The translations under genes were made by a program, and so were the position numbers. Below the pieces are notes generated by a model, which saw only the letters and a list, made by a program, of their open reading frames with translations, was not told the origin of the DNA and ran no database searches. From Verrucomicrobiia bacterium (GTDB lineage: Bacteria; Verrucomicrobiota; Verrucomicrobiia; Limisphaerales; Pedosphaeraceae), in NCBI GenBank assembly GCA_036268055.1, contig DATAUW010000023.1, forward strand, positions 1 through 50,631: 50,631 bases of DNA. Direction: 5' to 3'. This document shows positions 1 to 50,631 of this stretch, in pieces. Each line of letters begins with the position of its first letter. Position 1 is the stretch's first letter.

Positions 1-975
1 GATCGAAAGCATGCACTGTGTCGTCAGATAAATGTCCGTCGGAAATTGGTCCGTGTCCCAGCCCAGCAACGCATCGCCCGTGTTCGCGTCAATCGAACCC
101 AGCGCATTCGCCGCCACCGCGGTTTCCATTTCATGCTGCATCGTGTGACCCGCCAGCGTCGCGTGGTTCGTTTCCAGATTCAATTTGAGATGATCAATCA
201 AATCATACTCGCGCAAAAAGTTCAGGCACGCCGCCGCGTCGGAATCATATTGGTGCTTCGTCGGTTCCTTCGGCTTCGGCTCGATGTAAAATTGCCCCTT
301 GAACCCGATCTTCTTTTTGTAATCCACGGCGAGATGCAGAAACCGCGCCAGATGATCCAGCTCGCGTTTCATGTCCGTGTTCCACAACGTCGAATAACCT
401 TCGCGCCCGCCCCAGAAAGTAAAACCTTCGCCGCCGAGTTCGTGCGTCACTTCCATCGCCTTCTTCACCTGCGCCGCCGCGTAGGCGAACACATCCGCGT
501 TGCAGCTCGTCGCCGCGCCGTGCGCGTAACGCGGATGCGCGAACAAACATGCCGTGCCCCAAAGTAATTTAATACCCGTGCGCTTTTGCTCCTGCTTGAA
601 AACTTTTACGATCGCGTCGAGATTTTTGTTCGATTCCTTGAGCGTCTTGCCTTCAGGCGCCACGTCGCGATCGTGAAACGCGTAATACGGCGCGCCAAGT
701 TTTTCGATGAATTCAAACGCCACGCGCGCGCGGTTCTGCGCATTGGCGATCGATTCGGAATTGTCATCCCACGGGCGGATGGCGGTGCCGACGCCGAACT
801 GGTCGGAGAGCCGGTTGCGAAACGTGTGCCAATACACGACCGAGAACCGCAGCCAGTCTTTCATCGCGCGGCCTTCGACGATTTCGCCGGCATTATAATA
901 TCTGAAGGCGAGCGGATTTTTGGATTGCGGGCCTTCGAACTGGATTTTGGAAATCTTGGGGAATGCGGAAGACAT
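1..975 (-). CDS. xylA: Xylose isomerase, 3' end cut by window edge
   Basis: Catalyses the cytoplasmic aldose-ketose interconversion of D-xylose and D-xylulose (also glucose/fructose). The frame reads 325 residues from an ATG at 975 and runs off the window; the family is about 435-440 residues, so about 110 C-terminal residues are missing. It follows the E. coli-type (class II) enzyme closely: NPLAFRYYN near residue 20, the catalytic/metal pair HDRD at 101-104, [19 protein letters not shown] with the metal Glu, [10 protein letters not shown], and [13 protein letters not shown] with the metal-binding Asp residues. All metal ligands are present, so the visible part looks functional. No clear Shine-Dalgarno precedes the ATG. 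It is divergent from pgi across 380 bases, which places two sugar-phosphate-entry isomerases back to back. Identity is confident from the motifs. Confidence 0.95.
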
Positions 976-1355
976 GGTGGCAAAAATGTTTTTTTTCGTT
1001 ATTGGTTCAAGCGCGCCATTGCTAGTTCATTGGTTCCAGAAATTCAAGCGACAAAAACGGGGATGGAGGATTGTCCATGCGTATCCTAAAATTGTCCATT
1101 GGACTTTTGCCGGTACTTATGGTTCGCATACCTCTCAGCAATCATCCATTCATTTTGACGCGCAGAGAAGAGCCAAAATCATCCACGGATGGAGCACCGA
1201 TTAAAAACTGGTTAAGAATTTTCTTTTCCGTGTCCATGACTCTTTCTCCCAGTGGCCGTCCGCAAGGACCTCTGCGCCTCTGCGTCAATCCGTTTTTTTC
1301 TTTACCCTTTAGTGGTTGTTAAAAAAACTCATCTCTATATACTCCGCCGCTAATT
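976..1355. other. Divergent intergenic region xylA/pgi
   Basis: This stretch separates the two divergent starts and must hold both promoters, although no convincing -35/-10 pair could be picked. Its right part carries a dispersed repeat (1248-1287). Short open frames here read through the repeat and show no recognisable protein features. Confidence 0.6.
1248..1287 (-). repeat. Dispersed CTCTGCG-type repeat, copy 1
   Basis: Contains CAGTGGCCGTCCGCAAGGAC followed by a CTCTGCGCCTCTGCGTC tract. Nearly the same 40 bases recur at 49598-49637. The bare GACGCAGAGGCGCAGAG core recurs in the opposite orientation near 22510 and at 39901. All copies are intergenic. The function is unknown. Confidence 0.75.
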
Positions 1356-2951
1356 ATGAATTCTTCCAAACCCGAACTTTGGCAGCGCTTCCAGAAGTAT
1401 TACACCGAATTCCCCTCGCTCGGTCTGGCTATGGACTTGAGCCGGATGAATTTCAAGGATGACTATTTCGAAACGATGAAAACCCCCATCCAAAAGGCCT
1501 TTATCGCCATGGCCGAATTGGAGAAGGGCGGCATCGCCAACCCCGACGAGAAGCGCATGGTCGGGCATTATTGGCTGCGCAACGCCGCGCTCGCGCCCAC
1601 GCCTTCGCTCGGCAAGGAAATCACCGATTGCCTCGCGAGCATCAAATCGTTCGCCGCGGAAGTCCATAAAGGCGCGGTCAAAGGCGCGAAGGGCGCGTTC
1701 AAAAACCTGCTGGTCATCGGCATCGGCGGCTCGGCGCTCGGACCGCAATTCGTTTCCAATGCCCTCACCCAGGGACCAGCCGACAAGCTGCAGATCCATT
1801 TCTTCGACAATACCGACCCCGACGGCATGGACAAAGTCCTGGCCAAAATCGGCAATGAACTCGGCGTCACGCTGACAGTGGTCATCTCCAAGTCCGGCGG
1901 AACCAAAGAAACCCGCAATGGCATGCTCGAAGCCGAAGCCGCCTACAAAAAGGCCGGTTTGGACTTCGGCACGCACGCGGTAGCCGTCACCGGGCCGATG
2001 AGCGAATTGGACAATTACGCCACGAAGAACAAATGGATTAAGCATTTCCCGATGTGGGATTGGGTGGGTGGCCGCACCAGCGAACTTTCCGCGGTCGGTC
2101 TGCTTCCGGCGGCTTTGCAAGGCTTTGATATCCAAGCGATGCTCGATGGAGCGAAGGCTTGCGATGATATTACCCGCGTGCCTGACGTTTCCAAGAATCC
2201 TTCGGCCCGACTGGCCTTGATGTGGTATTACATCGGTAACGGTAAAGGCAGTAAAAACATGGTTATTTTGCCCTATAAAGACCGTCTGGAGCTGTTTTCC
2301 AAATATACACAACAATTAGTAATGGAATCGTTAGGCAAAGAAAAGGACTTGGACGGCAAAGTCGTCAACCAAGGCATTGCGGTCTTCGGCAATAAAGGCT
2401 CAACCGATCAACATTCTTATGTTCAACAACTTCGGGAAGGTGTGTTGAATTTCTTCATGACCTTTATCGAAGTTCTCAACGATCGTAAGGAAAAATCCAT
2501 GCTGGTCGAACCGGACGTGACCTCCGGCGACTATTTACAAGGTTTTTTGCTCGGAACCCGCACTGCTTTGCACGAAAACGGCCGAGAATCCATAACGATA
2601 ACGATAAAGGAAGTGACTCCATTCTCCGTAGGTGTTTTGATTGCCCTGTTCGAGCGTTGCGTTGGTTTTTACGGAACCTTAGTCAACGTGAACGCCTACC
2701 ATCAGCCTGGCGTCGAGGCCGGCAAGAAGGCTGCGGCGGCGGTGATTTCTCTTCAACTCAAAATGCTGAATTATTTGAGCGAGAAAAAAGGCCATGCTCT
2801 GACTTCCGCCCAATTGGCCAGCGGCATTGGTGCGCCGGACGATAACGAAACCGTTTTCAAACTTTGCGAACATCTGGCGGCGAATCCCGATCACGGCGTC
2901 AAGAAGACCCTGGGCAATTCTCCATTTGATGCGACGTATCAAAAGGTTTAG
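1356..2951 (+). CDS. pgi: Glucose-6-phosphate isomerase
   Basis: Interconverts glucose-6-phosphate and fructose-6-phosphate in glycolysis and gluconeogenesis. The 531-residue frame has the SIS-fold phosphate-binding segment [13 protein letters not shown], then [11 protein letters not shown], the family signature region [20 protein letters not shown], and [15 protein letters not shown] with the active-site region around the conserved Gln/His. Length is normal for bacterial Pgi. The ATG at 1356 is the first good start and has no obvious Shine-Dalgarno. mnmG follows after 8 bases, so the two are probably co-transcribed. Base composition inside the gene is uneven: 1681-1740 is very GC-rich, while 2281-2340 has 23 G+C in 60 bases. 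That could reflect recombination or merely relaxed codon choice. Confidence 0.95.
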
Positions 2952-2959
2952 AGATAGAG

Positions 2960-4888
2960 ATGTTCGTTTATCAGAAGAAGTATGACGTCATCGTCATCGG
3001 TGCCGGTCATGCTGGCGTGGAGGCTGCCCTGGCGGCGGCGCGGATGGGTTGCCAAACTCTGCTCCTGACGATCAACGCCGATACCATCGGGCAGATGTCC
3101 TGCAACCCCGCCATCGGCGGATTAGCCAAGGGACATTTGGCTCGCGAGATTGATGCCCTCGGCGGTGAGATGGGCAAAGCCACCGACCTCACCGGCCTCC
3201 AATTTCGGATGCTCAACACCAAGAAAGGTCCCGCCGTTTGGGCTCCGCGCGCACAATGCGATAAGAAGGCTTACCAATTTCGCTTAAAATGGGTTTGCGA
3301 ACGCGAACCTAATTTGGACGTTAAACAAGGTCAAACCGCAAAATTGTTGCATCGCGACGGACAAGTTTTCGGAGTTGAAACGACTTTGGAAGTTCAATAT
3401 CACGGAACCACGGTTATCGTCACCACCGGAACTTTTTTACGCGGTTTGATGCACATCGGCCAGAACCAGCAATCCGGTGGCCGGGCTGGGGAATCAGCGG
3501 CGATGAGTTTGTCCGGCTCACTCAAGGAAGTTGGAATCGAACTGGGCCGTCTGAAGACCGGCACCCCACCCCGCTTGCTGCGCCGCTCGATTGACTTTTC
3601 CAAGACCGAAGCGCAAGGTGGTGACGAGCCCGTCCCCTACTTCACCTATTGGAAAGACGATTTGTTCCACGTGGAACATTCCGGGCTGAATCCCCAGGAT
3701 GTCGGCCATTCCAATGGCAAATACCCTCCCGGCTCGACTCTTGACCGGCTGAACGGCCAACTCCCCTGCTATATTACTTATACGACCGACGCCACCGCGC
3801 AAATCATCCTTGCGAACATCCATAAATCGCCGATGTATTCCGGCGTCATTGAAGGCGTCGGACCGCGCTATTGTCCATCCATCGAGGATAAGATAGTCAA
3901 GTTCCCGGAAAAGGAGCGCCAGCAGATTTTCCTCGAACCGGAAGGCATTGCCACGGACGAAATTTATGTCAACGGCTTCTCGACCTGCCTGCCGTATGAA
4001 GTCCAGGTCGAAATGGTCCGCACGATCATCGGCTGTGAGAATGCCGAGATTATGCGCCCCGCCTACGCCGTCGAATACGACTTTGCCTTCCCAACGCAAC
4101 TTCATTCCTCGCTCGAAACGAAAGCCGTTCGCAATCTTTATCTAGCCGGCCAAATCAATGGCACTTCCGGCTACGAAGAAGCCGCCGCCCAAGGCCTCAT
4201 GGCCGGCATCAACGCCAGCCGCAGGGTCCAAAGCCGCGAACCCATCATCCTACGACGAGACCAAGCCTACATCGGAGTATTGATTGATGATTTGGTTACC
4301 AAGGGAACGGTAGAGCCATATCGCATGTTTACTTCGCGGGCAGAATACCGGCTTTTACTTCGCCAGGATAATGCCGACCTGCGTCTTTCCGAAATCGGCC
4401 ATGACGTTGGCCTATTGCCCGATCGTAATTATCAAAAGTTTGAAGCCAAGAGGCAAGCCATCGAATCCGAGATTGCGCGACTCGAAACAACCCGCATCGG
4501 ACAGGAGACGCTTATCCAAATGCTGCGCCGACCGGAAGTGACTTACAAGGATCTGCCCGCTCGCGATGAAAGTCTTTCCGAAGAGGTCGTCCAGCAAGTC
4601 GAGATCAACATCAAGTATGCCGGCTACATTGATCGGCAGGAGATTGAAGTCGAAAAATTCAAATCCCTCGAAGGCAAACAGATTCCCGAATCTTTCAACT
4701 ACGACACCGTCCACAGCCTCCGCACCGAAGCGCGCCAAAAACTGAACAAGATCCGCCCGGCAACAGTCGGCCAGGCCTCGCGCATTTCGGGAGTGTCGCC
4801 TTCCGACATCGGAGTTCTCCTCGTTTGGCTGAAGCGCGGTGATTCAAGCGCGGCGCGCGAAGCCGATTGCTCGGCGACGGTCGAGTAG
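2960..4888 (+). CDS. mnmG: tRNA uridine-5-carboxymethylaminomethyl modification enzyme MnmG (GidA)
   Basis: FAD-dependent partner of MnmE that installs the (carboxymethyl)aminomethyl group on wobble U34 of certain tRNAs. The 642-residue protein opens with the Rossmann dinucleotide-binding segment YDVIVIGAGHAGVEAALAAA, followed by the family motifs SCNPAIGGLAKGHL and EIDALGGEMG, RMLNTKKGPAVWAPRAQ, and in the middle LKTGTPPRL. The second signature GQINGTSGYEEAAAQGL lies near residue 400 and the C-terminal helical domain (FTSRAEYRLLLRQDNAD, then SLRTEARQKLNKIRP) is complete. The last about 20 residues, rich in Ala/Ser/Glu, look like a poorly conserved tail. The start at 2960 gives the standard short N-terminus and is preceded by a weak GAGATAGAG purine run. 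It probably forms an operon with pgi. Confidence 0.96.
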   Translation: MFVYQKKYDVIVIGAGHAGVEAALAAARMGCQTLLLTINADTIGQMSCNPAIGGLAKGHLAREIDALGGEMGKATDLTGLQFRMLNTKKGPAVWAPRAQCDKKAYQFRLKWVCEREPNLDVKQGQTAKLLHRDGQVFGVETTLEVQYHGTTVIVTTGTFLRGLMHIGQNQQSGGRAGESAAMSLSGSLKEVGIELGRLKTGTPPRLLRRSIDFSKTEAQGGDEPVPYFTYWKDDLFHVEHSGLNPQDVGHSNGKYPPGSTLDRLNGQLPCYITYTTDATAQIILANIHKSPMYSGVIEGVGPRYCPSIEDKIVKFPEKERQQIFLEPEGIATDEIYVNGFSTCLPYEVQVEMVRTIIGCENAEIMRPAYAVEYDFAFPTQLHSSLETKAVRNLYLAGQINGTSGYEEAAAQGLMAGINASRRVQSREPIILRRDQAYIGVLIDDLVTKGTVEPYRMFTSRAEYRLLLRQDNADLRLSEIGHDVGLLPDRNYQKFEAKRQAIESEIARLETTRIGQETLIQMLRRPEVTYKDLPARDESLSEEVVQQVEINIKYAGYIDRQEIEVEKFKSLEGKQIPESFNYDTVHSLRTEARQKLNKIRPATVGQASRISGVSPSDIGVLLVWLKRGDSSAAREADCSATVE

Positions 4889-4999
4889 CCGCGTTTCATT
4901 CCCGGTATTTTTTTTACGCATTTCGCATCGCTTGTCGGCCAATTTTTTTTGCCGCTTCGTGACAGCAAAAAGTCAGGACGAGACACATAAAAATATTTA

Positions 5000-5029
5000 T
5001 TGACTATACATAGCTTCGCAATGTATAGT
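5000..5029 (+). promoter_or_regulatory. padR promoter with embedded inverted-repeat operator
   Basis: A -35-like TTGACT at 5000-5005 and a -10-like TATAGT at 5024-5029 are 18 bases apart. Between and across them lies a perfect inverted repeat: ACTATACAT at 5003-5011, 9-base spacer, ATGTATAGT at 5021-5029. The operator therefore covers the end of the -35, the spacer and the whole -10 of the padR operon. PadR proteins commonly repress their own promoter through dyad sites of this kind. The assignment to this PadR is inference from position. Confidence 0.7.
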
Positions 5030-5061
5030 GTCTCTATGCAAAGCACAAAAGGGTTTTACCT

Positions 5062-5394
5062 ATGATCACCAAGGAACTTGTCGCCGCCTCCGCCGAACCG
5101 TTGGTCCTCGCGCTGCTCGCGAAAGGCGAGAGTTACGGCTACGCCATCATCCAGGAAATAAAGAGTTTGTCGGACGGCGAAATCGAATGGACCGACGGCA
5201 TGCTTTATCCCGTGCTGCATCGCATGGAGGACAAAGGCTTGATCAAGGCGCGCTGGGCAGAATCGGAAACCGGGCGCAAACGAAAATATTATTCCATCAA
5301 ACAGGACGGCAAAAAGGCGTTGCAAAAACAGCGCGACCAATGGCTCACCGTGCACGGTACTTTGTCCAAACTCTGGAAGGAGAAATATGTTTAA
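5062..5394 (+). CDS. PadR-family transcriptional regulator
   Basis: A 110-residue winged-helix repressor of the short (PadR-s2-like) class. The N-terminal half carries the family pattern: LVLALLAKGESYGYAI, then EWTDGMLYPVLHRMEDKGLI with the recognition helix, then the wing with GRKRKYYSI. A short C-terminal helix provides the dimer interface. There is no ligand-binding extension. It is the first gene of a five-gene operon: its last 8 bases overlap the start of the next gene, which has an AAGGAG ribosome-binding site inside padR. The palindrome over its promoter suggests autoregulation and hence control of the four membrane proteins downstream. The inducing signal cannot be read from the sequence. 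Confidence 0.93.
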   Translation: MITKELVAASAEPLVLALLAKGESYGYAIIQEIKSLSDGEIEWTDGMLYPVLHRMEDKGLIKARWAESETGRKRKYYSIKQDGKKALQKQRDQWLTVHGTLSKLWKEKYV

Positions 5395-5845
5395 TCTCGA
5401 ACGCGAAATTGAAAATTGGCGCCGTGGAATGCTGCGCGGAGGCGTGCGTCCCGCGGAAGTATTGGATGAACTGGAAAGCCATCTCCGCGAAGACATCGAA
5501 CGAAAAATGAAGTCTGGTTTAAGTGAGCAACCGGCTTTTGATAGCGCAATCCAACAAATCGGCAACGCCGCCGCCCTCAAGCCGGAATTCAAAAATGGAA
5601 AGGCAAAAGAGGAACACGCAGTCTCGATCGCGCTGGCCGCCGCCGCCTGTCTTGTGAGCCTGTATGGAGGAGGCTTTGTTATCTACTGGTCGGTTATTGA
5701 TCTGCAAACACCGCCCGGCGAAAAATATCGAGCCGTCGCACTGGGATGTTTTCTACTCGGCACTGTCATGGTATTGAGCGCGAGCTACGCGGAATTTCTC
5801 TGCATAAAAAACCTAATGAAGCGGCGGGCGCTGAAGCTGAAATAA
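5387..5845 (+). CDS. Short paralogue 1: helical prefix domain plus two membrane segments
   Basis: This is the first of four tandem paralogues. Residues 1-70 form the shared amphipathic helical domain (MFNLEREIENWRRGMLRGGV, then LDELESHLRE and an AF..A...G motif). It resembles the 'permease prefix domain 1'/HAAS-type domains often encoded next to PadR. After it come only two hydrophobic segments (about 78-100 and 115-137) and a basic tail, and the protein stops at 152 residues. The other three paralogues are about 285-290 residues and continue into a membrane core. The tail aligns with their second membrane segment, so this copy corresponds to their first half; it is either truncated or a dedicated short form. 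AAGGAG at 5377-5382 is a good ribosome-binding site. Function is unknown; a membrane-bound signalling or partner role under PadR control is inference. Confidence 0.8.
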   Translation: MFNLEREIENWRRGMLRGGVRPAEVLDELESHLREDIERKMKSGLSEQPAFDSAIQQIGNAAALKPEFKNGKAKEEHAVSIALAAAACLVSLYGGGFVIYWSVIDLQTPPGEKYRAVALGCFLLGTVMVLSASYAEFLCIKNLMKRRALKLK

Positions 5846-5855
5846 CGAAGCGCAT

Positions 5856-6713
5856 ATGTTTAATCTCGAACGCGAAATAAAAGCTTGGCGCCGCGAAATG
5901 AGGCGCGCGGGGATTCGGACCTCAAATACACTCGACGAATTGGAAAGCCATTTGCGCGCCGAGTTTGAGATATTAACAGCCTCAGACGGAAACGACAAAG
6001 AAGCTTTTCAAACGGCAAAATCACACGTGGGCAAGTCCCATCTCCTAAGCGTCGAATTTGATAAAGTAAAAAATTCGAAGTGTTGGCCCGTCATTATTAG
6101 TCGGGCATTTTGGATCGTCTTGCTCGTCCTGTTCATTGGCATGTGGCCGGTGAAATCCATTCCCCAACATTCTTTCTTCGATTTTCGGACACTGGCGGTA
6201 GCGACCGTCTTTGCCTTATCTGCCGGCCATTCCGCGTGGTATTTGGCTGGCGTGCTGTGCATCGTCTTTATCTGTTTTCGTTCCACGCACACACTAACGA
6301 ACGCAAGAGCTGCCGCCTTGGAACAGGCGGTATGGGGCTTCAGCCTCCTCGCCGCGGGATTCGTTTTTCTCGCTTTCATACTGGGAATTATCGGAAACCA
6401 TCATTTCATGGGGGTCTTTTGGGACTGGAACTCTTTTTGGATATGGACACTGGTCCGGTTGATTTTTTTGGCCGGTTTTATTTTCGCACAAAGATTTGCT
6501 GGATGGAGCCAGCATAAAAACGTGGTGCTTTATTTGGCTGGCGCGCTGGTGATCAATTTGGCTTGGACGATTATCAGCACAACGGGCGTTAACATTATGG
6601 CAATTTGGCGGCTGATGTTTTGGCCCGCGTGGTTTTCATTGGCGGTTCAAGCGCTGGCTTTAGCTTGGACGGTGATGCCAGCGCGCCGTGAATCAACGAG
6701 AGAATTCATCTGA
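5856..6713 (+). CDS. Paralogue 2: helical prefix domain fused to CcsA/CcmC-like membrane core
   Basis: 285 residues. Residues 1-70 repeat the shared prefix (EREI..WRRE, LDELESHLR, AF at 50-51, G at 59). About six membrane segments follow (near 80-100, 112-140, 160-180, 195-215, 223-243, 253-275). Residues 160-247 read strikingly like the core of cytochrome c assembly proteins CcsA/CcmC: a GF.FL.FILGI helix, an N..G loop, the aromatic GVFWDW at 186-191 in the place of the family's G.YWSWDPKE, an RFAGW stretch, and a later helix ending GVN. The acidic DPKE part is not conserved (WNSFW). No other cytochrome c maturation gene (ResB, CcmF, thioredoxin) is nearby, so a heme role is a hypothesis only. 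It starts 10 bases after paralogue 1. Confidence 0.78.
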   Translation: MFNLEREIKAWRREMRRAGIRTSNTLDELESHLRAEFEILTASDGNDKEAFQTAKSHVGKSHLLSVEFDKVKNSKCWPVIISRAFWIVLLVLFIGMWPVKSIPQHSFFDFRTLAVATVFALSAGHSAWYLAGVLCIVFICFRSTHTLTNARAAALEQAVWGFSLLAAGFVFLAFILGIIGNHHFMGVFWDWNSFWIWTLVRLIFLAGFIFAQRFAGWSQHKNVVLYLAGALVINLAWTIISTTGVNIMAIWRLMFWPAWFSLAVQALALAWTVMPARRESTREFI

Positions 6714-6729
6714 ACCCCGGAGAACATTT

Positions 6730-7599
6730 ATGTTCGATCTCGAGCGCGAAATAAAAGCTTGGCGGCGCGAAATGATGCGCAACGGCGTGCGCACGACGGA
6801 AGTCTTGGACGAATTGGAAAGCCATTTGCGTAATGAGTTCACAAAATTGCTTTTGCCGCACACAACCGAGACGGTTGCATTTGAAAACGCACTCATGCGT
6901 GTAGGCAAACCCGCCGCCTTGTCCACCGAGTTCAACAAGGTCTCTAAAACAAAATTTTGGCCAGTCACCTTGATATGGATCGCATTTTTCGTGCTGTCGG
7001 CATGGTGGGATTTACGGTGTGCTTTTAATTGGTCCGATCGTCCGCTGCTGCTGGTCAACGCCGTCAGTTTGTTGTCCGGTTATCTGGCGTCGTACATGAT
7101 AGACGCCCTGTGCCTCATCTACATTTTGTATTGGCGATTCAGAACAGCGACTCCCGCTCGCGCGACCGCGATTGATCGAGCCGTGCTGACTCTCAACAAA
7201 ATAGCGATTGGGTTCGTGCTGATCGGATTCGCTTTTGGAATCGCCTACAACCGAACGGCAACCGGTCAATACTGGCACTGGCACATAGGCGAAATCGAAA
7301 CCCTCTTTCGACTCATGTGGCTCGTGATCTTCTCACTGATACTCCGATTTGGCAGTCTCTCGCAACGTGCAACCTCTTTGCTATTTATGGCCGTGGATCT
7401 GGTGGGCAATCTCACCTTGTCAGCGGCTGTGCTCGCGCTTTTTCCCGATCCCACCAGACACATTAAAGTGATGATCTCACACTTCGGATTTATCTATGTG
7501 TTGCAATTATTGGGCTTGATCATGGGTTCGTTGCCCGAACGAAATGAACCTTGGCGAATAAATCACCAAATGAATCGAGCGAGGAAGGCTCAATCGTGA
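6730..7599 (+). CDS. Paralogue 3: helical prefix domain fused to CcsA/CcmC-like membrane core
   Basis: 289 residues from the ATG at 6730. This start is preferred over an in-frame start 42 bases upstream because it begins at the same MFDLEREI as its siblings and has GGAG 7 bases upstream. Residues 1-70 are the prefix domain; membrane segments follow near 78-97, 106-136, 153-173, 190-207, 214-236 and 246-270. The CcsA-like stretch is best preserved here: GF.LIGFAFGI, loop NRTATG, then GQYWHW at 179-184 with Glu at 188 in the position of the conserved acidic residue, followed by an arginine-capped helix. The spacing of 16 bases from the preceding gene fits translational coupling within the operon. 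Function is unknown; it could be a degenerate heme-handling or quinone-interacting membrane protein. Confidence 0.78.
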   Translation: MFDLEREIKAWRREMMRNGVRTTEVLDELESHLRNEFTKLLLPHTTETVAFENALMRVGKPAALSTEFNKVSKTKFWPVTLIWIAFFVLSAWWDLRCAFNWSDRPLLLVNAVSLLSGYLASYMIDALCLIYILYWRFRTATPARATAIDRAVLTLNKIAIGFVLIGFAFGIAYNRTATGQYWHWHIGEIETLFRLMWLVIFSLILRFGSLSQRATSLLFMAVDLVGNLTLSAAVLALFPDPTRHIKVMISHFGFIYVLQLLGLIMGSLPERNEPWRINHQMNRARKAQS

Positions 7600-7608
7600 A
7601 AGGAAAAC

Positions 7609-8481
7609 ATGTTTGATTTCGAGCGCGAAATAAAAAACTGGCGGCGCGAACTCACGCGCGCCGGCATTCGATCATCCAGTGTGCTCGACGAACTCGAAGG
7701 CCACTTGCGCAATGAAACCGCCTCTCTCACCGCGTCCGGCAAACCAGGACCGGAAGCATTTCGCCTCGCCGCCTCGCGCATGGGAAATGCGTACGAGTTA
7801 CATGCTGAGTTTAAAAAATTAAAAGTGCGTCCGATTTGGCCAGTGACGATCGGAACAACTTTTTGGGGCGTGAGCGTCGCCCTGCTGGCCTTCGCGGTGA
7901 TTTCTTTGTTTGTAACTCGTGAGTCCTATCTGCGGATTCATCATGAGCCAATAGACCCGCTTGATCTTGCGGGAATGTTTGCCTTGTTCAGTGGATTTAC
8001 GGCTGAGTTTCTCGCGGGCGCATTTGCCATCAGTTACTTTTCCTATGAGCGGTTCCACGCGCTGACTTCCCGCCGCGAACAATCGCTGGAACAAGCCGTC
8101 ACACGCTTCAATTTAATCGCCGCCGGCCTGGTTGGCATCACGTTCATAGTGGGAATCTGCTCCAATCTTCAAAACGAAGGCTATCTTTATCATCCAAAGT
8201 TTCGTGAGGCGGGACATCTATGCAGTCTGGTGTGGCTATTTTCCTTCGCGTGGCTTTTAAGGTCAGGAAAATTCAACACTCGCGTAATCATGTTGCTATG
8301 CAGTGCGGGCAATATCGTCCTGGGCATTGATTGGTTTGTCGCGGGCTTTATCTCGAAAGAAGGCACGGGCGCGTTTTTTAGTTGGCGGTTTTGGCCGGTG
8401 CATGCATTCATCGCAATTCATTTTTTGGTTATCATTTTGGGAATGACCACGCTTAAGCAAGAGACGCTGGCGAAATCTTGA
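7609..8481 (+). CDS. Paralogue 4: helical prefix domain with diverged CcsA-like core
   Basis: 290 residues, with AAGGA at 7599-7603 as ribosome-binding site. The prefix domain is intact (MFDFEREIKNWRREL, LDELEGHLR, AF at 50-51). The membrane part keeps the architecture of paralogues 2 and 3, including LEQAV before the third segment and an AAGLVGITFIVGI helix. The aromatic loop, however, has changed to GYLYHP at 191-196, with no Trp pair. That suggests loss or change of the heme-type contact while the fold is retained. It is the last gene of the padR operon; 8482-8550 holds no clear terminator. Function is unknown. Confidence 0.77.
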   Translation: MFDFEREIKNWRRELTRAGIRSSSVLDELEGHLRNETASLTASGKPGPEAFRLAASRMGNAYELHAEFKKLKVRPIWPVTIGTTFWGVSVALLAFAVISLFVTRESYLRIHHEPIDPLDLAGMFALFSGFTAEFLAGAFAISYFSYERFHALTSRREQSLEQAVTRFNLIAAGLVGITFIVGICSNLQNEGYLYHPKFREAGHLCSLVWLFSFAWLLRSGKFNTRVIMLLCSAGNIVLGIDWFVAGFISKEGTGAFFSWRFWPVHAFIAIHFLVIILGMTTLKQETLAKS

Positions 8482-8550
8482 ATTAGTAACTCGTAGGCCA
8501 GCCAGTTTCAATCGGCTTGACCTGGCAAATTGAAAGTGCCAGATATAGGC

Positions 8551-9981
8551 ATGCTCAAATCTCCGGCGATGGCTATTCTTCTGGCGCTCGGCATTGCGGG
8601 ATGTTCGTCGGATAATCACGCATCGGAGGCGAGCAAGAAAAAGTCCACCCCGAAGCCTTCGACCAACTCCATCGCCGCAGTTACTAATACCGCGCCGGAA
8701 TTTTTGCTGCACTCGTTTAAAAAAATCCAGATCTCCGATAAGTTCTGGAGCGAAGGCGCAAACTTCGGTGACTTCAATCGCGATGGCCAGATGGACATTG
8801 TCTCCGGCCCGTTTTGGTACGAAGGCCCGGATTTCAAAAAGCGCCACGAATATTATCCCGCCACTAAAACTTTCACGCGCACGAAAAGCGATGGCACGAC
8901 GGAAACCATTCCCGGCTTTGAAGGCGCGCTCGGCACGAAGAACACTTACTCGGACAATTTTTTCGCGTTCGTCTATGATTTCAACGGCGATGGCTGGCCG
9001 GACATTTTAATTTATAATTTTCCCGGGCTCGACGCGTCGTGGTACGAAAATCCCAAGGGCACGGACGGCCCGTGGCAGCGGCACATGATTTTTAACCAGG
9101 TGGACAACGAATCGCCGGCGTTCACGGACATCAATGGCGATGGCAAGCCGGACATCGTTTGCAATTCCGGTGGTTATTTTGGCTACGCGACCGCTGATTG
9201 GGAACATCCCGAGAAGCCGTGGAAGTTTCATCCGATCACGCCGAGCGGCGGCTGGCAAAAATTCACCCACGGCCTCGGTGTCGGCGACGTCAATGGCGAT
9301 GGCCGCATGGATTTGCTTGAGAAGGACGGCTGGTGGGAACAGCCGGCGTCGCTCGCGAACGATCCAGTGTGGAAATTTCATCCGTTCCCCTTCGCGCCCG
9401 AACGGGGCGGCTCGCAGATGTATGTCTATGACGTGAATGGCGACGGCAAAAACGATGTCATCACCGCAATCGCCGCGCACGGTTATGGCCTCGCGTGGTT
9501 CGAGCAAACCAACACGGCGGACGGCGGCATCACCTTCATCAAGCACGTGATTCTGCCCGAACAGACCACGAAAGAACGCCCGCCGCCGGGTCGTTATGGC
9601 GTGCAATTTTCCCAGCTTCATTCCGTCGCGCTGGCGGATGTGGATGGCGACGGGCTCATGGACATCATCACCGGCAAACGCTTTTGGGCGCATGGCCACA
9701 ACGGCCCCGATCCGGATTCCGACGGGCCCGCGGTGCTTTATTGGTTCAAGCTCACGCGTCCCGCGAAAGGCCGCGCGGAATTTGTGCCGCACATGATTGA
9801 TAATTATTCGGGCGTGGGCACGCAGGTCGTCGCGGGCAACATCAGCAACTCGAAATATCCCGACATCGTCGTCGGCAACAAACGCGGCACGTTCGTATTT
9901 TTGCATCAGACCAAAGCGGTGAGCAAAATGCAGTGGGATGCTGCGCAACCGAAAGCCGCCAGTTCCGCGCCTATGCAATAA
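8551..9981 (+). CDS. VCBS/FG-GAP repeat lipoprotein
   Basis: A predicted exported lipoprotein of 476 residues. From the ATG at 8551 a short signal peptide ends in the lipobox IAGC (Cys 18). A TTG 21 bases upstream (8530) is an alternative start but adds a non-signal-like leader. After a Lys/Ser/Pro/Thr linker the body contains six calcium-loop motifs of the D.N.DG..D type: DFNRDGQMD, DFNGDGWPD, DINGDGKPD, DVNGDGRMD, DVNGDGKND and DVDGDGLMD. These are diagnostic for FG-GAP/VCBS beta-propeller blades, each followed by a W or F-rich strand. Such proteins are abundant in Planctomycetes and Verrucomicrobia; ligands are generally unknown. The heme-binding/DUF1080 gene lies just downstream, so the two may act together on the outer surface, perhaps in carbohydrate breakdown (inference). 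Confidence 0.88.
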   Translation: MLKSPAMAILLALGIAGCSSDNHASEASKKKSTPKPSTNSIAAVTNTAPEFLLHSFKKIQISDKFWSEGANFGDFNRDGQMDIVSGPFWYEGPDFKKRHEYYPATKTFTRTKSDGTTETIPGFEGALGTKNTYSDNFFAFVYDFNGDGWPDILIYNFPGLDASWYENPKGTDGPWQRHMIFNQVDNESPAFTDINGDGKPDIVCNSGGYFGYATADWEHPEKPWKFHPITPSGGWQKFTHGLGVGDVNGDGRMDLLEKDGWWEQPASLANDPVWKFHPFPFAPERGGSQMYVYDVNGDGKNDVITAIAAHGYGLAWFEQTNTADGGITFIKHVILPEQTTKERPPPGRYGVQFSQLHSVALADVDGDGLMDIITGKRFWAHGHNGPDPDSDGPAVLYWFKLTRPAKGRAEFVPHMIDNYSGVGTQVVAGNISNSKYPDIVVGNKRGTFVFLHQTKAVSKMQWDAAQPKAASSAPMQ

Positions 9982-10019
9982 AAATGAAACGTATTTCAAA
10001 ACCACCATGCGCTTCTTCT

Positions 10020-10049
10020 CCCTCTCCCCGCGACAACGCGGGGAGAGGG
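10020..10049. repeat. Perfect GC-rich hairpin repeat
   Basis: CCCTCTCCCCGCG, loop ACAA, CGCGGGGAGAGGG: a perfect 13-bp stem, followed by TTGGGGTGAGGG. It belongs to the widespread GGGGAGAGGG...GGGTGAGGG intergenic palindrome seen in many bacterial genomes (general knowledge). It sits between the lipoprotein gene and the next start. An open frame reads through it, but the encoded LSPRQRGERVGVRG-type peptide is the typical repeat artefact. Confidence 0.8.
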
Positions 10050-10186
10050 TTGGGGTGAGGGGCTGTTTATCTCGAAAAGCCGCTGGTTCGGCGCTCCTGG
10101 GGCGCCGCTGTTGTTGGAGGGTAGTGGCGAATATTAAGCGAGGCGGCGCGTCAGTAAATGCAGACAAACCCGTTCGATTTTTCAAT

Positions 10187-13100
10187 ATGAAATTAGCGCA
10201 TAGAATTATTTTGCTGGCCGTGGCATCGCTTCCCTTCGTCATGAACGCCAGCCTCGCTCAAGAGATGCCGCCGCCGGACGTGATCAAGTTCGCCGGACTT
10301 TCGCCGGAAGATGCCGCGAAGGAAATGACGTTGCCGCCGGGATTCAAAGCCATTTTATTCGCCGGCGAACCAGATGTGATGCAGCCGATTTCATTTGCGA
10401 TTGATGATCGCGGGCGGATCTGGGTGGCGGAAGGTTATACTTATCCGAAGCGCGCGCCGGAAGGGCAGGGCAAGGATCGCATCGTGGTTTTTGAAGATAC
10501 GAATGGCGACGGCAAGTTCGACCGCCGCACGGTGTTCATCGAGGGATTGAATTTGGTCAGCGGCATGGAGGTGGGTTTCGGCGGTGTGTGGGTCGGCGCC
10601 GCGCCGTATTTCATGTTCATTCCGATGCAGGATGGCGACATGCCGAAGCCGAGCGGGCCGCCGCAAATTTTGCTCGATGGCTGGGGTTACCAGGACACGC
10701 ACGAGACGTTGAACACGTTTAAGTGGGGCCCGGACGGCTGGCTGTATGGCTGCCACGGAGTTTTCACAGTGTCAAAAGTCGGCAAGCCTGGCACGCCGGA
10801 AAATGAACGCACCACTGTGACGGCGGGCGTGTGGCGTTATCATCCGACGCGACACACGTTTGAATATTTTGCCGAAGGCACGAGCAATCCTTGGGGAATT
10901 GATTTCGATGAAAATGGCCAATGCTTTACCGAGGCCTGCGTGATTCCACATTTGTGGCACATGATTGAAGGCGGCCGCTACATGCGCCAGGGTGGCCAGC
11001 ATGTGAACCCTTATATTTTCGACGACATCAAAACCATCGCCGACCACTTGCATTACGCGGGCAACCAGGGGCCGCACGCGGCGAACGGACGCTCGGCTTC
11101 GATGGGCGGTGGACACGCGCACGCGGGCCTGATGATCTATCAAGGCGGCGCGTGGCCGACAAATTACAACGGTCAGATTTTCATGAACAACGTCCACGGC
11201 GCGCGCATGAACATGGATATTCCCGAACGCCAGGGTTCCGGTTTCGTCGGCCATCACGGGAAAGATTTTATTCTCTACAATGATTCGTGGTCGCAGGTGC
11301 TCAACATGCAGTCGGACCAAAACGGCTCCATGTACATGATTGATTGGTACGATAAAAATCGCTGCCACAGCACGGACGTGAATGCGCATGACCGCTCGAA
11401 CGGGCGCATCTTCAAAGTCGTTTACGGCGATACAAAATGGACGCCGGTGGATTTGCAGAAAAAGTCGGATTACGAATTGGTCGCCATGCTGGGCGCGGGA
11501 AATGATTTTTACGCGCGGCACGCGAGCCGGATTTTGCAGGAGCGCGCCGCCGCCGGCACGCTGAGCGCACAAGCCAAAGAACGCCTTTTGGGACTTGTCA
11601 GTCCAGACGGAAGCACTGCCGACACCTTGGTTTCGGCGACTTACGGCATCGCATCAAAAGACACTTATGAACTGCGCGCGTTGTGGACTTTCCATGACAT
11701 CGGCGCGTTGACGGAAGACCTCGCGTTGAAATTGTTGCGCAAGCCGAATGAATATATTCACGCCTGGACGATTCAATTTCTCGCGGAGGACAAAAATATT
11801 TCGGATGCGGTAATGAAAGAATTTGTTCGCCTGGCGCACGAGGACAAGTCGCCGGTGGTGCGGCTTTATCTGGCGTCCGCAATGCAGCGCGTTCCGGCGG
11901 CGCAGCGTTGGGATGTCGTCGAAGCGCTGGATGCGCACAGCGAAGACGCCAACGACCATAACCTGCCATATATGTATTGGTACGCGGCGGAGCCGTTGCC
12001 GACGGTGGATATTGTGCGTTCGTTGAAGCTGGCGGAGGCGTCGAAAATTCCGCGGATGTTGCAATTCACCGTGCGGCGCGTCGCCGCGATTGGCACGCCG
12101 CTCGCGTTTGGCTCGATCACAGAAAGTCTGGGGCGCGTCAGCGAAGATTCGCAGCGGCTGGATATTTTGAATGGCTTGAGCACAGCGTTGAATGGCCGCC
12201 GCAAGGCCGACATGCCGGAAGGCTGGTACGCGGTCGAAACCAAAATGAACGCGAGCGCAAATGCCGACGTGCGGGCGCAGGCAGAGGCGTTGTCGCTGGT
12301 GTTCGGCAGCCCGAACGCGCTGGCTTCGTTGCGCAAAACGGTGATGGACGGAACGGCTAAACCGAATGCGCGGCGCACAGCGGTGGCTTCGCTGTTGTCG
12401 GTGCATGACCCGGAATTGCCGGGATTGTTGCTGCAACTTTTGTCCAATCCCGAGCTTCAAGAATCAGCGTTGCGCGGGCTCGCGGCTTATGACGATGCGA
12501 AAACTCCCGGCGCGATTCTCGCGATTTATTCCACGCTGCCGCCGCCGCACAAACGCGATGCTTTGAATACGCTGGCATCGCGAATTGATTTTGCGAAACC
12601 GTTGCTCGATGCCATCGCGGCAGGCTCGGTGCCGCCCAAGGATTTGACGGCGGACGTGGTGCGGCAGTTGCGCGGATTGAAGAACACGGAAGTGGAGGCG
12701 GCAATTTTAAAATTGTGGGGCGTTTCGCGCGACAGTTCGGCGGACAAAAAAGCGGAGATCGCGAAATACAAAGGTATCTATTGGGCGGGCGGTTCGGTGC
12801 CGGGCGATGGCCCGCGCGGGCGGTTGGTTTTTTCGCGCACCTGCCAGCAATGCCACACGCTCTTCGGCACGGGCGGACACGTCGGGCCCGACCTCACCGG
12901 TTCGGCGCGCGCGGATTTGGATTATATCGTGTTGAACATCGTGGATCCGAACGCCGTGATCCCGAATGATTATCGCGCGTCCATTCTCGAGACGAAGGAT
13001 GGTCGCAGCATCACGGGCATCGTGACCAAGCAAGACGATCACGCGCTCACGGTCGTCACCGCCAACGAAACTCTGGTGCTGCCGCGCAACGAAATCACTT

Positions 13101-13792
13101 CGCAAACGCTCAGCCCGCTCTCGATGATGCCGGAAGGTCTGTTGCAATCACTCAGCGATCAGGAAGTGCGCGACTTGCTTTATTATTTGGGCCGGCCGGG
13201 GCAGGTTCCGTTTCCAACCGTAAGCGAGATTCCCGCGAACGCCGCGGATTTTTTCAACGATAAGGATTTGTCCGCATGGGATGGTGATACGAATTTGTGG
13301 CGCGTTGAGAATGGAGAAATCGTGGGCAGCACGAAGACGGGCTTGAAGCACAATGAATTTTTGAAGAGCCGCATGGAGTTGGAAAATTTCCGGCTGAGGT
13401 TGAAAGTGAAACTCACACCGAACAGCGAGAACAGCGGCGTGCAGTTTCACAGCGAGCGCAGCGGCGATTACAAAATGAAAGGTCCGCAGGCGGACATCGG
13501 TTTGGGTTGGTGGGGAAAATTATACGAGGAGAATGGCCGCGCGATCCTTTCCAACCAACCCGGCGATGCGTTCGTCAATACGAACGAGTGGAACACTTAT
13601 GAAATCCTCGCCGTGGACGGCAAGGTTCGCACGGCGCTCAATGGCCACCTATGCGTGGACATGGACGATGCACAAATCGCGCGCCGCGGTATCACGGGTT
13701 TGCAGATGCACGCGGGCGGCCCGATGGAAGTGCGGTTTAAGGAACTGAAACTGGAGTTGAATCCGAAGTTTGAAATGATGACGGTGAAGTGA
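10187..13792 (+). CDS. PVC-type heme-binding CxxCH protein with C-terminal DUF1080 domain
   Basis: An exported 1,201-residue multidomain protein. The ATG at 10187 gives a proper signal peptide (MKLAHRIILLAVASLP, then ASLAQ). Longer in-frame starts read through the hairpin repeat at 10020 and are rejected. Order of domains: (1) beta-propeller of the PVC 'membrane-bound dehydrogenase' type, about 30-430 (LPPGFKAILFAGEP, DDRGRIWVAE, EDTNGDGKFD); (2) HEAT-like helical repeats, about 430-860; (3) a cytochrome c domain with CQQCH at 886-890 and a candidate axial Met in PLSMMPEG; (4) a DUF1080 / 3-keto-disaccharide hydrolase-like jelly roll, about 1015-1195 (NDKDLSAWDG, NSGVQFHSER, WNTYEI). The combination suggests periplasmic oxidation and cleavage of sugars, the known theme for DUF1080, but no substrate can be inferred. 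A REP pair follows directly. Confidence 0.92.
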   Translation: MKLAHRIILLAVASLPFVMNASLAQEMPPPDVIKFAGLSPEDAAKEMTLPPGFKAILFAGEPDVMQPISFAIDDRGRIWVAEGYTYPKRAPEGQGKDRIVVFEDTNGDGKFDRRTVFIEGLNLVSGMEVGFGGVWVGAAPYFMFIPMQDGDMPKPSGPPQILLDGWGYQDTHETLNTFKWGPDGWLYGCHGVFTVSKVGKPGTPENERTTVTAGVWRYHPTRHTFEYFAEGTSNPWGIDFDENGQCFTEACVIPHLWHMIEGGRYMRQGGQHVNPYIFDDIKTIADHLHYAGNQGPHAANGRSASMGGGHAHAGLMIYQGGAWPTNYNGQIFMNNVHGARMNMDIPERQGSGFVGHHGKDFILYNDSWSQVLNMQSDQNGSMYMIDWYDKNRCHSTDVNAHDRSNGRIFKVVYGDTKWTPVDLQKKSDYELVAMLGAGNDFYARHASRILQERAAAGTLSAQAKERLLGLVSPDGSTADTLVSATYGIASKDTYELRALWTFHDIGALTEDLALKLLRKPNEYIHAWTIQFLAEDKNISDAVMKEFVRLAHEDKSPVVRLYLASAMQRVPAAQRWDVVEALDAHSEDANDHNLPYMYWYAAEPLPTVDIVRSLKLAEASKIPRMLQFTVRRVAAIGTPLAFGSITESLGRVSEDSQRLDILNGLSTALNGRRKADMPEGWYAVETKMNASANADVRAQAEALSLVFGSPNALASLRKTVMDGTAKPNARRTAVASLLSVHDPELPGLLLQLLSNPELQESALRGLAAYDDAKTPGAILAIYSTLPPPHKRDALNTLASRIDFAKPLLDAIAAGSVPPKDLTADVVRQLRGLKNTEVEAAILKLWGVSRDSSADKKAEIAKYKGIYWAGGSVPGDGPRGRLVFSRTCQQCHTLFGTGGHVGPDLTGSARADLDYIVLNIVDPNAVIPNDYRASILETKDGRSITGIVTKQDDHALTVVTANETLVLPRNEITSQTLSPLSMMPEGLLQSLSDQEVRDLLYYLGRPGQVPFPTVSEIPANAADFFNDKDLSAWDGDTNLWRVENGEIVGSTKTGLKHNEFLKSRMELENFRLRLKVKLTPNSENSGVQFHSERSGDYKMKGPQADIGLGWWGKLYEENGRAILSNQPGDAFVNTNEWNTYEILAVDGKVRTALNGHLCVDMDDAQIARRGITGLQMHAGGPMEVRFKELKLELNPKFEMMTVK

Positions 13793-13814
13793 TGTGGATG
13801 GTTTTCACTTTCAC

Positions 13815-13903
13815 GGGAGGGCGAGCGTACTCGCGAGCCCCATATCTATTGAGGGTTTGAAAACAATAATCCAGTTACGGCTCGCGAGTACGCTCGCCCT
13901 CCC
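13815..13903. repeat. REPIN-like inverted pair, 25-bp arms
   Basis: The left arm (13815-13839) begins GGGAGGGCGAGCG and ends CTCGCGAGCC. The right arm (13879-13903) is its perfect reverse complement, with a 39-base loop. Each arm has its own small hairpin (GCGAG-CGTA-CTCGC). It lies between two convergent genes, where it could also act as a bidirectional terminator. Relatives are at 16819-17042, 36871-36895 and 50276-50300. Confidence 0.88.
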
Positions 13904-13933
13904 ATTGACAAGTTTTCAATCAGTCCATTGTCA

Positions 13934-15430
13934 CTAGATACCGAAAACCTCTATCAGCGACGGGATGCTGGCGGCGGCGATGATGACGCCGGTCTGAATT
14001 TTTTTTCTACGGGAATTTAATTCTCCGCCGCGAAAATTGAAAAAAGACATGCAGCAAACCAAGGCAAACATCGAACACAGCCATTCTAATACCATCGTGC
14101 GCGTCAGGCCGTTTCGTGCGTCCCCTACGGGAAAATAATTCTTTAATAAAAATAATAAAAATGGCAGATAATAATTCAAAAGTCCCATCAAGGCGGCACA
14201 GGCGGTGATCAGCAGAAACGCAAAAATGATTGCTCGCATGGCGTTAAGCGAAATGGACGAGGCGAAAACGAACGCGCCGAACGCCAGCACATAAGCCATC
14301 GTGAACAGGGCGAAGTCGAGAAGGTCGGAGCTGTCGGATCCTTTGAGGCCGTGTTCCACGGCAAACCAAAGCACGGGTATTATCACTCCGAGCACAATTA
14401 GCGAGGCGATTGAAACACCCATTTTTACTAACCATTGTTTGAGTGGCGATATCGGAAGAGTCAGTTGCCAGCCGATGGTCCCCCAGTTGCGTTCTTCCGC
14501 CGTTGAAATCGCGCCAAGGAGGATGGGGAGCAAAACAATATATATGGCAGCGTCGGCGAATCGCAATGCGTTGGCCGTTTCCGATTTCGTAAGCCTCCAG
14601 TCAATTGTCCCGAAGACGAATATCACAAACGCCACAAATGCAACCAGGTAAACGGAGCGTTGGAGTTGAAGTTCTTTGCGGATGAGGCTGGCGAGTGGAC
14701 TGGTGTAGCTGGGGAGTAATTTCTTCAGCGGCTGGCTCAAGGCGGCTTCCCACGATTCCGGCAGCTTCACTTCCTGCGAGTGCGAATCAATCACTTGAAA
14801 ATTCATGAACACGCAATAGCCAAACCAACAGACCGTCGCGCAATAAATGGCGCCGGGAACGCCTATCGCCCAGCGGGGATGTTGCTGAAAAAAGTCCTGC
14901 AAGAACGGCACGTCAGGATGCGAGGTATATTGTGCCGCTCCCCAGCAGATAAAGAAAAAACCACCGGCTAAAGCGAGCGGCATCAGCACCATCAGCGCAG
15001 CGCCGCCGATGAGATTCTTGCTTATGAGCGGCATTAATGAGGCGGAACAAAAGGCGATCACAATCTCCGGTCCAAAAACACGAATCATTTCATGGAGGGT
15101 AACGATTTCCCCGCCGCGATATAAAAATTCCAAGCTAAGCATCGCGGCACCGGCAGCGAGGATCAACGCGACCCCCAGGACTAGCAGTTTCTCGAACCAA
15201 ACTTGCCGCCGTGAAACCGGTTGTGCCAGCAACAAGAGCAGGGTGCGGGAGTCTAGTTCACCGCCAAATGAACTGGCCGCCAGCAGACATGCGCAGCCCG
15301 CGAAGACGAGGTTAATAATCCCGACGGTGTCATTTCCCCGAAGCAGCCACGCGAGCGCCGCAGGCAAAAACACCGCGAGGCAAAAAGGGCCCCGCAACAA
15401 CCGCATTTCTTTTAAGGTTCGCGTGTTCAT
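13934..15430 (-). CDS. ABC-2 type transporter permease
   Basis: A 498-residue integral membrane protein with about twelve hydrophobic segments arranged as two similar halves. The N-terminal half has the ABC-2 pattern of a cytoplasmic segment SSFGGELDSRTLLLLLAQPV followed by SRRQVWFEKLLV. The second half repeats it as STAEERNWGTIGWQLTLPIS followed by LKQWLVKMGV. The protein therefore looks like a tandem permease in one chain. The start follows the ATPase stop by 6 bases and has GGAG upstream. It forms the membrane pore for the ATPase encoded immediately upstream in the GntR operon. The substrate is not evident; YtrA-type systems are linked to cell-envelope stress and antibiotic response in Firmicutes (family knowledge). 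Confidence 0.87.
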   Translation of the reverse strand: MNTRTLKEMRLLRGPFCLAVFLPAALAWLLRGNDTVGIINLVFAGCACLLAASSFGGELDSRTLLLLLAQPVSRRQVWFEKLLVLGVALILAAGAAMLSLEFLYRGGEIVTLHEMIRVFGPEIVIAFCSASLMPLISKNLIGGAALMVLMPLALAGGFFFICWGAAQYTSHPDVPFLQDFFQQHPRWAIGVPGAIYCATVCWFGYCVFMNFQVIDSHSQEVKLPESWEAALSQPLKKLLPSYTSPLASLIRKELQLQRSVYLVAFVAFVIFVFGTIDWRLTKSETANALRFADAAIYIVLLPILLGAISTAEERNWGTIGWQLTLPISPLKQWLVKMGVSIASLIVLGVIIPVLWFAVEHGLKGSDSSDLLDFALFTMAYVLAFGAFVFASSISLNAMRAIIFAFLLITACAALMGLLNYYLPFLLFLLKNYFPVGDARNGLTRTMVLEWLCSMFALVCCMSFFNFRGGELNSRRKKIQTGVIIAAASIPSLIEVFGI

Positions 15431-15436
15431 ATTCTC

Positions 15437-16324
15437 CTATTGCAAGGCGGCCACGAAAATTTCTTCGAGCGTGAGAGCCTCAGTGGTCACCGTTTCGGGG
15501 CGCAGGGCGTTGAGTTGCGCGAGGACTTTTTCGGATTCACCATTAACGATGAGTTCGACTTCGCGGCCTTCACGCCGCACGCGTTTTGCGCCGGGAAAAT
15601 CCGTGACGGCCGGCATGGCGGCAAAGCGCGCGCGGATTTTTTTGTAGCGCGAGCGCGCCTCGTCGGCGTTCAGCGACACCGTTTCACGGCCATTGTCTAT
15701 GATGGTAAAATCGTCAATCAACCCTTCAAACTCGGTGATCAAATGCGTGGAAACAAAAACGGTGCGGCTCGGATCAGCGGCTTGATACGCGCCGATGACG
15801 GTCTGGATGAATTCGCGCCGCACGATGGGATCGAGGCCGGAGGTCGGCTCGTCGAGAATCAGCAAATCGGGTTCGGGACAGACCGCGCCGATCAGGGCGA
15901 CCTGGGTCTTCTGGCCTTTGGACAATGAATTCGCTTTCTGTTTTTCGTCGAGGCGAAATTGGCCGAGAAGTTCGCGTTCAGTTTTTTTGTTCCAATGTTT
16001 GCGGAAGGACGCGAGATAATCCAGCGTGTCGCGCACGGTCATCCACGGGTAAAACGCGACGAAATCCGGGACGTAAGCGATGCGCGATTTGACGGCGACT
16101 TCATCCTTGCGCGGGTCGAGGCCGAAGACGCGCACGGAGCCGGACGAGGGTTGCAACAGATTCAACAGGCACTTGATGGTCGTGGTTTTGCCCGCGCCGT
16201 TGCGGCCGAAAAAGCCGTAGCATTTGCCGGGTTCGACGCGCAGGCTGAGGTCATTGACGGCATCCATCTTTCCGTATTTGCGGACGAGATGCTTGATTTC
16301 GATTGCGGGTGTTTCGGTGTTCAT
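15437..16324 (-). CDS. ABC transporter ATP-binding protein
   Basis: A 295-residue ATPase. Walker A GRNGAGKTT at 40-48, signature motif LSKGQ at 134-138 (Lys replaces the usual second Gly position, as is common in the YtrB/CcmA-like drug and envelope exporters), Walker B LLILDEP at 154-160 followed by the D-loop SGLD, and the H-loop His in STHL near 193. The C-terminal about 70 residues form the small regulatory extension typical of this branch. The start codon overlaps the stop of the GntR gene as ATGA, so translation is coupled to the regulator. It powers the permease encoded next. Confidence 0.93.
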   Translation of the reverse strand: MNTETPAIEIKHLVRKYGKMDAVNDLSLRVEPGKCYGFFGRNGAGKTTTIKCLLNLLQPSSGSVRVFGLDPRKDEVAVKSRIAYVPDFVAFYPWMTVRDTLDYLASFRKHWNKKTERELLGQFRLDEKQKANSLSKGQKTQVALIGAVCPEPDLLILDEPTSGLDPIVRREFIQTVIGAYQAADPSRTVFVSTHLITEFEGLIDDFTIIDNGRETVSLNADEARSRYKKIRARFAAMPAVTDFPGAKRVRREGREVELIVNGESEKVLAQLNALRPETVTTEALTLEEIFVAALQ

Positions 16325-16734
16325 AGGTTGCGGGCCTCGTCGTTGGACTTGTTTTGATCGGCAAAAGCTTTGAGACGTTCCTTTACCATCGCGAGAAAAT
16401 CGGCATCGCTGACTTGAAGGTTGTGGGCCTGGACAATGGCGGCATCAATGTCCGCGGCGAGAAGATTTTCGCGCACCTGCCGTTTGAACGGCGAGTTGCC
16501 TTCCGAAACAAAACAGCCCTTGCCCGCGATGGTTTCGATGATGCCCTGGCTTTCGAGTTCGGCGTAAGCCTTGGAGACGGTATTGCGGTTGATGCGCAAC
16601 TGTTCCGCCAGCGGACGGATCGAGGGCAGCGGTTCCCCCGGCCGCAATGCCCCCGAAGCCGTCGCGGACTTGATCTGGTCCACCACCTGGAGATAGACCG
16701 GTTTGCCGGACTTGTAGTTGAGTTGAATAACCAT
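16321..16734 (-). CDS. GntR-family regulator, YtrA subfamily
   Basis: A 137-residue repressor. The N-terminal winged-helix domain spans about 8-75: YLQVVDQIKSATASGALRPGEPLPSIRPLAEQ... with the GntR signature LRINRNTVSKAYAELESQGII and the wing AGKGCFVSE. The short C-terminal about 60-residue helical tail lacks an FCD/UTRA ligand domain, which is characteristic of YtrA-type regulators that sit in front of ABC transporters. It is the first gene of a three-gene minus-strand operon. A 24-base near-palindrome covers its own -10 region, which indicates autoregulation. Confidence 0.93.
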   Translation of the reverse strand: MVIQLNYKSGKPVYLQVVDQIKSATASGALRPGEPLPSIRPLAEQLRINRNTVSKAYAELESQGIIETIAGKGCFVSEGNSPFKRQVRENLLAADIDAAIVQAHNLQVSDADFLAMVKERLKAFADQNKSNDEARNL

Positions 16735-16754
16735 CGCTTGGCGTCTGTTGTTTT

Positions 16755-16794
16755 ACTGTCATAGGATACTAGGACAGTTTAAAGAAAAGGTCAA
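16755..16794 (-). promoter_or_regulatory. gntR-ABC operon promoter and operator
   Basis: On the minus strand TTGACC (16794-16789) and TAGTAT (16771-16766) are 17 bases apart, a credible sigma-70-type promoter. The plus-strand interval 16755-16778 reads ACTGTC at one end and GACAGT at the other and is palindromic in 20 of 24 positions. It covers the -10, so the YtrA-type repressor would block its own promoter. The link to this regulator is positional inference. Confidence 0.65.
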
Positions 16795-16818
16795 GAGGTT
16801 TTTTGAAAATACTTTTTT

Positions 16819-17042
16819 GGGAGGGCGAGCGTACTCGCGAGCCGTGACATTTTCGAGAGGCTAGACGAACATTACGGCTGAAAATGACAAGGCCGAGTTG
16901 CTGCTGGTACGTTTACTTTATCGGATATTCAAAGCCCGGCGGCGTCAAGTAACACCTTTTTTGCGGCACTTTGGAGAATAGATTGATCTGGAAGAAATAA
17001 AGCCATGATCATGTCACGGCTCGCGAGTACGCTCGCCCTCCC
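16819..17042. repeat. REPIN/MITE-like element, perfect 32-bp terminal inverted repeats
   Basis: The left end (16819-16850) begins GGGAGGGCGAGCG and ends GCCGTGACAT. The right end (17011-17042) is its perfect reverse complement. The 224-base element holds about 160 bases of internal sequence with no open frame. It belongs to the family at 13815 but with longer arms and a much longer interior, as in a non-autonomous mobile element. It sits between purF and gntR, both on the minus strand. No transposase is encoded in the window. Confidence 0.88.
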
Positions 17043-17050
17043 TTTTTAAG

Positions 17051-18565
17051 TTATAGCAGTTTTACCTGCAACTCTTCGCGGGTGAGTTCTTCGCCGAGGC
17101 CTTGCGTGCCAGCGCGGCGGCGTTCCATGATGTGCTTGTCCACGAGGGGATCGTAGGCGACGGGATATTTTCCGTCGTAACAGGCCATGCAGAAATTTTC
17201 CTTGGGCAAACCGGTCGCGCGGACCATGCCTTCTTTCGACAAATAGGAAAGCGAATCGGCGTTGAGATATTTGCGGATCTCTTCGAGGGTGTGATTGGCC
17301 GCCATGAGTTTGCTGCGGTCGGGAAAATCAATGCCGTAAAAGCAGGGGTTCATGTGCGGCGGACAACTGACCATCACGTGCACTTCCTTCGCGCCGGCTT
17401 CCTTCAAATTGTTGACGCGGGATTTGCAGGTGGTTCCGCGCACGATGGAATCGTCCACGACAATGACGCGTTTGCCCTTCACCAGTTCGTGAATCAAATT
17501 CAATTTCACGCGCACGTCGAAGTCGCGGATGAGTTGCGACGGCTGAAGAAAACTGCGGCCGACATAGTGGTTGCGCACGAAGGCCATCTCGTAGGGAATG
17601 CCGGATTCGAGCGAGTAACCGAGCGCGGCGCAGTTGCCGCTGTCGGGCACGGGGATGACGAGATCGGCCTTGACGGGATGTTCGCGGGCGAGTTCGCGGC
17701 CCATTTCCACGCGGACTTTATAGACGTTTCGATTAGCGATGGTGCTGTCGGGTCGCGCGAAATAAACGTATTCAAAAATGCAGAATGCGCGTTTGTCCTG
17801 CTCGGGAAAAGCCTGAATGCTGCGCAAACCATTCTCGTCAATGATCACGATTTCGCCGGGCTCGACATCGCGGACGAATTCGGCGTGGATCAAATCAAAC
17901 GCGCACGTCTCGCTGGCGAGCACCCATGCGCCATCCACCTTGCCAAGGGAGAGCGGGCGAAAACCGTAGGGATCGCGCACGCCGATCAATTCGCGCTCGG
18001 TCATGATGGCGAGCGAATACGCGCCTTCGATGCGGCGCACGGTTTCGACGAGATTATTTTCCTGGCCGTCGAGCGTGGGTTGCGCGAGGAGATTCAAAAT
18101 GATCTCGCTGTCCACGCTGGTCTGGAACATCAAGCCTTGCGCTTCAAGTTCGTCGCGCACCTTGGCGGCGTTGGTCAAATTGCCGTTGTGCGCGACGGCG
18201 ATCTGGCCGAGGCGGCAATTACCGGTGAGCGGCTGGGCGTTGCGCAGATGCGACGAGCCGGTGGTGGAATAACGCGTGTGGCCGACGGCCATCGAGCCTT
18301 TCAACAGGTCGAGGGATTCGCCCTTGAAAATTTGCGAAACGAGACCCATGCCGCGGTGCTCGTGAAAACGCGCGCCGTCGCAAGTGACGATGCCCGCGCT
18401 TTCCTGCCCGCGATGTTGCAGCGCGTAAAGGCCGTAGTAAGTGAGTTGCGCGGCGTTGGGGTGGCCAAAGATGCCGAACACGCCGCAATAATGTTTCGGA
18501 TAAATCTGCGCGTCATCCCCGGCCAGCGCAGCCGTTTCCAAGGGGTCGTTCGACGTGAGTTTCAT
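17051..18565 (-). CDS. purF: Amidophosphoribosyltransferase, iron-sulfur type
   Basis: First committed step of purine synthesis: PRPP plus glutamine to phosphoribosylamine. From the ATG at 18565 (504 residues) the N-terminal nucleophile is Cys 27 in YCGVFGIFG, so a 26-residue propeptide would be removed. An upstream GTG (18598) inside purL would add 11 residues. The class II glutaminase domain (GHTRYSTTG, NLTNA) is followed by the phosphoribosyltransferase domain with the PRPP loop VIVVDDSIVRGTT. Cys residues in RAFCIFEYVYFARPDS, SCPPHMNPCFYG and NFCMACYDGKYP match the [4Fe-4S] ligands of Bacillus-type PurF, so the enzyme is probably oxygen-sensitive and processed. The ATG lies 2 bases after the purL stop; it is the last gene of the pur operon. 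Confidence 0.95.
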   Translation of the reverse strand: MKLTSNDPLETAALAGDDAQIYPKHYCGVFGIFGHPNAAQLTYYGLYALQHRGQESAGIVTCDGARFHEHRGMGLVSQIFKGESLDLLKGSMAVGHTRYSTTGSSHLRNAQPLTGNCRLGQIAVAHNGNLTNAAKVRDELEAQGLMFQTSVDSEIILNLLAQPTLDGQENNLVETVRRIEGAYSLAIMTERELIGVRDPYGFRPLSLGKVDGAWVLASETCAFDLIHAEFVRDVEPGEIVIIDENGLRSIQAFPEQDKRAFCIFEYVYFARPDSTIANRNVYKVRVEMGRELAREHPVKADLVIPVPDSGNCAALGYSLESGIPYEMAFVRNHYVGRSFLQPSQLIRDFDVRVKLNLIHELVKGKRVIVVDDSIVRGTTCKSRVNNLKEAGAKEVHVMVSCPPHMNPCFYGIDFPDRSKLMAANHTLEEIRKYLNADSLSYLSKEGMVRATGLPKENFCMACYDGKYPVAYDPLVDKHIMERRRAGTQGLGEELTREELQVKLL

Positions 18566-18567
18566 CG

Positions 18568-20919
18568 TCAGTTCATTGCGCGCGCGATCGCATTCCACCA
18601 GGCGTCATACAAATCGCGCGTATCCGCTGTTATTGTTCCCTCACTTGTTTTTATTTGCAAGGCCGGGCCGCGCACCGTGCCGATTTGCAAGGCGGGAACG
18701 CCGAGAATTTTCGCCTGCGCCAAAACTTTGTGCGCGTGCAACGCCGCGACGGAAATAACCACGCGACTTTGGGTTTCGCCAAACAGGAGCGCGTCCAAAC
18801 GGGTTTTAGCGACTGCGGACAAATCAATTTCCGCGCCGATCAAGCGCGGGGTTTCGCGGGCGACCTGTTGCGAGATGCAACTTTCGGCGAGCGCAACTGC
18901 CAAGCCGCCTTCACTGCAATCGTGCGCGCTTTTCACGACGCCGGAGCAGATCAACGAATGCAAGGCGAGGTGCAATTCTTTTTCCTTCGCCAGACCGCAA
19001 CGCGGCGGCGTGCCGGTTTTGAGGCCGTGAATCTGTTGCAAATATGCGGAGCCGCCGAGACCGAGAATGGGATCGGTGGTGTCCACGACGTCGCCTAATA
19101 AGATAATGGCGTCGCCCTCGTCCTTGAACCATTGCGTGGTGACGTGCTCGAGTTTGTCAACGAGGCCAACCATCGCGACGGTGGGCGTGGGGTCAATCGG
19201 GCCGTTGGGATTTTGATTATAGAGACTGACGTTGCCGCCGGTGACGGGAGCGTTGAAAGCGCGGCAGGCTTCGGCGAGGCCGCGAACGGATTCACGCAGT
19301 TGCCAGAAAATTTCCGGGTTGTGCGGATTGCCGTAGTTCAAATTATCCGTGCTGCCGAGCGGCACCGCACCGGCGCAGGCGAGATTGCGCGCGACTTCGG
19401 CGACGACCGTTTTCGCGCCTTCGTAGGGATCGAGATACACATACGCGGCGTTGCAATCCACTTTCATGGCGATGAATTTTTCCACCGCGCTTTTGCCATC
19501 GCTATTCTCCGCACCGGGCACGGAGTCAGCCTTGATGCGCACAACCGCGGCATCCGAGCCGGGACAAACCACCGTGCCATCGCGCACCATGTGATCGTAT
19601 TGGCGATACACCCAATTCTTCGACGCGATCGTGGGCCACGCGAGCAGCGCCTTCAGATCGGCGGCGGCATCGCGCGTGTCGGGAACGCCATCCAGGCGGA
19701 ACGCGCGAACGGCTTTCAAATATTCCGGCTCGGTGAATTCGCGTTGATAAATGGGCGCTTCGTCGGCGAGTTTTTTTGCGGGAATATCCGCGACCATCGT
19801 GCCGTGATTTTTCACGACCATGCGGCCCGAGTCGGTCACGCTGCCGATCTCCGCCCACGGCAAATCCCATTTGTCGAAAATGCGTTTCACCTCGGCCTCG
19901 CGGCCTTTATGCACGATGATGAGCATGCGCTCCTGCGATTCGCTGAGCATGATTTCGTAAGGCGTCATGTTCGGCGCGCGCTGCGGCACTTTGCTGAGAT
20001 CAATCTCGATGCCGGTGCTGGCGCGCGCGGCGGTTTCGCAAGTGGAACAGGTTAAACCCGCCGCGCCCATGTCCTGAATGCCGGCGACGGCATCGGTCGC
20101 GAGCAATTCGAGGCACGCTTCCATCACGAGTTTTTCCATGAAAGGATCGCCGACCTGCACCGCACCGCGTTGTTGCTCGGCGGATTCCTCGGTCAAGTCT
20201 TGCGAAGCGAACGCCGCGCCCGCCAAGCCATCGCGACCCGTCGCGGGGCCGACATAAAACACCGGATTACCAATGCCCTTCGCCGCGCCGCGAGCGATTT
20301 GTTCGTGGCGCAATACACCGAGACAAAAAGCGTTTACGAGCGGATTGCCCTCGTAGGATTTGTCGAAATAAACTTCGCCGGACACCGTGGGGATGCCGAA
20401 ACAATTTCCGTAATGCGCGATGCCCGACACCACGCCCGCGAACAAGCGCTTGTTCTTCGCGACTTCGGCTTTCTGTTCGGCGGTGGCTTCGCCATTCGCG
20501 GCGGATTGGATGGGGCCGAAGCGCAGGGAATTGATCGCGCAGATGGGCCGCGCGCCCATCGTGAAAATATCGCGGATGATGCCGCCGACGCCGGTGGCCG
20601 CGCCTTGAAACGGCTCGACCGCGCTCGGATGATTGTGCGACTCGATCTTGAAGGCAATCGCGAGGCCATCGCCGACGTCAATGATGCCGGCATTTTCCTC
20701 GCCCGCGCCGACGAGAATTTTTGGCGACTTGGTGGGAAAACCCTTGAGCAGCGGACGGCTGTTTTTATAAGAGCAATGCTCGCTCCACATCACCGAGAAA
20801 ATACCAAGCTCAGTGTAGTTGGGATCGCGGCCGAGAATCGTTTTGATGCGCTCGAACTCGTCCGGCGTGAGGCCGTGCTGCTTGATGAGTGCGGGAGTGA
20901 TGGCGGGGTCGGTAATCAT
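18568..20919 (-). CDS. purL: Phosphoribosylformylglycinamidine synthase subunit PurL
   Basis: ATP-dependent amidation of FGAR to FGAM, in complex with PurQ (glutaminase) and PurS. At 783 residues it is the small PurL of the three-subunit system, consistent with separate purQ and purS genes upstream. Recognisable segments: [17 protein letters not shown] near residue 42, [52 protein letters not shown], the mid-protein [13 protein letters not shown], and the second ATP-grasp-like half with [11 protein letters not shown] and [16 protein letters not shown]. It is complete, with no missing core motif seen. It follows the small toxin-like gene after 6 bases. Confidence 0.96.
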
Positions 20920-20925
20920 GAATGG

Positions 20926-21189
20926 CTAGTTAGATGGTCGCTTTTTAAGACCAACGATTCTCACTTCCTTGACGGCATGATCCGCCCAAAAGGAAATCAT
21001 CCACGGATGGAGAAATTTTACCTGAACTTTCCGGCCGGAAGGCTCGTAGAAAAAAGAGCCGGTCATTTGATAGGGATCGGCAGCCAGAGCGCGAAAAATT
21101 GCATCTAATTGTTCGCGCTGACGCAGTGGTAAATGAATAATTACCTCCATCACCGCGCCGTGCAAAATGTACGCGTATGCCGAGGGCAT
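20926..21189 (-). CDS. Small RelE/ParE-like protein (putative toxin)
   Basis: 87 residues from the ATG at 21189, which abuts the stop codon of the preceding small gene with no gap. An internal ATG (21150, MEVIIHLPLRQRE) is an alternative start. The second half (GRKVQVKFLHPWMISFWADH, then VKEVRIVGLKK) has the alternating strand pattern and terminal basic strand of compact RelE/ParE-fold proteins. No catalytic signature is certain. With the upstream gene it forms a toxin/antitoxin-like pair inserted between purQ and purL. Function as a toxin is inference from size, order and gene pairing. Confidence 0.55.
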   Translation of the reverse strand: MPSAYAYILHGAVMEVIIHLPLRQREQLDAIFRALAADPYQMTGSFFYEPSGRKVQVKFLHPWMISFWADHAVKEVRIVGLKKRPSN

Positions 21190-21402
21190 TTACAGGCCCC
21201 TGGCCTTTAACTCGTTGTGCTTCCTCTCGAATTCCTCGGCGGTTACTTTGTGACCGGCGTCCATGTCTTTCATTCGCCGCCCGATTTCCTCCCTGAATTC
21301 GGCTTCTTCTTGTTGCCCCATCCCGGCGAGAAAAGCAAATAACTGCGAACGCTCCTCTGGGGAAAGCTCGTTTATTTTTTCTGTCAGTTCGGCGACACTC
21401 AT
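21190..21402 (-). CDS. Small acidic antitoxin-like protein
   Basis: 70 residues from the ATG at 21402. The content is helical and highly charged: VAELTEKINELSPEERSQLF, then GQQEEAEFREEIGRRMKDMD and a C-terminal TAEEFERKHNELKARG. This resembles 'addiction module' antitoxins that place a MSVAEL..ELSPEER N-terminal helix before an EE.R..EI..R..DMDAG..V..EEF segment. It immediately precedes the RelE/ParE-like gene in the usual antitoxin-first order. It lies 45 bases after purQ, so it would be transcribed with the purine genes unless it has its own promoter. Confidence 0.6.
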   Translation of the reverse strand: MSVAELTEKINELSPEERSQLFAFLAGMGQQEEAEFREEIGRRMKDMDAGHKVTAEEFERKHNELKARGL

Positions 21403-21447
21403 CAAACATCTGTAGTCTATTTTAAGTGATTTTTCAATGTTAAATCA

Positions 21448-22161
21448 TCACGCCGCCTTCGCCACCGGCTTGCTTTCCAGCGCGTGAATCAGGCTCTCAA
21501 AAATCAACCGTCCGTCCGTGCTGCTGAGCATTGGTTCGCTGGCGCGTTCGGGGTGAGGCATCAGGCCGGCGACATTGCGGCGCTCGTTGCAGATGCCCGC
21601 GATGTTTTGCAGGGAACCGTTGGGATTAGCGGCGTCGCTGGTTTCGCCCTGCGCACTCACGTATTGCCAGAGGATTTGATTCTTCGACTTGAGTTCGGCG
21701 AGCGTGGCTTCGTCTGCGAAGTAGCAGCCTTCACCGTGCGCGATGGGGATGCGCATCAGTTTCTCGGCAGGGACGCGGTTGGTGAACGGCGAATCGGGCG
21801 TCAAAGTTTTTACGAAAACGTGTTCGCAACGGAATTGCAGCGAGCGATTGCGGATGAGCACGCCTGGCAGCAGACCCGCTTCGCACAAAATTTGAAAGCC
21901 GTTGCAGATGCCGAGCACGTGGCCGCCATTCGCGGCAAAAGTCTGGACGGCTTGCATCACGGGGCTGAAGCGTGCGATGGCGCCAGTGCGCAAATAATCA
22001 CCGTAGCTGAATCCGCCGGGGACGATGATGGCATCGGCATTGCCCAGCGACGTTTCCTTGTGCCAGAGCAGGCGCGCGGAATGGCCGAGGACATTGCGGA
22101 GAACGTGCACGGCGTCCTGATCGCAATTCGACGCGGGGAATTGGAGGACCGCGAAGTTCAT
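21448..22161 (-). CDS. purQ: Phosphoribosylformylglycinamidine synthase subunit PurQ (glutaminase)
   Basis: A class I glutamine amidotransferase that supplies ammonia to PurL. The 237-residue protein begins [17 protein letters not shown], carries [16 protein letters not shown], the nucleophile Cys in [11 protein letters not shown] near residue 88, and the catalytic His-x-Glu in [11 protein letters not shown] near the C-terminus. Length is normal. The start overlaps the purS stop as ATGA, which suggests translational coupling. The terminal KPVAKAA is a family-variable tail. Confidence 0.96.
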
Positions 22162-22394
22162 TCGAGTTCGAGTTTGTAATCTTCGATGACGGGGTTGCTC
22201 AGGAATTTGTGGCAGGCCTCGTCGAGCTGTTTGCGGAGCGTCTCGCGGTCGCCGGAGACTTCGATCTCGAGATATTTGCCGACGTGCACGGCGCCGATGC
22301 CGGAGTAGCCCAGGTGTTCAAGGGCGTTTTGGACGGTCTTGCCCTGCGGATCGAGCACGGCTTTTTTTGGCGTGATGATAATTTTTGCTTTCAT
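22158..22394 (-). CDS. purS: Phosphoribosylformylglycinamidine synthase subunit PurS
   Basis: 78 residues; the small bridging subunit of the PurSQL complex. It has the typical beta-alpha-beta pattern: [20 protein letters not shown], then [20 protein letters not shown] and a final ISNP-like [13 protein letters not shown]. It is the first gene of the purine operon, in the standard order S-Q-L-F, apart from the inserted small pair. The promoter must lie in 22395-22685, but no convincing elements or PurR/guanine riboswitch-like structure were recognised. Confidence 0.94.
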
Positions 22395-22685
22395 GTCGGC
22401 GCGAAATCAAATACCCGGCGAATAATTCGCCGAGATGTTGCGGAAAGCAAGCCGCGGACGCTAGATATTTTTTTGATCACTGGATTCGATAGCGGTGGGT
22501 TTGGCTTTTTTGACGCAGAGGCGCGAGAGGCGCAGAGACGCAGAGGGCGGAACAAATTGATCGATAGAAAATTAAGGCAAATCCTTACAGTCAGAACATT
22601 TTCTCCACTCGGAAAATATTTTTTTTGCCGCTTCTGCGCCTCTGGTCAATTTTTTAATTCAAAGCAGGAAGCTATCGCGAGAACA
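22395..22685. other. Intergenic region upstream of purS with repeats
   Basis: Separates the debranching-enzyme stop from purS. It contains the GACGCAGAGGCGC...GCGCAGAGACGCAGAGG repeat tract at about 22513-22548 and a reversed short copy (CTTCTGCGCCTCTGGTC) at about 22631-22648, so together they form an imperfect large inverted repeat. It is otherwise AT-rich; no gene was seen. Confidence 0.6.
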
Positions 22686-25600
22686 TTATGCTTTTGGATT
22701 AGGAGCCGGAGTTTGGCCGTTCTGCAATAATTTCCACACGCGCAGGGCTTCGGTGACGCCCCAGGCCTGGGCGTCGCAGCCGCGCTGGGTGTGGGGGGTG
22801 TCGCCGTCCAGGATTTCGGGGATTTGGCCGACGCAGTTTGTCATCAGCGAACGGTCCAGGCTGCCGAGGTAGGCACGGGCGGCAGCGTGGGCTTCGGGCG
22901 CGTTTTCCCACGCGCGGGTGAGGGCTTCGCAGAAGACGGGGAAGATCCATGTCCACGCGGTGCCGTTGTGATAAGCGGGTTTGCGGCGCGTATCTTCATC
23001 GCCTTCGTAACTGCCCCAATACGGTTCAGGAGGATTGTTTAATAGCTGGCCCTGGTTGCCGTAAATGGGCAAGGGCGGCTCGACGGGCAGCGGCGCGAGG
23101 GTGCGCAATCCCCCGGGAACCACGAGGTAGCGCGCCGCGGCGGCGACACAGCGTTGGGCTGCGGTGCCGGTGAGCAGGCCAAGGCTGATGGCGAAGAGGC
23201 AATTACTCCGCAGGGCATTGTCCACGACGGCCTGGTCGGCGCGTTGATCGGATTTGGCGATGAGCAGGTCCGCCAAGTAACCTTGCGAGTCGAGCCAAAA
23301 ATATTTCGTGAGGGAAACTTCCGCTTGTTCAGCAAGGTCGCGCCAGCGTTTGCGTTCTTTCGCCGGAGCGATGCGCGCAAGCTGGCGCAGGAGGCGAATC
23401 CACAGCACTTGAATTTCCACGGGATAACCTTCGCGCGGTGTGCCGGCGGGGAAATTGGTGTCCATCCAGGTGAAATGGCTGGGGCTCCAGATGAGGCCGG
23501 AGACGGTGTCCATGTGGATACCGTTGGGCGTGCCGGTTTGATAATGCGACGCGATGTCGGTGAGCACGTCGGCGATGGTGGGGCCAGTGTCATCCACTTT
23601 CGTGCGATAAAAATCTTCGCCTTCGCGCGCGGTCATTTCTTCGCACACGACGCCATACCACAAGGGTGCGTCGGTGGTGTCGCGGTTGGAGGCGTCGTCG
23701 CCGTGGATGGTATTGGGCAGCGTGCCGTCCTTCACGAAACGGCCAAAGATGAGTAGCAACTGTTTGACCTCGTCCACCATTCCGGCGGCGAGCAATCCGC
23801 GCGCGCAGATGAGGGAATCGCGGCCCCAATCGAGAAACCACGGATAACCGGCGATAACGGTGCTGCCGTTGTCACGACGCACGACGAACGCCCGCGCGGC
23901 GCGAAGAAGCTGGCGGCCAAATTCATCGTCCGGGGCGAAGACCTTCGCGGGGTCAACGGCTTTTGGATCTTCGGGCGATTTGGATTTTTCAATTTCGTCG
24001 GCGGAAGGATTATTGGCGTCGGCGCAAACGACCAATGAAAGTTCCGCGCCTTTTGCGAGTGGCAAGTCGAACCAGCCGGGGCTGTAGGCATCGCCGCTGG
24101 CAGTTTGGCCGCGGCTTTGCTCGACGGGATGCGGGATATTTTCCGACCACTCCGCTTCGTGATGATAAAATCCGCCGCTGCTGAACACGCGCAACTGGCG
24201 ATCGGCGGCGGGCGTGAAAATAAATCCGGTCTGCTGGTCGAGTGGGCGTGAGTTGGACGAGAAATGAAAATCCGCGCCGCCGTTGCGCTTGGTTTCAGAA
24301 TGGAAATTGCGATCCTCGATGTCCACGCGCACGGTGATGCGGACTTCGCGATCATCGGGCAAGGGTTTGCGCGTCGCGAGGGTGCGCGTGAGGCGGGCGA
24401 AATGGAGGACGGTGGTGTTGCGGCCGGGCAGCATGCTTGCGGTCACCTGAATTTCGACGGTGCGGCCATCGCCGGCGTTGGCGACGAAATGCCAGCGCGC
24501 GGGCGGACCGGGCTCGAAGGAAACGAGGTTGCGCAAATCAAGCGCGGTGATGAAGCCATCAGCATTGACCCAGAGGCGCGCGCGCTTGGCGAAGACGTGG
24601 CGGTCAACGGGCACGCGGGGGTTGAGGTTCGCACCGAGGAGACAATCGTATTTGGATTTGATTGCGCCGAAGTCCACACACAAGCGGGCCATGCCGCCGA
24701 TGCCGTTGGTGAGGAGCACGAGCGGTTGTTCCAGGGTGTGCGTGAGGCCCGCATTAGGAGACGCGCCGGGTGCCAGCGCGGCTTCGTCGCGCAAGACCGG
24801 GACATTAGAAATGGAGAGTGGTTTGCCGGTGCCGGAATCGAGGACGGGTCCGGGCGCGAGAAAGCGGATAGGCGATTCCATTTCCTGCGCGGCGATGGTA
24901 TAGCGTTCGAGCACCAGCGTGGCATCGCCGGGCGGTTGCGATGGCGCGAAGCATGCGACGTGGCCCTGCGAAAGCTCGATGGATTCGGCGTGAACTTCTT
25001 TTCCGGCGAGACGGAGCGTGGCGCGAAAGCGGGCGGAGTCGGTTACCAAAAGCCAATGGCCGGGCGGCACGGGGAGAATGCGCCGGCGATCCAGCAAGGA
25101 CCAGGTTACGACCGGCTCGTATTTTCCGGGTGAATTGGCGCGCGGATCTTTCAGCAGGCGCTCAAGATTTTCGCGAACGACCTTGGCATCAGCGGACGCG
25201 GCGGAGGCCAGCACGCCCGAAGGGTTCGCGTCAACGAGTTTAGCCAGTTCGCGCCAGTCCACGGAGGGAATATCCTCGATGGGAAGCTGTTTGCCAAGCG
25301 CGGTCAGGGCCCATGCAGCGCGGGCGCGGGCGCGGCGATAATCCTCACCGCTCAAACCTTGCGGCTGCGCGCGCGGCGAAAGACAAAAGCACGCGCCGGG
25401 TTCAAGCGTGAATTCCAGTTTGCCGTCCCGGGATTTCTTCGGCTTGGGAACGGGTTGGCCGATGAGTTCAAATTTCAAACCGCCGAGGTCGCGCGCAATT
25501 TCGCTTTCTAGCACGAAAGTTTGCGGCTCCTCGATGTCCAGGTTCGCGAGCACGAGCAGCGAGTCTTTGCCTTCCTCGGAATCGCGGCGCAAAACATAGA

Positions 25601-27131
25601 CGGGCGAATCGGCGGCGCTGAGACGGGTGAGTTTCGCGCCATCGAAAAAGCACGGGTGATCGGCGAGCAGGCGGTTGAGTTGCGCGAGTTCGGGCACGAT
25701 ATTTTCCGCGCTGTCCCACGCGAGGCCGCGGCTCGAATGAACATTGATTTGTTCGGGCGCGAGCCATTCCACGCCGCAGGTGAAGCCGTAACCGCCGTTC
25801 ACGCTCGCGAGCGCGCAGAGGCGATTGCGCATGAGCGACCAGACGCGTCCGTGCTTGGCAAGACGCTCGTTGTCGTGGGTTTCGCTGTAGTGAACGAGCA
25901 GGCCGAGGCGTTCACTTTGGCGGATGCTGTGGTCGAGGTAACCGGAGACTTGCACGGGCGAAAAGTTTTGGAACAGTTCGGAGTAGGCCCATTGCATGTT
26001 GCCCTCGGTGAGCAAATTCTCGGTCAAATCCCACGCGCCGCCGAGTCCTTCGAGGAGAAAAACCGTGTCGGGAAATTCCTGCCGCACGCGGGCGATGATG
26101 TATTGCCACGCGGTCAGCGGAACTTTGTAACCGGCGTCGCAACGAAAACCATCCACGCCGCGCGCACACCAGGTGAGAAAAACTTCGCCGAGATAATCCC
26201 AAAGTTCGACGTGCTTGTGTTCGAGTTCGACGAGGTCTTCCCAAACGACATCCCACGCGCCGGGGCTGACGAACGCGCCGCCCAGCCCGCGCAACATCCA
26301 TTCGGGATGATTTTCCTGAAGGTTCGAGCCCCAGCCGGTGTGGTTGATGACGATGTCGAGGAAGACGCGTCCGCCCTTGAGATGCGTGGCGTAGGTGAGT
26401 TCGCGAAATTGATCCACGCCGGTCGTGCGGCGATCAAAAACCACCAGCGCCGGATCAATGCCCGCGAGGTCCAGCGCGGCGTACGGACTGCCAAAGCGGC
26501 CATAGCGCGCGTAAGTGGTGGGCACGGGATTTACCGGCAGCAAATGGAGGATGCGGCAGCCGAGGGTGTCCATGATGTGCGGCAGTTGCGGCACGAGATC
26601 GCGGAACTTTCCCGAAGGCGGGATGACGGAATAGCCGGCAGCGTCAAGCTGTTGAAGTTGCGCGGATAATTTTTCGTTAGTGGTGAAGACGGCATTGCGG
26701 CTTGGGCCGAACATGCGGGTGAAGGCGCAGTAAATGGTGTTCGCCGTGCGGTAATGATTCGGGTGAACGGCGATGCCGAGGTCGGGGCCGTCCGGCCAAT
26801 GCTGCCAGCCCTGGGGATCAATGAGGTAAGCCTTGGCCTTGAAATAACCGACCTCGGTGAGCGGCAATTCGAGGCTCCACGCGCCGCCTTCCGCGCGCAT
26901 CGGGAGGTCGTGCCACGACGCACCGGCGGCGGCGAGATTTTTGGCCTGGGCATTGACGAGTTCCTGGCCGAGCACCGCGGCGCGGCCCAGGTCGGTGCGC
27001 AACCGCGCGTGCCAGCCATCCGGCGCATGGCGGCCCGCGCCATCGCCCAGCGTGAACCGGATGCGATCACCGACGAACCGGCGAATGCGTTCGCCCGGAG
27101 CGGGTTTCATGACCGGCGCCAAATTTTCCAT
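22686..27131 (-). CDS. Bifunctional glycogen debranching enzyme, GH13 plus GH133
   Basis: A 1,481-residue protein from the ATG at 27131; an in-frame start 84 bases upstream would add a non-conserved leader. The N-terminal half is a GH13 (alpha-amylase/4-alpha-glucanotransferase) barrel: substrate loop DIVINHTGWGSN, the nucleophile Asp in GVDGFRCDAGYK near residue 330, the acid Glu in LLEGLGG near 358, and the third Asp in HYSETHDNERL near 420. The C-terminal half is an amylo-alpha-1,6-glucosidase (GH133) helical barrel: YPWFLDWGRDSLICARG near 1100, GLIWSPSHFTWMDTN near 1215, and WGVTEALRVW close to the end. The two-domain order matches the eukaryotic-type indirect debranching enzyme, so it should transfer maltosyl units and then release the alpha-1,6 glucose of glycogen stubs. 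No signal peptide; cytoplasmic. Confidence 0.9.
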   Translation of the reverse strand: MENLAPVMKPAPGERIRRFVGDRIRFTLGDGAGRHAPDGWHARLRTDLGRAAVLGQELVNAQAKNLAAAGASWHDLPMRAEGGAWSLELPLTEVGYFKAKAYLIDPQGWQHWPDGPDLGIAVHPNHYRTANTIYCAFTRMFGPSRNAVFTTNEKLSAQLQQLDAAGYSVIPPSGKFRDLVPQLPHIMDTLGCRILHLLPVNPVPTTYARYGRFGSPYAALDLAGIDPALVVFDRRTTGVDQFRELTYATHLKGGRVFLDIVINHTGWGSNLQENHPEWMLRGLGGAFVSPGAWDVVWEDLVELEHKHVELWDYLGEVFLTWCARGVDGFRCDAGYKVPLTAWQYIIARVRQEFPDTVFLLEGLGGAWDLTENLLTEGNMQWAYSELFQNFSPVQVSGYLDHSIRQSERLGLLVHYSETHDNERLAKHGRVWSLMRNRLCALASVNGGYGFTCGVEWLAPEQINVHSSRGLAWDSAENIVPELAQLNRLLADHPCFFDGAKLTRLSAADSPVYVLRRDSEEGKDSLLVLANLDIEEPQTFVLESEIARDLGGLKFELIGQPVPKPKKSRDGKLEFTLEPGACFCLSPRAQPQGLSGEDYRRARARAAWALTALGKQLPIEDIPSVDWRELAKLVDANPSGVLASAASADAKVVRENLERLLKDPRANSPGKYEPVVTWSLLDRRRILPVPPGHWLLVTDSARFRATLRLAGKEVHAESIELSQGHVACFAPSQPPGDATLVLERYTIAAQEMESPIRFLAPGPVLDSGTGKPLSISNVPVLRDEAALAPGASPNAGLTHTLEQPLVLLTNGIGGMARLCVDFGAIKSKYDCLLGANLNPRVPVDRHVFAKRARLWVNADGFITALDLRNLVSFEPGPPARWHFVANAGDGRTVEIQVTASMLPGRNTTVLHFARLTRTLATRKPLPDDREVRITVRVDIEDRNFHSETKRNGGADFHFSSNSRPLDQQTGFIFTPAADRQLRVFSSGGFYHHEAEWSENIPHPVEQSRGQTASGDAYSPGWFDLPLAKGAELSLVVCADANNPSADEIEKSKSPEDPKAVDPAKVFAPDDEFGRQLLRAARAFVVRRDNGSTVIAGYPWFLDWGRDSLICARGLLAAGMVDEVKQLLLIFGRFVKDGTLPNTIHGDDASNRDTTDAPLWYGVVCEEMTAREGEDFYRTKVDDTGPTIADVLTDIASHYQTGTPNGIHMDTVSGLIWSPSHFTWMDTNFPAGTPREGYPVEIQVLWIRLLRQLARIAPAKERKRWRDLAEQAEVSLTKYFWLDSQGYLADLLIAKSDQRADQAVVDNALRSNCLFAISLGLLTGTAAQRCVAAAARYLVVPGGLRTLAPLPVEPPLPIYGNQGQLLNNPPEPYWGSYEGDEDTRRKPAYHNGTAWTWIFPVFCEALTRAWENAPEAHAAARAYLGSLDRSLMTNCVGQIPEILDGDTPHTQRGCDAQAWGVTEALRVWKLLQNGQTPAPNPKA

Positions 27132-27256
27132 GCGGATGTAATAGCGGAAGCGGGAAGGAAATAAAAGGAGGTTAAGAGAATCGTTGTTCGATTTGAGCAA
27201 GTTCCCAAAAGCCATTCTGCGGCCGATTCTTTCGTCTCAACGGCGGCTATTAGAAA

Positions 27257-27415
27257 TTAGTTATGATTCGAGCCGTCATAGATCAGGGCAACGCCTTGAT
27301 CGAGGAGAGTGCACCGCTGTTTATCCGAATATTTATTCGCCTTGGCCCGCGCCTTATCAGAAATAACCGTTCCTTCGGACTTGGTTTTGATTTTTTCTGT
27401 TTTCTTTTTCTTCAT
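27257..27415 (-). CDS. 52-residue small protein downstream of vapC
   Basis: A short complete frame, ATG at 27415 to TAA at 27257, starting 8 bases after the vapC stop. The N-terminus is Lys-rich (MKKKKTEKIKTK); the core ISDKARAKANKYSDKQR is followed by a QGVALIYDG ending. The pattern (V)ISD.ARAKAN..SD.QR..LL..G...IY resembles a family of uncharacterised small bacterial proteins known to me only by that motif. It is too short for ordinary gene calling. Position and motif suggest it is a real third gene of the vapBC operon. Function is unknown. Confidence 0.62.
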   Translation of the reverse strand: MKKKKTEKIKTKSEGTVISDKARAKANKYSDKQRCTLLDQGVALIYDGSNHN

Positions 27416-27423
27416 TGGCGTGG

Positions 27424-27834
27424 TTATGGCTGGATTCGACGCACGCCCTTAAATTTATCAAAGTCGCGATCGAAGCTGGCAACCGGTTCTGACAATTCAA
27501 TCGCCGCTGCCGCTAGATAGGAGTCGGCAAAATGGGCATTTTGTTCCCGGCATCGTTTTAGTGTTTCAAAAATTCGTTCACGCTCCACGACTTCTATGCC
27601 TCGACCTTTAAGAAATGCCGCAAGCTTTTCGGCCACCAAATTGCGCTCGATATCATAAAACGATTCCAAGGTGTAAAACACTTCGGCGACGATGATGGGG
27701 AATACCACAAGCGTCAGTTCGCCGCTGTCTGCCTTTTCCACTAACTTGCGAACCCTCCCCGCCATCTCAGGCGGATTATCGGTGAAAAAGCGAACTAAAA
27801 TATTTGTGTCCACCAACTGCCGTGGCGGACTCAT
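27424..27834 (-). CDS. vapC: VapC-type PIN-domain ribonuclease toxin
   Basis: 136 residues with the complete set of PIN acidic residues: Asp in LVDTNILVRFF near residue 9, Glu in VAEVFYTLESFY near 50, Asp in HFADSYLAAAA near 101, and Asp in SFDRDFDKFKG near 120. PIN toxins cut RNA, frequently initiator tRNA or rRNA. The ATG overlaps the vapB stop (ATGA), the usual coupling that keeps antitoxin in excess. All four acidic positions are present, so it is probably active. Confidence 0.9.
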   Translation of the reverse strand: MSPPRQLVDTNILVRFFTDNPPEMAGRVRKLVEKADSGELTLVVFPIIVAEVFYTLESFYDIERNLVAEKLAAFLKGRGIEVVERERIFETLKRCREQNAHFADSYLAAAAIELSEPVASFDRDFDKFKGVRRIQP

Positions 27835-28091
27835 TTTCCTCGCAAGTGTTTCGTTACCCTTTCACCAACGGCCCGCTGCATTGCGGCTCGCTCCTGCCTG
27901 GCCCCAGGGAATTTTTTGGTTGAGCGAAGGCTTCCAAACAATGCCAAAGCGCTTGGCTGCGCTTCGACAATTGCCGTGCCGTCCGGTTGGATCTTCCATT
28001 CCAGGCGCTGCCGTGGTTTTACTTTTAAAGCCTCGCGAATTTCACGGGGAACGGTGGTCTGTCCTTTGTCGGTCAATGTCGAGCTTGGCAT
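27831..28091 (-). CDS. vapB: AbrB/SpoVT-type antitoxin of vapBC
   Basis: 86 residues from the ATG at 28091. The N-terminal swapped-hairpin domain is clear: SSTLTDKGQTTVPREIREAL followed by LKVKPRQRLEWKI. The C-terminal region with SLRSTKKFPGARQ and QRAVGERVTKHLRGK is basic and would wrap VapC. An upstream in-frame start would add 14 residues, but a TATAAT box lies directly in front of 28091, which makes the longer form unlikely. It binds VapC and represses its own operon (family knowledge). Confidence 0.88.
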   Translation of the reverse strand: MPSSTLTDKGQTTVPREIREALKVKPRQRLEWKIQPDGTAIVEAQPSALALFGSLRSTKKFPGARQERAAMQRAVGERVTKHLRGK

Positions 28092-28095
28092 TTGA

Positions 28096-28141
28096 ATTAT
28101 ATTACCACAGTTTAATGTAATGAAGAAAGACATTTCATTAC
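28096..28141 (-). promoter_or_regulatory. vapBC promoter with inverted repeat; possible leaderless start
   Basis: On the minus strand a perfect TATAAT (28101-28096) stands 5 bases before the vapB ATG; TTCATT 17 bases further upstream could serve as -35. GTAATGAA (28117-28124) and TTCATTAC (28134-28141) form a perfect 8+8 inverted repeat with a 9-base spacer over the -35, a plausible AbrB-type operator; another CATTAC follows at 28155. The -10 is so close that transcription would begin at or next to the ATG, giving a leaderless mRNA (inference). Confidence 0.55.
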
Positions 28142-28215
28142 TTTCTTAATGCTGCATTACTTTCTATTTTTTTTGCGCGATTATAAAAGGCGCGGCGATT
28201 CTTTTCCGCTCGGAT

Positions 28216-28318
28216 CGCGGGTCTGCGAACCGCAGCCATGCTCAAAGAAGATTGCCGCTCAAGGCTGAGCCGAAAGCGGCCTGACCAGATGTACCTTGCT
28301 GCGGGTCATAGACCCGCG
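28216..28318. repeat. Cruciform-type repeat element
   Basis: The outer arms 28216-28236 and 28298-28318 are inverted repeats (17 of 21 positions pair). The right arm contains a perfect hairpin GCGGGTC-ATA-GACCCGC; the left arm holds a diverged version. A third pairing, GCCGCT with AGCGGC (28254-28280), lies between them. The three-stem layout looks like a non-autonomous palindromic element. It sits in a 486-base gene-free stretch between the vapBC promoter and the pilus operon; nothing else was recognised there. Confidence 0.7.
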
Positions 28319-28577
28319 GTCCGGGTGGAGGAGGAAACTTCTCTACCCTATCGGCATTTCAGTCGTTCTTCTTAACTTTGCTTTCAGATGGTGGGCAACT
28401 GTCTCAAAATCAGCCGGTCTTGGGGTTTTTGGGGTTTTGGTTTTGGCGTATTTCCGCGTTTTTTGTGGTCTCTCCTTTGGCAACGAATTTGCTAACTTAG
28501 TTTTGATTTTTTAGGACTTCCCCGGTTCGTTTTGGGGAGCGGGCGCGTTGTGCGTCCAAATCAATAGAATAAATAGC

Positions 28578-29426
28578 ATGTCCGCCACGTTATCCGCGAG
28601 CGAAGAGGCCCAACTGTCTCAGACGATTGAGATGTTTGAGGTCATCACGCAATCGCAGCCGCAGGATTACCAGTCCCTGGAGATCCTCAAGGAAGCGTAT
28701 TCCAAGCTTGGCCGCGAAAAGGACCTCGTGGCCACGTCCAAACGCATCGCGCAGGCGTACGTGCAACTCGGCCAGCTTTCTTCCGCCATTCTCGAATATG
28801 AAACGGTGCTGCAACGGTTCCCGGATGATTCGGATGTCCAGGCCGCGCTGAAGGAAATCGAGCACAAGGCGAACAATCTTTCCGCGCATCCCGCACTGGC
28901 CGAACCCGCGCCCATGCGCCCGGCCAACGCCGCGCCGCGTCCGCAAAAAACCACCGGCAAACCCGTGCCGCAGGACATTGACGATGGCCGCGCGCAGATG
29001 CAGAAGATTTTCGTGGAGAGCAAATTGATCTCGGCGGGGGATTTTGATTTGTGCTGGAGCACACCGGACCTGGCCGAACCGCCGCGCGGGGTCAAAGAGC
29101 CATTCATCCTGACCCTTGCGGACAAGGGCATTCTTCCCTCCGATAAAAGCCTCAAGGTTTTGGTGGAAAAATCGCGCCTGGCTTATCTGCCGCTGGAAAA
29201 ATACGAAGTGGATATGGAACTGGCGCGCGGTTTTCCGGCGGATGTCTGCCGCCGCTGGTGCGTGTTGCCGTTCGATCGCATGAGCAAGACCGTGCTCGTG
29301 GCAACGGCGAATCCTTTCAATCGCCAGGCGGCCAAGGAATTGGCGGACGCCACCAAACACCGGCTGTTGTTCTATGTGACGACGCCGGCTGAAATCGTGA
29401 CCAACCTGCGCAAAATCTTCCGCTGA
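28578..29426 (+). CDS. TPR protein with PilB/GspE N-terminal-like domain
   Basis: 282 residues from the ATG at 28578 (ATGTCCGCC); earlier in-frame non-ATG starts are less likely. Residues about 10-95 are helical with a tetratricopeptide pattern (YQSLEILKEAYSKLGREKDL, then AYVQLGQLSSAILEYE). A Pro/Ala linker follows, and residues about 135-282 resemble the MshEN/T2SSE-N domain: FILTLADKGILPSDK, RLAYLPLEKYEVDMELA, and a closing VATANPFNRQ...LRKIF. The same domain opens the next gene, the ATPase, which starts 5 bases later. The pair would act together in a type IV pilus or type II secretion machine; this protein may regulate or bridge the ATPase, perhaps sensing a nucleotide through its MshEN-like part (inference). 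Confidence 0.75.
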   Translation: MSATLSASEEAQLSQTIEMFEVITQSQPQDYQSLEILKEAYSKLGREKDLVATSKRIAQAYVQLGQLSSAILEYETVLQRFPDDSDVQAALKEIEHKANNLSAHPALAEPAPMRPANAAPRPQKTTGKPVPQDIDDGRAQMQKIFVESKLISAGDFDLCWSTPDLAEPPRGVKEPFILTLADKGILPSDKSLKVLVEKSRLAYLPLEKYEVDMELARGFPADVCRRWCVLPFDRMSKTVLVATANPFNRQAAKELADATKHRLLFYVTTPAEIVTNLRKIFR

Positions 29427-29431
29427 TCACC

Positions 29432-31174
29432 ATGCCACCCGTCGTCAAATCCTTTGGAGAACGCATCGCCGACGCGCTGGTCGAGGACGGCTTGCTTACG
29501 GTCAAGCAGGTGGAGGAATTGCTCGATCAGCAAAAGAAGGAAGGCACGCGCCTGCTCAAGCTCGTCGTCGAGAAGGCTTACGTCAGCGAATTGGACATGA
29601 CGGTTTCGATGGGCCGCATCCTCAATACGCCGCCCGTCAACCTGCCGCGCATCGGCATTCTACCCGAAGTCGGCGACCTTTTGCCGCGCGACCTGGCGCG
29701 CAATTACAAAGTCGTCCCCGTCTCGCGCCTCGACAATAAATTGTTCCTGGCGATGGCCGACCCGCTGAACGTGCTGGCGATTGACGACGTCAAGCGCATC
29801 ACGAAGCTGGAGGTCGTGCCGATGATCGCATCCGAGCGTTCGATCGTCGAGAAGCTCAACACCCTGGACGCGGCCAAAAGCGGCAGCATGGAGGACATCA
29901 TCAATGATGCCCAGCGCCAGGCCAACGATGAGTCCGATGCCGACAACCTGGAAGTTTCCAAGGAAGCGCTGGAAGACGTCAGCCTCGATCAACTCGCGGC
30001 TTCCAGCGAAGAAGCGCCGGTCATCAAACTTGCGAATTTGATTTTGGTGCAGGCCATCAAAGACCGCGCGAGCGATATTCACATCGAGCCCTTCGAGAAA
30101 GTCGTCCGCTTGCGCTATCGCGTGGACGGCGCGTTGCAGGACGCCACGCCGCCGCCAAAAGCGATGCAACTCGCGCTGGCTTCGCGTTTGAAAATCATGA
30201 GCAGCCTGGACATCGCCGAACGGCGGTTGCCGCAGGACGGGCGCATGCGCGTAAAAGTGGGCGGCAAGGATTTTGATTTGCGCGTTTCGTTTTTGCCGAC
30301 GGTCCATGGCGAAAAATGCGTGCTGCGCGTACTGGATAAATCCAACCTTTCCGCGAGCCTGGACAAGCTTGGCCTGGATCCCGATACGTTCCAGCAATTC
30401 AAGCAGGCGGTGGACGCGCCGCACGGCTTGATCCTCGTCACCGGCCCCACGGGTTCGGGCAAAACCACAACGCTTTATTCCGCGCTCAACGAACTCAACA
30501 GCCCGCAATACAATATTGTCACGGTCGAAGACCCGGTGGAGTTCCAGATCCCGGGCATCAATCAGGTTCCGGTGAAAAAAGAAATTGGGCTGACGTTCGC
30601 GAATTCGCTGCGCTCGATTTTGCGCCAGGACCCGGACATCGTCATGATCGGCGAAATCCGCGATACGGAGACGGCGGAAATCGCGATTGAGGCCGCGCTG
30701 ACGGGCCATCAGGTCTTGAGCACAATGCATTGCAATGACGCACCCGGAGCCATCGCGCGTTTGGACGACATGGGCATCGCGCCCTTTTTGATTTCGTCGT
30801 CGGTGATCCTGGCTTGCGCGCAACGCCTGATGCGGCGCATCTGCCAGCACTGCAAAGAGCCGGTGGTTTATCCGGAGAAAATGTACACGGACCTGACGAT
30901 TGACCCGAGCCTCTTTGAAGGCGTGACGCTTTTCCGCGGCCGCGGTTGCGAGCGTTGCAAAGGTTCCGGTTACGCGGGCCGCCTGGCGATCATTGAAGCG
31001 ATGACCAACACGGATGAAATCCGCAAACTTATCATCGCCCGCGCCAGCACGCGCGAAATGGCGAAGGTAGCCATCGGCCAAGGCATGCGCACGCTACGCA
31101 TGGCCGCGCTGGACCGCGTGCGAGCGGGAGTTTCGACGCTGGAACAAGTGTTGGTGCTGACGTCGTCGCATTGA
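29432..31174 (+). CDS. Type IV pilus/type II secretion assembly ATPase (PilB/GspE family)
   Basis: A 580-residue hexameric ATPase that drives pilin polymerisation. An N-terminal T2SSE-N domain (about 1-150) is followed by the N2 domain (DIHIEPFEKVVRLRYRVDG). The motor has Walker A GPTGSGKTTTLYSAL near 337, the Asp box VTVEDPVEFQIPGINQV, Walker B with DPDIVMIGEIRD near 400, and the His box TGHQVLSTMHCNDA. A tetracysteine metal site is formed by CQHC at 471-474 and CERC near 508. That site and VPVKKEIGLTFA favour PilB/GspE over the retraction ATPase PilT. No pilin, PilC or prepilin peptidase gene is next to it. It converges with the sigma-factor gene across 24 bases. Confidence 0.92.
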   Translation: MPPVVKSFGERIADALVEDGLLTVKQVEELLDQQKKEGTRLLKLVVEKAYVSELDMTVSMGRILNTPPVNLPRIGILPEVGDLLPRDLARNYKVVPVSRLDNKLFLAMADPLNVLAIDDVKRITKLEVVPMIASERSIVEKLNTLDAAKSGSMEDIINDAQRQANDESDADNLEVSKEALEDVSLDQLAASSEEAPVIKLANLILVQAIKDRASDIHIEPFEKVVRLRYRVDGALQDATPPPKAMQLALASRLKIMSSLDIAERRLPQDGRMRVKVGGKDFDLRVSFLPTVHGEKCVLRVLDKSNLSASLDKLGLDPDTFQQFKQAVDAPHGLILVTGPTGSGKTTTLYSALNELNSPQYNIVTVEDPVEFQIPGINQVPVKKEIGLTFANSLRSILRQDPDIVMIGEIRDTETAEIAIEAALTGHQVLSTMHCNDAPGAIARLDDMGIAPFLISSSVILACAQRLMRRICQHCKEPVVYPEKMYTDLTIDPSLFEGVTLFRGRGCERCKGSGYAGRLAIIEAMTNTDEIRKLIIARASTREMAKVAIGQGMRTLRMAALDRVRAGVSTLEQVLVLTSSH

Positions 31175-31198
31175 CGATTGCTGGCAACTCTCGGAGAT

Positions 31199-32866
31199 TC
31201 ACGGCTTTTCTTGCGGAGCAGATTCATTGAGCGCATTCCGCTTCAGTTGCCGCCACCGCAAGAGCCATACGATCAGTCCTAGAAACATTGGGGAAAAGCA
31301 GATGGCGTAGAACACATTTCGCGTGGTGGTCTGGGTGATGTCAAGCCAGTGATAGCGCGTAAAGAATTCGCGAGCCACGGCGTCATTGCCGTGTTTCGCC
31401 AGCGCGATTCCACCGAGGGCGATGTCATGCGCGGCAGAGAGGCCGCCAATCGCGGCAAACCAGCCGAGCGTCACGCCACCCGAAGCGATGAGGCCAATCG
31501 CGGCGCCACCCAAGGCGATCGCACCCAGCGCCATACCGCCAAAAGCCAGAATGCCCACGCCGAATCCGCCGATGGAAATGAGGCCGACGCTGAGGCCGCC
31601 CATGCTGATGCCGCCGACCGCAACGCCACCGCTGGCAAAAAGAATTCCGTAAGCCACATCGCCGGACGCAATCCACGCGATGGCCGGTTGCAGCTTTTGT
31701 CCGGGCAATCTTCCCTGCCGGCAATGAACCAGCGGAAGACCGAACAGCGTGGCGCGGCTGCGGTATTCCCAAACCAACGGCAACGTCCGGCGCTCGACGC
31801 GGAACGACTCAGGGCAGAGCCGCTTTTCCTCCTCGCGCAGCCGGGAAAATGCCCGGTTGAACCGCCAGCCGCTGACAAAAATAAATATTCCATACGCCAT
31901 GACGATGCCCATTCCAAGCGTGATGACGAGCGCCGGATGCTGCTGCCAAAGCCGGCTGGCGAAAAAAATAAGCGCCAGGAGAGCCGCGACGAAAACGGCC
32001 ACGGTGGCGACGACTATCCATATATATCGCACCATGAAGGCACGCTCGCGCGGAGTGGCGGCATTTTTGAGGCTCATCCGCGCGCCGACATAACCGCCGG
32101 CCAAACCGAGTAACGGCCCAATTACGATGCCCAGCACGGATAAAAACGTCGCTCCCGTTGCGGCAGCGCCTCCCTTGGCCGCGACGGTGGCGACGGTGGC
32201 GGCCTTGGCCGAAGTCGCAAATTCCGGGAGTGCCGCGAGCACGCCGATAGTGAATGCCGCCCCTGGATTTGTCCGTTCCAATGCGCCCGCGACAAATTCC
32301 ATGACTTCCTCGGCCAGCAATTTGCGCCCGCGCGACAATCTTTGGTGAACGGCATCTTCGCTCAATTCCAACGCTGCCGCGACGCGTTCCACAGATTGAT
32401 GTTCGCGGTAAAATAAAATCAGCGGCTCGCGATAGGTTTCCGGGATGCGTTCGATGGAACGCCACAGGATGGCTTCCTCTTCCTTGCTAATGGTTTGATC
32501 CGGCGGCGAGGCTTCGTGCGACCGCGCTTGACCGGCGGATTCGAGGGATTCGGCTGCGTGCGAGGGTTCGCGTCCCTGCCGCCGCAACGCGCTGTGGATG
32601 AGATTCCGCGCGATGCCGCAGAGCCACGGGCGCAGTTTTTCCGGTTCGCGCAAACTGGAAAGTTGTTTCCACGCGGCCATGAAAGTTTCCTGCGCCAAGT
32701 CTTCGCTCTGGCTCAGGCTGCCGGTGGCATTGTAGGCCAGCGAACAAACGAGCGATTGATAACGCGCGACGATCTGGCCGAAGGCCTCGCGATTGCCGGA
32801 CAAGCTTTCGCTGACCAAATGTGCATCGTTGTTTGCGGCGGCGGACATTTCTTTGGTGGTAATCAT
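31199..32866 (-). CDS. ECF-type sigma factor fused to membrane domain with Gly-Gly decapeptide repeats
   Basis: 555 residues from the ATG at 32866 (a later ATG at 32848 is possible; an upstream TTG would add 13). Sigma region 2 lies at about 25-95 (AFGQIVARYQSLVCSLAYN, then SEDLAQETFMAAWKQL and LRPWLCGIARNLIH). Sigma region 4 lies at about 130-185 (ERIPETYREPLILFYREHQS, ALELSEDAVHQRLSRGRKLL). The rest is membrane-bound: an Ala-rich segment, two strongly hydrophobic helices near 280-305 and 313-332, a soluble stretch, six consecutive ten-residue repeats of the form xxGGxxxGxx at 411-470 (for example ASGGVAVGGI), and a last helix near 525-545. No separate anti-sigma gene is adjacent. Sigma factors with C-terminal extensions are known in this superphylum; self-contained membrane tethering is the likely control (inference). 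Confidence 0.87.
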   Translation of the reverse strand: MITTKEMSAAANNDAHLVSESLSGNREAFGQIVARYQSLVCSLAYNATGSLSQSEDLAQETFMAAWKQLSSLREPEKLRPWLCGIARNLIHSALRRQGREPSHAAESLESAGQARSHEASPPDQTISKEEEAILWRSIERIPETYREPLILFYREHQSVERVAAALELSEDAVHQRLSRGRKLLAEEVMEFVAGALERTNPGAAFTIGVLAALPEFATSAKAATVATVAAKGGAAATGATFLSVLGIVIGPLLGLAGGYVGARMSLKNAATPRERAFMVRYIWIVVATVAVFVAALLALIFFASRLWQQHPALVITLGMGIVMAYGIFIFVSGWRFNRAFSRLREEEKRLCPESFRVERRTLPLVWEYRSRATLFGLPLVHCRQGRLPGQKLQPAIAWIASGDVAYGILFASGGVAVGGISMGGLSVGLISIGGFGVGILAFGGMALGAIALGGAAIGLIASGGVTLGWFAAIGGLSAAHDIALGGIALAKHGNDAVAREFFTRYHWLDITQTTTRNVFYAICFSPMFLGLIVWLLRWRQLKRNALNESAPQEKP

Positions 32867-32994
32867 ATCGCCGCATAAGTGGGCGGCCAATGAAGAAGCT
32901 GACAAAGTATTTTGAGGGTTCGAGGATTTTTTCGACCGTTGATTGGGAGGAAACGCGGCTCGACTTTGGGTTTTGGAAGGAGTATGGTGGTGGC

Positions 32995-33246
32995 ATGACG
33001 ATGGTCACTCAAGTAGGCGCGGCCCAATTAGCGGATCTGCTTAAACAGGTTCAGGCGGGCAATGAGGTTTTGCTGGTGGATGGGGATAAGCCGGTGGTGC
33101 GTTTGACGGCGGTGGCTGAGGTGCCGGTTCAAGAGTCATCATCGAGAGATCCCTCTGTTTTGCAGATTCGCGCCATTGAAGGTCCCCGCGTATTAATTCC
33201 TAATTTCACTCGGACCGAATTGGCTGAAGAAATGTTTGACCGTTAA
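32995..33246 (+). CDS. Phd/YefM-type antitoxin
   Basis: 83 residues from the ATG at 32995; the frame is open further upstream but homology-like sequence begins here. The N-terminal part shows the Phd/prevent-host-death pattern: VTQVGAAQLADLLKQVQAGN, then EVLLVDGDKPVVRLTAV. The C-terminal tail (FTRTELAEEMFDR) would bind a PIN toxin. The stop codon overlaps the next ATG as TAATG, the usual toxin-antitoxin coupling, but the toxin frame is truncated. Probably an orphaned antitoxin. Confidence 0.78.
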   Translation: MTMVTQVGAAQLADLLKQVQAGNEVLLVDGDKPVVRLTAVAEVPVQESSSRDPSVLQIRAIEGPRVLIPNFTRTELAEEMFDR

Positions 33247-33404
33247 TGATCGGGTTGGACTCCAATTTCCTCGTCCTACTTGCTCTTGCTAAGCATCCGG
33301 TTTTTTCAAAAACCTCCTTAGCCATCGAAATCGGCGCGCCTTTCAAACTTGTAATGTTCGGGAAAGGTTCTCGACAGGGGCGGGTGTCATGGTGGGGTTC
33401 ATAA
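33246..33404 (+). pseudogene. Truncated PIN-domain (VapC-like) toxin remnant
   Basis: The frame begins ATGATCGGGTTGGAC, encoding MIGLDSNFLVLLALAKHPVF, which is the first strand and helix of a PIN domain including the first catalytic Asp. After about 28 residues the PIN-like sequence ends. The frame runs through unrelated sequence and stops at 53 residues; the remaining three acidic positions are absent, and 33405-33528 contains no continuation in any frame that I could see. It is therefore a decayed toxin with its antitoxin left intact upstream. It is short enough to be missed by gene callers. Confidence 0.68.
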
Positions 33405-33485
33405 ATGCAATACGCCCATTACCTGACCGGTCCGTTCATCGTTAAATGCCCACAAAAACCTCGCTTTTTTGTGCATTTCATTATT

Positions 33486-33514
33486 TGACCTGTCCGCGGG
33501 GTTTCCCTAGACTT
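33486..33514 (+). promoter_or_regulatory. Possible serA promoter
   Basis: TTGACC at 33486-33491 and TAGACT at 33509-33514 are separated by 17 bases, and the serA ATG follows 14 bases after the -10. If real, the 5' leader would be under 10 bases. The match to sigma-70 consensus is moderate, so this is tentative. Confidence 0.35.
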
Positions 33515-33528
33515 CGCCACTTGTCGTT

Positions 33529-35118
33529 ATGCATATAATGATTTGCGACCCCATTTCGCCGAAGGGTATTACGCTGTTTCAGCAATGCCCTGAATTCAAA
33601 GTCACGGTGCTTAAACAGCGCCTGCCCGAAGCCGAACTTTTGCCTCTCGTCAAAGACGTGGACGCAATGGTGGTGCGTTCCGAAACCAAAATCACGAAGG
33701 CCGTCATTGACGCCGCGCCGAAACTTCGCGTGGTGGGACGCGCCGGGGTGGGCGTGGACAATGTGGACGTGGATGCCGCCACGCAGCGCGGGATCGTGGT
33801 GATGAACACGCCCAGCGGCAACACCATCTCCACCGCCGAGCTTACTTTTTCCATGCTCATGGCGCTGGCGCGCAAGATTCCGCAGGCGCACGCCTCGATG
33901 AAGGCGGGCGAATGGAATCGCAAGGCGTTTCAAGGGGTTGAGCTTTATAACAAGACGCTGGGCATCCTGGGCATGGGGCGCATCGGCACGGAAGTGGCGC
34001 GGCGTGCGATCGTGTTTGGCATGCGAGTGCTGGCGTATGATCCGTATCTCACGCTTTCGCGGGCGAACGCGCTGCAAGTGGAATTGGTCGAGCTGGACGA
34101 AATTTTTGCGCGTTGCGATTTCATCACGGTTCACATGCCGATGAGCGATGAAACCAAGGGCATGATCAATGCCGCGGCGTTTGCCAAGATGAAAACCGGC
34201 GTGCGGGTGCTGAATTGCGCGCGCGGGGGCATCATCAATGAGGTGGACCTGGTTGAGGCGGTCAAGAGCGGCAAAGTTGCCGGGGCGGCGCTGGATGTTT
34301 ATGAAACTGAGCCGTTGCCGAAGGATTTTCCGCTGCGCGATTTGCCGCAGGTCATCATGACGCCGCATTTGGGCGCGAGCACGGAGGAAGCGCAGGAAAA
34401 TGTGGGCATCGAAGTGGCGGAAGCGATCACGGATTTCCTGGTTAATGGCGCGGTGCGCAATGCGGTGAATTTGCCGAATCTCGACGCGAAGACTTACGCG
34501 CTGGTCAAACCGTATCTCGCGCTTGGCGAAAAACTCGGCCGGCTCGCGGCGCAACTCGCGCCGAAGCGCAATGACCGCATCGTCATCACTTACGGCGGCA
34601 AGGCGACTGAAGCGCCGGGCGATCCGATCACGCGTTTTGTGCTCAAGGGATTTTTGGAATCGGCGGGCGGACGCGACGTGAATCAGGTCAATGTACGGAC
34701 ATTGGCGACTTCGCTGGGGTTGCGCGTGGAAGAAATCAAGTCCAACGAGCAAACGGATTTCAACGAGTGGCTGCACATCGCGGTTCACAGCGGAGAAGGA
34801 AAAGTTTCCGTGGGCGGCACGCTTTACGGAGCGAAGCAGCAGCCGCGCATCGTGCGCATCAACAGCCAGCCGGTGGAAATCGTTCCCGAAGGCGTGTTGC
34901 TGTTCCTCAACAACCGGGACCGTCCCGGCATGGTTGGTTATCTCGGCACTTTGCTGGGGCGCCATCAGGTGAATATCGCGAGCATGAACTTGAGCCGCGA
35001 CACCATCGGCGGGCAGGCTTTGACCATCCTCAGTTTGGACAGCGTGCCTTCGCCGGCGGTGCGCGAGGAAATCGAAAAAGATCCGGACATCACCAACGTG
35101 CGCGTGGTGAAATTATAA
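33529..35118 (+). CDS. serA: D-3-phosphoglycerate dehydrogenase
   Basis: Oxidises 3-phosphoglycerate to 3-phosphohydroxypyruvate, the entry to serine synthesis. At 529 residues it is the long type with substrate-binding, NAD-binding, ASB and C-terminal ACT domains. Visible: GRAGVGVDNVDVDAAT near 78, the Rossmann loop LGILGMGRIGTEVARRA near 145, the catalytic Arg in NCARGGIINE near 233, and the catalytic His in IMTPHLGASTEEAQE near 283. The C-terminal ACT domain (LFLNNRDRPGMVGYLGTLLG, then NIASMNLSR and GQALTILSLD) is the usual serine-responsive regulatory module. The start ATGCATATAATG gives a normal N-terminus (MHIMICDPIS). Confidence 0.96.
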   Translation: MHIMICDPISPKGITLFQQCPEFKVTVLKQRLPEAELLPLVKDVDAMVVRSETKITKAVIDAAPKLRVVGRAGVGVDNVDVDAATQRGIVVMNTPSGNTISTAELTFSMLMALARKIPQAHASMKAGEWNRKAFQGVELYNKTLGILGMGRIGTEVARRAIVFGMRVLAYDPYLTLSRANALQVELVELDEIFARCDFITVHMPMSDETKGMINAAAFAKMKTGVRVLNCARGGIINEVDLVEAVKSGKVAGAALDVYETEPLPKDFPLRDLPQVIMTPHLGASTEEAQENVGIEVAEAITDFLVNGAVRNAVNLPNLDAKTYALVKPYLALGEKLGRLAAQLAPKRNDRIVITYGGKATEAPGDPITRFVLKGFLESAGGRDVNQVNVRTLATSLGLRVEEIKSNEQTDFNEWLHIAVHSGEGKVSVGGTLYGAKQQPRIVRINSQPVEIVPEGVLLFLNNRDRPGMVGYLGTLLGRHQVNIASMNLSRDTIGGQALTILSLDSVPSPAVREEIEKDPDITNVRVVKL

Positions 35119-35157
35119 TTTGAACGTCGGCAATACAAACCTCAGTCACACTTTTTT

Positions 35158-36270
35158 ATGAAATCAAACAGCAAGTTTTTAGGCGTCCTGCTCGCGGCGT
35201 CGGTCTTATCCACGGCCGCGTTGAAAGCGGACGATAAACCGGCCACCACGAATGCGCCCGCCGCCGCGGGGGCCAAACTGGACGATCTTTTTCCTGATCC
35301 CGTGATCGCGAAGGGCACGGGTTTTGAAATCAAACGCAGTCAGCTTGACGAAGCCATCAGCGGCGTGCGTTCCGCCGCTGCCGCGCGCGGCCGGGAATTG
35401 ACGCCGGCCGATCTTTCCGCCATTGAAAGATCCTCGTTCGATCATTTGCTCGAAGTGCAGTTGCTCAAAGCGAAGGCCACCGCCGATGACAAGGCGAAGG
35501 CCACGGTGGAAGCGGACAAGCGTTTCGCCATCATCAAAAAGCGCGCGCCGAGCCAGGAAGCCCTCGACCGGCAGTTGAAGGTGATGAATTTGACCGAGGA
35601 AACGCTGCGCGGCCGGTTGATCGAGGAAGCGACGGCGGAACAGGTGTTGCGCGACAAGGTGAAAGTCACCGACGACCAGGTGCGCAAATATTACGACGAT
35701 AATCCGTCGCAGTTCGAAGAGCCGGAAATGGTGGATGCGAGCCACATTTTGCTGATGACCGTGGACCCGAAGACCGGCAAGGCTTTGCCCGATGACGAAA
35801 AGAAAGCGAAGCTGAAACAGGCCGAAGATCTGCTCAAGCGCGCCAAGGGGGGCGAAGATTTTGCGAAGCTCGCGAGCCAATATTCCGAAGACCCCGGCTC
35901 GAAGGAAAACGGCGGCAAATATGTTTTCCCGCGCGGCCGCATGGTGAAGGAATTTGAGGCGGCGGCGTTCACGCTTCAGACGAACCAGATCAGTGACATC
36001 GTCACGACGCAGTATGGCTATCACATCATCAAACTGAACGAAAAAATCCCGGCCAAGAAACTGGAGTTCGACAAAGTGAAGACGGACGTCCGCACCGCGC
36101 TGGAATCGCAAGCGATGGAAAAAATCCTGCCGGATGTCACCGACAAACTGAAAAAGGATGCGAACGTGCAAATCCTCGACGCCGAGTTGAAGACGTTGAT
36201 GGAGACGAAGACCGAGATGCCGGGCGCGCCTGGGGCTTTGCCTTCGAGCCTGCCGCCGCAAACGAAATAA
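35158..36270 (+). CDS. Exported parvulin-type peptidyl-prolyl isomerase (SurA/PrsA-like)
   Basis: A 370-residue periplasmic foldase. The signal peptide MKSNSKFLGVLLAASVLSTA ends near ALKA (residues 20-24). A SurA-N-like helical chaperone part spans about 45-190 (ELTPADLSAIERSSFDHLLE, then QLKVMNLTEETLRGRLIEEA and DKVKVTDDQVRKYYDDNPSQF). The parvulin PpiC domain spans about 195-300: VDASHILLM with the active-site His, GEDFAKLASQYSEDPGSKENGG, and TQYGYHIIKL with the second His. The tail is Pro-rich. It would help fold outer-membrane and secreted proteins. A Rho-independent terminator follows at once, so the transcript ends here. Confidence 0.92.
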   Translation: MKSNSKFLGVLLAASVLSTAALKADDKPATTNAPAAAGAKLDDLFPDPVIAKGTGFEIKRSQLDEAISGVRSAAAARGRELTPADLSAIERSSFDHLLEVQLLKAKATADDKAKATVEADKRFAIIKKRAPSQEALDRQLKVMNLTEETLRGRLIEEATAEQVLRDKVKVTDDQVRKYYDDNPSQFEEPEMVDASHILLMTVDPKTGKALPDDEKKAKLKQAEDLLKRAKGGEDFAKLASQYSEDPGSKENGGKYVFPRGRMVKEFEAAAFTLQTNQISDIVTTQYGYHIIKLNEKIPAKKLEFDKVKTDVRTALESQAMEKILPDVTDKLKKDANVQILDAELKTLMETKTEMPGAPGALPSSLPPQTK

Positions 36271-36293
36271 GCAGAGTTTTGTTTTCAAAAAAG

Positions 36294-36324
36294 AGACCGG
36301 CTTGAAAAGGCCGGTCTTTTTTTT
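36294..36324 (+). terminator. Rho-independent terminator of the parvulin gene
   Basis: AGACCGGC, an 8-base loop, GCCGGTCT and then a run of eight T residues. An upstream A-run makes it potentially bidirectional. It lies 24 bases after the stop codon. Confidence 0.9.
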
Positions 36325-36390
36325 GGTGTGCGGCGGTGAAGGGGGGCGCAGCCAATTAATGGGGGGTGTGGGATTGTAGCGTTTGAGGGC

Positions 36391-36630
36391 GATGGGGTTC
36401 CAGAGATGCTCGCCTGGGCTCGCCTCGCTGCGCTCGATAGAGAGGTGAGTTGTTTCGACGAGAATTCCCCCAACTGAAGTTGGGGGTTAATGAGAAGCGT
36501 TGGACGAGTGGGTAAGGTTTGGTTCCAAGAGGAAAATTCTTTCGTCCCTGTGGGACTTGGTTTGGAATGGAGGCAAACCCAGCCATAAATGGCTGGGCTA
36601 AGTTCTGTCGTCCCTGCGGGACTTTGGACG
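36391..36630 (+). repeat. Modular palindromic repeat (family B), copy 1
   Basis: A string of short perfect hairpins: CCCCCAACT-GA-AGTTGGGGG at 36467, GTCCC-TGT-GGGAC at 36544, CCCAGCCAT-AA-ATGGCTGGG at 36578, and GTCCC-TGC-GGGAC at 36610, joined by less conserved spacers. It opens with GAGATGCTCGCCTGGGCTCG. The same modules recur in the same order at 39609-39850. No real protein is encoded; long frames here contain repeated RPCGT- or VPAG-type peptides derived from the hairpins. Confidence 0.85.
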
Positions 36631-36767
36631 GCGGCTGCGCAGCCCCACCACGCGTTAGGATATCAGTTGTTCCTGCGGGACTTGGCGGAGCGGCGGTTTT
36701 GTCTTTTGGGTGGTGTGATTTTTGGGCTCCTTTTTCGGACGGCTGCGCGGCAGCGCAGCCCTACCAG
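36631..36767 (+). repeat. Palindromic repeat block (family B2), copy 1
   Basis: Runs from GGCTGCGCAGCCCCACCACG, through a CCTGCGGGACTTGGCGGAGC segment and CTTTTTCGGACGGC, to the perfect hairpin GGCTGCGC-GGCA-GCGCAGCC (36741-36760). A diverged copy of the block lies in inverted orientation at about 50383-50520. The following 36770-36865 is gene-free and extremely G-rich on this strand. Confidence 0.75.
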
Positions 36768-36870
36768 GTTAGAGGAAGGGGTGGGCGGCGCGATTGCGCC
36801 GCGGGGGTGGGTGGGGAAGGCGTTGGGTTTGGTTTTGTGGGTTGCGGGGGTGGGGGTTTTGATTAGTTAC

Positions 36871-36895
36871 GGCTCGCGGGTACGCTCGCCCTCCC
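36871..36895 (-). repeat. Single REP of the GGGAGGGCGAGCG family
   Basis: Reads GGCTCGCGGGTACGC then TCGCCCTCCC, the reverse-complement arm seen at 13879 and 17011, with one internal A-to-G difference. No partner arm was found nearby. It lies upstream of the cysteine desulfurase. Confidence 0.85.
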
Positions 36896-37048
36896 TTTTT
36901 GGGAACGACAGTTTTATATCGTCGTTGCGAGTTGCAGGTTCCTTGCTTTACGGGGTTGGTTCAGGCAGTTTTGTTGTTTGATGAAAAGATGGCTGCGTGG
37001 CTGCTGAAGCGTGTGGGTCTTTTCGGACGCTTTGATTTTTCGACGGGA

Positions 37049-38194
37049 ATGCGCACGATTTATTTTGATTATAATGCCACGACGCCGCTGGATGCCGGCG
37101 TTCGCGCGGCCATGTTGCCGTTTCTCGAGGGCATTTTTGGAAATCCGAGCAGTGTGCATCATGTGGGCCGACGGGCCCGGGCTTTGTTGGATGATGCCCG
37201 GGATCGCACGGCGCGGGTGCTGGGCGCGAAGCCGAGCGAAATCGTTTTCACCAGCGGCGGAACTGAGAGCAGCAATCTGGCGATTTTTGGCACGGCGCGG
37301 CTGTTGAAATCGAAGGGGCGTCATCTCATCACTTCGGTGATCGAGCATCACGCGGTGTTGCATTGCTTTCAATATCTAGAGAAGCACGAAGGCTTTCAGG
37401 TGACGTATTTGCCGGTGTCGCGGGAAGGCGTGGTTTCGCCAGAGGATTTGCGCAAGGCGTTGCGGCCGGATACGACGCTGGTTTCGATCATGGCGGCGAA
37501 TAATGAAATCGGGACACTGCAACCGATTGCCGAGTTGGGCGCGATTTGCCACGAGCGCGGGGTGATTTTTCATTCGGACGCGGTGCAATGGTTCGGCAAG
37601 GAACCTTTTTCAAACATTCATCAGTTCAATGCGGACCTGGTTTCCATTTGCGGGCATAAATTTCATGGGCCGAAAGGGGCGGGAGCTTTGTATATTCGTT
37701 CGCCGTTGCTTCCGGACCCGATCATTTTTGGCGGTGGACATGAAAATGAGCGTCGCGCGGGGACGGAAAATGTTGCCGGGATCATGGGTTTTGTGGATGC
37801 GCTGGAAAAGTTTGTGCTCGTGCCGGTGTTTGACCGGAATTTTCTTGCGCCTTTGGCGGAGCGTTTGATTGCGCTGGTGGATACGTTGCCGGGAGTTCAA
37901 TTTGTCGGTTCGCGTGATCTGCGGCTGGCGAATACGGTGTCCTTTGTCGTCGCGGGCTCGGATAGCATCGCTTTGCTCGCAGGTTTGGATCTGGAAGGCT
38001 TCTGTGCTTCGAGCGGTTCGGCATGTTCGGCGGGATCGCTGGAGCCTTCGCACGTCATCCTTGGGCTGGGAGTGGAACCGAAGCTGGCGAATTCACTCGT
38101 GCGCCTCTCGCTGGGTCGGGAAACGACGGGGGAAGAGATTTCTCTGGCGGAAAATCTGATTCCTCACATCCTTAAACGCGCACAACGTCTCTAA
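37049..38194 (+). CDS. Cysteine desulfurase, NifS/IscS family
   Basis: A PLP enzyme that takes sulfur from cysteine for Fe-S clusters and tRNA thiolation. 381 residues from the ATG at 37049; a longer frame upstream (from 36899) begins next to the REP sequence and lacks conservation. It starts in the family manner with TIYFDYNATTPLD. The cofactor site is ICGHKFHGPKGAGALY with the Schiff-base Lys near 202, and the His stacking PLP is in SVIEHHAVLH near 102. The catalytic Cys is in ASSGSACSAGS near 325, a NifS-like loop. No IscU, SufB or regulator is adjacent. Whether it serves general Fe-S assembly or a special thiolation pathway cannot be decided from context. Confidence 0.92.
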   Translation: MRTIYFDYNATTPLDAGVRAAMLPFLEGIFGNPSSVHHVGRRARALLDDARDRTARVLGAKPSEIVFTSGGTESSNLAIFGTARLLKSKGRHLITSVIEHHAVLHCFQYLEKHEGFQVTYLPVSREGVVSPEDLRKALRPDTTLVSIMAANNEIGTLQPIAELGAICHERGVIFHSDAVQWFGKEPFSNIHQFNADLVSICGHKFHGPKGAGALYIRSPLLPDPIIFGGGHENERRAGTENVAGIMGFVDALEKFVLVPVFDRNFLAPLAERLIALVDTLPGVQFVGSRDLRLANTVSFVVAGSDSIALLAGLDLEGFCASSGSACSAGSLEPSHVILGLGVEPKLANSLVRLSLGRETTGEEISLAENLIPHILKRAQRL

Positions 38195-38340
38195 TAAGAT
38201 TCCAATGATGTGCGAATGGTTTGTGAGCAAGTTTAATAACTTAAAGTTTGCGAAGTTTTGCGCGTTCTTCCATCTTCTTTTGGTAGTTGTTTTTTGGACG
38301 CAAGTATTTGTAGCAGCCTTGACAGCAAGGGTTGTTTGCC

Positions 38341-38349
38341 TTATTCACA
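38341..38349 (+). promoter_or_regulatory. DnaA-box-like nonamer upstream of dnaN
   Basis: TTATTCACA fits the DnaA-box consensus TTATNCACA. It lies 53 bases before the dnaN ATG and is followed by an AT-rich stretch (TTAATAATAAGAAG). Only one copy is seen in the 208-base gap, so it is more likely a regulatory site for dnaN than an origin. No dnaA gene is next to it. Confidence 0.5.
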
Positions 38350-38402
38350 ACGCTTAATAATAAGAAGATTTCATTGAATTGTGAGACACTATTAAGGGCC
38401 CC

Positions 38403-39512
38403 ATGAATTTAACCATCACCAAAGAGCAGTTGATCAACGGGCTCCAGGCCGTGCAGAACGTGGTCAGCACGCGGACGACGCTGCCGATTCTTTCCAATGT
38501 GCTGATTCGCGCCGAAGGTGACCGGGTGGAGTTCACCGCGACGGACCTCGACGTGACGGTGGCCTGCGCCGTCGGAGCGAGCATCAAGAAAGCCGGGGCG
38601 ACCACCGTGCCGGTGAAAAAACTTTTCGGAATCGTCCGCGAGTTGAACAATCTCGAGATCGAGTTGGAAGTGGATGATAAGAATGTTTGCAGCGTTCGTT
38701 CCGGGGCGTCTTTCTACAAGATCAACGGACTGGGCGCGGATGAGTTTCCGCCGTTGCCGAAGTTCAAGGAAGATAAGAAAGTGATTTTGCCGCAGGAAAA
38801 GATCAAGGGGATGTTGAAGAAAACGTCTTTCGCGATTTCCAGCGATGAATCGCGCTATGTGTTGAACGGCATTTTTATCAGCCTCAAGGAGCATAAGATG
38901 ACGATGGTGGCGACGGATGGCCGCCGCCTGGCGCTGGTGGATGAGGAAGTGGATGTCTCGGAGAAAAGCCAGGGCGAATTCATCGTGCCGGCGAAGGCGG
39001 TGAATGAATTGAATCGTCTATTGCAGGACAAGGGCGAGATGGAGGTGCGTTATTCGGACAACCAGGCATCGTTCACGCTCAAGGATGAAAAGGGATTTTC
39101 AATTTTGATCATCACGAAGTTGATCGAGGGGAATTATCCGAATTATCGGCAGGTGATTCCGGCGGAGGCCAAGGAGCGCGTGGCGCTGGCGCGCGAGGAA
39201 TTTTTGCATGCGCTGAAGCGCGCGGAAATCATGACGAGCGAGAAGTCGAATTCGGTCAAGCTGGCGTTCACGAAGAATAACCTGGCGATCACGGCGAATT
39301 CGCCGGAGGTGGGCGAGGCGCGGGAAAGTCTGGCGATCAATTACAAGGGCAAGGACATGGCGATCGCGTTCAATCCGAAATATATGATTGACCCACTGAA
39401 TGCGCTGCCGAATGAGGAGGTTTTTCTGGAGTTGATTGATGAATTGAGCCCGGGGGTGTTCAAGATCAATGGACCGTTTCTTTATGTGGTGATGCCGATG
39501 CGGTTGAGTTGA
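38403..39512 (+). CDS. dnaN: DNA polymerase III subunit beta (sliding clamp)
   Basis: A 369-residue ring-forming processivity factor. It has the normal N-terminal segment MNLTITKEQLINGLQAVQNV, then VSTRTTLPILSNVLIRAEGD, the central KTSFAISSDESRYVLNGIFI and TDGRRLALVD, and the C-terminal terminus FLYVVMPMRLS, which matches the hallmark ending of bacterial clamps. Three repeated clamp domains are present and the length is typical. dnaN often lies by dnaA and recF near the origin; here its neighbours are a cysteine desulfurase and repeats. A Rho-independent terminator follows within about 25 bases. Confidence 0.97.
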   Translation: MNLTITKEQLINGLQAVQNVVSTRTTLPILSNVLIRAEGDRVEFTATDLDVTVACAVGASIKKAGATTVPVKKLFGIVRELNNLEIELEVDDKNVCSVRSGASFYKINGLGADEFPPLPKFKEDKKVILPQEKIKGMLKKTSFAISSDESRYVLNGIFISLKEHKMTMVATDGRRLALVDEEVDVSEKSQGEFIVPAKAVNELNRLLQDKGEMEVRYSDNQASFTLKDEKGFSILIITKLIEGNYPNYRQVIPAEAKERVALAREEFLHALKRAEIMTSEKSNSVKLAFTKNNLAITANSPEVGEARESLAINYKGKDMAIAFNPKYMIDPLNALPNEEVFLELIDELSPGVFKINGPFLYVVMPMRLS

Positions 39513-39533
39513 TGGATGGAGATTATGAAGGAG

Positions 39534-39568
39534 AAAAAACCGTGTTAAAAGCACGGTTTTTCTTTTTT
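39534..39568 (+). terminator. Rho-independent terminator of dnaN
   Basis: AAAACCGTG, a 7-base loop, CACGGTTTT, then a T-rich tail (TCTTTTTT). It starts 22 bases after the stop codon. The A-run in front could also serve the opposite direction. Confidence 0.88.
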
Positions 39569-39608
39569 GTGAGCCAAGGAAAAATTGCGTGGGGGAATGA
39601 TGCGGGCG

Positions 39609-39850
39609 GTGGGGTGACGGAGATGCTCGCTTGGGCTCGCCTCGCTTTGATCGATACAGAGGGAGATGTTTTTGTGGAGATTTTTCCCCCCAACTGAAGT
39701 TGGGGGGAAATGAGAAGTTTTGGGTTGTGTGGATGATTTGGGAAAAGGGGCGTGAGGTTCTTTCGTCCCCTGGCGGGACTTGGTTTGGAGGGGAATTCAA
39801 CCTAGCAATAAATTGCTGGGCTAATTTCTGTCGTCCTTGCGGGGCTGCGG
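39609..39850 (+). repeat. Modular palindromic repeat (family B), copy 2
   Basis: Same order of modules as at 36391: GAGATGCTCGCTTGGGCTCG, CCCCCCAACT-GA-AGTTGGGGGG (39686-39707), GTCCCC-TGG-CGGGAC (39765), CCTAGCAAT-AA-ATTGCTGGG (39801-39820) and TCCTTGCGGGGC (39834). Against copy 1 the third stem has changed on both arms (GCCAT/ATGGC to GCAAT/ATTGC), which keeps the pairing. Both copies follow a gene plus its terminator and have the same orientation. Confidence 0.85.
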
Positions 39851-39900
39851 TGGCGAAGCAGATTAGCCGGTCGTGAAGGGCGGAGGCGGTGGGGTTCTTT

Positions 39901-39924
39901 TTTTGACGCAGAGGCGCAGAGAGG
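39901..39924 (+). repeat. Dispersed GACGCAGAGG repeat copy
   Basis: TTTGACGCAGAGGCGCAGAG core of the family also seen at 1248, about 22513 and 49598. The rest of 39851-40150 holds no gene I can support; a 93-codon frame at 39977 has no recognisable features. Confidence 0.7.
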
Positions 39925-40150
39925 AAGGGATTTGGGTTGGGAATTGAGGAGGGGCGGCTAGGCAGGGTCGCACGACATGGTTAACACTATTTCAAAGCGT
40001 CTTCCCTTGTTTTTCCGAGAGAAAATCAAACCTCGTGTTGGTTCAAATTTATCAATGCTTGGAGAACAAGGGTGTTCCTTATGTGGGGAGAAGGTTCATA
40101 AGCGCCGTCCTGCCTTGCAAGCGTTGAAAGGGGAGCACGCTCTGAGCGGG

Positions 40151-40183
40151 AAAAAAAACGCGCAGAGGGGTTGCCTCTGCGCG
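40151..40183 (-). terminator. Rho-independent terminator of the PEP-CTERM gene
   Basis: On the minus strand: CGCGCAGAGG, 5-base loop, CCTCTGCGCG, then a run of eight T residues. The stem uses the same CAGAGG/CCTCTG sequence as the dispersed repeat family, so a repeat copy may have become the terminator. It begins 20 bases after the stop codon. Confidence 0.9.
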
Positions 40184-40202
40184 ACCATTAACACAACCAA
40201 AA

Positions 40203-41336
40203 TTATTTGCGGTTACGGCGACCGAAGAAGAATGCGCCCGCTACGCCGCCCAGGCTGAGCAAGGCGAGGGTGGTGGGTTCGGGTGTGGAGGTCGGCGCAT
40301 CAAAAACAATTCCACGGAAGGCTTCGTTAGCACCAGCGGTGGCAATCGTGGTAGCGGTTGCAGAAGCTCCGGTATCAGTAACTTCAATGGCCGTCGTTCC
40401 GGTCGAGCCGTAAAGATCCACATTGCCGCTGCCATCAACGAAGCCCGACAAACCGCGAACAACGGTGTCCGCCGTGCCGTTATTAAGCAGGGTGTATTGC
40501 AAACTCCAGGCACCGGACGAAAACACCCATTTTTGAATGCCACCACCAGCGGCCGCGGAGCCGTCATCCGCGACGTAAAGGGTCGTCGGAGTGGCAAAGA
40601 AATAGTCGTAGGAAGAGTGGGAGCCGGTCGTCGGAAATCCAGTCAGCAAAGTGGAGGTTTGACTACCGGTGGTAGGAGTGCCCGTACCGATGGTTCCCAC
40701 GCCTAAAAAGGTGCCGCTGGCAGAAGTCACGTAAAGCTGGCCATTAACCACTTTGGTAACGCGAGTGTTGGAAGGGGAGGTTGAAAGTTGGGTTGCGCTG
40801 CTGGCGGAGCCGAAGGTAGCATCATAGCCGACACCAGCGCTGGAGCTTGCGGCGTAGAAGGAAGTGCCGTTAGCGGTATAAACGCTGCGAATGTTGCCGG
40901 AAGTTCCGCCATTGATGGCGGTGGAAGTGTCCAGCGCGCCGGTGTTGAGATTGAGGAGGCCCACCACGCGGTTGACGGTAGCGGCAGAAGAAGTGCCAGT
41001 AGTTCCGCCGGGAGCGAGATTGTAGCCGCCGATGGTGACGTAGTTGCCATCGCCGGAGAGTTCGAGGAAGCCTTCGGCGGTGGAGGAGCCGGAAAGCGTC
41101 AAAGCGTCCTGGCTGCCAGAAGCGGCGGTCGGAAGCGCGAACTGTTGAACCAAAGTGCCGGTCAAAGAATATTCATCAAGAAACGTGGCCGTGGCCGTTC
41201 CAGCCAAGGCGGCTGAACCATTCCCGACCTGAACGACCAAAATGTCTCCCGGGGTGACTGCGGCTGCGAAAAGCTTCGGAGAGATGAGAACGGCGAGCGA
41301 GGCGGAGGTTAGGCACTTATTCAGGGTTGGTTTCAT
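40203..41336 (-). CDS. PEP-CTERM sorting-domain surface protein
   Basis: 377 residues. An N-terminal signal peptide (MKPTLNKCLTSASLAVLI, cleavage near FAAA) leads into a Gly/Ser/Thr-rich extracellular body with many short beta-strand-like segments (for example VVGLLNLNTGALDTSTAI and YDYFFATPTTLYVADDG), suggestive of a beta-propeller. The C-terminus has the complete sorting signal: TPEPTT, a hydrophobic helix LALLSLGGVAGAFFFG, and the basic end RRNRK. Such proteins are processed by an EpsH-type exosortase and anchored or exported with exopolysaccharide; no exosortase gene is in the window. It has its own terminator and a plausible promoter, so it is monocistronic. The specific ligand is unknown. 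Confidence 0.9.
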   Translation of the reverse strand: MKPTLNKCLTSASLAVLISPKLFAAAVTPGDILVVQVGNGSAALAGTATATFLDEYSLTGTLVQQFALPTAASGSQDALTLSGSSTAEGFLELSGDGNYVTIGGYNLAPGGTTGTSSAATVNRVVGLLNLNTGALDTSTAINGGTSGNIRSVYTANGTSFYAASSSAGVGYDATFGSASSATQLSTSPSNTRVTKVVNGQLYVTSASGTFLGVGTIGTGTPTTGSQTSTLLTGFPTTGSHSSYDYFFATPTTLYVADDGSAAAGGGIQKWVFSSGAWSLQYTLLNNGTADTVVRGLSGFVDGSGNVDLYGSTGTTAIEVTDTGASATATTIATAGANEAFRGIVFDAPTSTPEPTTLALLSLGGVAGAFFFGRRNRK

Positions 41337-41368
41337 ATGGGTAAACAGTTCGGATTAAAAGCGTGCAG

Positions 41369-41397
41369 ATAATAGAAATTTATGACCAACGAGGCAA
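41369..41397 (-). promoter_or_regulatory. Possible promoter of the PEP-CTERM gene
   Basis: On the minus strand TTGCCT (41397-41392), 17 bases, TATTAT (41374-41369); the start codon follows about 33 bases later. Matches are 4 of 6 and 5 of 6. Tentative. Confidence 0.42.
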
Positions 41398-41718
41398 GTT
41401 AAATTCTTGTGACGAACACTACGCCTACGTAATAAATCCAATATCATCACTATGGAGCAAAGCTGGTGCCAAAACGAAACCATAAAATCCTCAATAAAAG
41501 CAGGCCTGAGTGAAAAAAGTGAATGTTTAAAAACAGACAAAAGGGACAAAAGAAAACAGAAGAAAAAAGAAGGGGGAGGAGAAAATATTTTCGAATTGCG
41601 CATTAGGGGTGAGCTTATATGCGCATCGCGGAGTTACCTGGCGGGGGGTGAGAAAGAATTAGTGAGTTATTTAGTTGGGCAAAACCGGAGTTAGTCTCTA
41701 CCCGGTAAGTGAAGAGAG
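41398..41718. other. Gene-free stretch with polypurine tract
   Basis: Contains an AG-rich run (about 41525-41590, GGGACAAAAGAAAACAGAAG and onward) and no frame with protein-like composition. Two short frames, one on each strand, are of skewed composition and lack homology-like features. Nothing else was recognised. Confidence 0.5.
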
Positions 41719-41757
41719 AAAAAAACGGGAAAAACACCAGGAGAGATGTTTTTCCCG
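41719..41757 (-). terminator. Rho-independent terminator of the CsgG/FlgT-like gene
   Basis: On the minus strand: CGGGAAAAACA, 10-base loop, TGTTTTTCCCG, then a run of seven T residues. It is 63 bases after the stop codon of the 41821-43230 gene. Confidence 0.88.
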
Positions 41758-41820
41758 AAGTGGAAAGATACGCACGCGTATTATTTGCGTTTGAATGCGC
41801 GTGATTGCGCGCGGGTTTGG

Positions 41821-43230
41821 CTAATTTTCGGGCGGGCGGAGGATGGCGCCGGGGGTGATGCCGGTATCGTCGAGGATGGAGGCCTTGGAAAATTTTTCGC
41901 GGACGCTGTTGATGGCGACGCGGCCGGCTTTGATGTCGTCGCGCCCGAGGACTTCGCCGGTGGTGGGGTCTTTGATTTCTTTGCCGAGCACGAAGACATC
42001 GAAGATTTGGCCTATGTGCAGGCCGCTTTGGGAACCGCGATTGAGGGTGACGATCTTGTCATCCTTGTCGAGCACCTTGATGGGAAAGACGTCGTCACCG
42101 ACGCGCAGGGCGGTCCAATCGGCGACCTGGGTGGCGGCGGCATCAAAGAGGTCGGAAGTGGACTCCATATTATTACCGGCAGCGAGGGCGACGTAGGCGC
42201 GGTTGGTCGCGAAGGTATGCGTGATGGAATCGAGCAGCGCGCCGGAGTTGGCATCGAAGAGGCGACAGCGGATGACGAGGCGGACCTTTTGTTCTTTTTG
42301 AATGTGTTTGTCATAGACGCTGGCGCGATTGTTGATGGCGCCTGAAACGGAGCCGTTATAGGCGATGTTTCCATTGGCGCGTTGAATCTGGCCCTGCCGT
42401 TGGGCGTTGTAAGTGGTCGAGGAGGTGGCAATCGTCCCGGCGGCTTCATCGAGCGTTTGGTCGGAGGCATCTTCAAGCGTGGTGACGAGAAGATAATCAA
42501 TGCCGGCCTTCTTGAAGGCGGCCTGGGTGGCGGAATCTTTCACATTATATTCCGCGCCTTGCAGGGGGACGGCTTGTTTCACGTCGGCATCTTCAACCAC
42601 GGTGAAAACATGGCCGCCTTGAAAACGATCCACGAATTGGGTATCGAGCGAATGCAAAATAATGTCGAGCGGAGGCAGCGGCGGCGGTTCGGATGCGGGG
42701 GCGGAAGCCATTTGCCCGGGCGGCGGCGCGGCTGGTCCTGGTTGGCGGGAAAATTCGTAGGGCAAGTGGCGTCTAGGATTTGAGCTTATTAACGACGTGG
42801 CATCAATATTGCCGGTGGCTGGGTTGAGATTGCCTTCCAGAGTGGCGAGGCCTCTTTGGGTAGGGTAGGAGACGCGTAGATGGGACCCGTCGCACTGCAC
42901 GTTGTCAGTGCGAGTTTGTTGATGAGTGGCAAGATTGGTCATGTCGGCATGGTAGGAACCGTTGGGATTTTTGACGATCACGATGGAAGAAACAGTGCGC
43001 CGCTGGTTATTGGCAAGTTTAGGGCCGAAGTACCATAGACCGGTTAAATTGCCGGGACCAGTAGCGGCCGAGACAGCCGGAGCGGGCGTGACCGGCGGGG
43101 CGGGGAGCAAGCCGAATTTCTTGGCCAAAACATGGGAAGGTTCCACGCTGACAATCGCGAGTTTGGGCTGGGCGAAAGCGGCAGTTCCAGCGAACAGGAG
43201 CAATAAAGAATAGAGTGCTAGTTTTTTCAT
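41821..43230 (-). CDS. Exported CsgG/FlgT-like protein
   Basis: 469 residues from the ATG at 43230, chosen because a clean signal peptide starts there (MKKLALYSLLLLFAGTAAFA); the open frame continues upstream without signal-like sequence. A beta-rich domain at about 55-160 (LTGLWYFGPKLANNQRRTVS, YPTQRGLATLEGNLNPATG) is followed by a Pro/Ala-rich linker at about 160-188. A CsgG-like region then follows (HVFTVVEDADVKQAV, KKAGIDYLLVTTLEDASDQT, VRLVIRCRLFDANSGALLDS). The C-terminal about 85 residues resemble the FlgT C-terminal domain: IVTLNRGSQSGLHIGQIFDV, TTGEVLG and AGRVAINSV. Such proteins form periplasmic or outer-membrane assemblies; no curli or flagellar genes are nearby. It has its own terminator. 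Confidence 0.72.
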   Translation of the reverse strand: MKKLALYSLLLLFAGTAAFAQPKLAIVSVEPSHVLAKKFGLLPAPPVTPAPAVSAATGPGNLTGLWYFGPKLANNQRRTVSSIVIVKNPNGSYHADMTNLATHQQTRTDNVQCDGSHLRVSYPTQRGLATLEGNLNPATGNIDATSLISSNPRRHLPYEFSRQPGPAAPPPGQMASAPASEPPPLPPLDIILHSLDTQFVDRFQGGHVFTVVEDADVKQAVPLQGAEYNVKDSATQAAFKKAGIDYLLVTTLEDASDQTLDEAAGTIATSSTTYNAQRQGQIQRANGNIAYNGSVSGAINNRASVYDKHIQKEQKVRLVIRCRLFDANSGALLDSITHTFATNRAYVALAAGNNMESTSDLFDAAATQVADWTALRVGDDVFPIKVLDKDDKIVTLNRGSQSGLHIGQIFDVFVLGKEIKDPTTGEVLGRDDIKAGRVAINSVREKFSKASILDDTGITPGAILRPPEN

Positions 43231-43540
43231 AGTGTCGAATAGGGTCTCAACGGTCCCCTTGTTACAAAACGGGATGCGGCAGAGTGTTCTAAGCAGCCCT
43301 AATGGAGTCAAGGGAATAGTCTTAAAAGTGGTACGCACGACCGCGGAAGTTCTGACAAGAAATTTTTTATTACTGCCTATGGGTTGCGGTCGCGTCAACT
43401 CAACGGCAAAGGATCGTTTAAGAATTGCGAAAACGAACGAGAGATTTAAACTCCGCGGACAAAATCCTGCGGGGTTCAATCAGGTCGTGATCCAAAGACA
43501 ACGAACGGTAAGAAAAGAGTTAGGCAAAGCGGAGGCATCC
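43231..43540. other. Divergent intergenic region
   Basis: Lies between two divergent exported-protein genes. Both reading frames are open through it, but the composition is not protein-like, so long upstream extensions of either gene are rejected. No convincing -35/-10 pair was identified. GGAGG at 43531-43535 is a strong ribosome-binding site for the plus-strand gene. Confidence 0.5.
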
Positions 43541-44683
43541 ATGAACACCATCACCAAGTGCGAAGAGAAATCCAAACGGCGAGGATTAATGAACAAATTT
43601 TTCCTGGTCCTGGCGTTGCTCGCAGGGTTTTGTTCTTCGGTCAATGCCGCCGAAAATATCGCCGAGGAAATTTTGAACCAGGACAAGGAAACCCGGACGG
43701 TGACGCCGCAAATGGTTTCTCTCTTGCGCGAAGTCATCGAGGACGCGTCGAAAAAAATCGAGCAGCTTCAACGGCCGCCGAAAAATACCTTGGATATTCA
43801 CTACGTCACGAATGTGTTCAAGTGCATTGATGATACGCTCATCGCGCATGGCTTTGTTTATCCCGACGACGGCCTGGTGAGTCTGCTCGCCGATGGCCTG
43901 ACGCCGTTTCAAATGGCGACGAACCGGCTGCGTTCTTTTGAAGCGAGCGCGCACAACCATCGCCGCCGAGACATGATTGCGGCCCGGTTTCCCGGGCCTT
44001 TTTACGCGGTGGATTGCGATACCGCATCGTTCATTTATTTGGGTGTGGGTGAGCAGTTGAAATTGCCGATTCACCTGATTGAAATTCCGGGACGACTCGG
44101 TTACCCCGGCCATAATTTTGTTCGCTGGCGCGAGGGCGCCGACTATGTGAATTGGGAAACGATGGATGGCAAAGTCGAATCCGACAAAGCGTATCGCGCG
44201 GAATTTGAAATCCCGGCGGCGGAAATCGAAGCCGGATCGGCGATGACAGACATGACGCGCGAGCAGGTCCTTGGATACGAACAGGTGTTGCTGGCCATCG
44301 AATACGAAGCCCGTGGGCAGTTTGAAACGGCGCTCAAAAAAATGGACCAGGCGCTGGCGCTGTACCCGGCGAATTTGCTCGCGAGAAATAATTTTGCGTG
44401 GGACACCGCCGTCGGCCAGGGCGTGACGGTGCGCGATTATTCCAAAGCGATCATGCACGCCGACTTTGTGCTCAATGTCGTGGACGATCCTGATGTCAGG
44501 GATACCCTGGCGGCGGCGTATGCTTCAGCTGGATTTTTTAATCTCGCCGTGGCGGAAGAGCAGCGGGCCATCAAAGGCCATTCATCAAAAGAATATCAGA
44601 AGCGGCTGGCGCTTTATAAAAAAGGCCAGGTTTACCGGCAGAACAAGGCTTCGGACGGGCCGGTGGGAGAGTTTAAGCCTTAA
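43541..44683 (+). CDS. Exported protein with transglutaminase-like core and TPR region
   Basis: 380 residues from the ATG at 43541, supported by GGAGG 6 bases upstream; an internal ATG at 43589 is an alternative that shortens the n-region. The signal peptide core is KFFLVLALLAGFCSSVNA. Residues about 150-225 look like a transglutaminase/SirB1-type fold: FYAVDCDTASFIYLGV with a candidate nucleophile Cys, GHNFVRW with a candidate His, and YVNWETMDG with the third polar residue. Residues about 255-350 are helical with tetratricopeptide-like pairs (YEQVLLAIEYEARGQFETAL, then ALALYPANLLARNNFAW and DTLAAAYASAGFFNLAVAEE). It may bind or cut peptides in the periplasm. Catalytic activity is a hypothesis. 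Confidence 0.65.
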   Translation: MNTITKCEEKSKRRGLMNKFFLVLALLAGFCSSVNAAENIAEEILNQDKETRTVTPQMVSLLREVIEDASKKIEQLQRPPKNTLDIHYVTNVFKCIDDTLIAHGFVYPDDGLVSLLADGLTPFQMATNRLRSFEASAHNHRRRDMIAARFPGPFYAVDCDTASFIYLGVGEQLKLPIHLIEIPGRLGYPGHNFVRWREGADYVNWETMDGKVESDKAYRAEFEIPAAEIEAGSAMTDMTREQVLGYEQVLLAIEYEARGQFETALKKMDQALALYPANLLARNNFAWDTAVGQGVTVRDYSKAIMHADFVLNVVDDPDVRDTLAAAYASAGFFNLAVAEEQRAIKGHSSKEYQKRLALYKKGQVYRQNKASDGPVGEFKP

Positions 44684-44907
44684 AAGGAGCAGATTTATAT
44701 TGATTCATAGAATCCAATCCCAGCACCTATACTAAAGTACTGCAGCAACTAAAAGGTTGGGCCGCGTTATCGTTATCGGAACCGATCAAAATGTAGAATA
44801 ACCAGCTTTTAGATTAGAGATTGACTTAAAACCATCTAATTTGCTAATCTGCGTTTGATTGAGGTTTTAACCTCGGTTCCTCCCGACCCGGCGGTGGCCG
44901 TGCATTG

Positions 44908-47763
44908 TCACTGCTGGGTTGTTTTTTTCTTCTCGCGATGTTCCTGCCACAACGTCAGCACCGCCGGCAAAAAGGTCAGCGCCGCGATCATACATAGCGC
45001 CACACCCGCCGCCATGACTTCACCAAGACTGCGGATGCCCTGATGTTTCGCCAGCATGAGACTTCCGAAACCGGAGAGTGTGGTGAGCCCGGAGACGAAC
45101 ACCGCCTTGCCCGTGCTTTTGGAGAAGATGCTCGCGTTTCGTTCCTCGACGTAGCGATTCAAGATGTGAATGCCATTGGTCACGCCGATGCCGATAACCA
45201 GCGGCAGTGTCATGATATTCGCCGGGTTGAACGGGATGTGGAACGCACCCATCAATCCGCCCATCCAGCACGAACCGATCGCCACCGGCAACAATGCGAG
45301 CACTACAAAAACCACGCTGCGAAAATGAATGAACACCATGATCGCGATCACCGCGAGCGCGTAATACGATGCCTGGATGTAACTGTTCTTGAGCAGCGTC
45401 GTGTATTCGAGAAGTTGCACCGGCGTGCCCGTGACCTGCGGGCCCACCGTGCGCAATTCCTTCACGAACTCTTCCTGGTTCTCGTGGTTCCACACATCTT
45501 TTTTCGGATACACCTGGATCAGCAATTTGCCGTGCGCACCGATGAAGCGATGCAGCAGCGGCCCCGGCAAATCCTCCTCACGCAACCGCGAGCTATCGTC
45601 CTGTTCCTGGATCGAGCGAAAAGTTCCGTCCACGTCGTTGAACAAGGCTTGTTGGAACGCCGCGAGTTTTTCCGACGCCACTTGCGGATTCATGCCGAGC
45701 ATTTGTTTGCGCAAATGATTGATGGCGTCCTTGAGCGCGGCGAGTTGCTGGATCAACTGCTCGTCGGTCAGCGCGTTTGTATCGGCCTTGACATCGCCGG
45801 GAGATTTGAGCGTCACCGGCGCGGGCGGCGAAGTGGGCTGGGCCATGTCCTTGGCGATTTCGTTCGTGGCCGCGCCCATGTAACCGGCGGTGTAATAAAG
45901 CGTGGAACTCAACGCACTAAGTTTGACGGGCGCGGTATCGGGCGGTTGAAAATGAATCGGCGCGATGTCCTGCTTGATCTGGCCAATGAGTTTTAATTTT
46001 TCCGAAACGTCGCCGGTCAAAAATTGCGCCATCGAAATATTCGTGGAGACGGACGGAAGCTGGCGAAGTTTCGTTTCGAGTTCGAGCGCCTGTTGCGGGG
46101 AGTCGGCAACCACCGCCGCGAACAAAACCGATTGCGACGTTTCATCAATCAATTTTTTCTCGAACACCACCGCCGGCAAACCTTTCGACTGCATGTTGAG
46201 CAAATCGTAATCGAAATAGACGCGATGAAATTGCGTCGCCGCCAGCAGCGTGAGAAAGCCAGTCGCGATGATGATAATTTTTGGCCGGCTCAACCACATC
46301 TGCTCGACGCGCGAACGGATCGGCGCGAACTCTTCGGGCTTGTGAACCGCCGGGTCGTGGTCCATCCGATTTTGGCGTCCGCCAAAAAGCATCACCGGCA
46401 GGAGCGTCATCATTGGCACGAGACACACGATCATGCCGCCGCCGCAGATGATTCCCATTTCCTGGATGCCTTTGAAATTGGTGAGCGCCATCGCGAGAAA
46501 CGCCGCAGCCGTGGTCATCGCGCCCGTGAAAATGCCTTGGCCAGTATAAACCATCGCCTTGTGCATCGCTTCTTCTTCATTGCGGCCGTGGCGCAATTCC
46601 TCCTCGTAACGCGTGATGAGATGCACGCCAAAATCAATCGCCAGCCCGATCAGGATCGGCGCGAAGGTGATCGTCAAAATATTTAAATGCCCGACGACGA
46701 GCGTGGTGAACGCCAGCGTATAGGCCAGGCCGACGATGAGGCAGACCGTCGCCTTAAGCGGACGCCCCGTCTCCTGATAACCGTAAATAAAAATCATCGC
46801 GCACACCACGAGCGATACGATGCTCGCGACGAGCGAATCATGTTGCGATTGCGCCATCTCGTCGTGTTCAAGAATGGATTCACCGGTGATGCCGACGTTC
46901 AGGCCCGGCACTTCGCGTGAGGTGTCGGCGACGAGTTGGCGCAGGCGATCAATCGCCGAGATGCCCGCGGGTTGCGAGACGAGATCGCGGACGCGTTGCA
47001 TGGAGGGAAGGTCGGGGTCGTCCACGCGTTCGCGCGCGGTCACGAGATAAATATAATTGCTGCCGGACTTGGTCGGCAGCGCGATATAAATATCCTTCTC
47101 CGCTTCTTCGCCCGCGCCGAACAGCGCATAAATTCCCGGCGAAGGCGGCGTGCCGGGACGTTGCAACGCGCTTGTCGCCTGGTTCGCGATGCGCGAGAGC
47201 ATCGGGATCGCTTTCATGAGCGCGTTGTTGTCGGCGTTGGTTTCGTTTTTCGCGTGGCGGATCTGATTATTGATCAGCGAGAAAAGCGAATCGAGATTGG
47301 TCGCGCGCGTGAATTGCTGAACGAACGGGAGAAAATTTGTGAGCGTGTTCCGCATGTCGCGCAAGTCGTCCTGCGGCACGAACAGCAGCGCCTTGCGGCC
47401 CATCATTTTTAAATCACCTTTGTAAAAGACATCGGTGAAAACATTCGTCTCCAGTTCGAGCTTGTGGCCGAGACGCTCGACGAACTGCCGGTTCTTCTCC
47501 ATGTTCTCGCTCTCGACCACCACCACGAGATCGTCCTGCGTCGGAAATTCTTTTTTATACTTTAAATATTGCTGGTGATACGACTTGTCCGAGCCAACGA
47601 GGTCGTCGCGGTCGAGATCAAACTGGAGATTGAAATAAACGTAGAAAACGCAGACGACAAAGAGAATAAATTGCGGCCAGAGAAACAGCCAGCGATGGCG
47701 CATCACCACCGTGGCGAGCGTCCCGAGCGCGCGCCCGATCAGCGTCTCCGACAACAATTTCAT
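44908..47763 (-). CDS. RND-superfamily transporter (MMPL/HpnN-like)
   Basis: A 951-residue inner-membrane exporter. The ATG at 47763 is chosen over upstream in-frame starts because it precedes MKLLSETLIGRALG and the first membrane helix (LFLWPQFILFVVCVFYVYF). Two large periplasmic loops alternate with two sets of six membrane segments. In the first set, ILIGLAIDFGVHLITRYEEEL matches the proton-relay helix of MMPL proteins with the conserved Asp. In the second, LPLVIGIGVTNGIHILNRYVEE has Thr/Asn in place of that Asp, an asymmetry also seen in HpnN-type proteins. HpnN moves hopanoids to the outer membrane; no hopanoid synthesis gene is next to it, so the lipid cargo is unknown. It ends with a charged tail (EHREKKKTTQQ). 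yebC lies 11 bases upstream on the same strand. Confidence 0.85.
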   Translation of the reverse strand: MKLLSETLIGRALGTLATVVMRHRWLFLWPQFILFVVCVFYVYFNLQFDLDRDDLVGSDKSYHQQYLKYKKEFPTQDDLVVVVESENMEKNRQFVERLGHKLELETNVFTDVFYKGDLKMMGRKALLFVPQDDLRDMRNTLTNFLPFVQQFTRATNLDSLFSLINNQIRHAKNETNADNNALMKAIPMLSRIANQATSALQRPGTPPSPGIYALFGAGEEAEKDIYIALPTKSGSNYIYLVTARERVDDPDLPSMQRVRDLVSQPAGISAIDRLRQLVADTSREVPGLNVGITGESILEHDEMAQSQHDSLVASIVSLVVCAMIFIYGYQETGRPLKATVCLIVGLAYTLAFTTLVVGHLNILTITFAPILIGLAIDFGVHLITRYEEELRHGRNEEEAMHKAMVYTGQGIFTGAMTTAAAFLAMALTNFKGIQEMGIICGGGMIVCLVPMMTLLPVMLFGGRQNRMDHDPAVHKPEEFAPIRSRVEQMWLSRPKIIIIATGFLTLLAATQFHRVYFDYDLLNMQSKGLPAVVFEKKLIDETSQSVLFAAVVADSPQQALELETKLRQLPSVSTNISMAQFLTGDVSEKLKLIGQIKQDIAPIHFQPPDTAPVKLSALSSTLYYTAGYMGAATNEIAKDMAQPTSPPAPVTLKSPGDVKADTNALTDEQLIQQLAALKDAINHLRKQMLGMNPQVASEKLAAFQQALFNDVDGTFRSIQEQDDSSRLREEDLPGPLLHRFIGAHGKLLIQVYPKKDVWNHENQEEFVKELRTVGPQVTGTPVQLLEYTTLLKNSYIQASYYALAVIAIMVFIHFRSVVFVVLALLPVAIGSCWMGGLMGAFHIPFNPANIMTLPLVIGIGVTNGIHILNRYVEERNASIFSKSTGKAVFVSGLTTLSGFGSLMLAKHQGIRSLGEVMAAGVALCMIAALTFLPAVLTLWQEHREKKKTTQQ

Positions 47764-47774
47764 GCGCGGCCCAT

Positions 47775-48512
47775 TCACGCGGCCGCTTCGGAAAATTCCG
47801 CGTTGGAATAAACTTCCTTCACGTCTTCGTGATCTTCGAGCAGATCGGTGAGATGCGTGACGGCCTTGACCGCGGCAGGATCCGCCAGCGGAATCGTGAG
47901 CGTCGGCAGCGAAGTGATTTCGGCGGAGGCACACTTGATGCCTTTCGCCTCAAGCTGTTTGTGGACAGCTTCGAAATGCGCCGGGTCCGTCAAAATTTCA
48001 TAACCCTCCGGCTCCGCTTTGAAATCCTCCGCACCCGCTTCGAGCGCAATTTCCATCACCGCATCTTCCACCGCTGCGTCGCGCTGCACGATGAGTTGCC
48101 CGCGGCGATGAAACAGCCGGCTTACCGCGCCCGCCGCGGCGATCGTGCCGCCGTTCTTCGTGAGCAAACTGCGAATCTCCGATGCCGTGCGATTACGATT
48201 GTCTGTGCTCAGTTCGACGAGCATCGCGACGCCATGCGGCCCGTAAACTTCGTACGTGAGGTCCTCGAAATTTCCCGTCTCGCCGCCACCGGTTCCCTTC
48301 TTGATGGCGCGCTCGATATTATCATTCGGCATGTTCGCCGCGCGACTGCGAAGCAGCGCCATGCGCAGGCGCGGATTCATATCGGGATCGCCGCCGCTAA
48401 TTTTTGCGGCAATGGAAATTTCCTTCGCGAGCTTGGCAAAGATGCGTCCGCGCTTGGCGTCAATCGCGCCCTTGAACGTCTTCACCTTTGCCCATTTGCT
48501 ATGACCAGCCAT
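47775..48512 (-). CDS. yebC: YebC/PmpR/TACO1-family protein
   Basis: 245 residues with the family N-terminus MAGHSKWAKVKTFKGAIDAK and RGRIFAKLAKEI, the conserved GGDPDMNPRLRMAL, ANMPNDNIERAIKKGTGG, YEVYGPHGVAMLVELSTDNR and a late LTDLLEDHEDVKEVYSN. Members have been described as transcription regulators and, more recently, as factors that relieve ribosome stalling. Length and domains are complete. The gene is 29 bases upstream of nothing else on its strand until ybjQ, and 11 bases before the RND gene, so it may lead a two-gene transcript. Confidence 0.95.
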   Translation of the reverse strand: MAGHSKWAKVKTFKGAIDAKRGRIFAKLAKEISIAAKISGGDPDMNPRLRMALLRSRAANMPNDNIERAIKKGTGGGETGNFEDLTYEVYGPHGVAMLVELSTDNRNRTASEIRSLLTKNGGTIAAAGAVSRLFHRRGQLIVQRDAAVEDAVMEIALEAGAEDFKAEPEGYEILTDPAHFEAVHKQLEAKGIKCASAEITSLPTLTIPLADPAAVKAVTHLTDLLEDHEDVKEVYSNAEFSEAAA

Positions 48513-48541
48513 AAATAATTTTACAATTCCCCGCGCAAATT

Positions 48542-48880
48542 TTACGCGCTTGCTTCCACACTCACCGCCGTGCCGTAGCAGATCACTTCAGTGATGCCCT
48601 GTGCGATTTCCGTCGCGTCATAACGCACACCGATCACCGCATTCGCGCCGAGCTGCCCGGCATGCTCGAGCATCAGGTCAAAGGCATCCTCGCGCGCTCG
48701 TTCGCACAGCTCCGTATAGAGCGTGATGTTCCCGCCGAACAAACTTTGCAAACCCGCCCCAATATTTCCCACGATCGAACGCGACCGCACTATGATCCCG
48801 CGCACCACCCCGTATGAACGCGTCACGCGATACCCCGGCAGCTCAAACGCCGTCGTCGTCAAAGCATGTGTCTTATTCAT
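48542..48880 (-). CDS. YbjQ-family (UPF0145) protein
   Basis: 112 residues from the ATG at 48880; a longer frame upstream begins in non-conserved sequence. The family pattern is clear: ITRSYG-like [20 protein letters not shown], then [20 protein letters not shown] and [15 protein letters not shown], closing with VICYGTAV. These small proteins form pentamer-like barrels; their role is not established although a heavy-metal or stress link has been suggested. It lies 29 bases upstream of yebC on the same strand. Confidence 0.9.
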
Positions 48881-49160
48881 GATGCCAGTATTTAACCACA
48901 ACTCGCCGCGCGCCAAGAAGGATTTTTCTCACCCCCACCGCGCTGCCAAACCCCCGATCCCTCCAAAATCCCCCTCGCCACCATTTATCAAAAATAAATT
49001 CTTTCTCACCCACAAAAACCTCAATTTCAAACCACTCACCAAACCCCCATAAACACTACTCCAAACCCGCCTCCCACCCCACAAATCCCCTCCAAAACAA
49101 AATCATGTCAATCCTTCCATAGGTTACAAAATCCCGCCCCTCTTTTGGCAAACTCATCCC
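48881..49160. other. Extremely G-poor intergenic stretch
   Basis: Between divergent ybjQ and the lipoprotein gene. The plus strand is nearly devoid of G: 49021-49080 contains 1 G and 30 C. No frame, hairpin or promoter was recognised. The bias continues into the two genes to the right. Confidence 0.6.
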
Positions 49161-49538
49161 ATGAATACAAAACATACCAAACTCAATCATCCATCCTCCA
49201 AACTCGCCCACGCCCTCGCCGCCGCGGCGCTCCTTGCCGGCGGCTGCACCCTGCGCCAGTCCTATCCCCAGACCCAGATCCGCGGCTACATCAACGGCCA
49301 GCCCTTCTCCATCAACGCCCCCAAAGATTCCACCCTCGCCGGCTTCGATGCCTCCGCCGAAACCAACGGCGCCGTTCACGTCCACATAGACAGTCTCCAA
49401 TCCGCGCTCAACCCCACCAACCTCGCCAACGCCGCCAACGGCCAGGCCGCCATCATCACCGCCACCGCCCAAGCCATCAACACCGGCATCCAAACCGCCA
49501 CCGCCACCGCCACCGCCGCCAAAGCCGCCCTCCACTAA
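49161..49538 (+). CDS. Small Ala/Thr-rich lipoprotein
   Basis: 125 residues. The signal peptide has a basic start (MNTKHTKLNHPSSKLAHAL), an Ala/Leu core and the lipobox LAGGC, giving lipidated Cys 29. The mature part has a short beta-like region (IRGYINGQPFSINAPKDSTL) and a low-complexity Ala/Thr tail (ATATATAAKAALH). It is almost entirely encoded with C-ending codons, unlike most of the window. I do not recognise a family. It may form a unit with the hydrolase 131 bases downstream; a dispersed repeat lies between them. Confidence 0.72.
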   Translation: MNTKHTKLNHPSSKLAHALAAAALLAGGCTLRQSYPQTQIRGYINGQPFSINAPKDSTLAGFDASAETNGAVHVHIDSLQSALNPTNLANAANGQAAIITATAQAINTGIQTATATATAAKAALH

Positions 49539-49597
49539 AAATCCAAGCGAAGGCGCACATCCCACAACCCCAAAATAACCCCACAGAAAACCCCATC

Positions 49598-49637
49598 CCC
49601 CAGTGGCCGTCCGCAAGGACCTCCGCGCCTCCGCGTC
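49598..49637 (-). repeat. Dispersed CTCTGCG-type repeat, copy near right end
   Basis: CAGTGGCCGTCCGCAAGGAC followed by CTCCGCGCCTCCGCGTC, the same arrangement as 1248-1287 with T-to-C changes in the tract. It lies between the lipoprotein and the hydrolase genes; a frame reading through it on the plus strand is an artefact. Confidence 0.78.
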
Positions 49638-49669
49638 TCCGCGGTAAAAATCCCATCCCCATACTCCCT

Positions 49670-50266
49670 ATGCCCCTCCAATACCCCGCCGACTACGACA
49701 CCGGCTACATCGGTTTCACCTGCGCCCCCGGCATCGCCTACGCCGGCATCGCCTACGCCGAACACTGGCACCGCCTGGGTCGCGTCCCCGTCACCCACAC
49801 CTTCATCGTCACCGGCAACAACGAATGCGTTGAAGCCCACATAGACGAAGGCGTCGCCCGCGTCCCCCTCGACAAATATTTGCGCGACCCCGCCTGCCGC
49901 ACCTATTTTCGACGCCCCCGCGCTTGGACCCCATCCCTCGGCGCCCGCATCGCCACCGCCGCCGCCAGCCGCATCGGCGCCCGCTACAACACCAGCCTCA
50001 TCCTCGCCCAAGCCACCGCCGACACCTGGCTCGGCCACTGGTGCAACCGAATATTCCGCGACTGGCCCAACCGCGTATTCAGCCAACTCCTCAACCGACG
50101 CGACCACTGGATCTGCAGCCAACTCGTCGCCTACGCCTTAGCCCAGCAACCCGAATTCGCCAACAACGCCCTCCTGCGCCAACCCCTCGACACCATAGAC
50201 CCCCAACAACTCTTCGACGACCAATCCCTCTACGAAGCCCCCCCACAAAAAACCCTCGCCGCATAA
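49670..50266 (+). CDS. Putative permuted papain-like (NlpC/P60, YiiX-type) hydrolase
   Basis: 198 residues from the ATG at 49670 (MPLQYPADYDTGYIGFTC). The frame is open far upstream, but that part runs in the wrong frame of the lipoprotein gene and through a repeat, so it is rejected. A His in VPVTHTFIVTGNN, an acidic position in ECVEAHIDEGVARVPLDKYL, and a later Cys in WICSQLVAYALAQ follow the circularly permuted order H-E-C seen in YiiX/permuted NlpC-P60 proteins. This would make it a cysteine peptidase or amidase acting on a peptide or lipid bond. No signal peptide. The composition is strongly C-rich, as in the gene before it. The fold assignment is by motif order only. Confidence 0.6.
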   Translation: MPLQYPADYDTGYIGFTCAPGIAYAGIAYAEHWHRLGRVPVTHTFIVTGNNECVEAHIDEGVARVPLDKYLRDPACRTYFRRPRAWTPSLGARIATAAASRIGARYNTSLILAQATADTWLGHWCNRIFRDWPNRVFSQLLNRRDHWICSQLVAYALAQQPEFANNALLRQPLDTIDPQQLFDDQSLYEAPPQKTLAA

Positions 50267-50275
50267 AACAAATCC

Positions 50276-50300
50276 GGGAGCGCGAGCGTACCCGCGAGCC
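50276..50300 (+). repeat. Single REP of the GGGAGGGCGAGCG family (diverged)
   Basis: GGGAGCGCGAGCG then TACCCGCGAGCC, with two differences from the arm at 13815, followed by GTAAC as in the 16819 element. A shortened CCCGCGAGCCG recurs at 50348. Confidence 0.8.
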
Positions 50301-50382
50301 GTAACCTTCACCCACGCATGGTATCGTCCCACCGCGAAACCACCCCACCCGCGAGCCGAAAATTTTTTACCTCCGACCCACT

Positions 50383-50520
50383 AAAACGGTAGAGCAGAAC
50401 CGCCGCTCCGCCGTCCGAAAAAGAGGCTATAAAATTGCACTCACCATTAAAACAAAACCGCCGCTCCGCAGTCCCGCAGAGACAACTAAAATCCTGGCGC
50501 ATGGTAGGGCTGCGCTGCCG
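50383..50520 (-). repeat. Palindromic repeat block (family B2), inverted copy 2
   Basis: Read on the minus strand it gives GCAGCGCAGCCCTACCATGC, a CTGCGGGACTGCGGAGCGGC segment, and CTCTTTTTCGGACGGC, in the same overall arrangement as 36631-36767. The GCGGAGCGGCGGTT motif occurs twice here. The 101-codon minus-strand frame across it is repeat-derived. Confidence 0.7.
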
Positions 50521-50522
50521 CA

Positions 50523-50631
50523 CTAGTGTCCAGCTATATCTATTGGAACTGGAATGACTTCTGGTTTTCCGGATAAGAGTTGTTTGAATGGTTTTGCGGG
50601 ATTTGTTGTGCAAATAGTTCCGCAGCAGGTA
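50523..50631 (-). CDS. C-terminal end of an unidentified gene (partial)
   Basis: A minus-strand frame enters from the right edge and stops with TAG at 50525-50523, after 35 residues ending GKPEVIPVPIDIAGH. The stop falls exactly where the repeat block begins, which is typical of a real gene end flanked by a repeat. A second frame is also open here but continues into the repeat. No family is recognised from so short a piece. Confidence 0.4.
   Translation of the reverse strand, partial: TCCGTICTTNPAKPFKQLLSGKPEVIPVPIDIAGH

What the first reader, a model, noticed from the sequence alone, without database searches (positions are those of the whole stretch)
5062..8481. PadR operon of four tandem membrane paralogues with a CcsA/CcmC-like core
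One regulator controls four adjacent copies of the same architecture: a conserved amphipathic prefix (MF.(L/F)EREI..WRRE...G.R....LDELE.HLR) followed by a six-segment membrane part. In copies 2 and 3 that part carries a GF.L....GI helix, a G.(F/Y)W.W loop and a following Arg-capped helix, in the order found in cytochrome c assembly proteins CcsA/CcmC. PadR-linked prefix domains are known on ABC permeases; a fusion to a heme-handling-like core, amplified fourfold and without ResB, CcmF or thioredoxin partners, would be a different system. The combination is seen directly; the heme connection is inference.
Basis: partly seen in the sequence, partly recalled or inferred. Interest (0 to 1): 0.78.

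Follow-up and report, generated by a model that had tools for sequence, protein, structure and literature searches.

The report
PadR switch with CcsA-derived membrane sensors
A small self-controlled gene switch in a Verrucomicrobiota-type bacterium makes four membrane proteins, three of which reuse the core of a heme-handling enzyme (CcsA) that here has lost most of the residues that grip heme, which points to an old metabolic machine turned into a membrane sensor.

Summary
The operon is real: PadR (5062-5394) plus four genes sharing an N-terminal HAAS/permease-prefix domain. Copy 1 is short, with two membrane helices and no CcsA part.

A model built only from 34 CcsA cores hits them at E 1.6e-8, 1.9e-8 and 2.8e-7; of 102 prefix-bearing ORFs it hits 13. 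Foldseek puts CcmC first for the model of copy 2, with modest scores. PadR-linked relatives occur in 9 other genomes of the order (of 320 searched, own included) and in two named MAGs, one a planctomycete; 4 of 12 keep every CcsA histidine and the WWD motif.

The heme link is not supported here: all three copies lack P-His1, TM-His2 and the WWD aspartate at the aligned positions. P-His2 is also missing; copy 3 has a nearby histidine.

The genome shows one PadR and one copy of the likely operator, an inverted repeat inside the promoter, so the switch seems to control only itself.

Best reading: a PadR-HAAS sensor pair of described kind with a sensor recruited from CcsA. Sister operons fuse the prefix to pieces of TatC, Clp and prepilin peptidase. 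New variant; interest 0.56.

The parts
5000..5029 (+). promoter-like site (-35 TTGACT 5000-5005, 18-nt spacer, -10 TATAGT 5024-5029) with an embedded perfect inverted repeat ACTATACAT-N9-ATGTATAGT (5003-5029): proposed PadR operator
   Evidence: the scan itself finds promoters no more often than shuffles; core pattern unique in the genome with up to 3 mismatches; 10 sites in 58 relatives, 0 for the reversed-pattern control, 8 of the 10 at PadR genes and 2 near contig ends
5062..5394 (+). PadR-family repressor (110 aa), the only PF03551 match found in the genome
   Evidence: PF03551 E 7.2e-25; 1 match in G000
5387..5845 (+). copy 1: HAAS/perm_prefix_1 domain plus two-helix membrane tail (152 aa); overlaps PadR by 8 nt
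   Evidence: NF038403 E 7.4e-10; 2 hydrophobic segments; no CcsA hit; 48 of 81 loci, this one included, show an 8-nt overlap
5856..6713 (+). copy 2: HAAS domain plus degenerate CcsA/CcmC-like six-helix core (285 aa)
6177..6683 (+). CcsA-derived core of copy 2 (about residues 108-276)
   Evidence: CcsA-core HMM 116-276 E 1.6e-8; hhalign
6408..6443 (+). remnant WWD loop of copy 2 (MGVFWDWNSFWI)
6730..7599 (+). copy 3: HAAS domain plus degenerate CcsA-like core (289 aa from ATG 6730)
   Evidence: CcsA-core HMM E 1.9e-8
7045..7548 (+). CcsA-derived core of copy 3 (about residues 106-273; WWD remnant GQYWHWHIGE)
7609..8481 (+). copy 4: HAAS domain plus degenerate CcsA-like core (290 aa)
   Evidence: NF038403 E 1.5e-7; CcsA-core HMM E 2.8e-7
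7951..8460 (+). CcsA-derived core of copy 4 (about residues 115-284; WWD remnant GYLYHPKFRE)

Best explanation
This is a self-contained PadR-HAAS membrane-sensing switch whose sensor was recruited from cytochrome c biogenesis protein CcsA. SHOWN: one PadR gene, then four HAAS-prefix proteins, the first overlapping PadR by 8 nt, behind a promoter-like site that holds a conserved inverted repeat; in copies 2-4 the HAAS domain is fused to a core that descends from the CcsA/CcmC heme-handling family; 12 of 12 full-length relatives of the same fusion outside this genome have PadR upstream, and they run from forms with every CcsA ligand to forms with few; the three window copies have lost P-His1, TM-His2 and the WWD Asp, and P-His2 at its aligned place. 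INFERRED: PadR binds the repeat and represses its own operon; the HAAS domains sit in the cytoplasm and contact PadR; a change in the membrane core releases or captures PadR. Because the operator and the PadR are single in the genome, the output is the amount of the membrane proteins themselves, a closed loop. In ligand-keeping relatives the signal would be heme or the state of cytochrome c assembly. In the window copies it is more likely something else (membrane state, another hydrophobic ligand, or assembly with each other or with true CcsA), because heme cannot be held in the standard CcsA way.
For: Homology: P0003 alone finds CcsA-type proteins in 22 of 58 genomes through residues 108-283 (E 2.8e-7 to 9e-4; open frames 622-834 aa in 20 of them; five were read and are CcsA: L013, L014, L017, L018, L038). 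Window-only profile vs three CcsA: hhalign probability 97.2, E 4.4e-11, 158 columns. An HMM from 34 CcsA cores hits 13 of 102 HAAS ORFs including all three window copies; the other 89 give nothing at E<=10 under HMMER's default filters. Profile of 7 fusions vs PDB: the only hits below 0.001 are CcsA 25vk, CcmC 7f02, CcsBA 7s9y. Fold: Foldseek ranks CcmC 1st and 2nd (probability 1.00, E 5e-3 and 1e-2); VIA top five are CcmC twice, CcsBA twice, CcmF (Z 13.4-11.7, next row 10.4). One group: 15 fusions against 27 CcsA on one side of a 100/100 branch. Switch: PadR directly upstream in 76 of 81 loci and upstream of all 12 HAAS-CcsA proteins outside this genome; operator; single PadR. Ligand loss. 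Precedent: Listeria PadRs LstR and LltR mainly regulate their own operons (lltR operon: DUF1700 membrane protein), and the PadR-controlled FtsW/RodA homologue Lmo0421 could not replace FtsW or RodA (PMC6624303 passages); HAAS-PadR proposed as an alternative to two-component systems (PMC11237479 passages).
Against: No binding of PadR to the repeat, no HAAS-PadR contact and no signal was tested. Pfam's CcsA family PF01578 does not hit any window copy, and the three-copy profile finds nothing in PDB up to E 10. Foldseek gives no match at E<=0.001 and TM-scores of only 0.38-0.46 for CcmC; the models were guided by relatives with canonical motifs, and at Z 12-13 helical bundles can match by arrangement alone (note). 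Pfam's HAAS model is barely reached (1 of 100 proteins at E<=0.01), and the published GxP motif was seen in 39 of 124 proteins in a loose search, so 'HAAS' rests on NCBIfam perm_prefix_1 and context. The promoter scan finds no more sites than shuffles (2 vs mean 3.0). The inside/outside assignment is assumed by alternation; loop charges agree only loosely. Whether the window copies are still under selection was not tested; no same-genus genome appeared in the sets searched.
Confidence: 0.6

Rival explanations
1. Bait or dummy-subunit surveillance: each HAAS protein carries a copied piece of one of the cell's own machines (CcsA core, TatC helices 5-6, Clp N-domain, prepilin peptidase) that docks with the real partners of that machine and reports their availability to PadR.
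For: A HAAS-TatC hairpin stands beside HAAS-CcsA in one operon (L028): its tail matches TatC of the same genome at E 4.4e-20 in a small database; the Pfam TatC hit itself is below cut-off (E 4.9e-4). TatC helix 5 contacts TatB (PMC3712464 passages). HAAS-Clp_N in 6 of 100, HAAS-prepilin peptidase in 1 of 100. The genome keeps a normal CcsA and TatC.
Against: The CcsA cores are far diverged from CcsA (stem 2.6 changes per column), unlike the TatC piece. Most of the 100 HAAS proteins match no such machine. No interaction is shown.
Confidence: 0.15
2. Heme sensor or heme handler: copies 2-4 still bind heme through displaced or new ligands and tune heme export or cytochrome c maturation.
For: Ancestry and fold. 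Histidines lie in or next to the old WWD loop in all three copies, in the first outer loop of copies 2 and 4 (columns 109 and 115-116), and in copy 3 two columns from the P-His2 place. A protein with a CxxCH motif is encoded two genes downstream (the Pfam cytochrome hit is below its cut-off).
Against: P-His1, TM-His2 and the WWD Asp are absent at their places in 3 of 3, P-His2 in its column in 3 of 3. The other His positions differ between copies. No heme gene was seen to recur beside 11 relatives read by eye.
Confidence: 0.13
3. ABC-permease accessory: the proteins are ordinary PadR-controlled 'permease prefix' permeases or ABC-2 membrane subunits.
For: perm_prefix_1 is named for permeases; a weak PF12730 ABC2_membrane_4 hit in copy 2, E 0.008.
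Against: The hit is below its cut-off and spans residues 63-121 only. No ATPase gene in this operon, none noticed by eye beside 11 relatives. The CcsA profile is far stronger.
Confidence: 0.04
4. Chance: the membrane part is a generic hydrophobic six-helix bundle and the CcsA likeness is convergent or compositional.
For: Pfam does not call it; Foldseek E and TM-scores are modest.
Against: 89 other HAAS ORFs, many with several membrane segments, do not score, and the best of 900 composition-keeping shuffles is E 0.26. PadR-linked relatives keep complete CcsA motifs.
Confidence: 0.02

Closest known systems
HAAS-PadR sensor-regulator pairs (PMC11237479), with Listeria LltR-Lmo0600 and LstR-Lmo0421 operons as studied cases (PMC6624303)
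   Same: PadR gene next to a protein with a helical prefix and a variable membrane part; own operon as main target; Lmo0421 is a homologue of an envelope enzyme family (FtsW/RodA) without its function. That Lmo0421 is the HAAS-FtsW/RodA example of PMC11237479 is inferred from its citation
   Different: Membrane part is CcsA-derived; three tandem CcsA-type paralogues; the passages name FtsX, FtsW/RodA, VanZ and uncharacterised 6/4/2-helix parts, and the main text has no occurrence of CcsA, cytochrome or heme
CcsA/CcsBA, CcmC and CcmF heme-handling proteins (PF01578; TIGR03144, TIGR01191)
   Same: Six-helix order, WWD-type loop between helices 3 and 4, Glu after the loop in copies 3 and 4; best NCBIfam match of the family is the System II protein (TIGR03144), though below its cut-off in the member shown
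   Different: Window copies lack P-His1, TM-His2 and the WWD Asp, and P-His2 in its column; no large periplasmic domain; N-terminal HAAS domain; no ResB or Ccm gene among nine neighbours scanned
PadR-linked FtsX/MacB permeases with permease prefix domain 1 (NF038403)
   Same: Same N-terminal domain family; PadR neighbour (FtsX/MacB case from PMC11237479 passages)
   Different: No ABC ATPase, no FtsX or MacB domain
VanZ lipocone HAAS systems (PMC12419801, passage)
   Same: A membrane domain of known ancestry sits in the sensor position of a HAAS/PadR pair
   Different: VanZ rather than CcsA

Membership tests
HAAS-PadR pair | standalone PadR-family wHTH gene next to the prefix protein | tested here: met
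   PF03551 E 7e-25, 8-nt gene overlap; PadR directly upstream in 76 of 81 loci
HAAS-PadR pair | N-terminal HAAS/prefix domain | tested here: met
   NF038403 above cut-off in copies 1 and 4, below it in copy 2 (E 0.03), no hit in copy 3; copy 1 finds copies 2-4 at E 1e-18 to 3e-16. Pfam PF22564 HAAS not reached by window copies. That perm_prefix_1 and HAAS are one superfamily is inferred
HAAS-PadR pair | GxP motif in the third helix | tested here: inconclusive
   copy 3 has GKP; copies 1, 2 and 4 do not; 39 of 124 family proteins in a loose search
HAAS-PadR pair | HAAS domain binds PadR and transmits the signal | not testable with these tools
   needs a binding experiment
Heme-handling proteins (CcsA/CcmC/CcmF) | sequence descent from the family core | tested here: met
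   not by the PF01578 model itself
Heme-handling proteins (CcsA/CcmC/CcmF) | CcmC/CcsA fold | tested here: met
   copy 2 model pLDDT 83.7; Foldseek CcmC first, E 5e-3, TM 0.40/0.46; VIA Z 13.4, 3.1 A, 143 residues. Weak: the model used relatives' sequences; copies 3 and 4 were not modelled
Heme-handling proteins (CcsA/CcmC/CcmF) | periplasmic histidine P-His1 (part of the family definition in PMC6299221) | tested here: not met
   0 of 3 window copies (T, N, G) vs 12 of 12 relatives
Heme-handling proteins (CcsA/CcmC/CcmF) | periplasmic histidine P-His2 | tested here: inconclusive
   0 of 3 in the aligned column vs 8 of 12 relatives; copy 3 has a His two columns away in a poorly aligned loop, copies 2 and 4 have none near
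Heme-handling proteins (CcsA/CcmC/CcmF) | intact WWD domain | tested here: not met
   W.W kept in copies 2 and 3, Asp in none; copy 4 YLYHPK
CcsBA System II synthetase | transmembrane histidine TM-His2 of CcsA | tested here: not met
   Q, L, L in the window copies; His in 5 of 12 relatives
CcsBA System II synthetase | ResB/CcsB partner | not tested
   none among nine neighbouring proteins; the genome was not searched for ResB
Heme-handling proteins (CcsA/CcmC/CcmF) | heme binding | not testable with these tools
   needs heme stain or spectrum
FtsX/MacB prefix permease | ABC permease domain and linked ATPase | tested here: not met
   no such domain or gene in the operon

The most novel reading that the evidence does not exclude
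PadR-HAAS arrays of this order are built by copying pieces of the cell's own housekeeping machines (CcsA core, TatC helices 5-6, Clp N-domain, prepilin peptidase) onto a PadR-binding prefix, so that each product is a dummy subunit that senses the state of one machine and reports it to a repressor. In this genome the CcsA dummy was tripled and freed from standard heme binding.
Probability: 0.18. Interest if true: 0.82.

Novelty: new variant of a known kind. Interest (0 to 1): 0.56.

Why it matters
It adds a heme-handling fold to the sensors used by PadR-HAAS switches, with a graded series from fully ligated forms to forms with few ligands, so that the step from enzyme to sensor can be tested protein by protein. 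The ligated relatives (L131, L129, L088, L090) are ready candidates for a membrane heme or cytochrome c assembly sensor that works without a histidine kinase. The sister fusions to TatC, Clp_N and prepilin peptidase suggest a general way in which bacteria make sensors from parts of their own machines. The self-controlled, single-target circuit gives a direct reporter assay.

Tried and rejected
Pfam and NCBIfam on the window proteins alone gave no CcsA; the three-copy profile found nothing in PDB; the relation shows through single-copy search of relatives' CcsA, a CcsA-built profile, or intermediates. An ABC-2 permease reading (PF12730, E 0.008) was rejected. A regulon beyond the operon was sought and not found: one operator place in the genome. 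Neighbours of 11 HAAS-CcsA loci were read by eye from a mechanical ORF pick that also contains spurious frames: I saw none recur besides PadR and other HAAS genes, a weak test. Copy 1's tail finds L106 at E 2e-4 and L109 at 0.1 among the HAAS ORFs and no TatC up to E 1: unexplained. A phylum-wide search drew 387 genomes, scored few candidates in each (mostly 6), and found no full-length fusion but the window's own; a partial hit in G346 (residues 1-172) turned out to have the prefix without a CcsA hit. A survey of Planctomycetota around L130 did not run. The first paper search for HAAS was swamped by unrelated words and was narrowed; PadR plus CcsA gave 11 papers, and none of the titles and abstract starts listed concerns such a fusion. 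Supplementary tables of PMC11237479 could not be read, so a CcsA fusion may be listed there. Not done: ResB search, PadR-HAAS complex prediction, selection test, models of copies 3 and 4. VIA of the L131 model ranks cytochrome b561 level with CcsBA (Z 12.4 vs 12.1; CcmC 10.8), so fold alone does not single out CcsA for that protein; its sequence does (E 5e-31). On checking, I found histidines near the old P-His2 place of copy 3 and in the first outer loop of copies 2 and 4; I therefore softened the ligand-loss claim, moved the heme rival from 0.10 to 0.13 and the best explanation from 0.62 to 0.60.

Full report
OBSERVATION. The window is contig C23 of a 5.1-Mb genome (96% complete). A PadR gene (5062-5394) overlaps by 8 nt the first of four same-strand genes (5387-5845, 5856-6713, 6730-7599, 7609-8481). 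All four share about 70 N-terminal residues; NCBIfam calls this 'permease prefix domain 1' above cut-off in copies 1 and 4. Copies 2-4 are 285-290 aa with five or six hydrophobic segments; copy 1 is 152 aa with two.

WHAT THE MEMBRANE PART IS. Copy 2 alone, searched in 58 genomes (own included), matched two kinds of protein: other prefix proteins, and, through residues 108-283 only, proteins in 22 genomes at E 2.8e-7 to 9e-4, with open frames of 622-834 aa in 20 of them. Five of the latter kind were read and are ordinary CcsA (for example WGRFWGWDPKENG). The three window copies as a profile against three CcsA gave hhalign probability 97.2, E 4.4e-11 over 158 columns. An HMM built only from 34 CcsA cores (picked by their WWD motif) hit copies 2, 3 and 4 at 1.6e-8, 1.9e-8 and 2.8e-7 (database size set to 10,000). 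Among 102 prefix-bearing ORFs it hit 13, and 89 gave nothing at E<=10 under default filters. Of 900 shuffles that keep local composition 5 reached E<=10, the best 0.26. Against this, PF01578 itself does not call the window copies, and their profile alone finds nothing in PDB. With seven family members the PDB hits below 0.001 are CcsA (25vk), CcmC (7f02) and CcsBA (7s9y) only.

INTERMEDIATES. Full-length fusions of the same kind are in 10 of 320 genomes of the order, own included: 13 proteins, E 7e-118 to 2e-99 (at most 7 candidates per genome were scored). The next matches are two pieces, one cut by a contig start (G664) and one remnant without a prefix in frame (G007), and then CcsA proteins from 1e-37 on. 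Two more come from a named collection: a Verrucomicrobia MAG (L127) and a Planctomycetota MAG (L130). All 12 fusion proteins outside this genome have PadR upstream, one with a short HAAS gene between (L028). NCBIfam matches the family best to the System II protein (TIGR03144, 9 of 12 members, best 2.7e-15) rather than CcmC (4 of 12, best 1.1e-7), below the curated cut-offs in the member shown. In a tree of 15 fusions and 27 Verrucomicrobiota CcsA cores the fusions lie on one side of a 100/100 branch; copies 2 and 3 pair (97/86) and copy 4 joins them (93/92), so they look like local duplicates; the branches are long and their exact places unsure. In 387 genomes drawn from the phylum the only full-length fusions found were the window's own (few candidates scored per genome, mostly 6).

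LIGANDS. The heme-handling family is defined by two periplasmic histidines flanking the WWD domain, and CcsBA adds two membrane histidines (PMC6299221, passages). Of 12 non-window fusions, P-His1 is kept by 12, P-His2 by 8, TM-His2 by 5, W.W by 10; four (L129, L131, L088, L090) keep all, with the WWD Asp (9; L085, L088 and L090 read). In the three window copies P-His1 is T, N, G; TM-His2 is Q, L, L; the WWD Asp is N, H, K; W.W survives in copies 2 and 3, the Glu after the loop in copies 3 and 4. P-His2 is absent from its column in all three, but that loop aligns poorly and copy 3 has a His two columns off. Other histidines sit in or near the WWD loop in all three, and in the first outer loop of copies 2 and 4. 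So the standard heme grip is gone; binding through other residues is not excluded.

FOLD. AlphaFold2 on an alignment of 12 fusions gave copy 2 a mean pLDDT of 83.7 (pTM 0.70), with a helical prefix and six long helices. Foldseek ranks CcmC first and second (probability 1.00, E 5e-3 and 1e-2, TM 0.38-0.46), and CcsBA fourth (probability 0.89) after a designed protein at 0.25; nothing reaches E 0.001. VIA-align's top five are CcmC, CcmC, CcsBA, CcsBA, CcmF (Z 13.4-11.7). With the prefix placed inside, alternation puts the WWD loop outside, as in CcmC; loop charges agree only loosely. The models were guided by relatives with intact motifs, so they support, not prove, the fold of the window copies. 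For L131, which keeps its ligands, cytochrome b561 ranks level with CcsBA.

THE SWITCH. The promoter-like site 5000-5029 (TTGACT-18-TATAGT) holds a perfect 9-bp inverted repeat, ACTATACAT-N9-ATGTATAGT. The core ATACATAGC-N4-CAATGTAT recurs upstream of PadR in sister operons of both CcsA and non-CcsA type: with one mismatch allowed, 10 sites in 58 genomes, none for the reversed pattern, 8 at PadR genes and 2 near contig ends where the gene could be cut off. In this genome the near-identical pattern occurs once with up to three mismatches, and PF03551 finds one PadR. Of 81 related loci, 76 have PadR directly upstream (within 50 nt or overlapping) and 48 show an 8-nt overlap; of the other five, at least two are cut by a contig end (identical sets were collapsed, some loci of one genome held twice may remain). 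Loci hold one to four prefix genes. The circuit seems to control only itself.

HOW IT WOULD WORK. HAAS-PadR pairs were proposed as an alternative to two-component systems in which a sensor domain changes the HAAS domain and thereby PadR (PMC11237479, passages). In Listeria two PadRs mainly regulate their own operons (about 140-fold for lmo0421 on loss of LstR), and Lmo0421 could not stand in for FtsW or RodA (PMC6624303, passages). The present operon fits that frame with a CcsA-derived sensor. The closed loop suggests that the membrane proteins are both sensor and product. For relatives with all ligands a heme or cytochrome c assembly signal is a direct prediction; for the window it is not.

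A WIDER PATTERN. Of 100 prefix proteins scanned with Pfam (the 102 less two short ones), 10 match the CcsA family, 6 Clp_N, 1 prepilin peptidase and 1 TatC (details, where the TatC hit of L028 is below cut-off and that of L023 is E 0.07). The TatC piece in L028, beside a HAAS-CcsA gene, matches the TatC of its own genome at E 4.4e-20, and L023's matches TatC at about 1e-9 (small database). TatC helix 5 contacts TatB (PMC3712464, passages). This is the ground for the dummy-subunit reading, which remains speculation; most prefix proteins match no such machine.

NOVELTY. Searches and the passages read show no report of a PadR-HAAS-CcsA fusion; the main text of PMC11237479 has no occurrence of CcsA, cytochrome, heme, Clp or TatC. 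Supplements were not read. Verdict: a new variant of a known kind.

Noticed in passing
L028:6925-7335 (-) and L023:6353-6784 (+): HAAS domain fused to the last two transmembrane helices of TatC; L028's tail matches TatC of its own genome at E 4.4e-20 in a small database. L028 also holds a HAAS-CcsA gene in the same operon.
   Followed up: partly
L022:428-1192 (-), L023:4946-5686 (+), L026:5135-5872 (-), L031:4987-6144 (+), L098:2952-4097 (+): HAAS domain fused to a Clp N-terminal domain, PadR-linked; Pfam confirms L022, L031 and L098, L023 and L026 by reading the sequence; 6 of 100 HAAS proteins match Clp_N.
   Followed up: partly
L095:3356-4420 (-): HAAS domain fused to a type IV prepilin peptidase (PF01478, E 5.6e-18) at the head of a four-gene HAAS array.
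   Followed up: no
L130:6001-6864 (+): PadR-linked HAAS-CcsA fusion in a MAG titled Planctomycetota, with P-His1, P-His2 and W.W kept, which suggests transfer between phyla or a binning error.
   Followed up: no
L184:1495-1866 (-): Remnant of a ligand-keeping HAAS-CcsA gene without the prefix in frame, in a same-family genome (G007) that has HAAS arrays of other types.
   Followed up: no
window 5387-5845: The two-helix tail of copy 1 has only a weak relative (L106, E 2e-4) and no family; its role beside the CcsA-type copies is unexplained.
   Followed up: partly
window 9938-13792: Large protein with DUF7133, a CxxCH motif (cytochrome hit below its cut-off) and a 3-keto-disaccharide hydrolase domain, two genes downstream of the operon.
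   Followed up: no
window 13934-16324 (-): ABC-2 type permease and ABC ATPase pair on the opposite strand, with no visible tie to the operon.
   Followed up: no
window 6385-6425, 7270-7300, 8185-8220: All three CcsA-type copies carry histidines in or next to the old WWD loop, at different positions in each; they could be new metal or heme ligands or chance.
   Followed up: no
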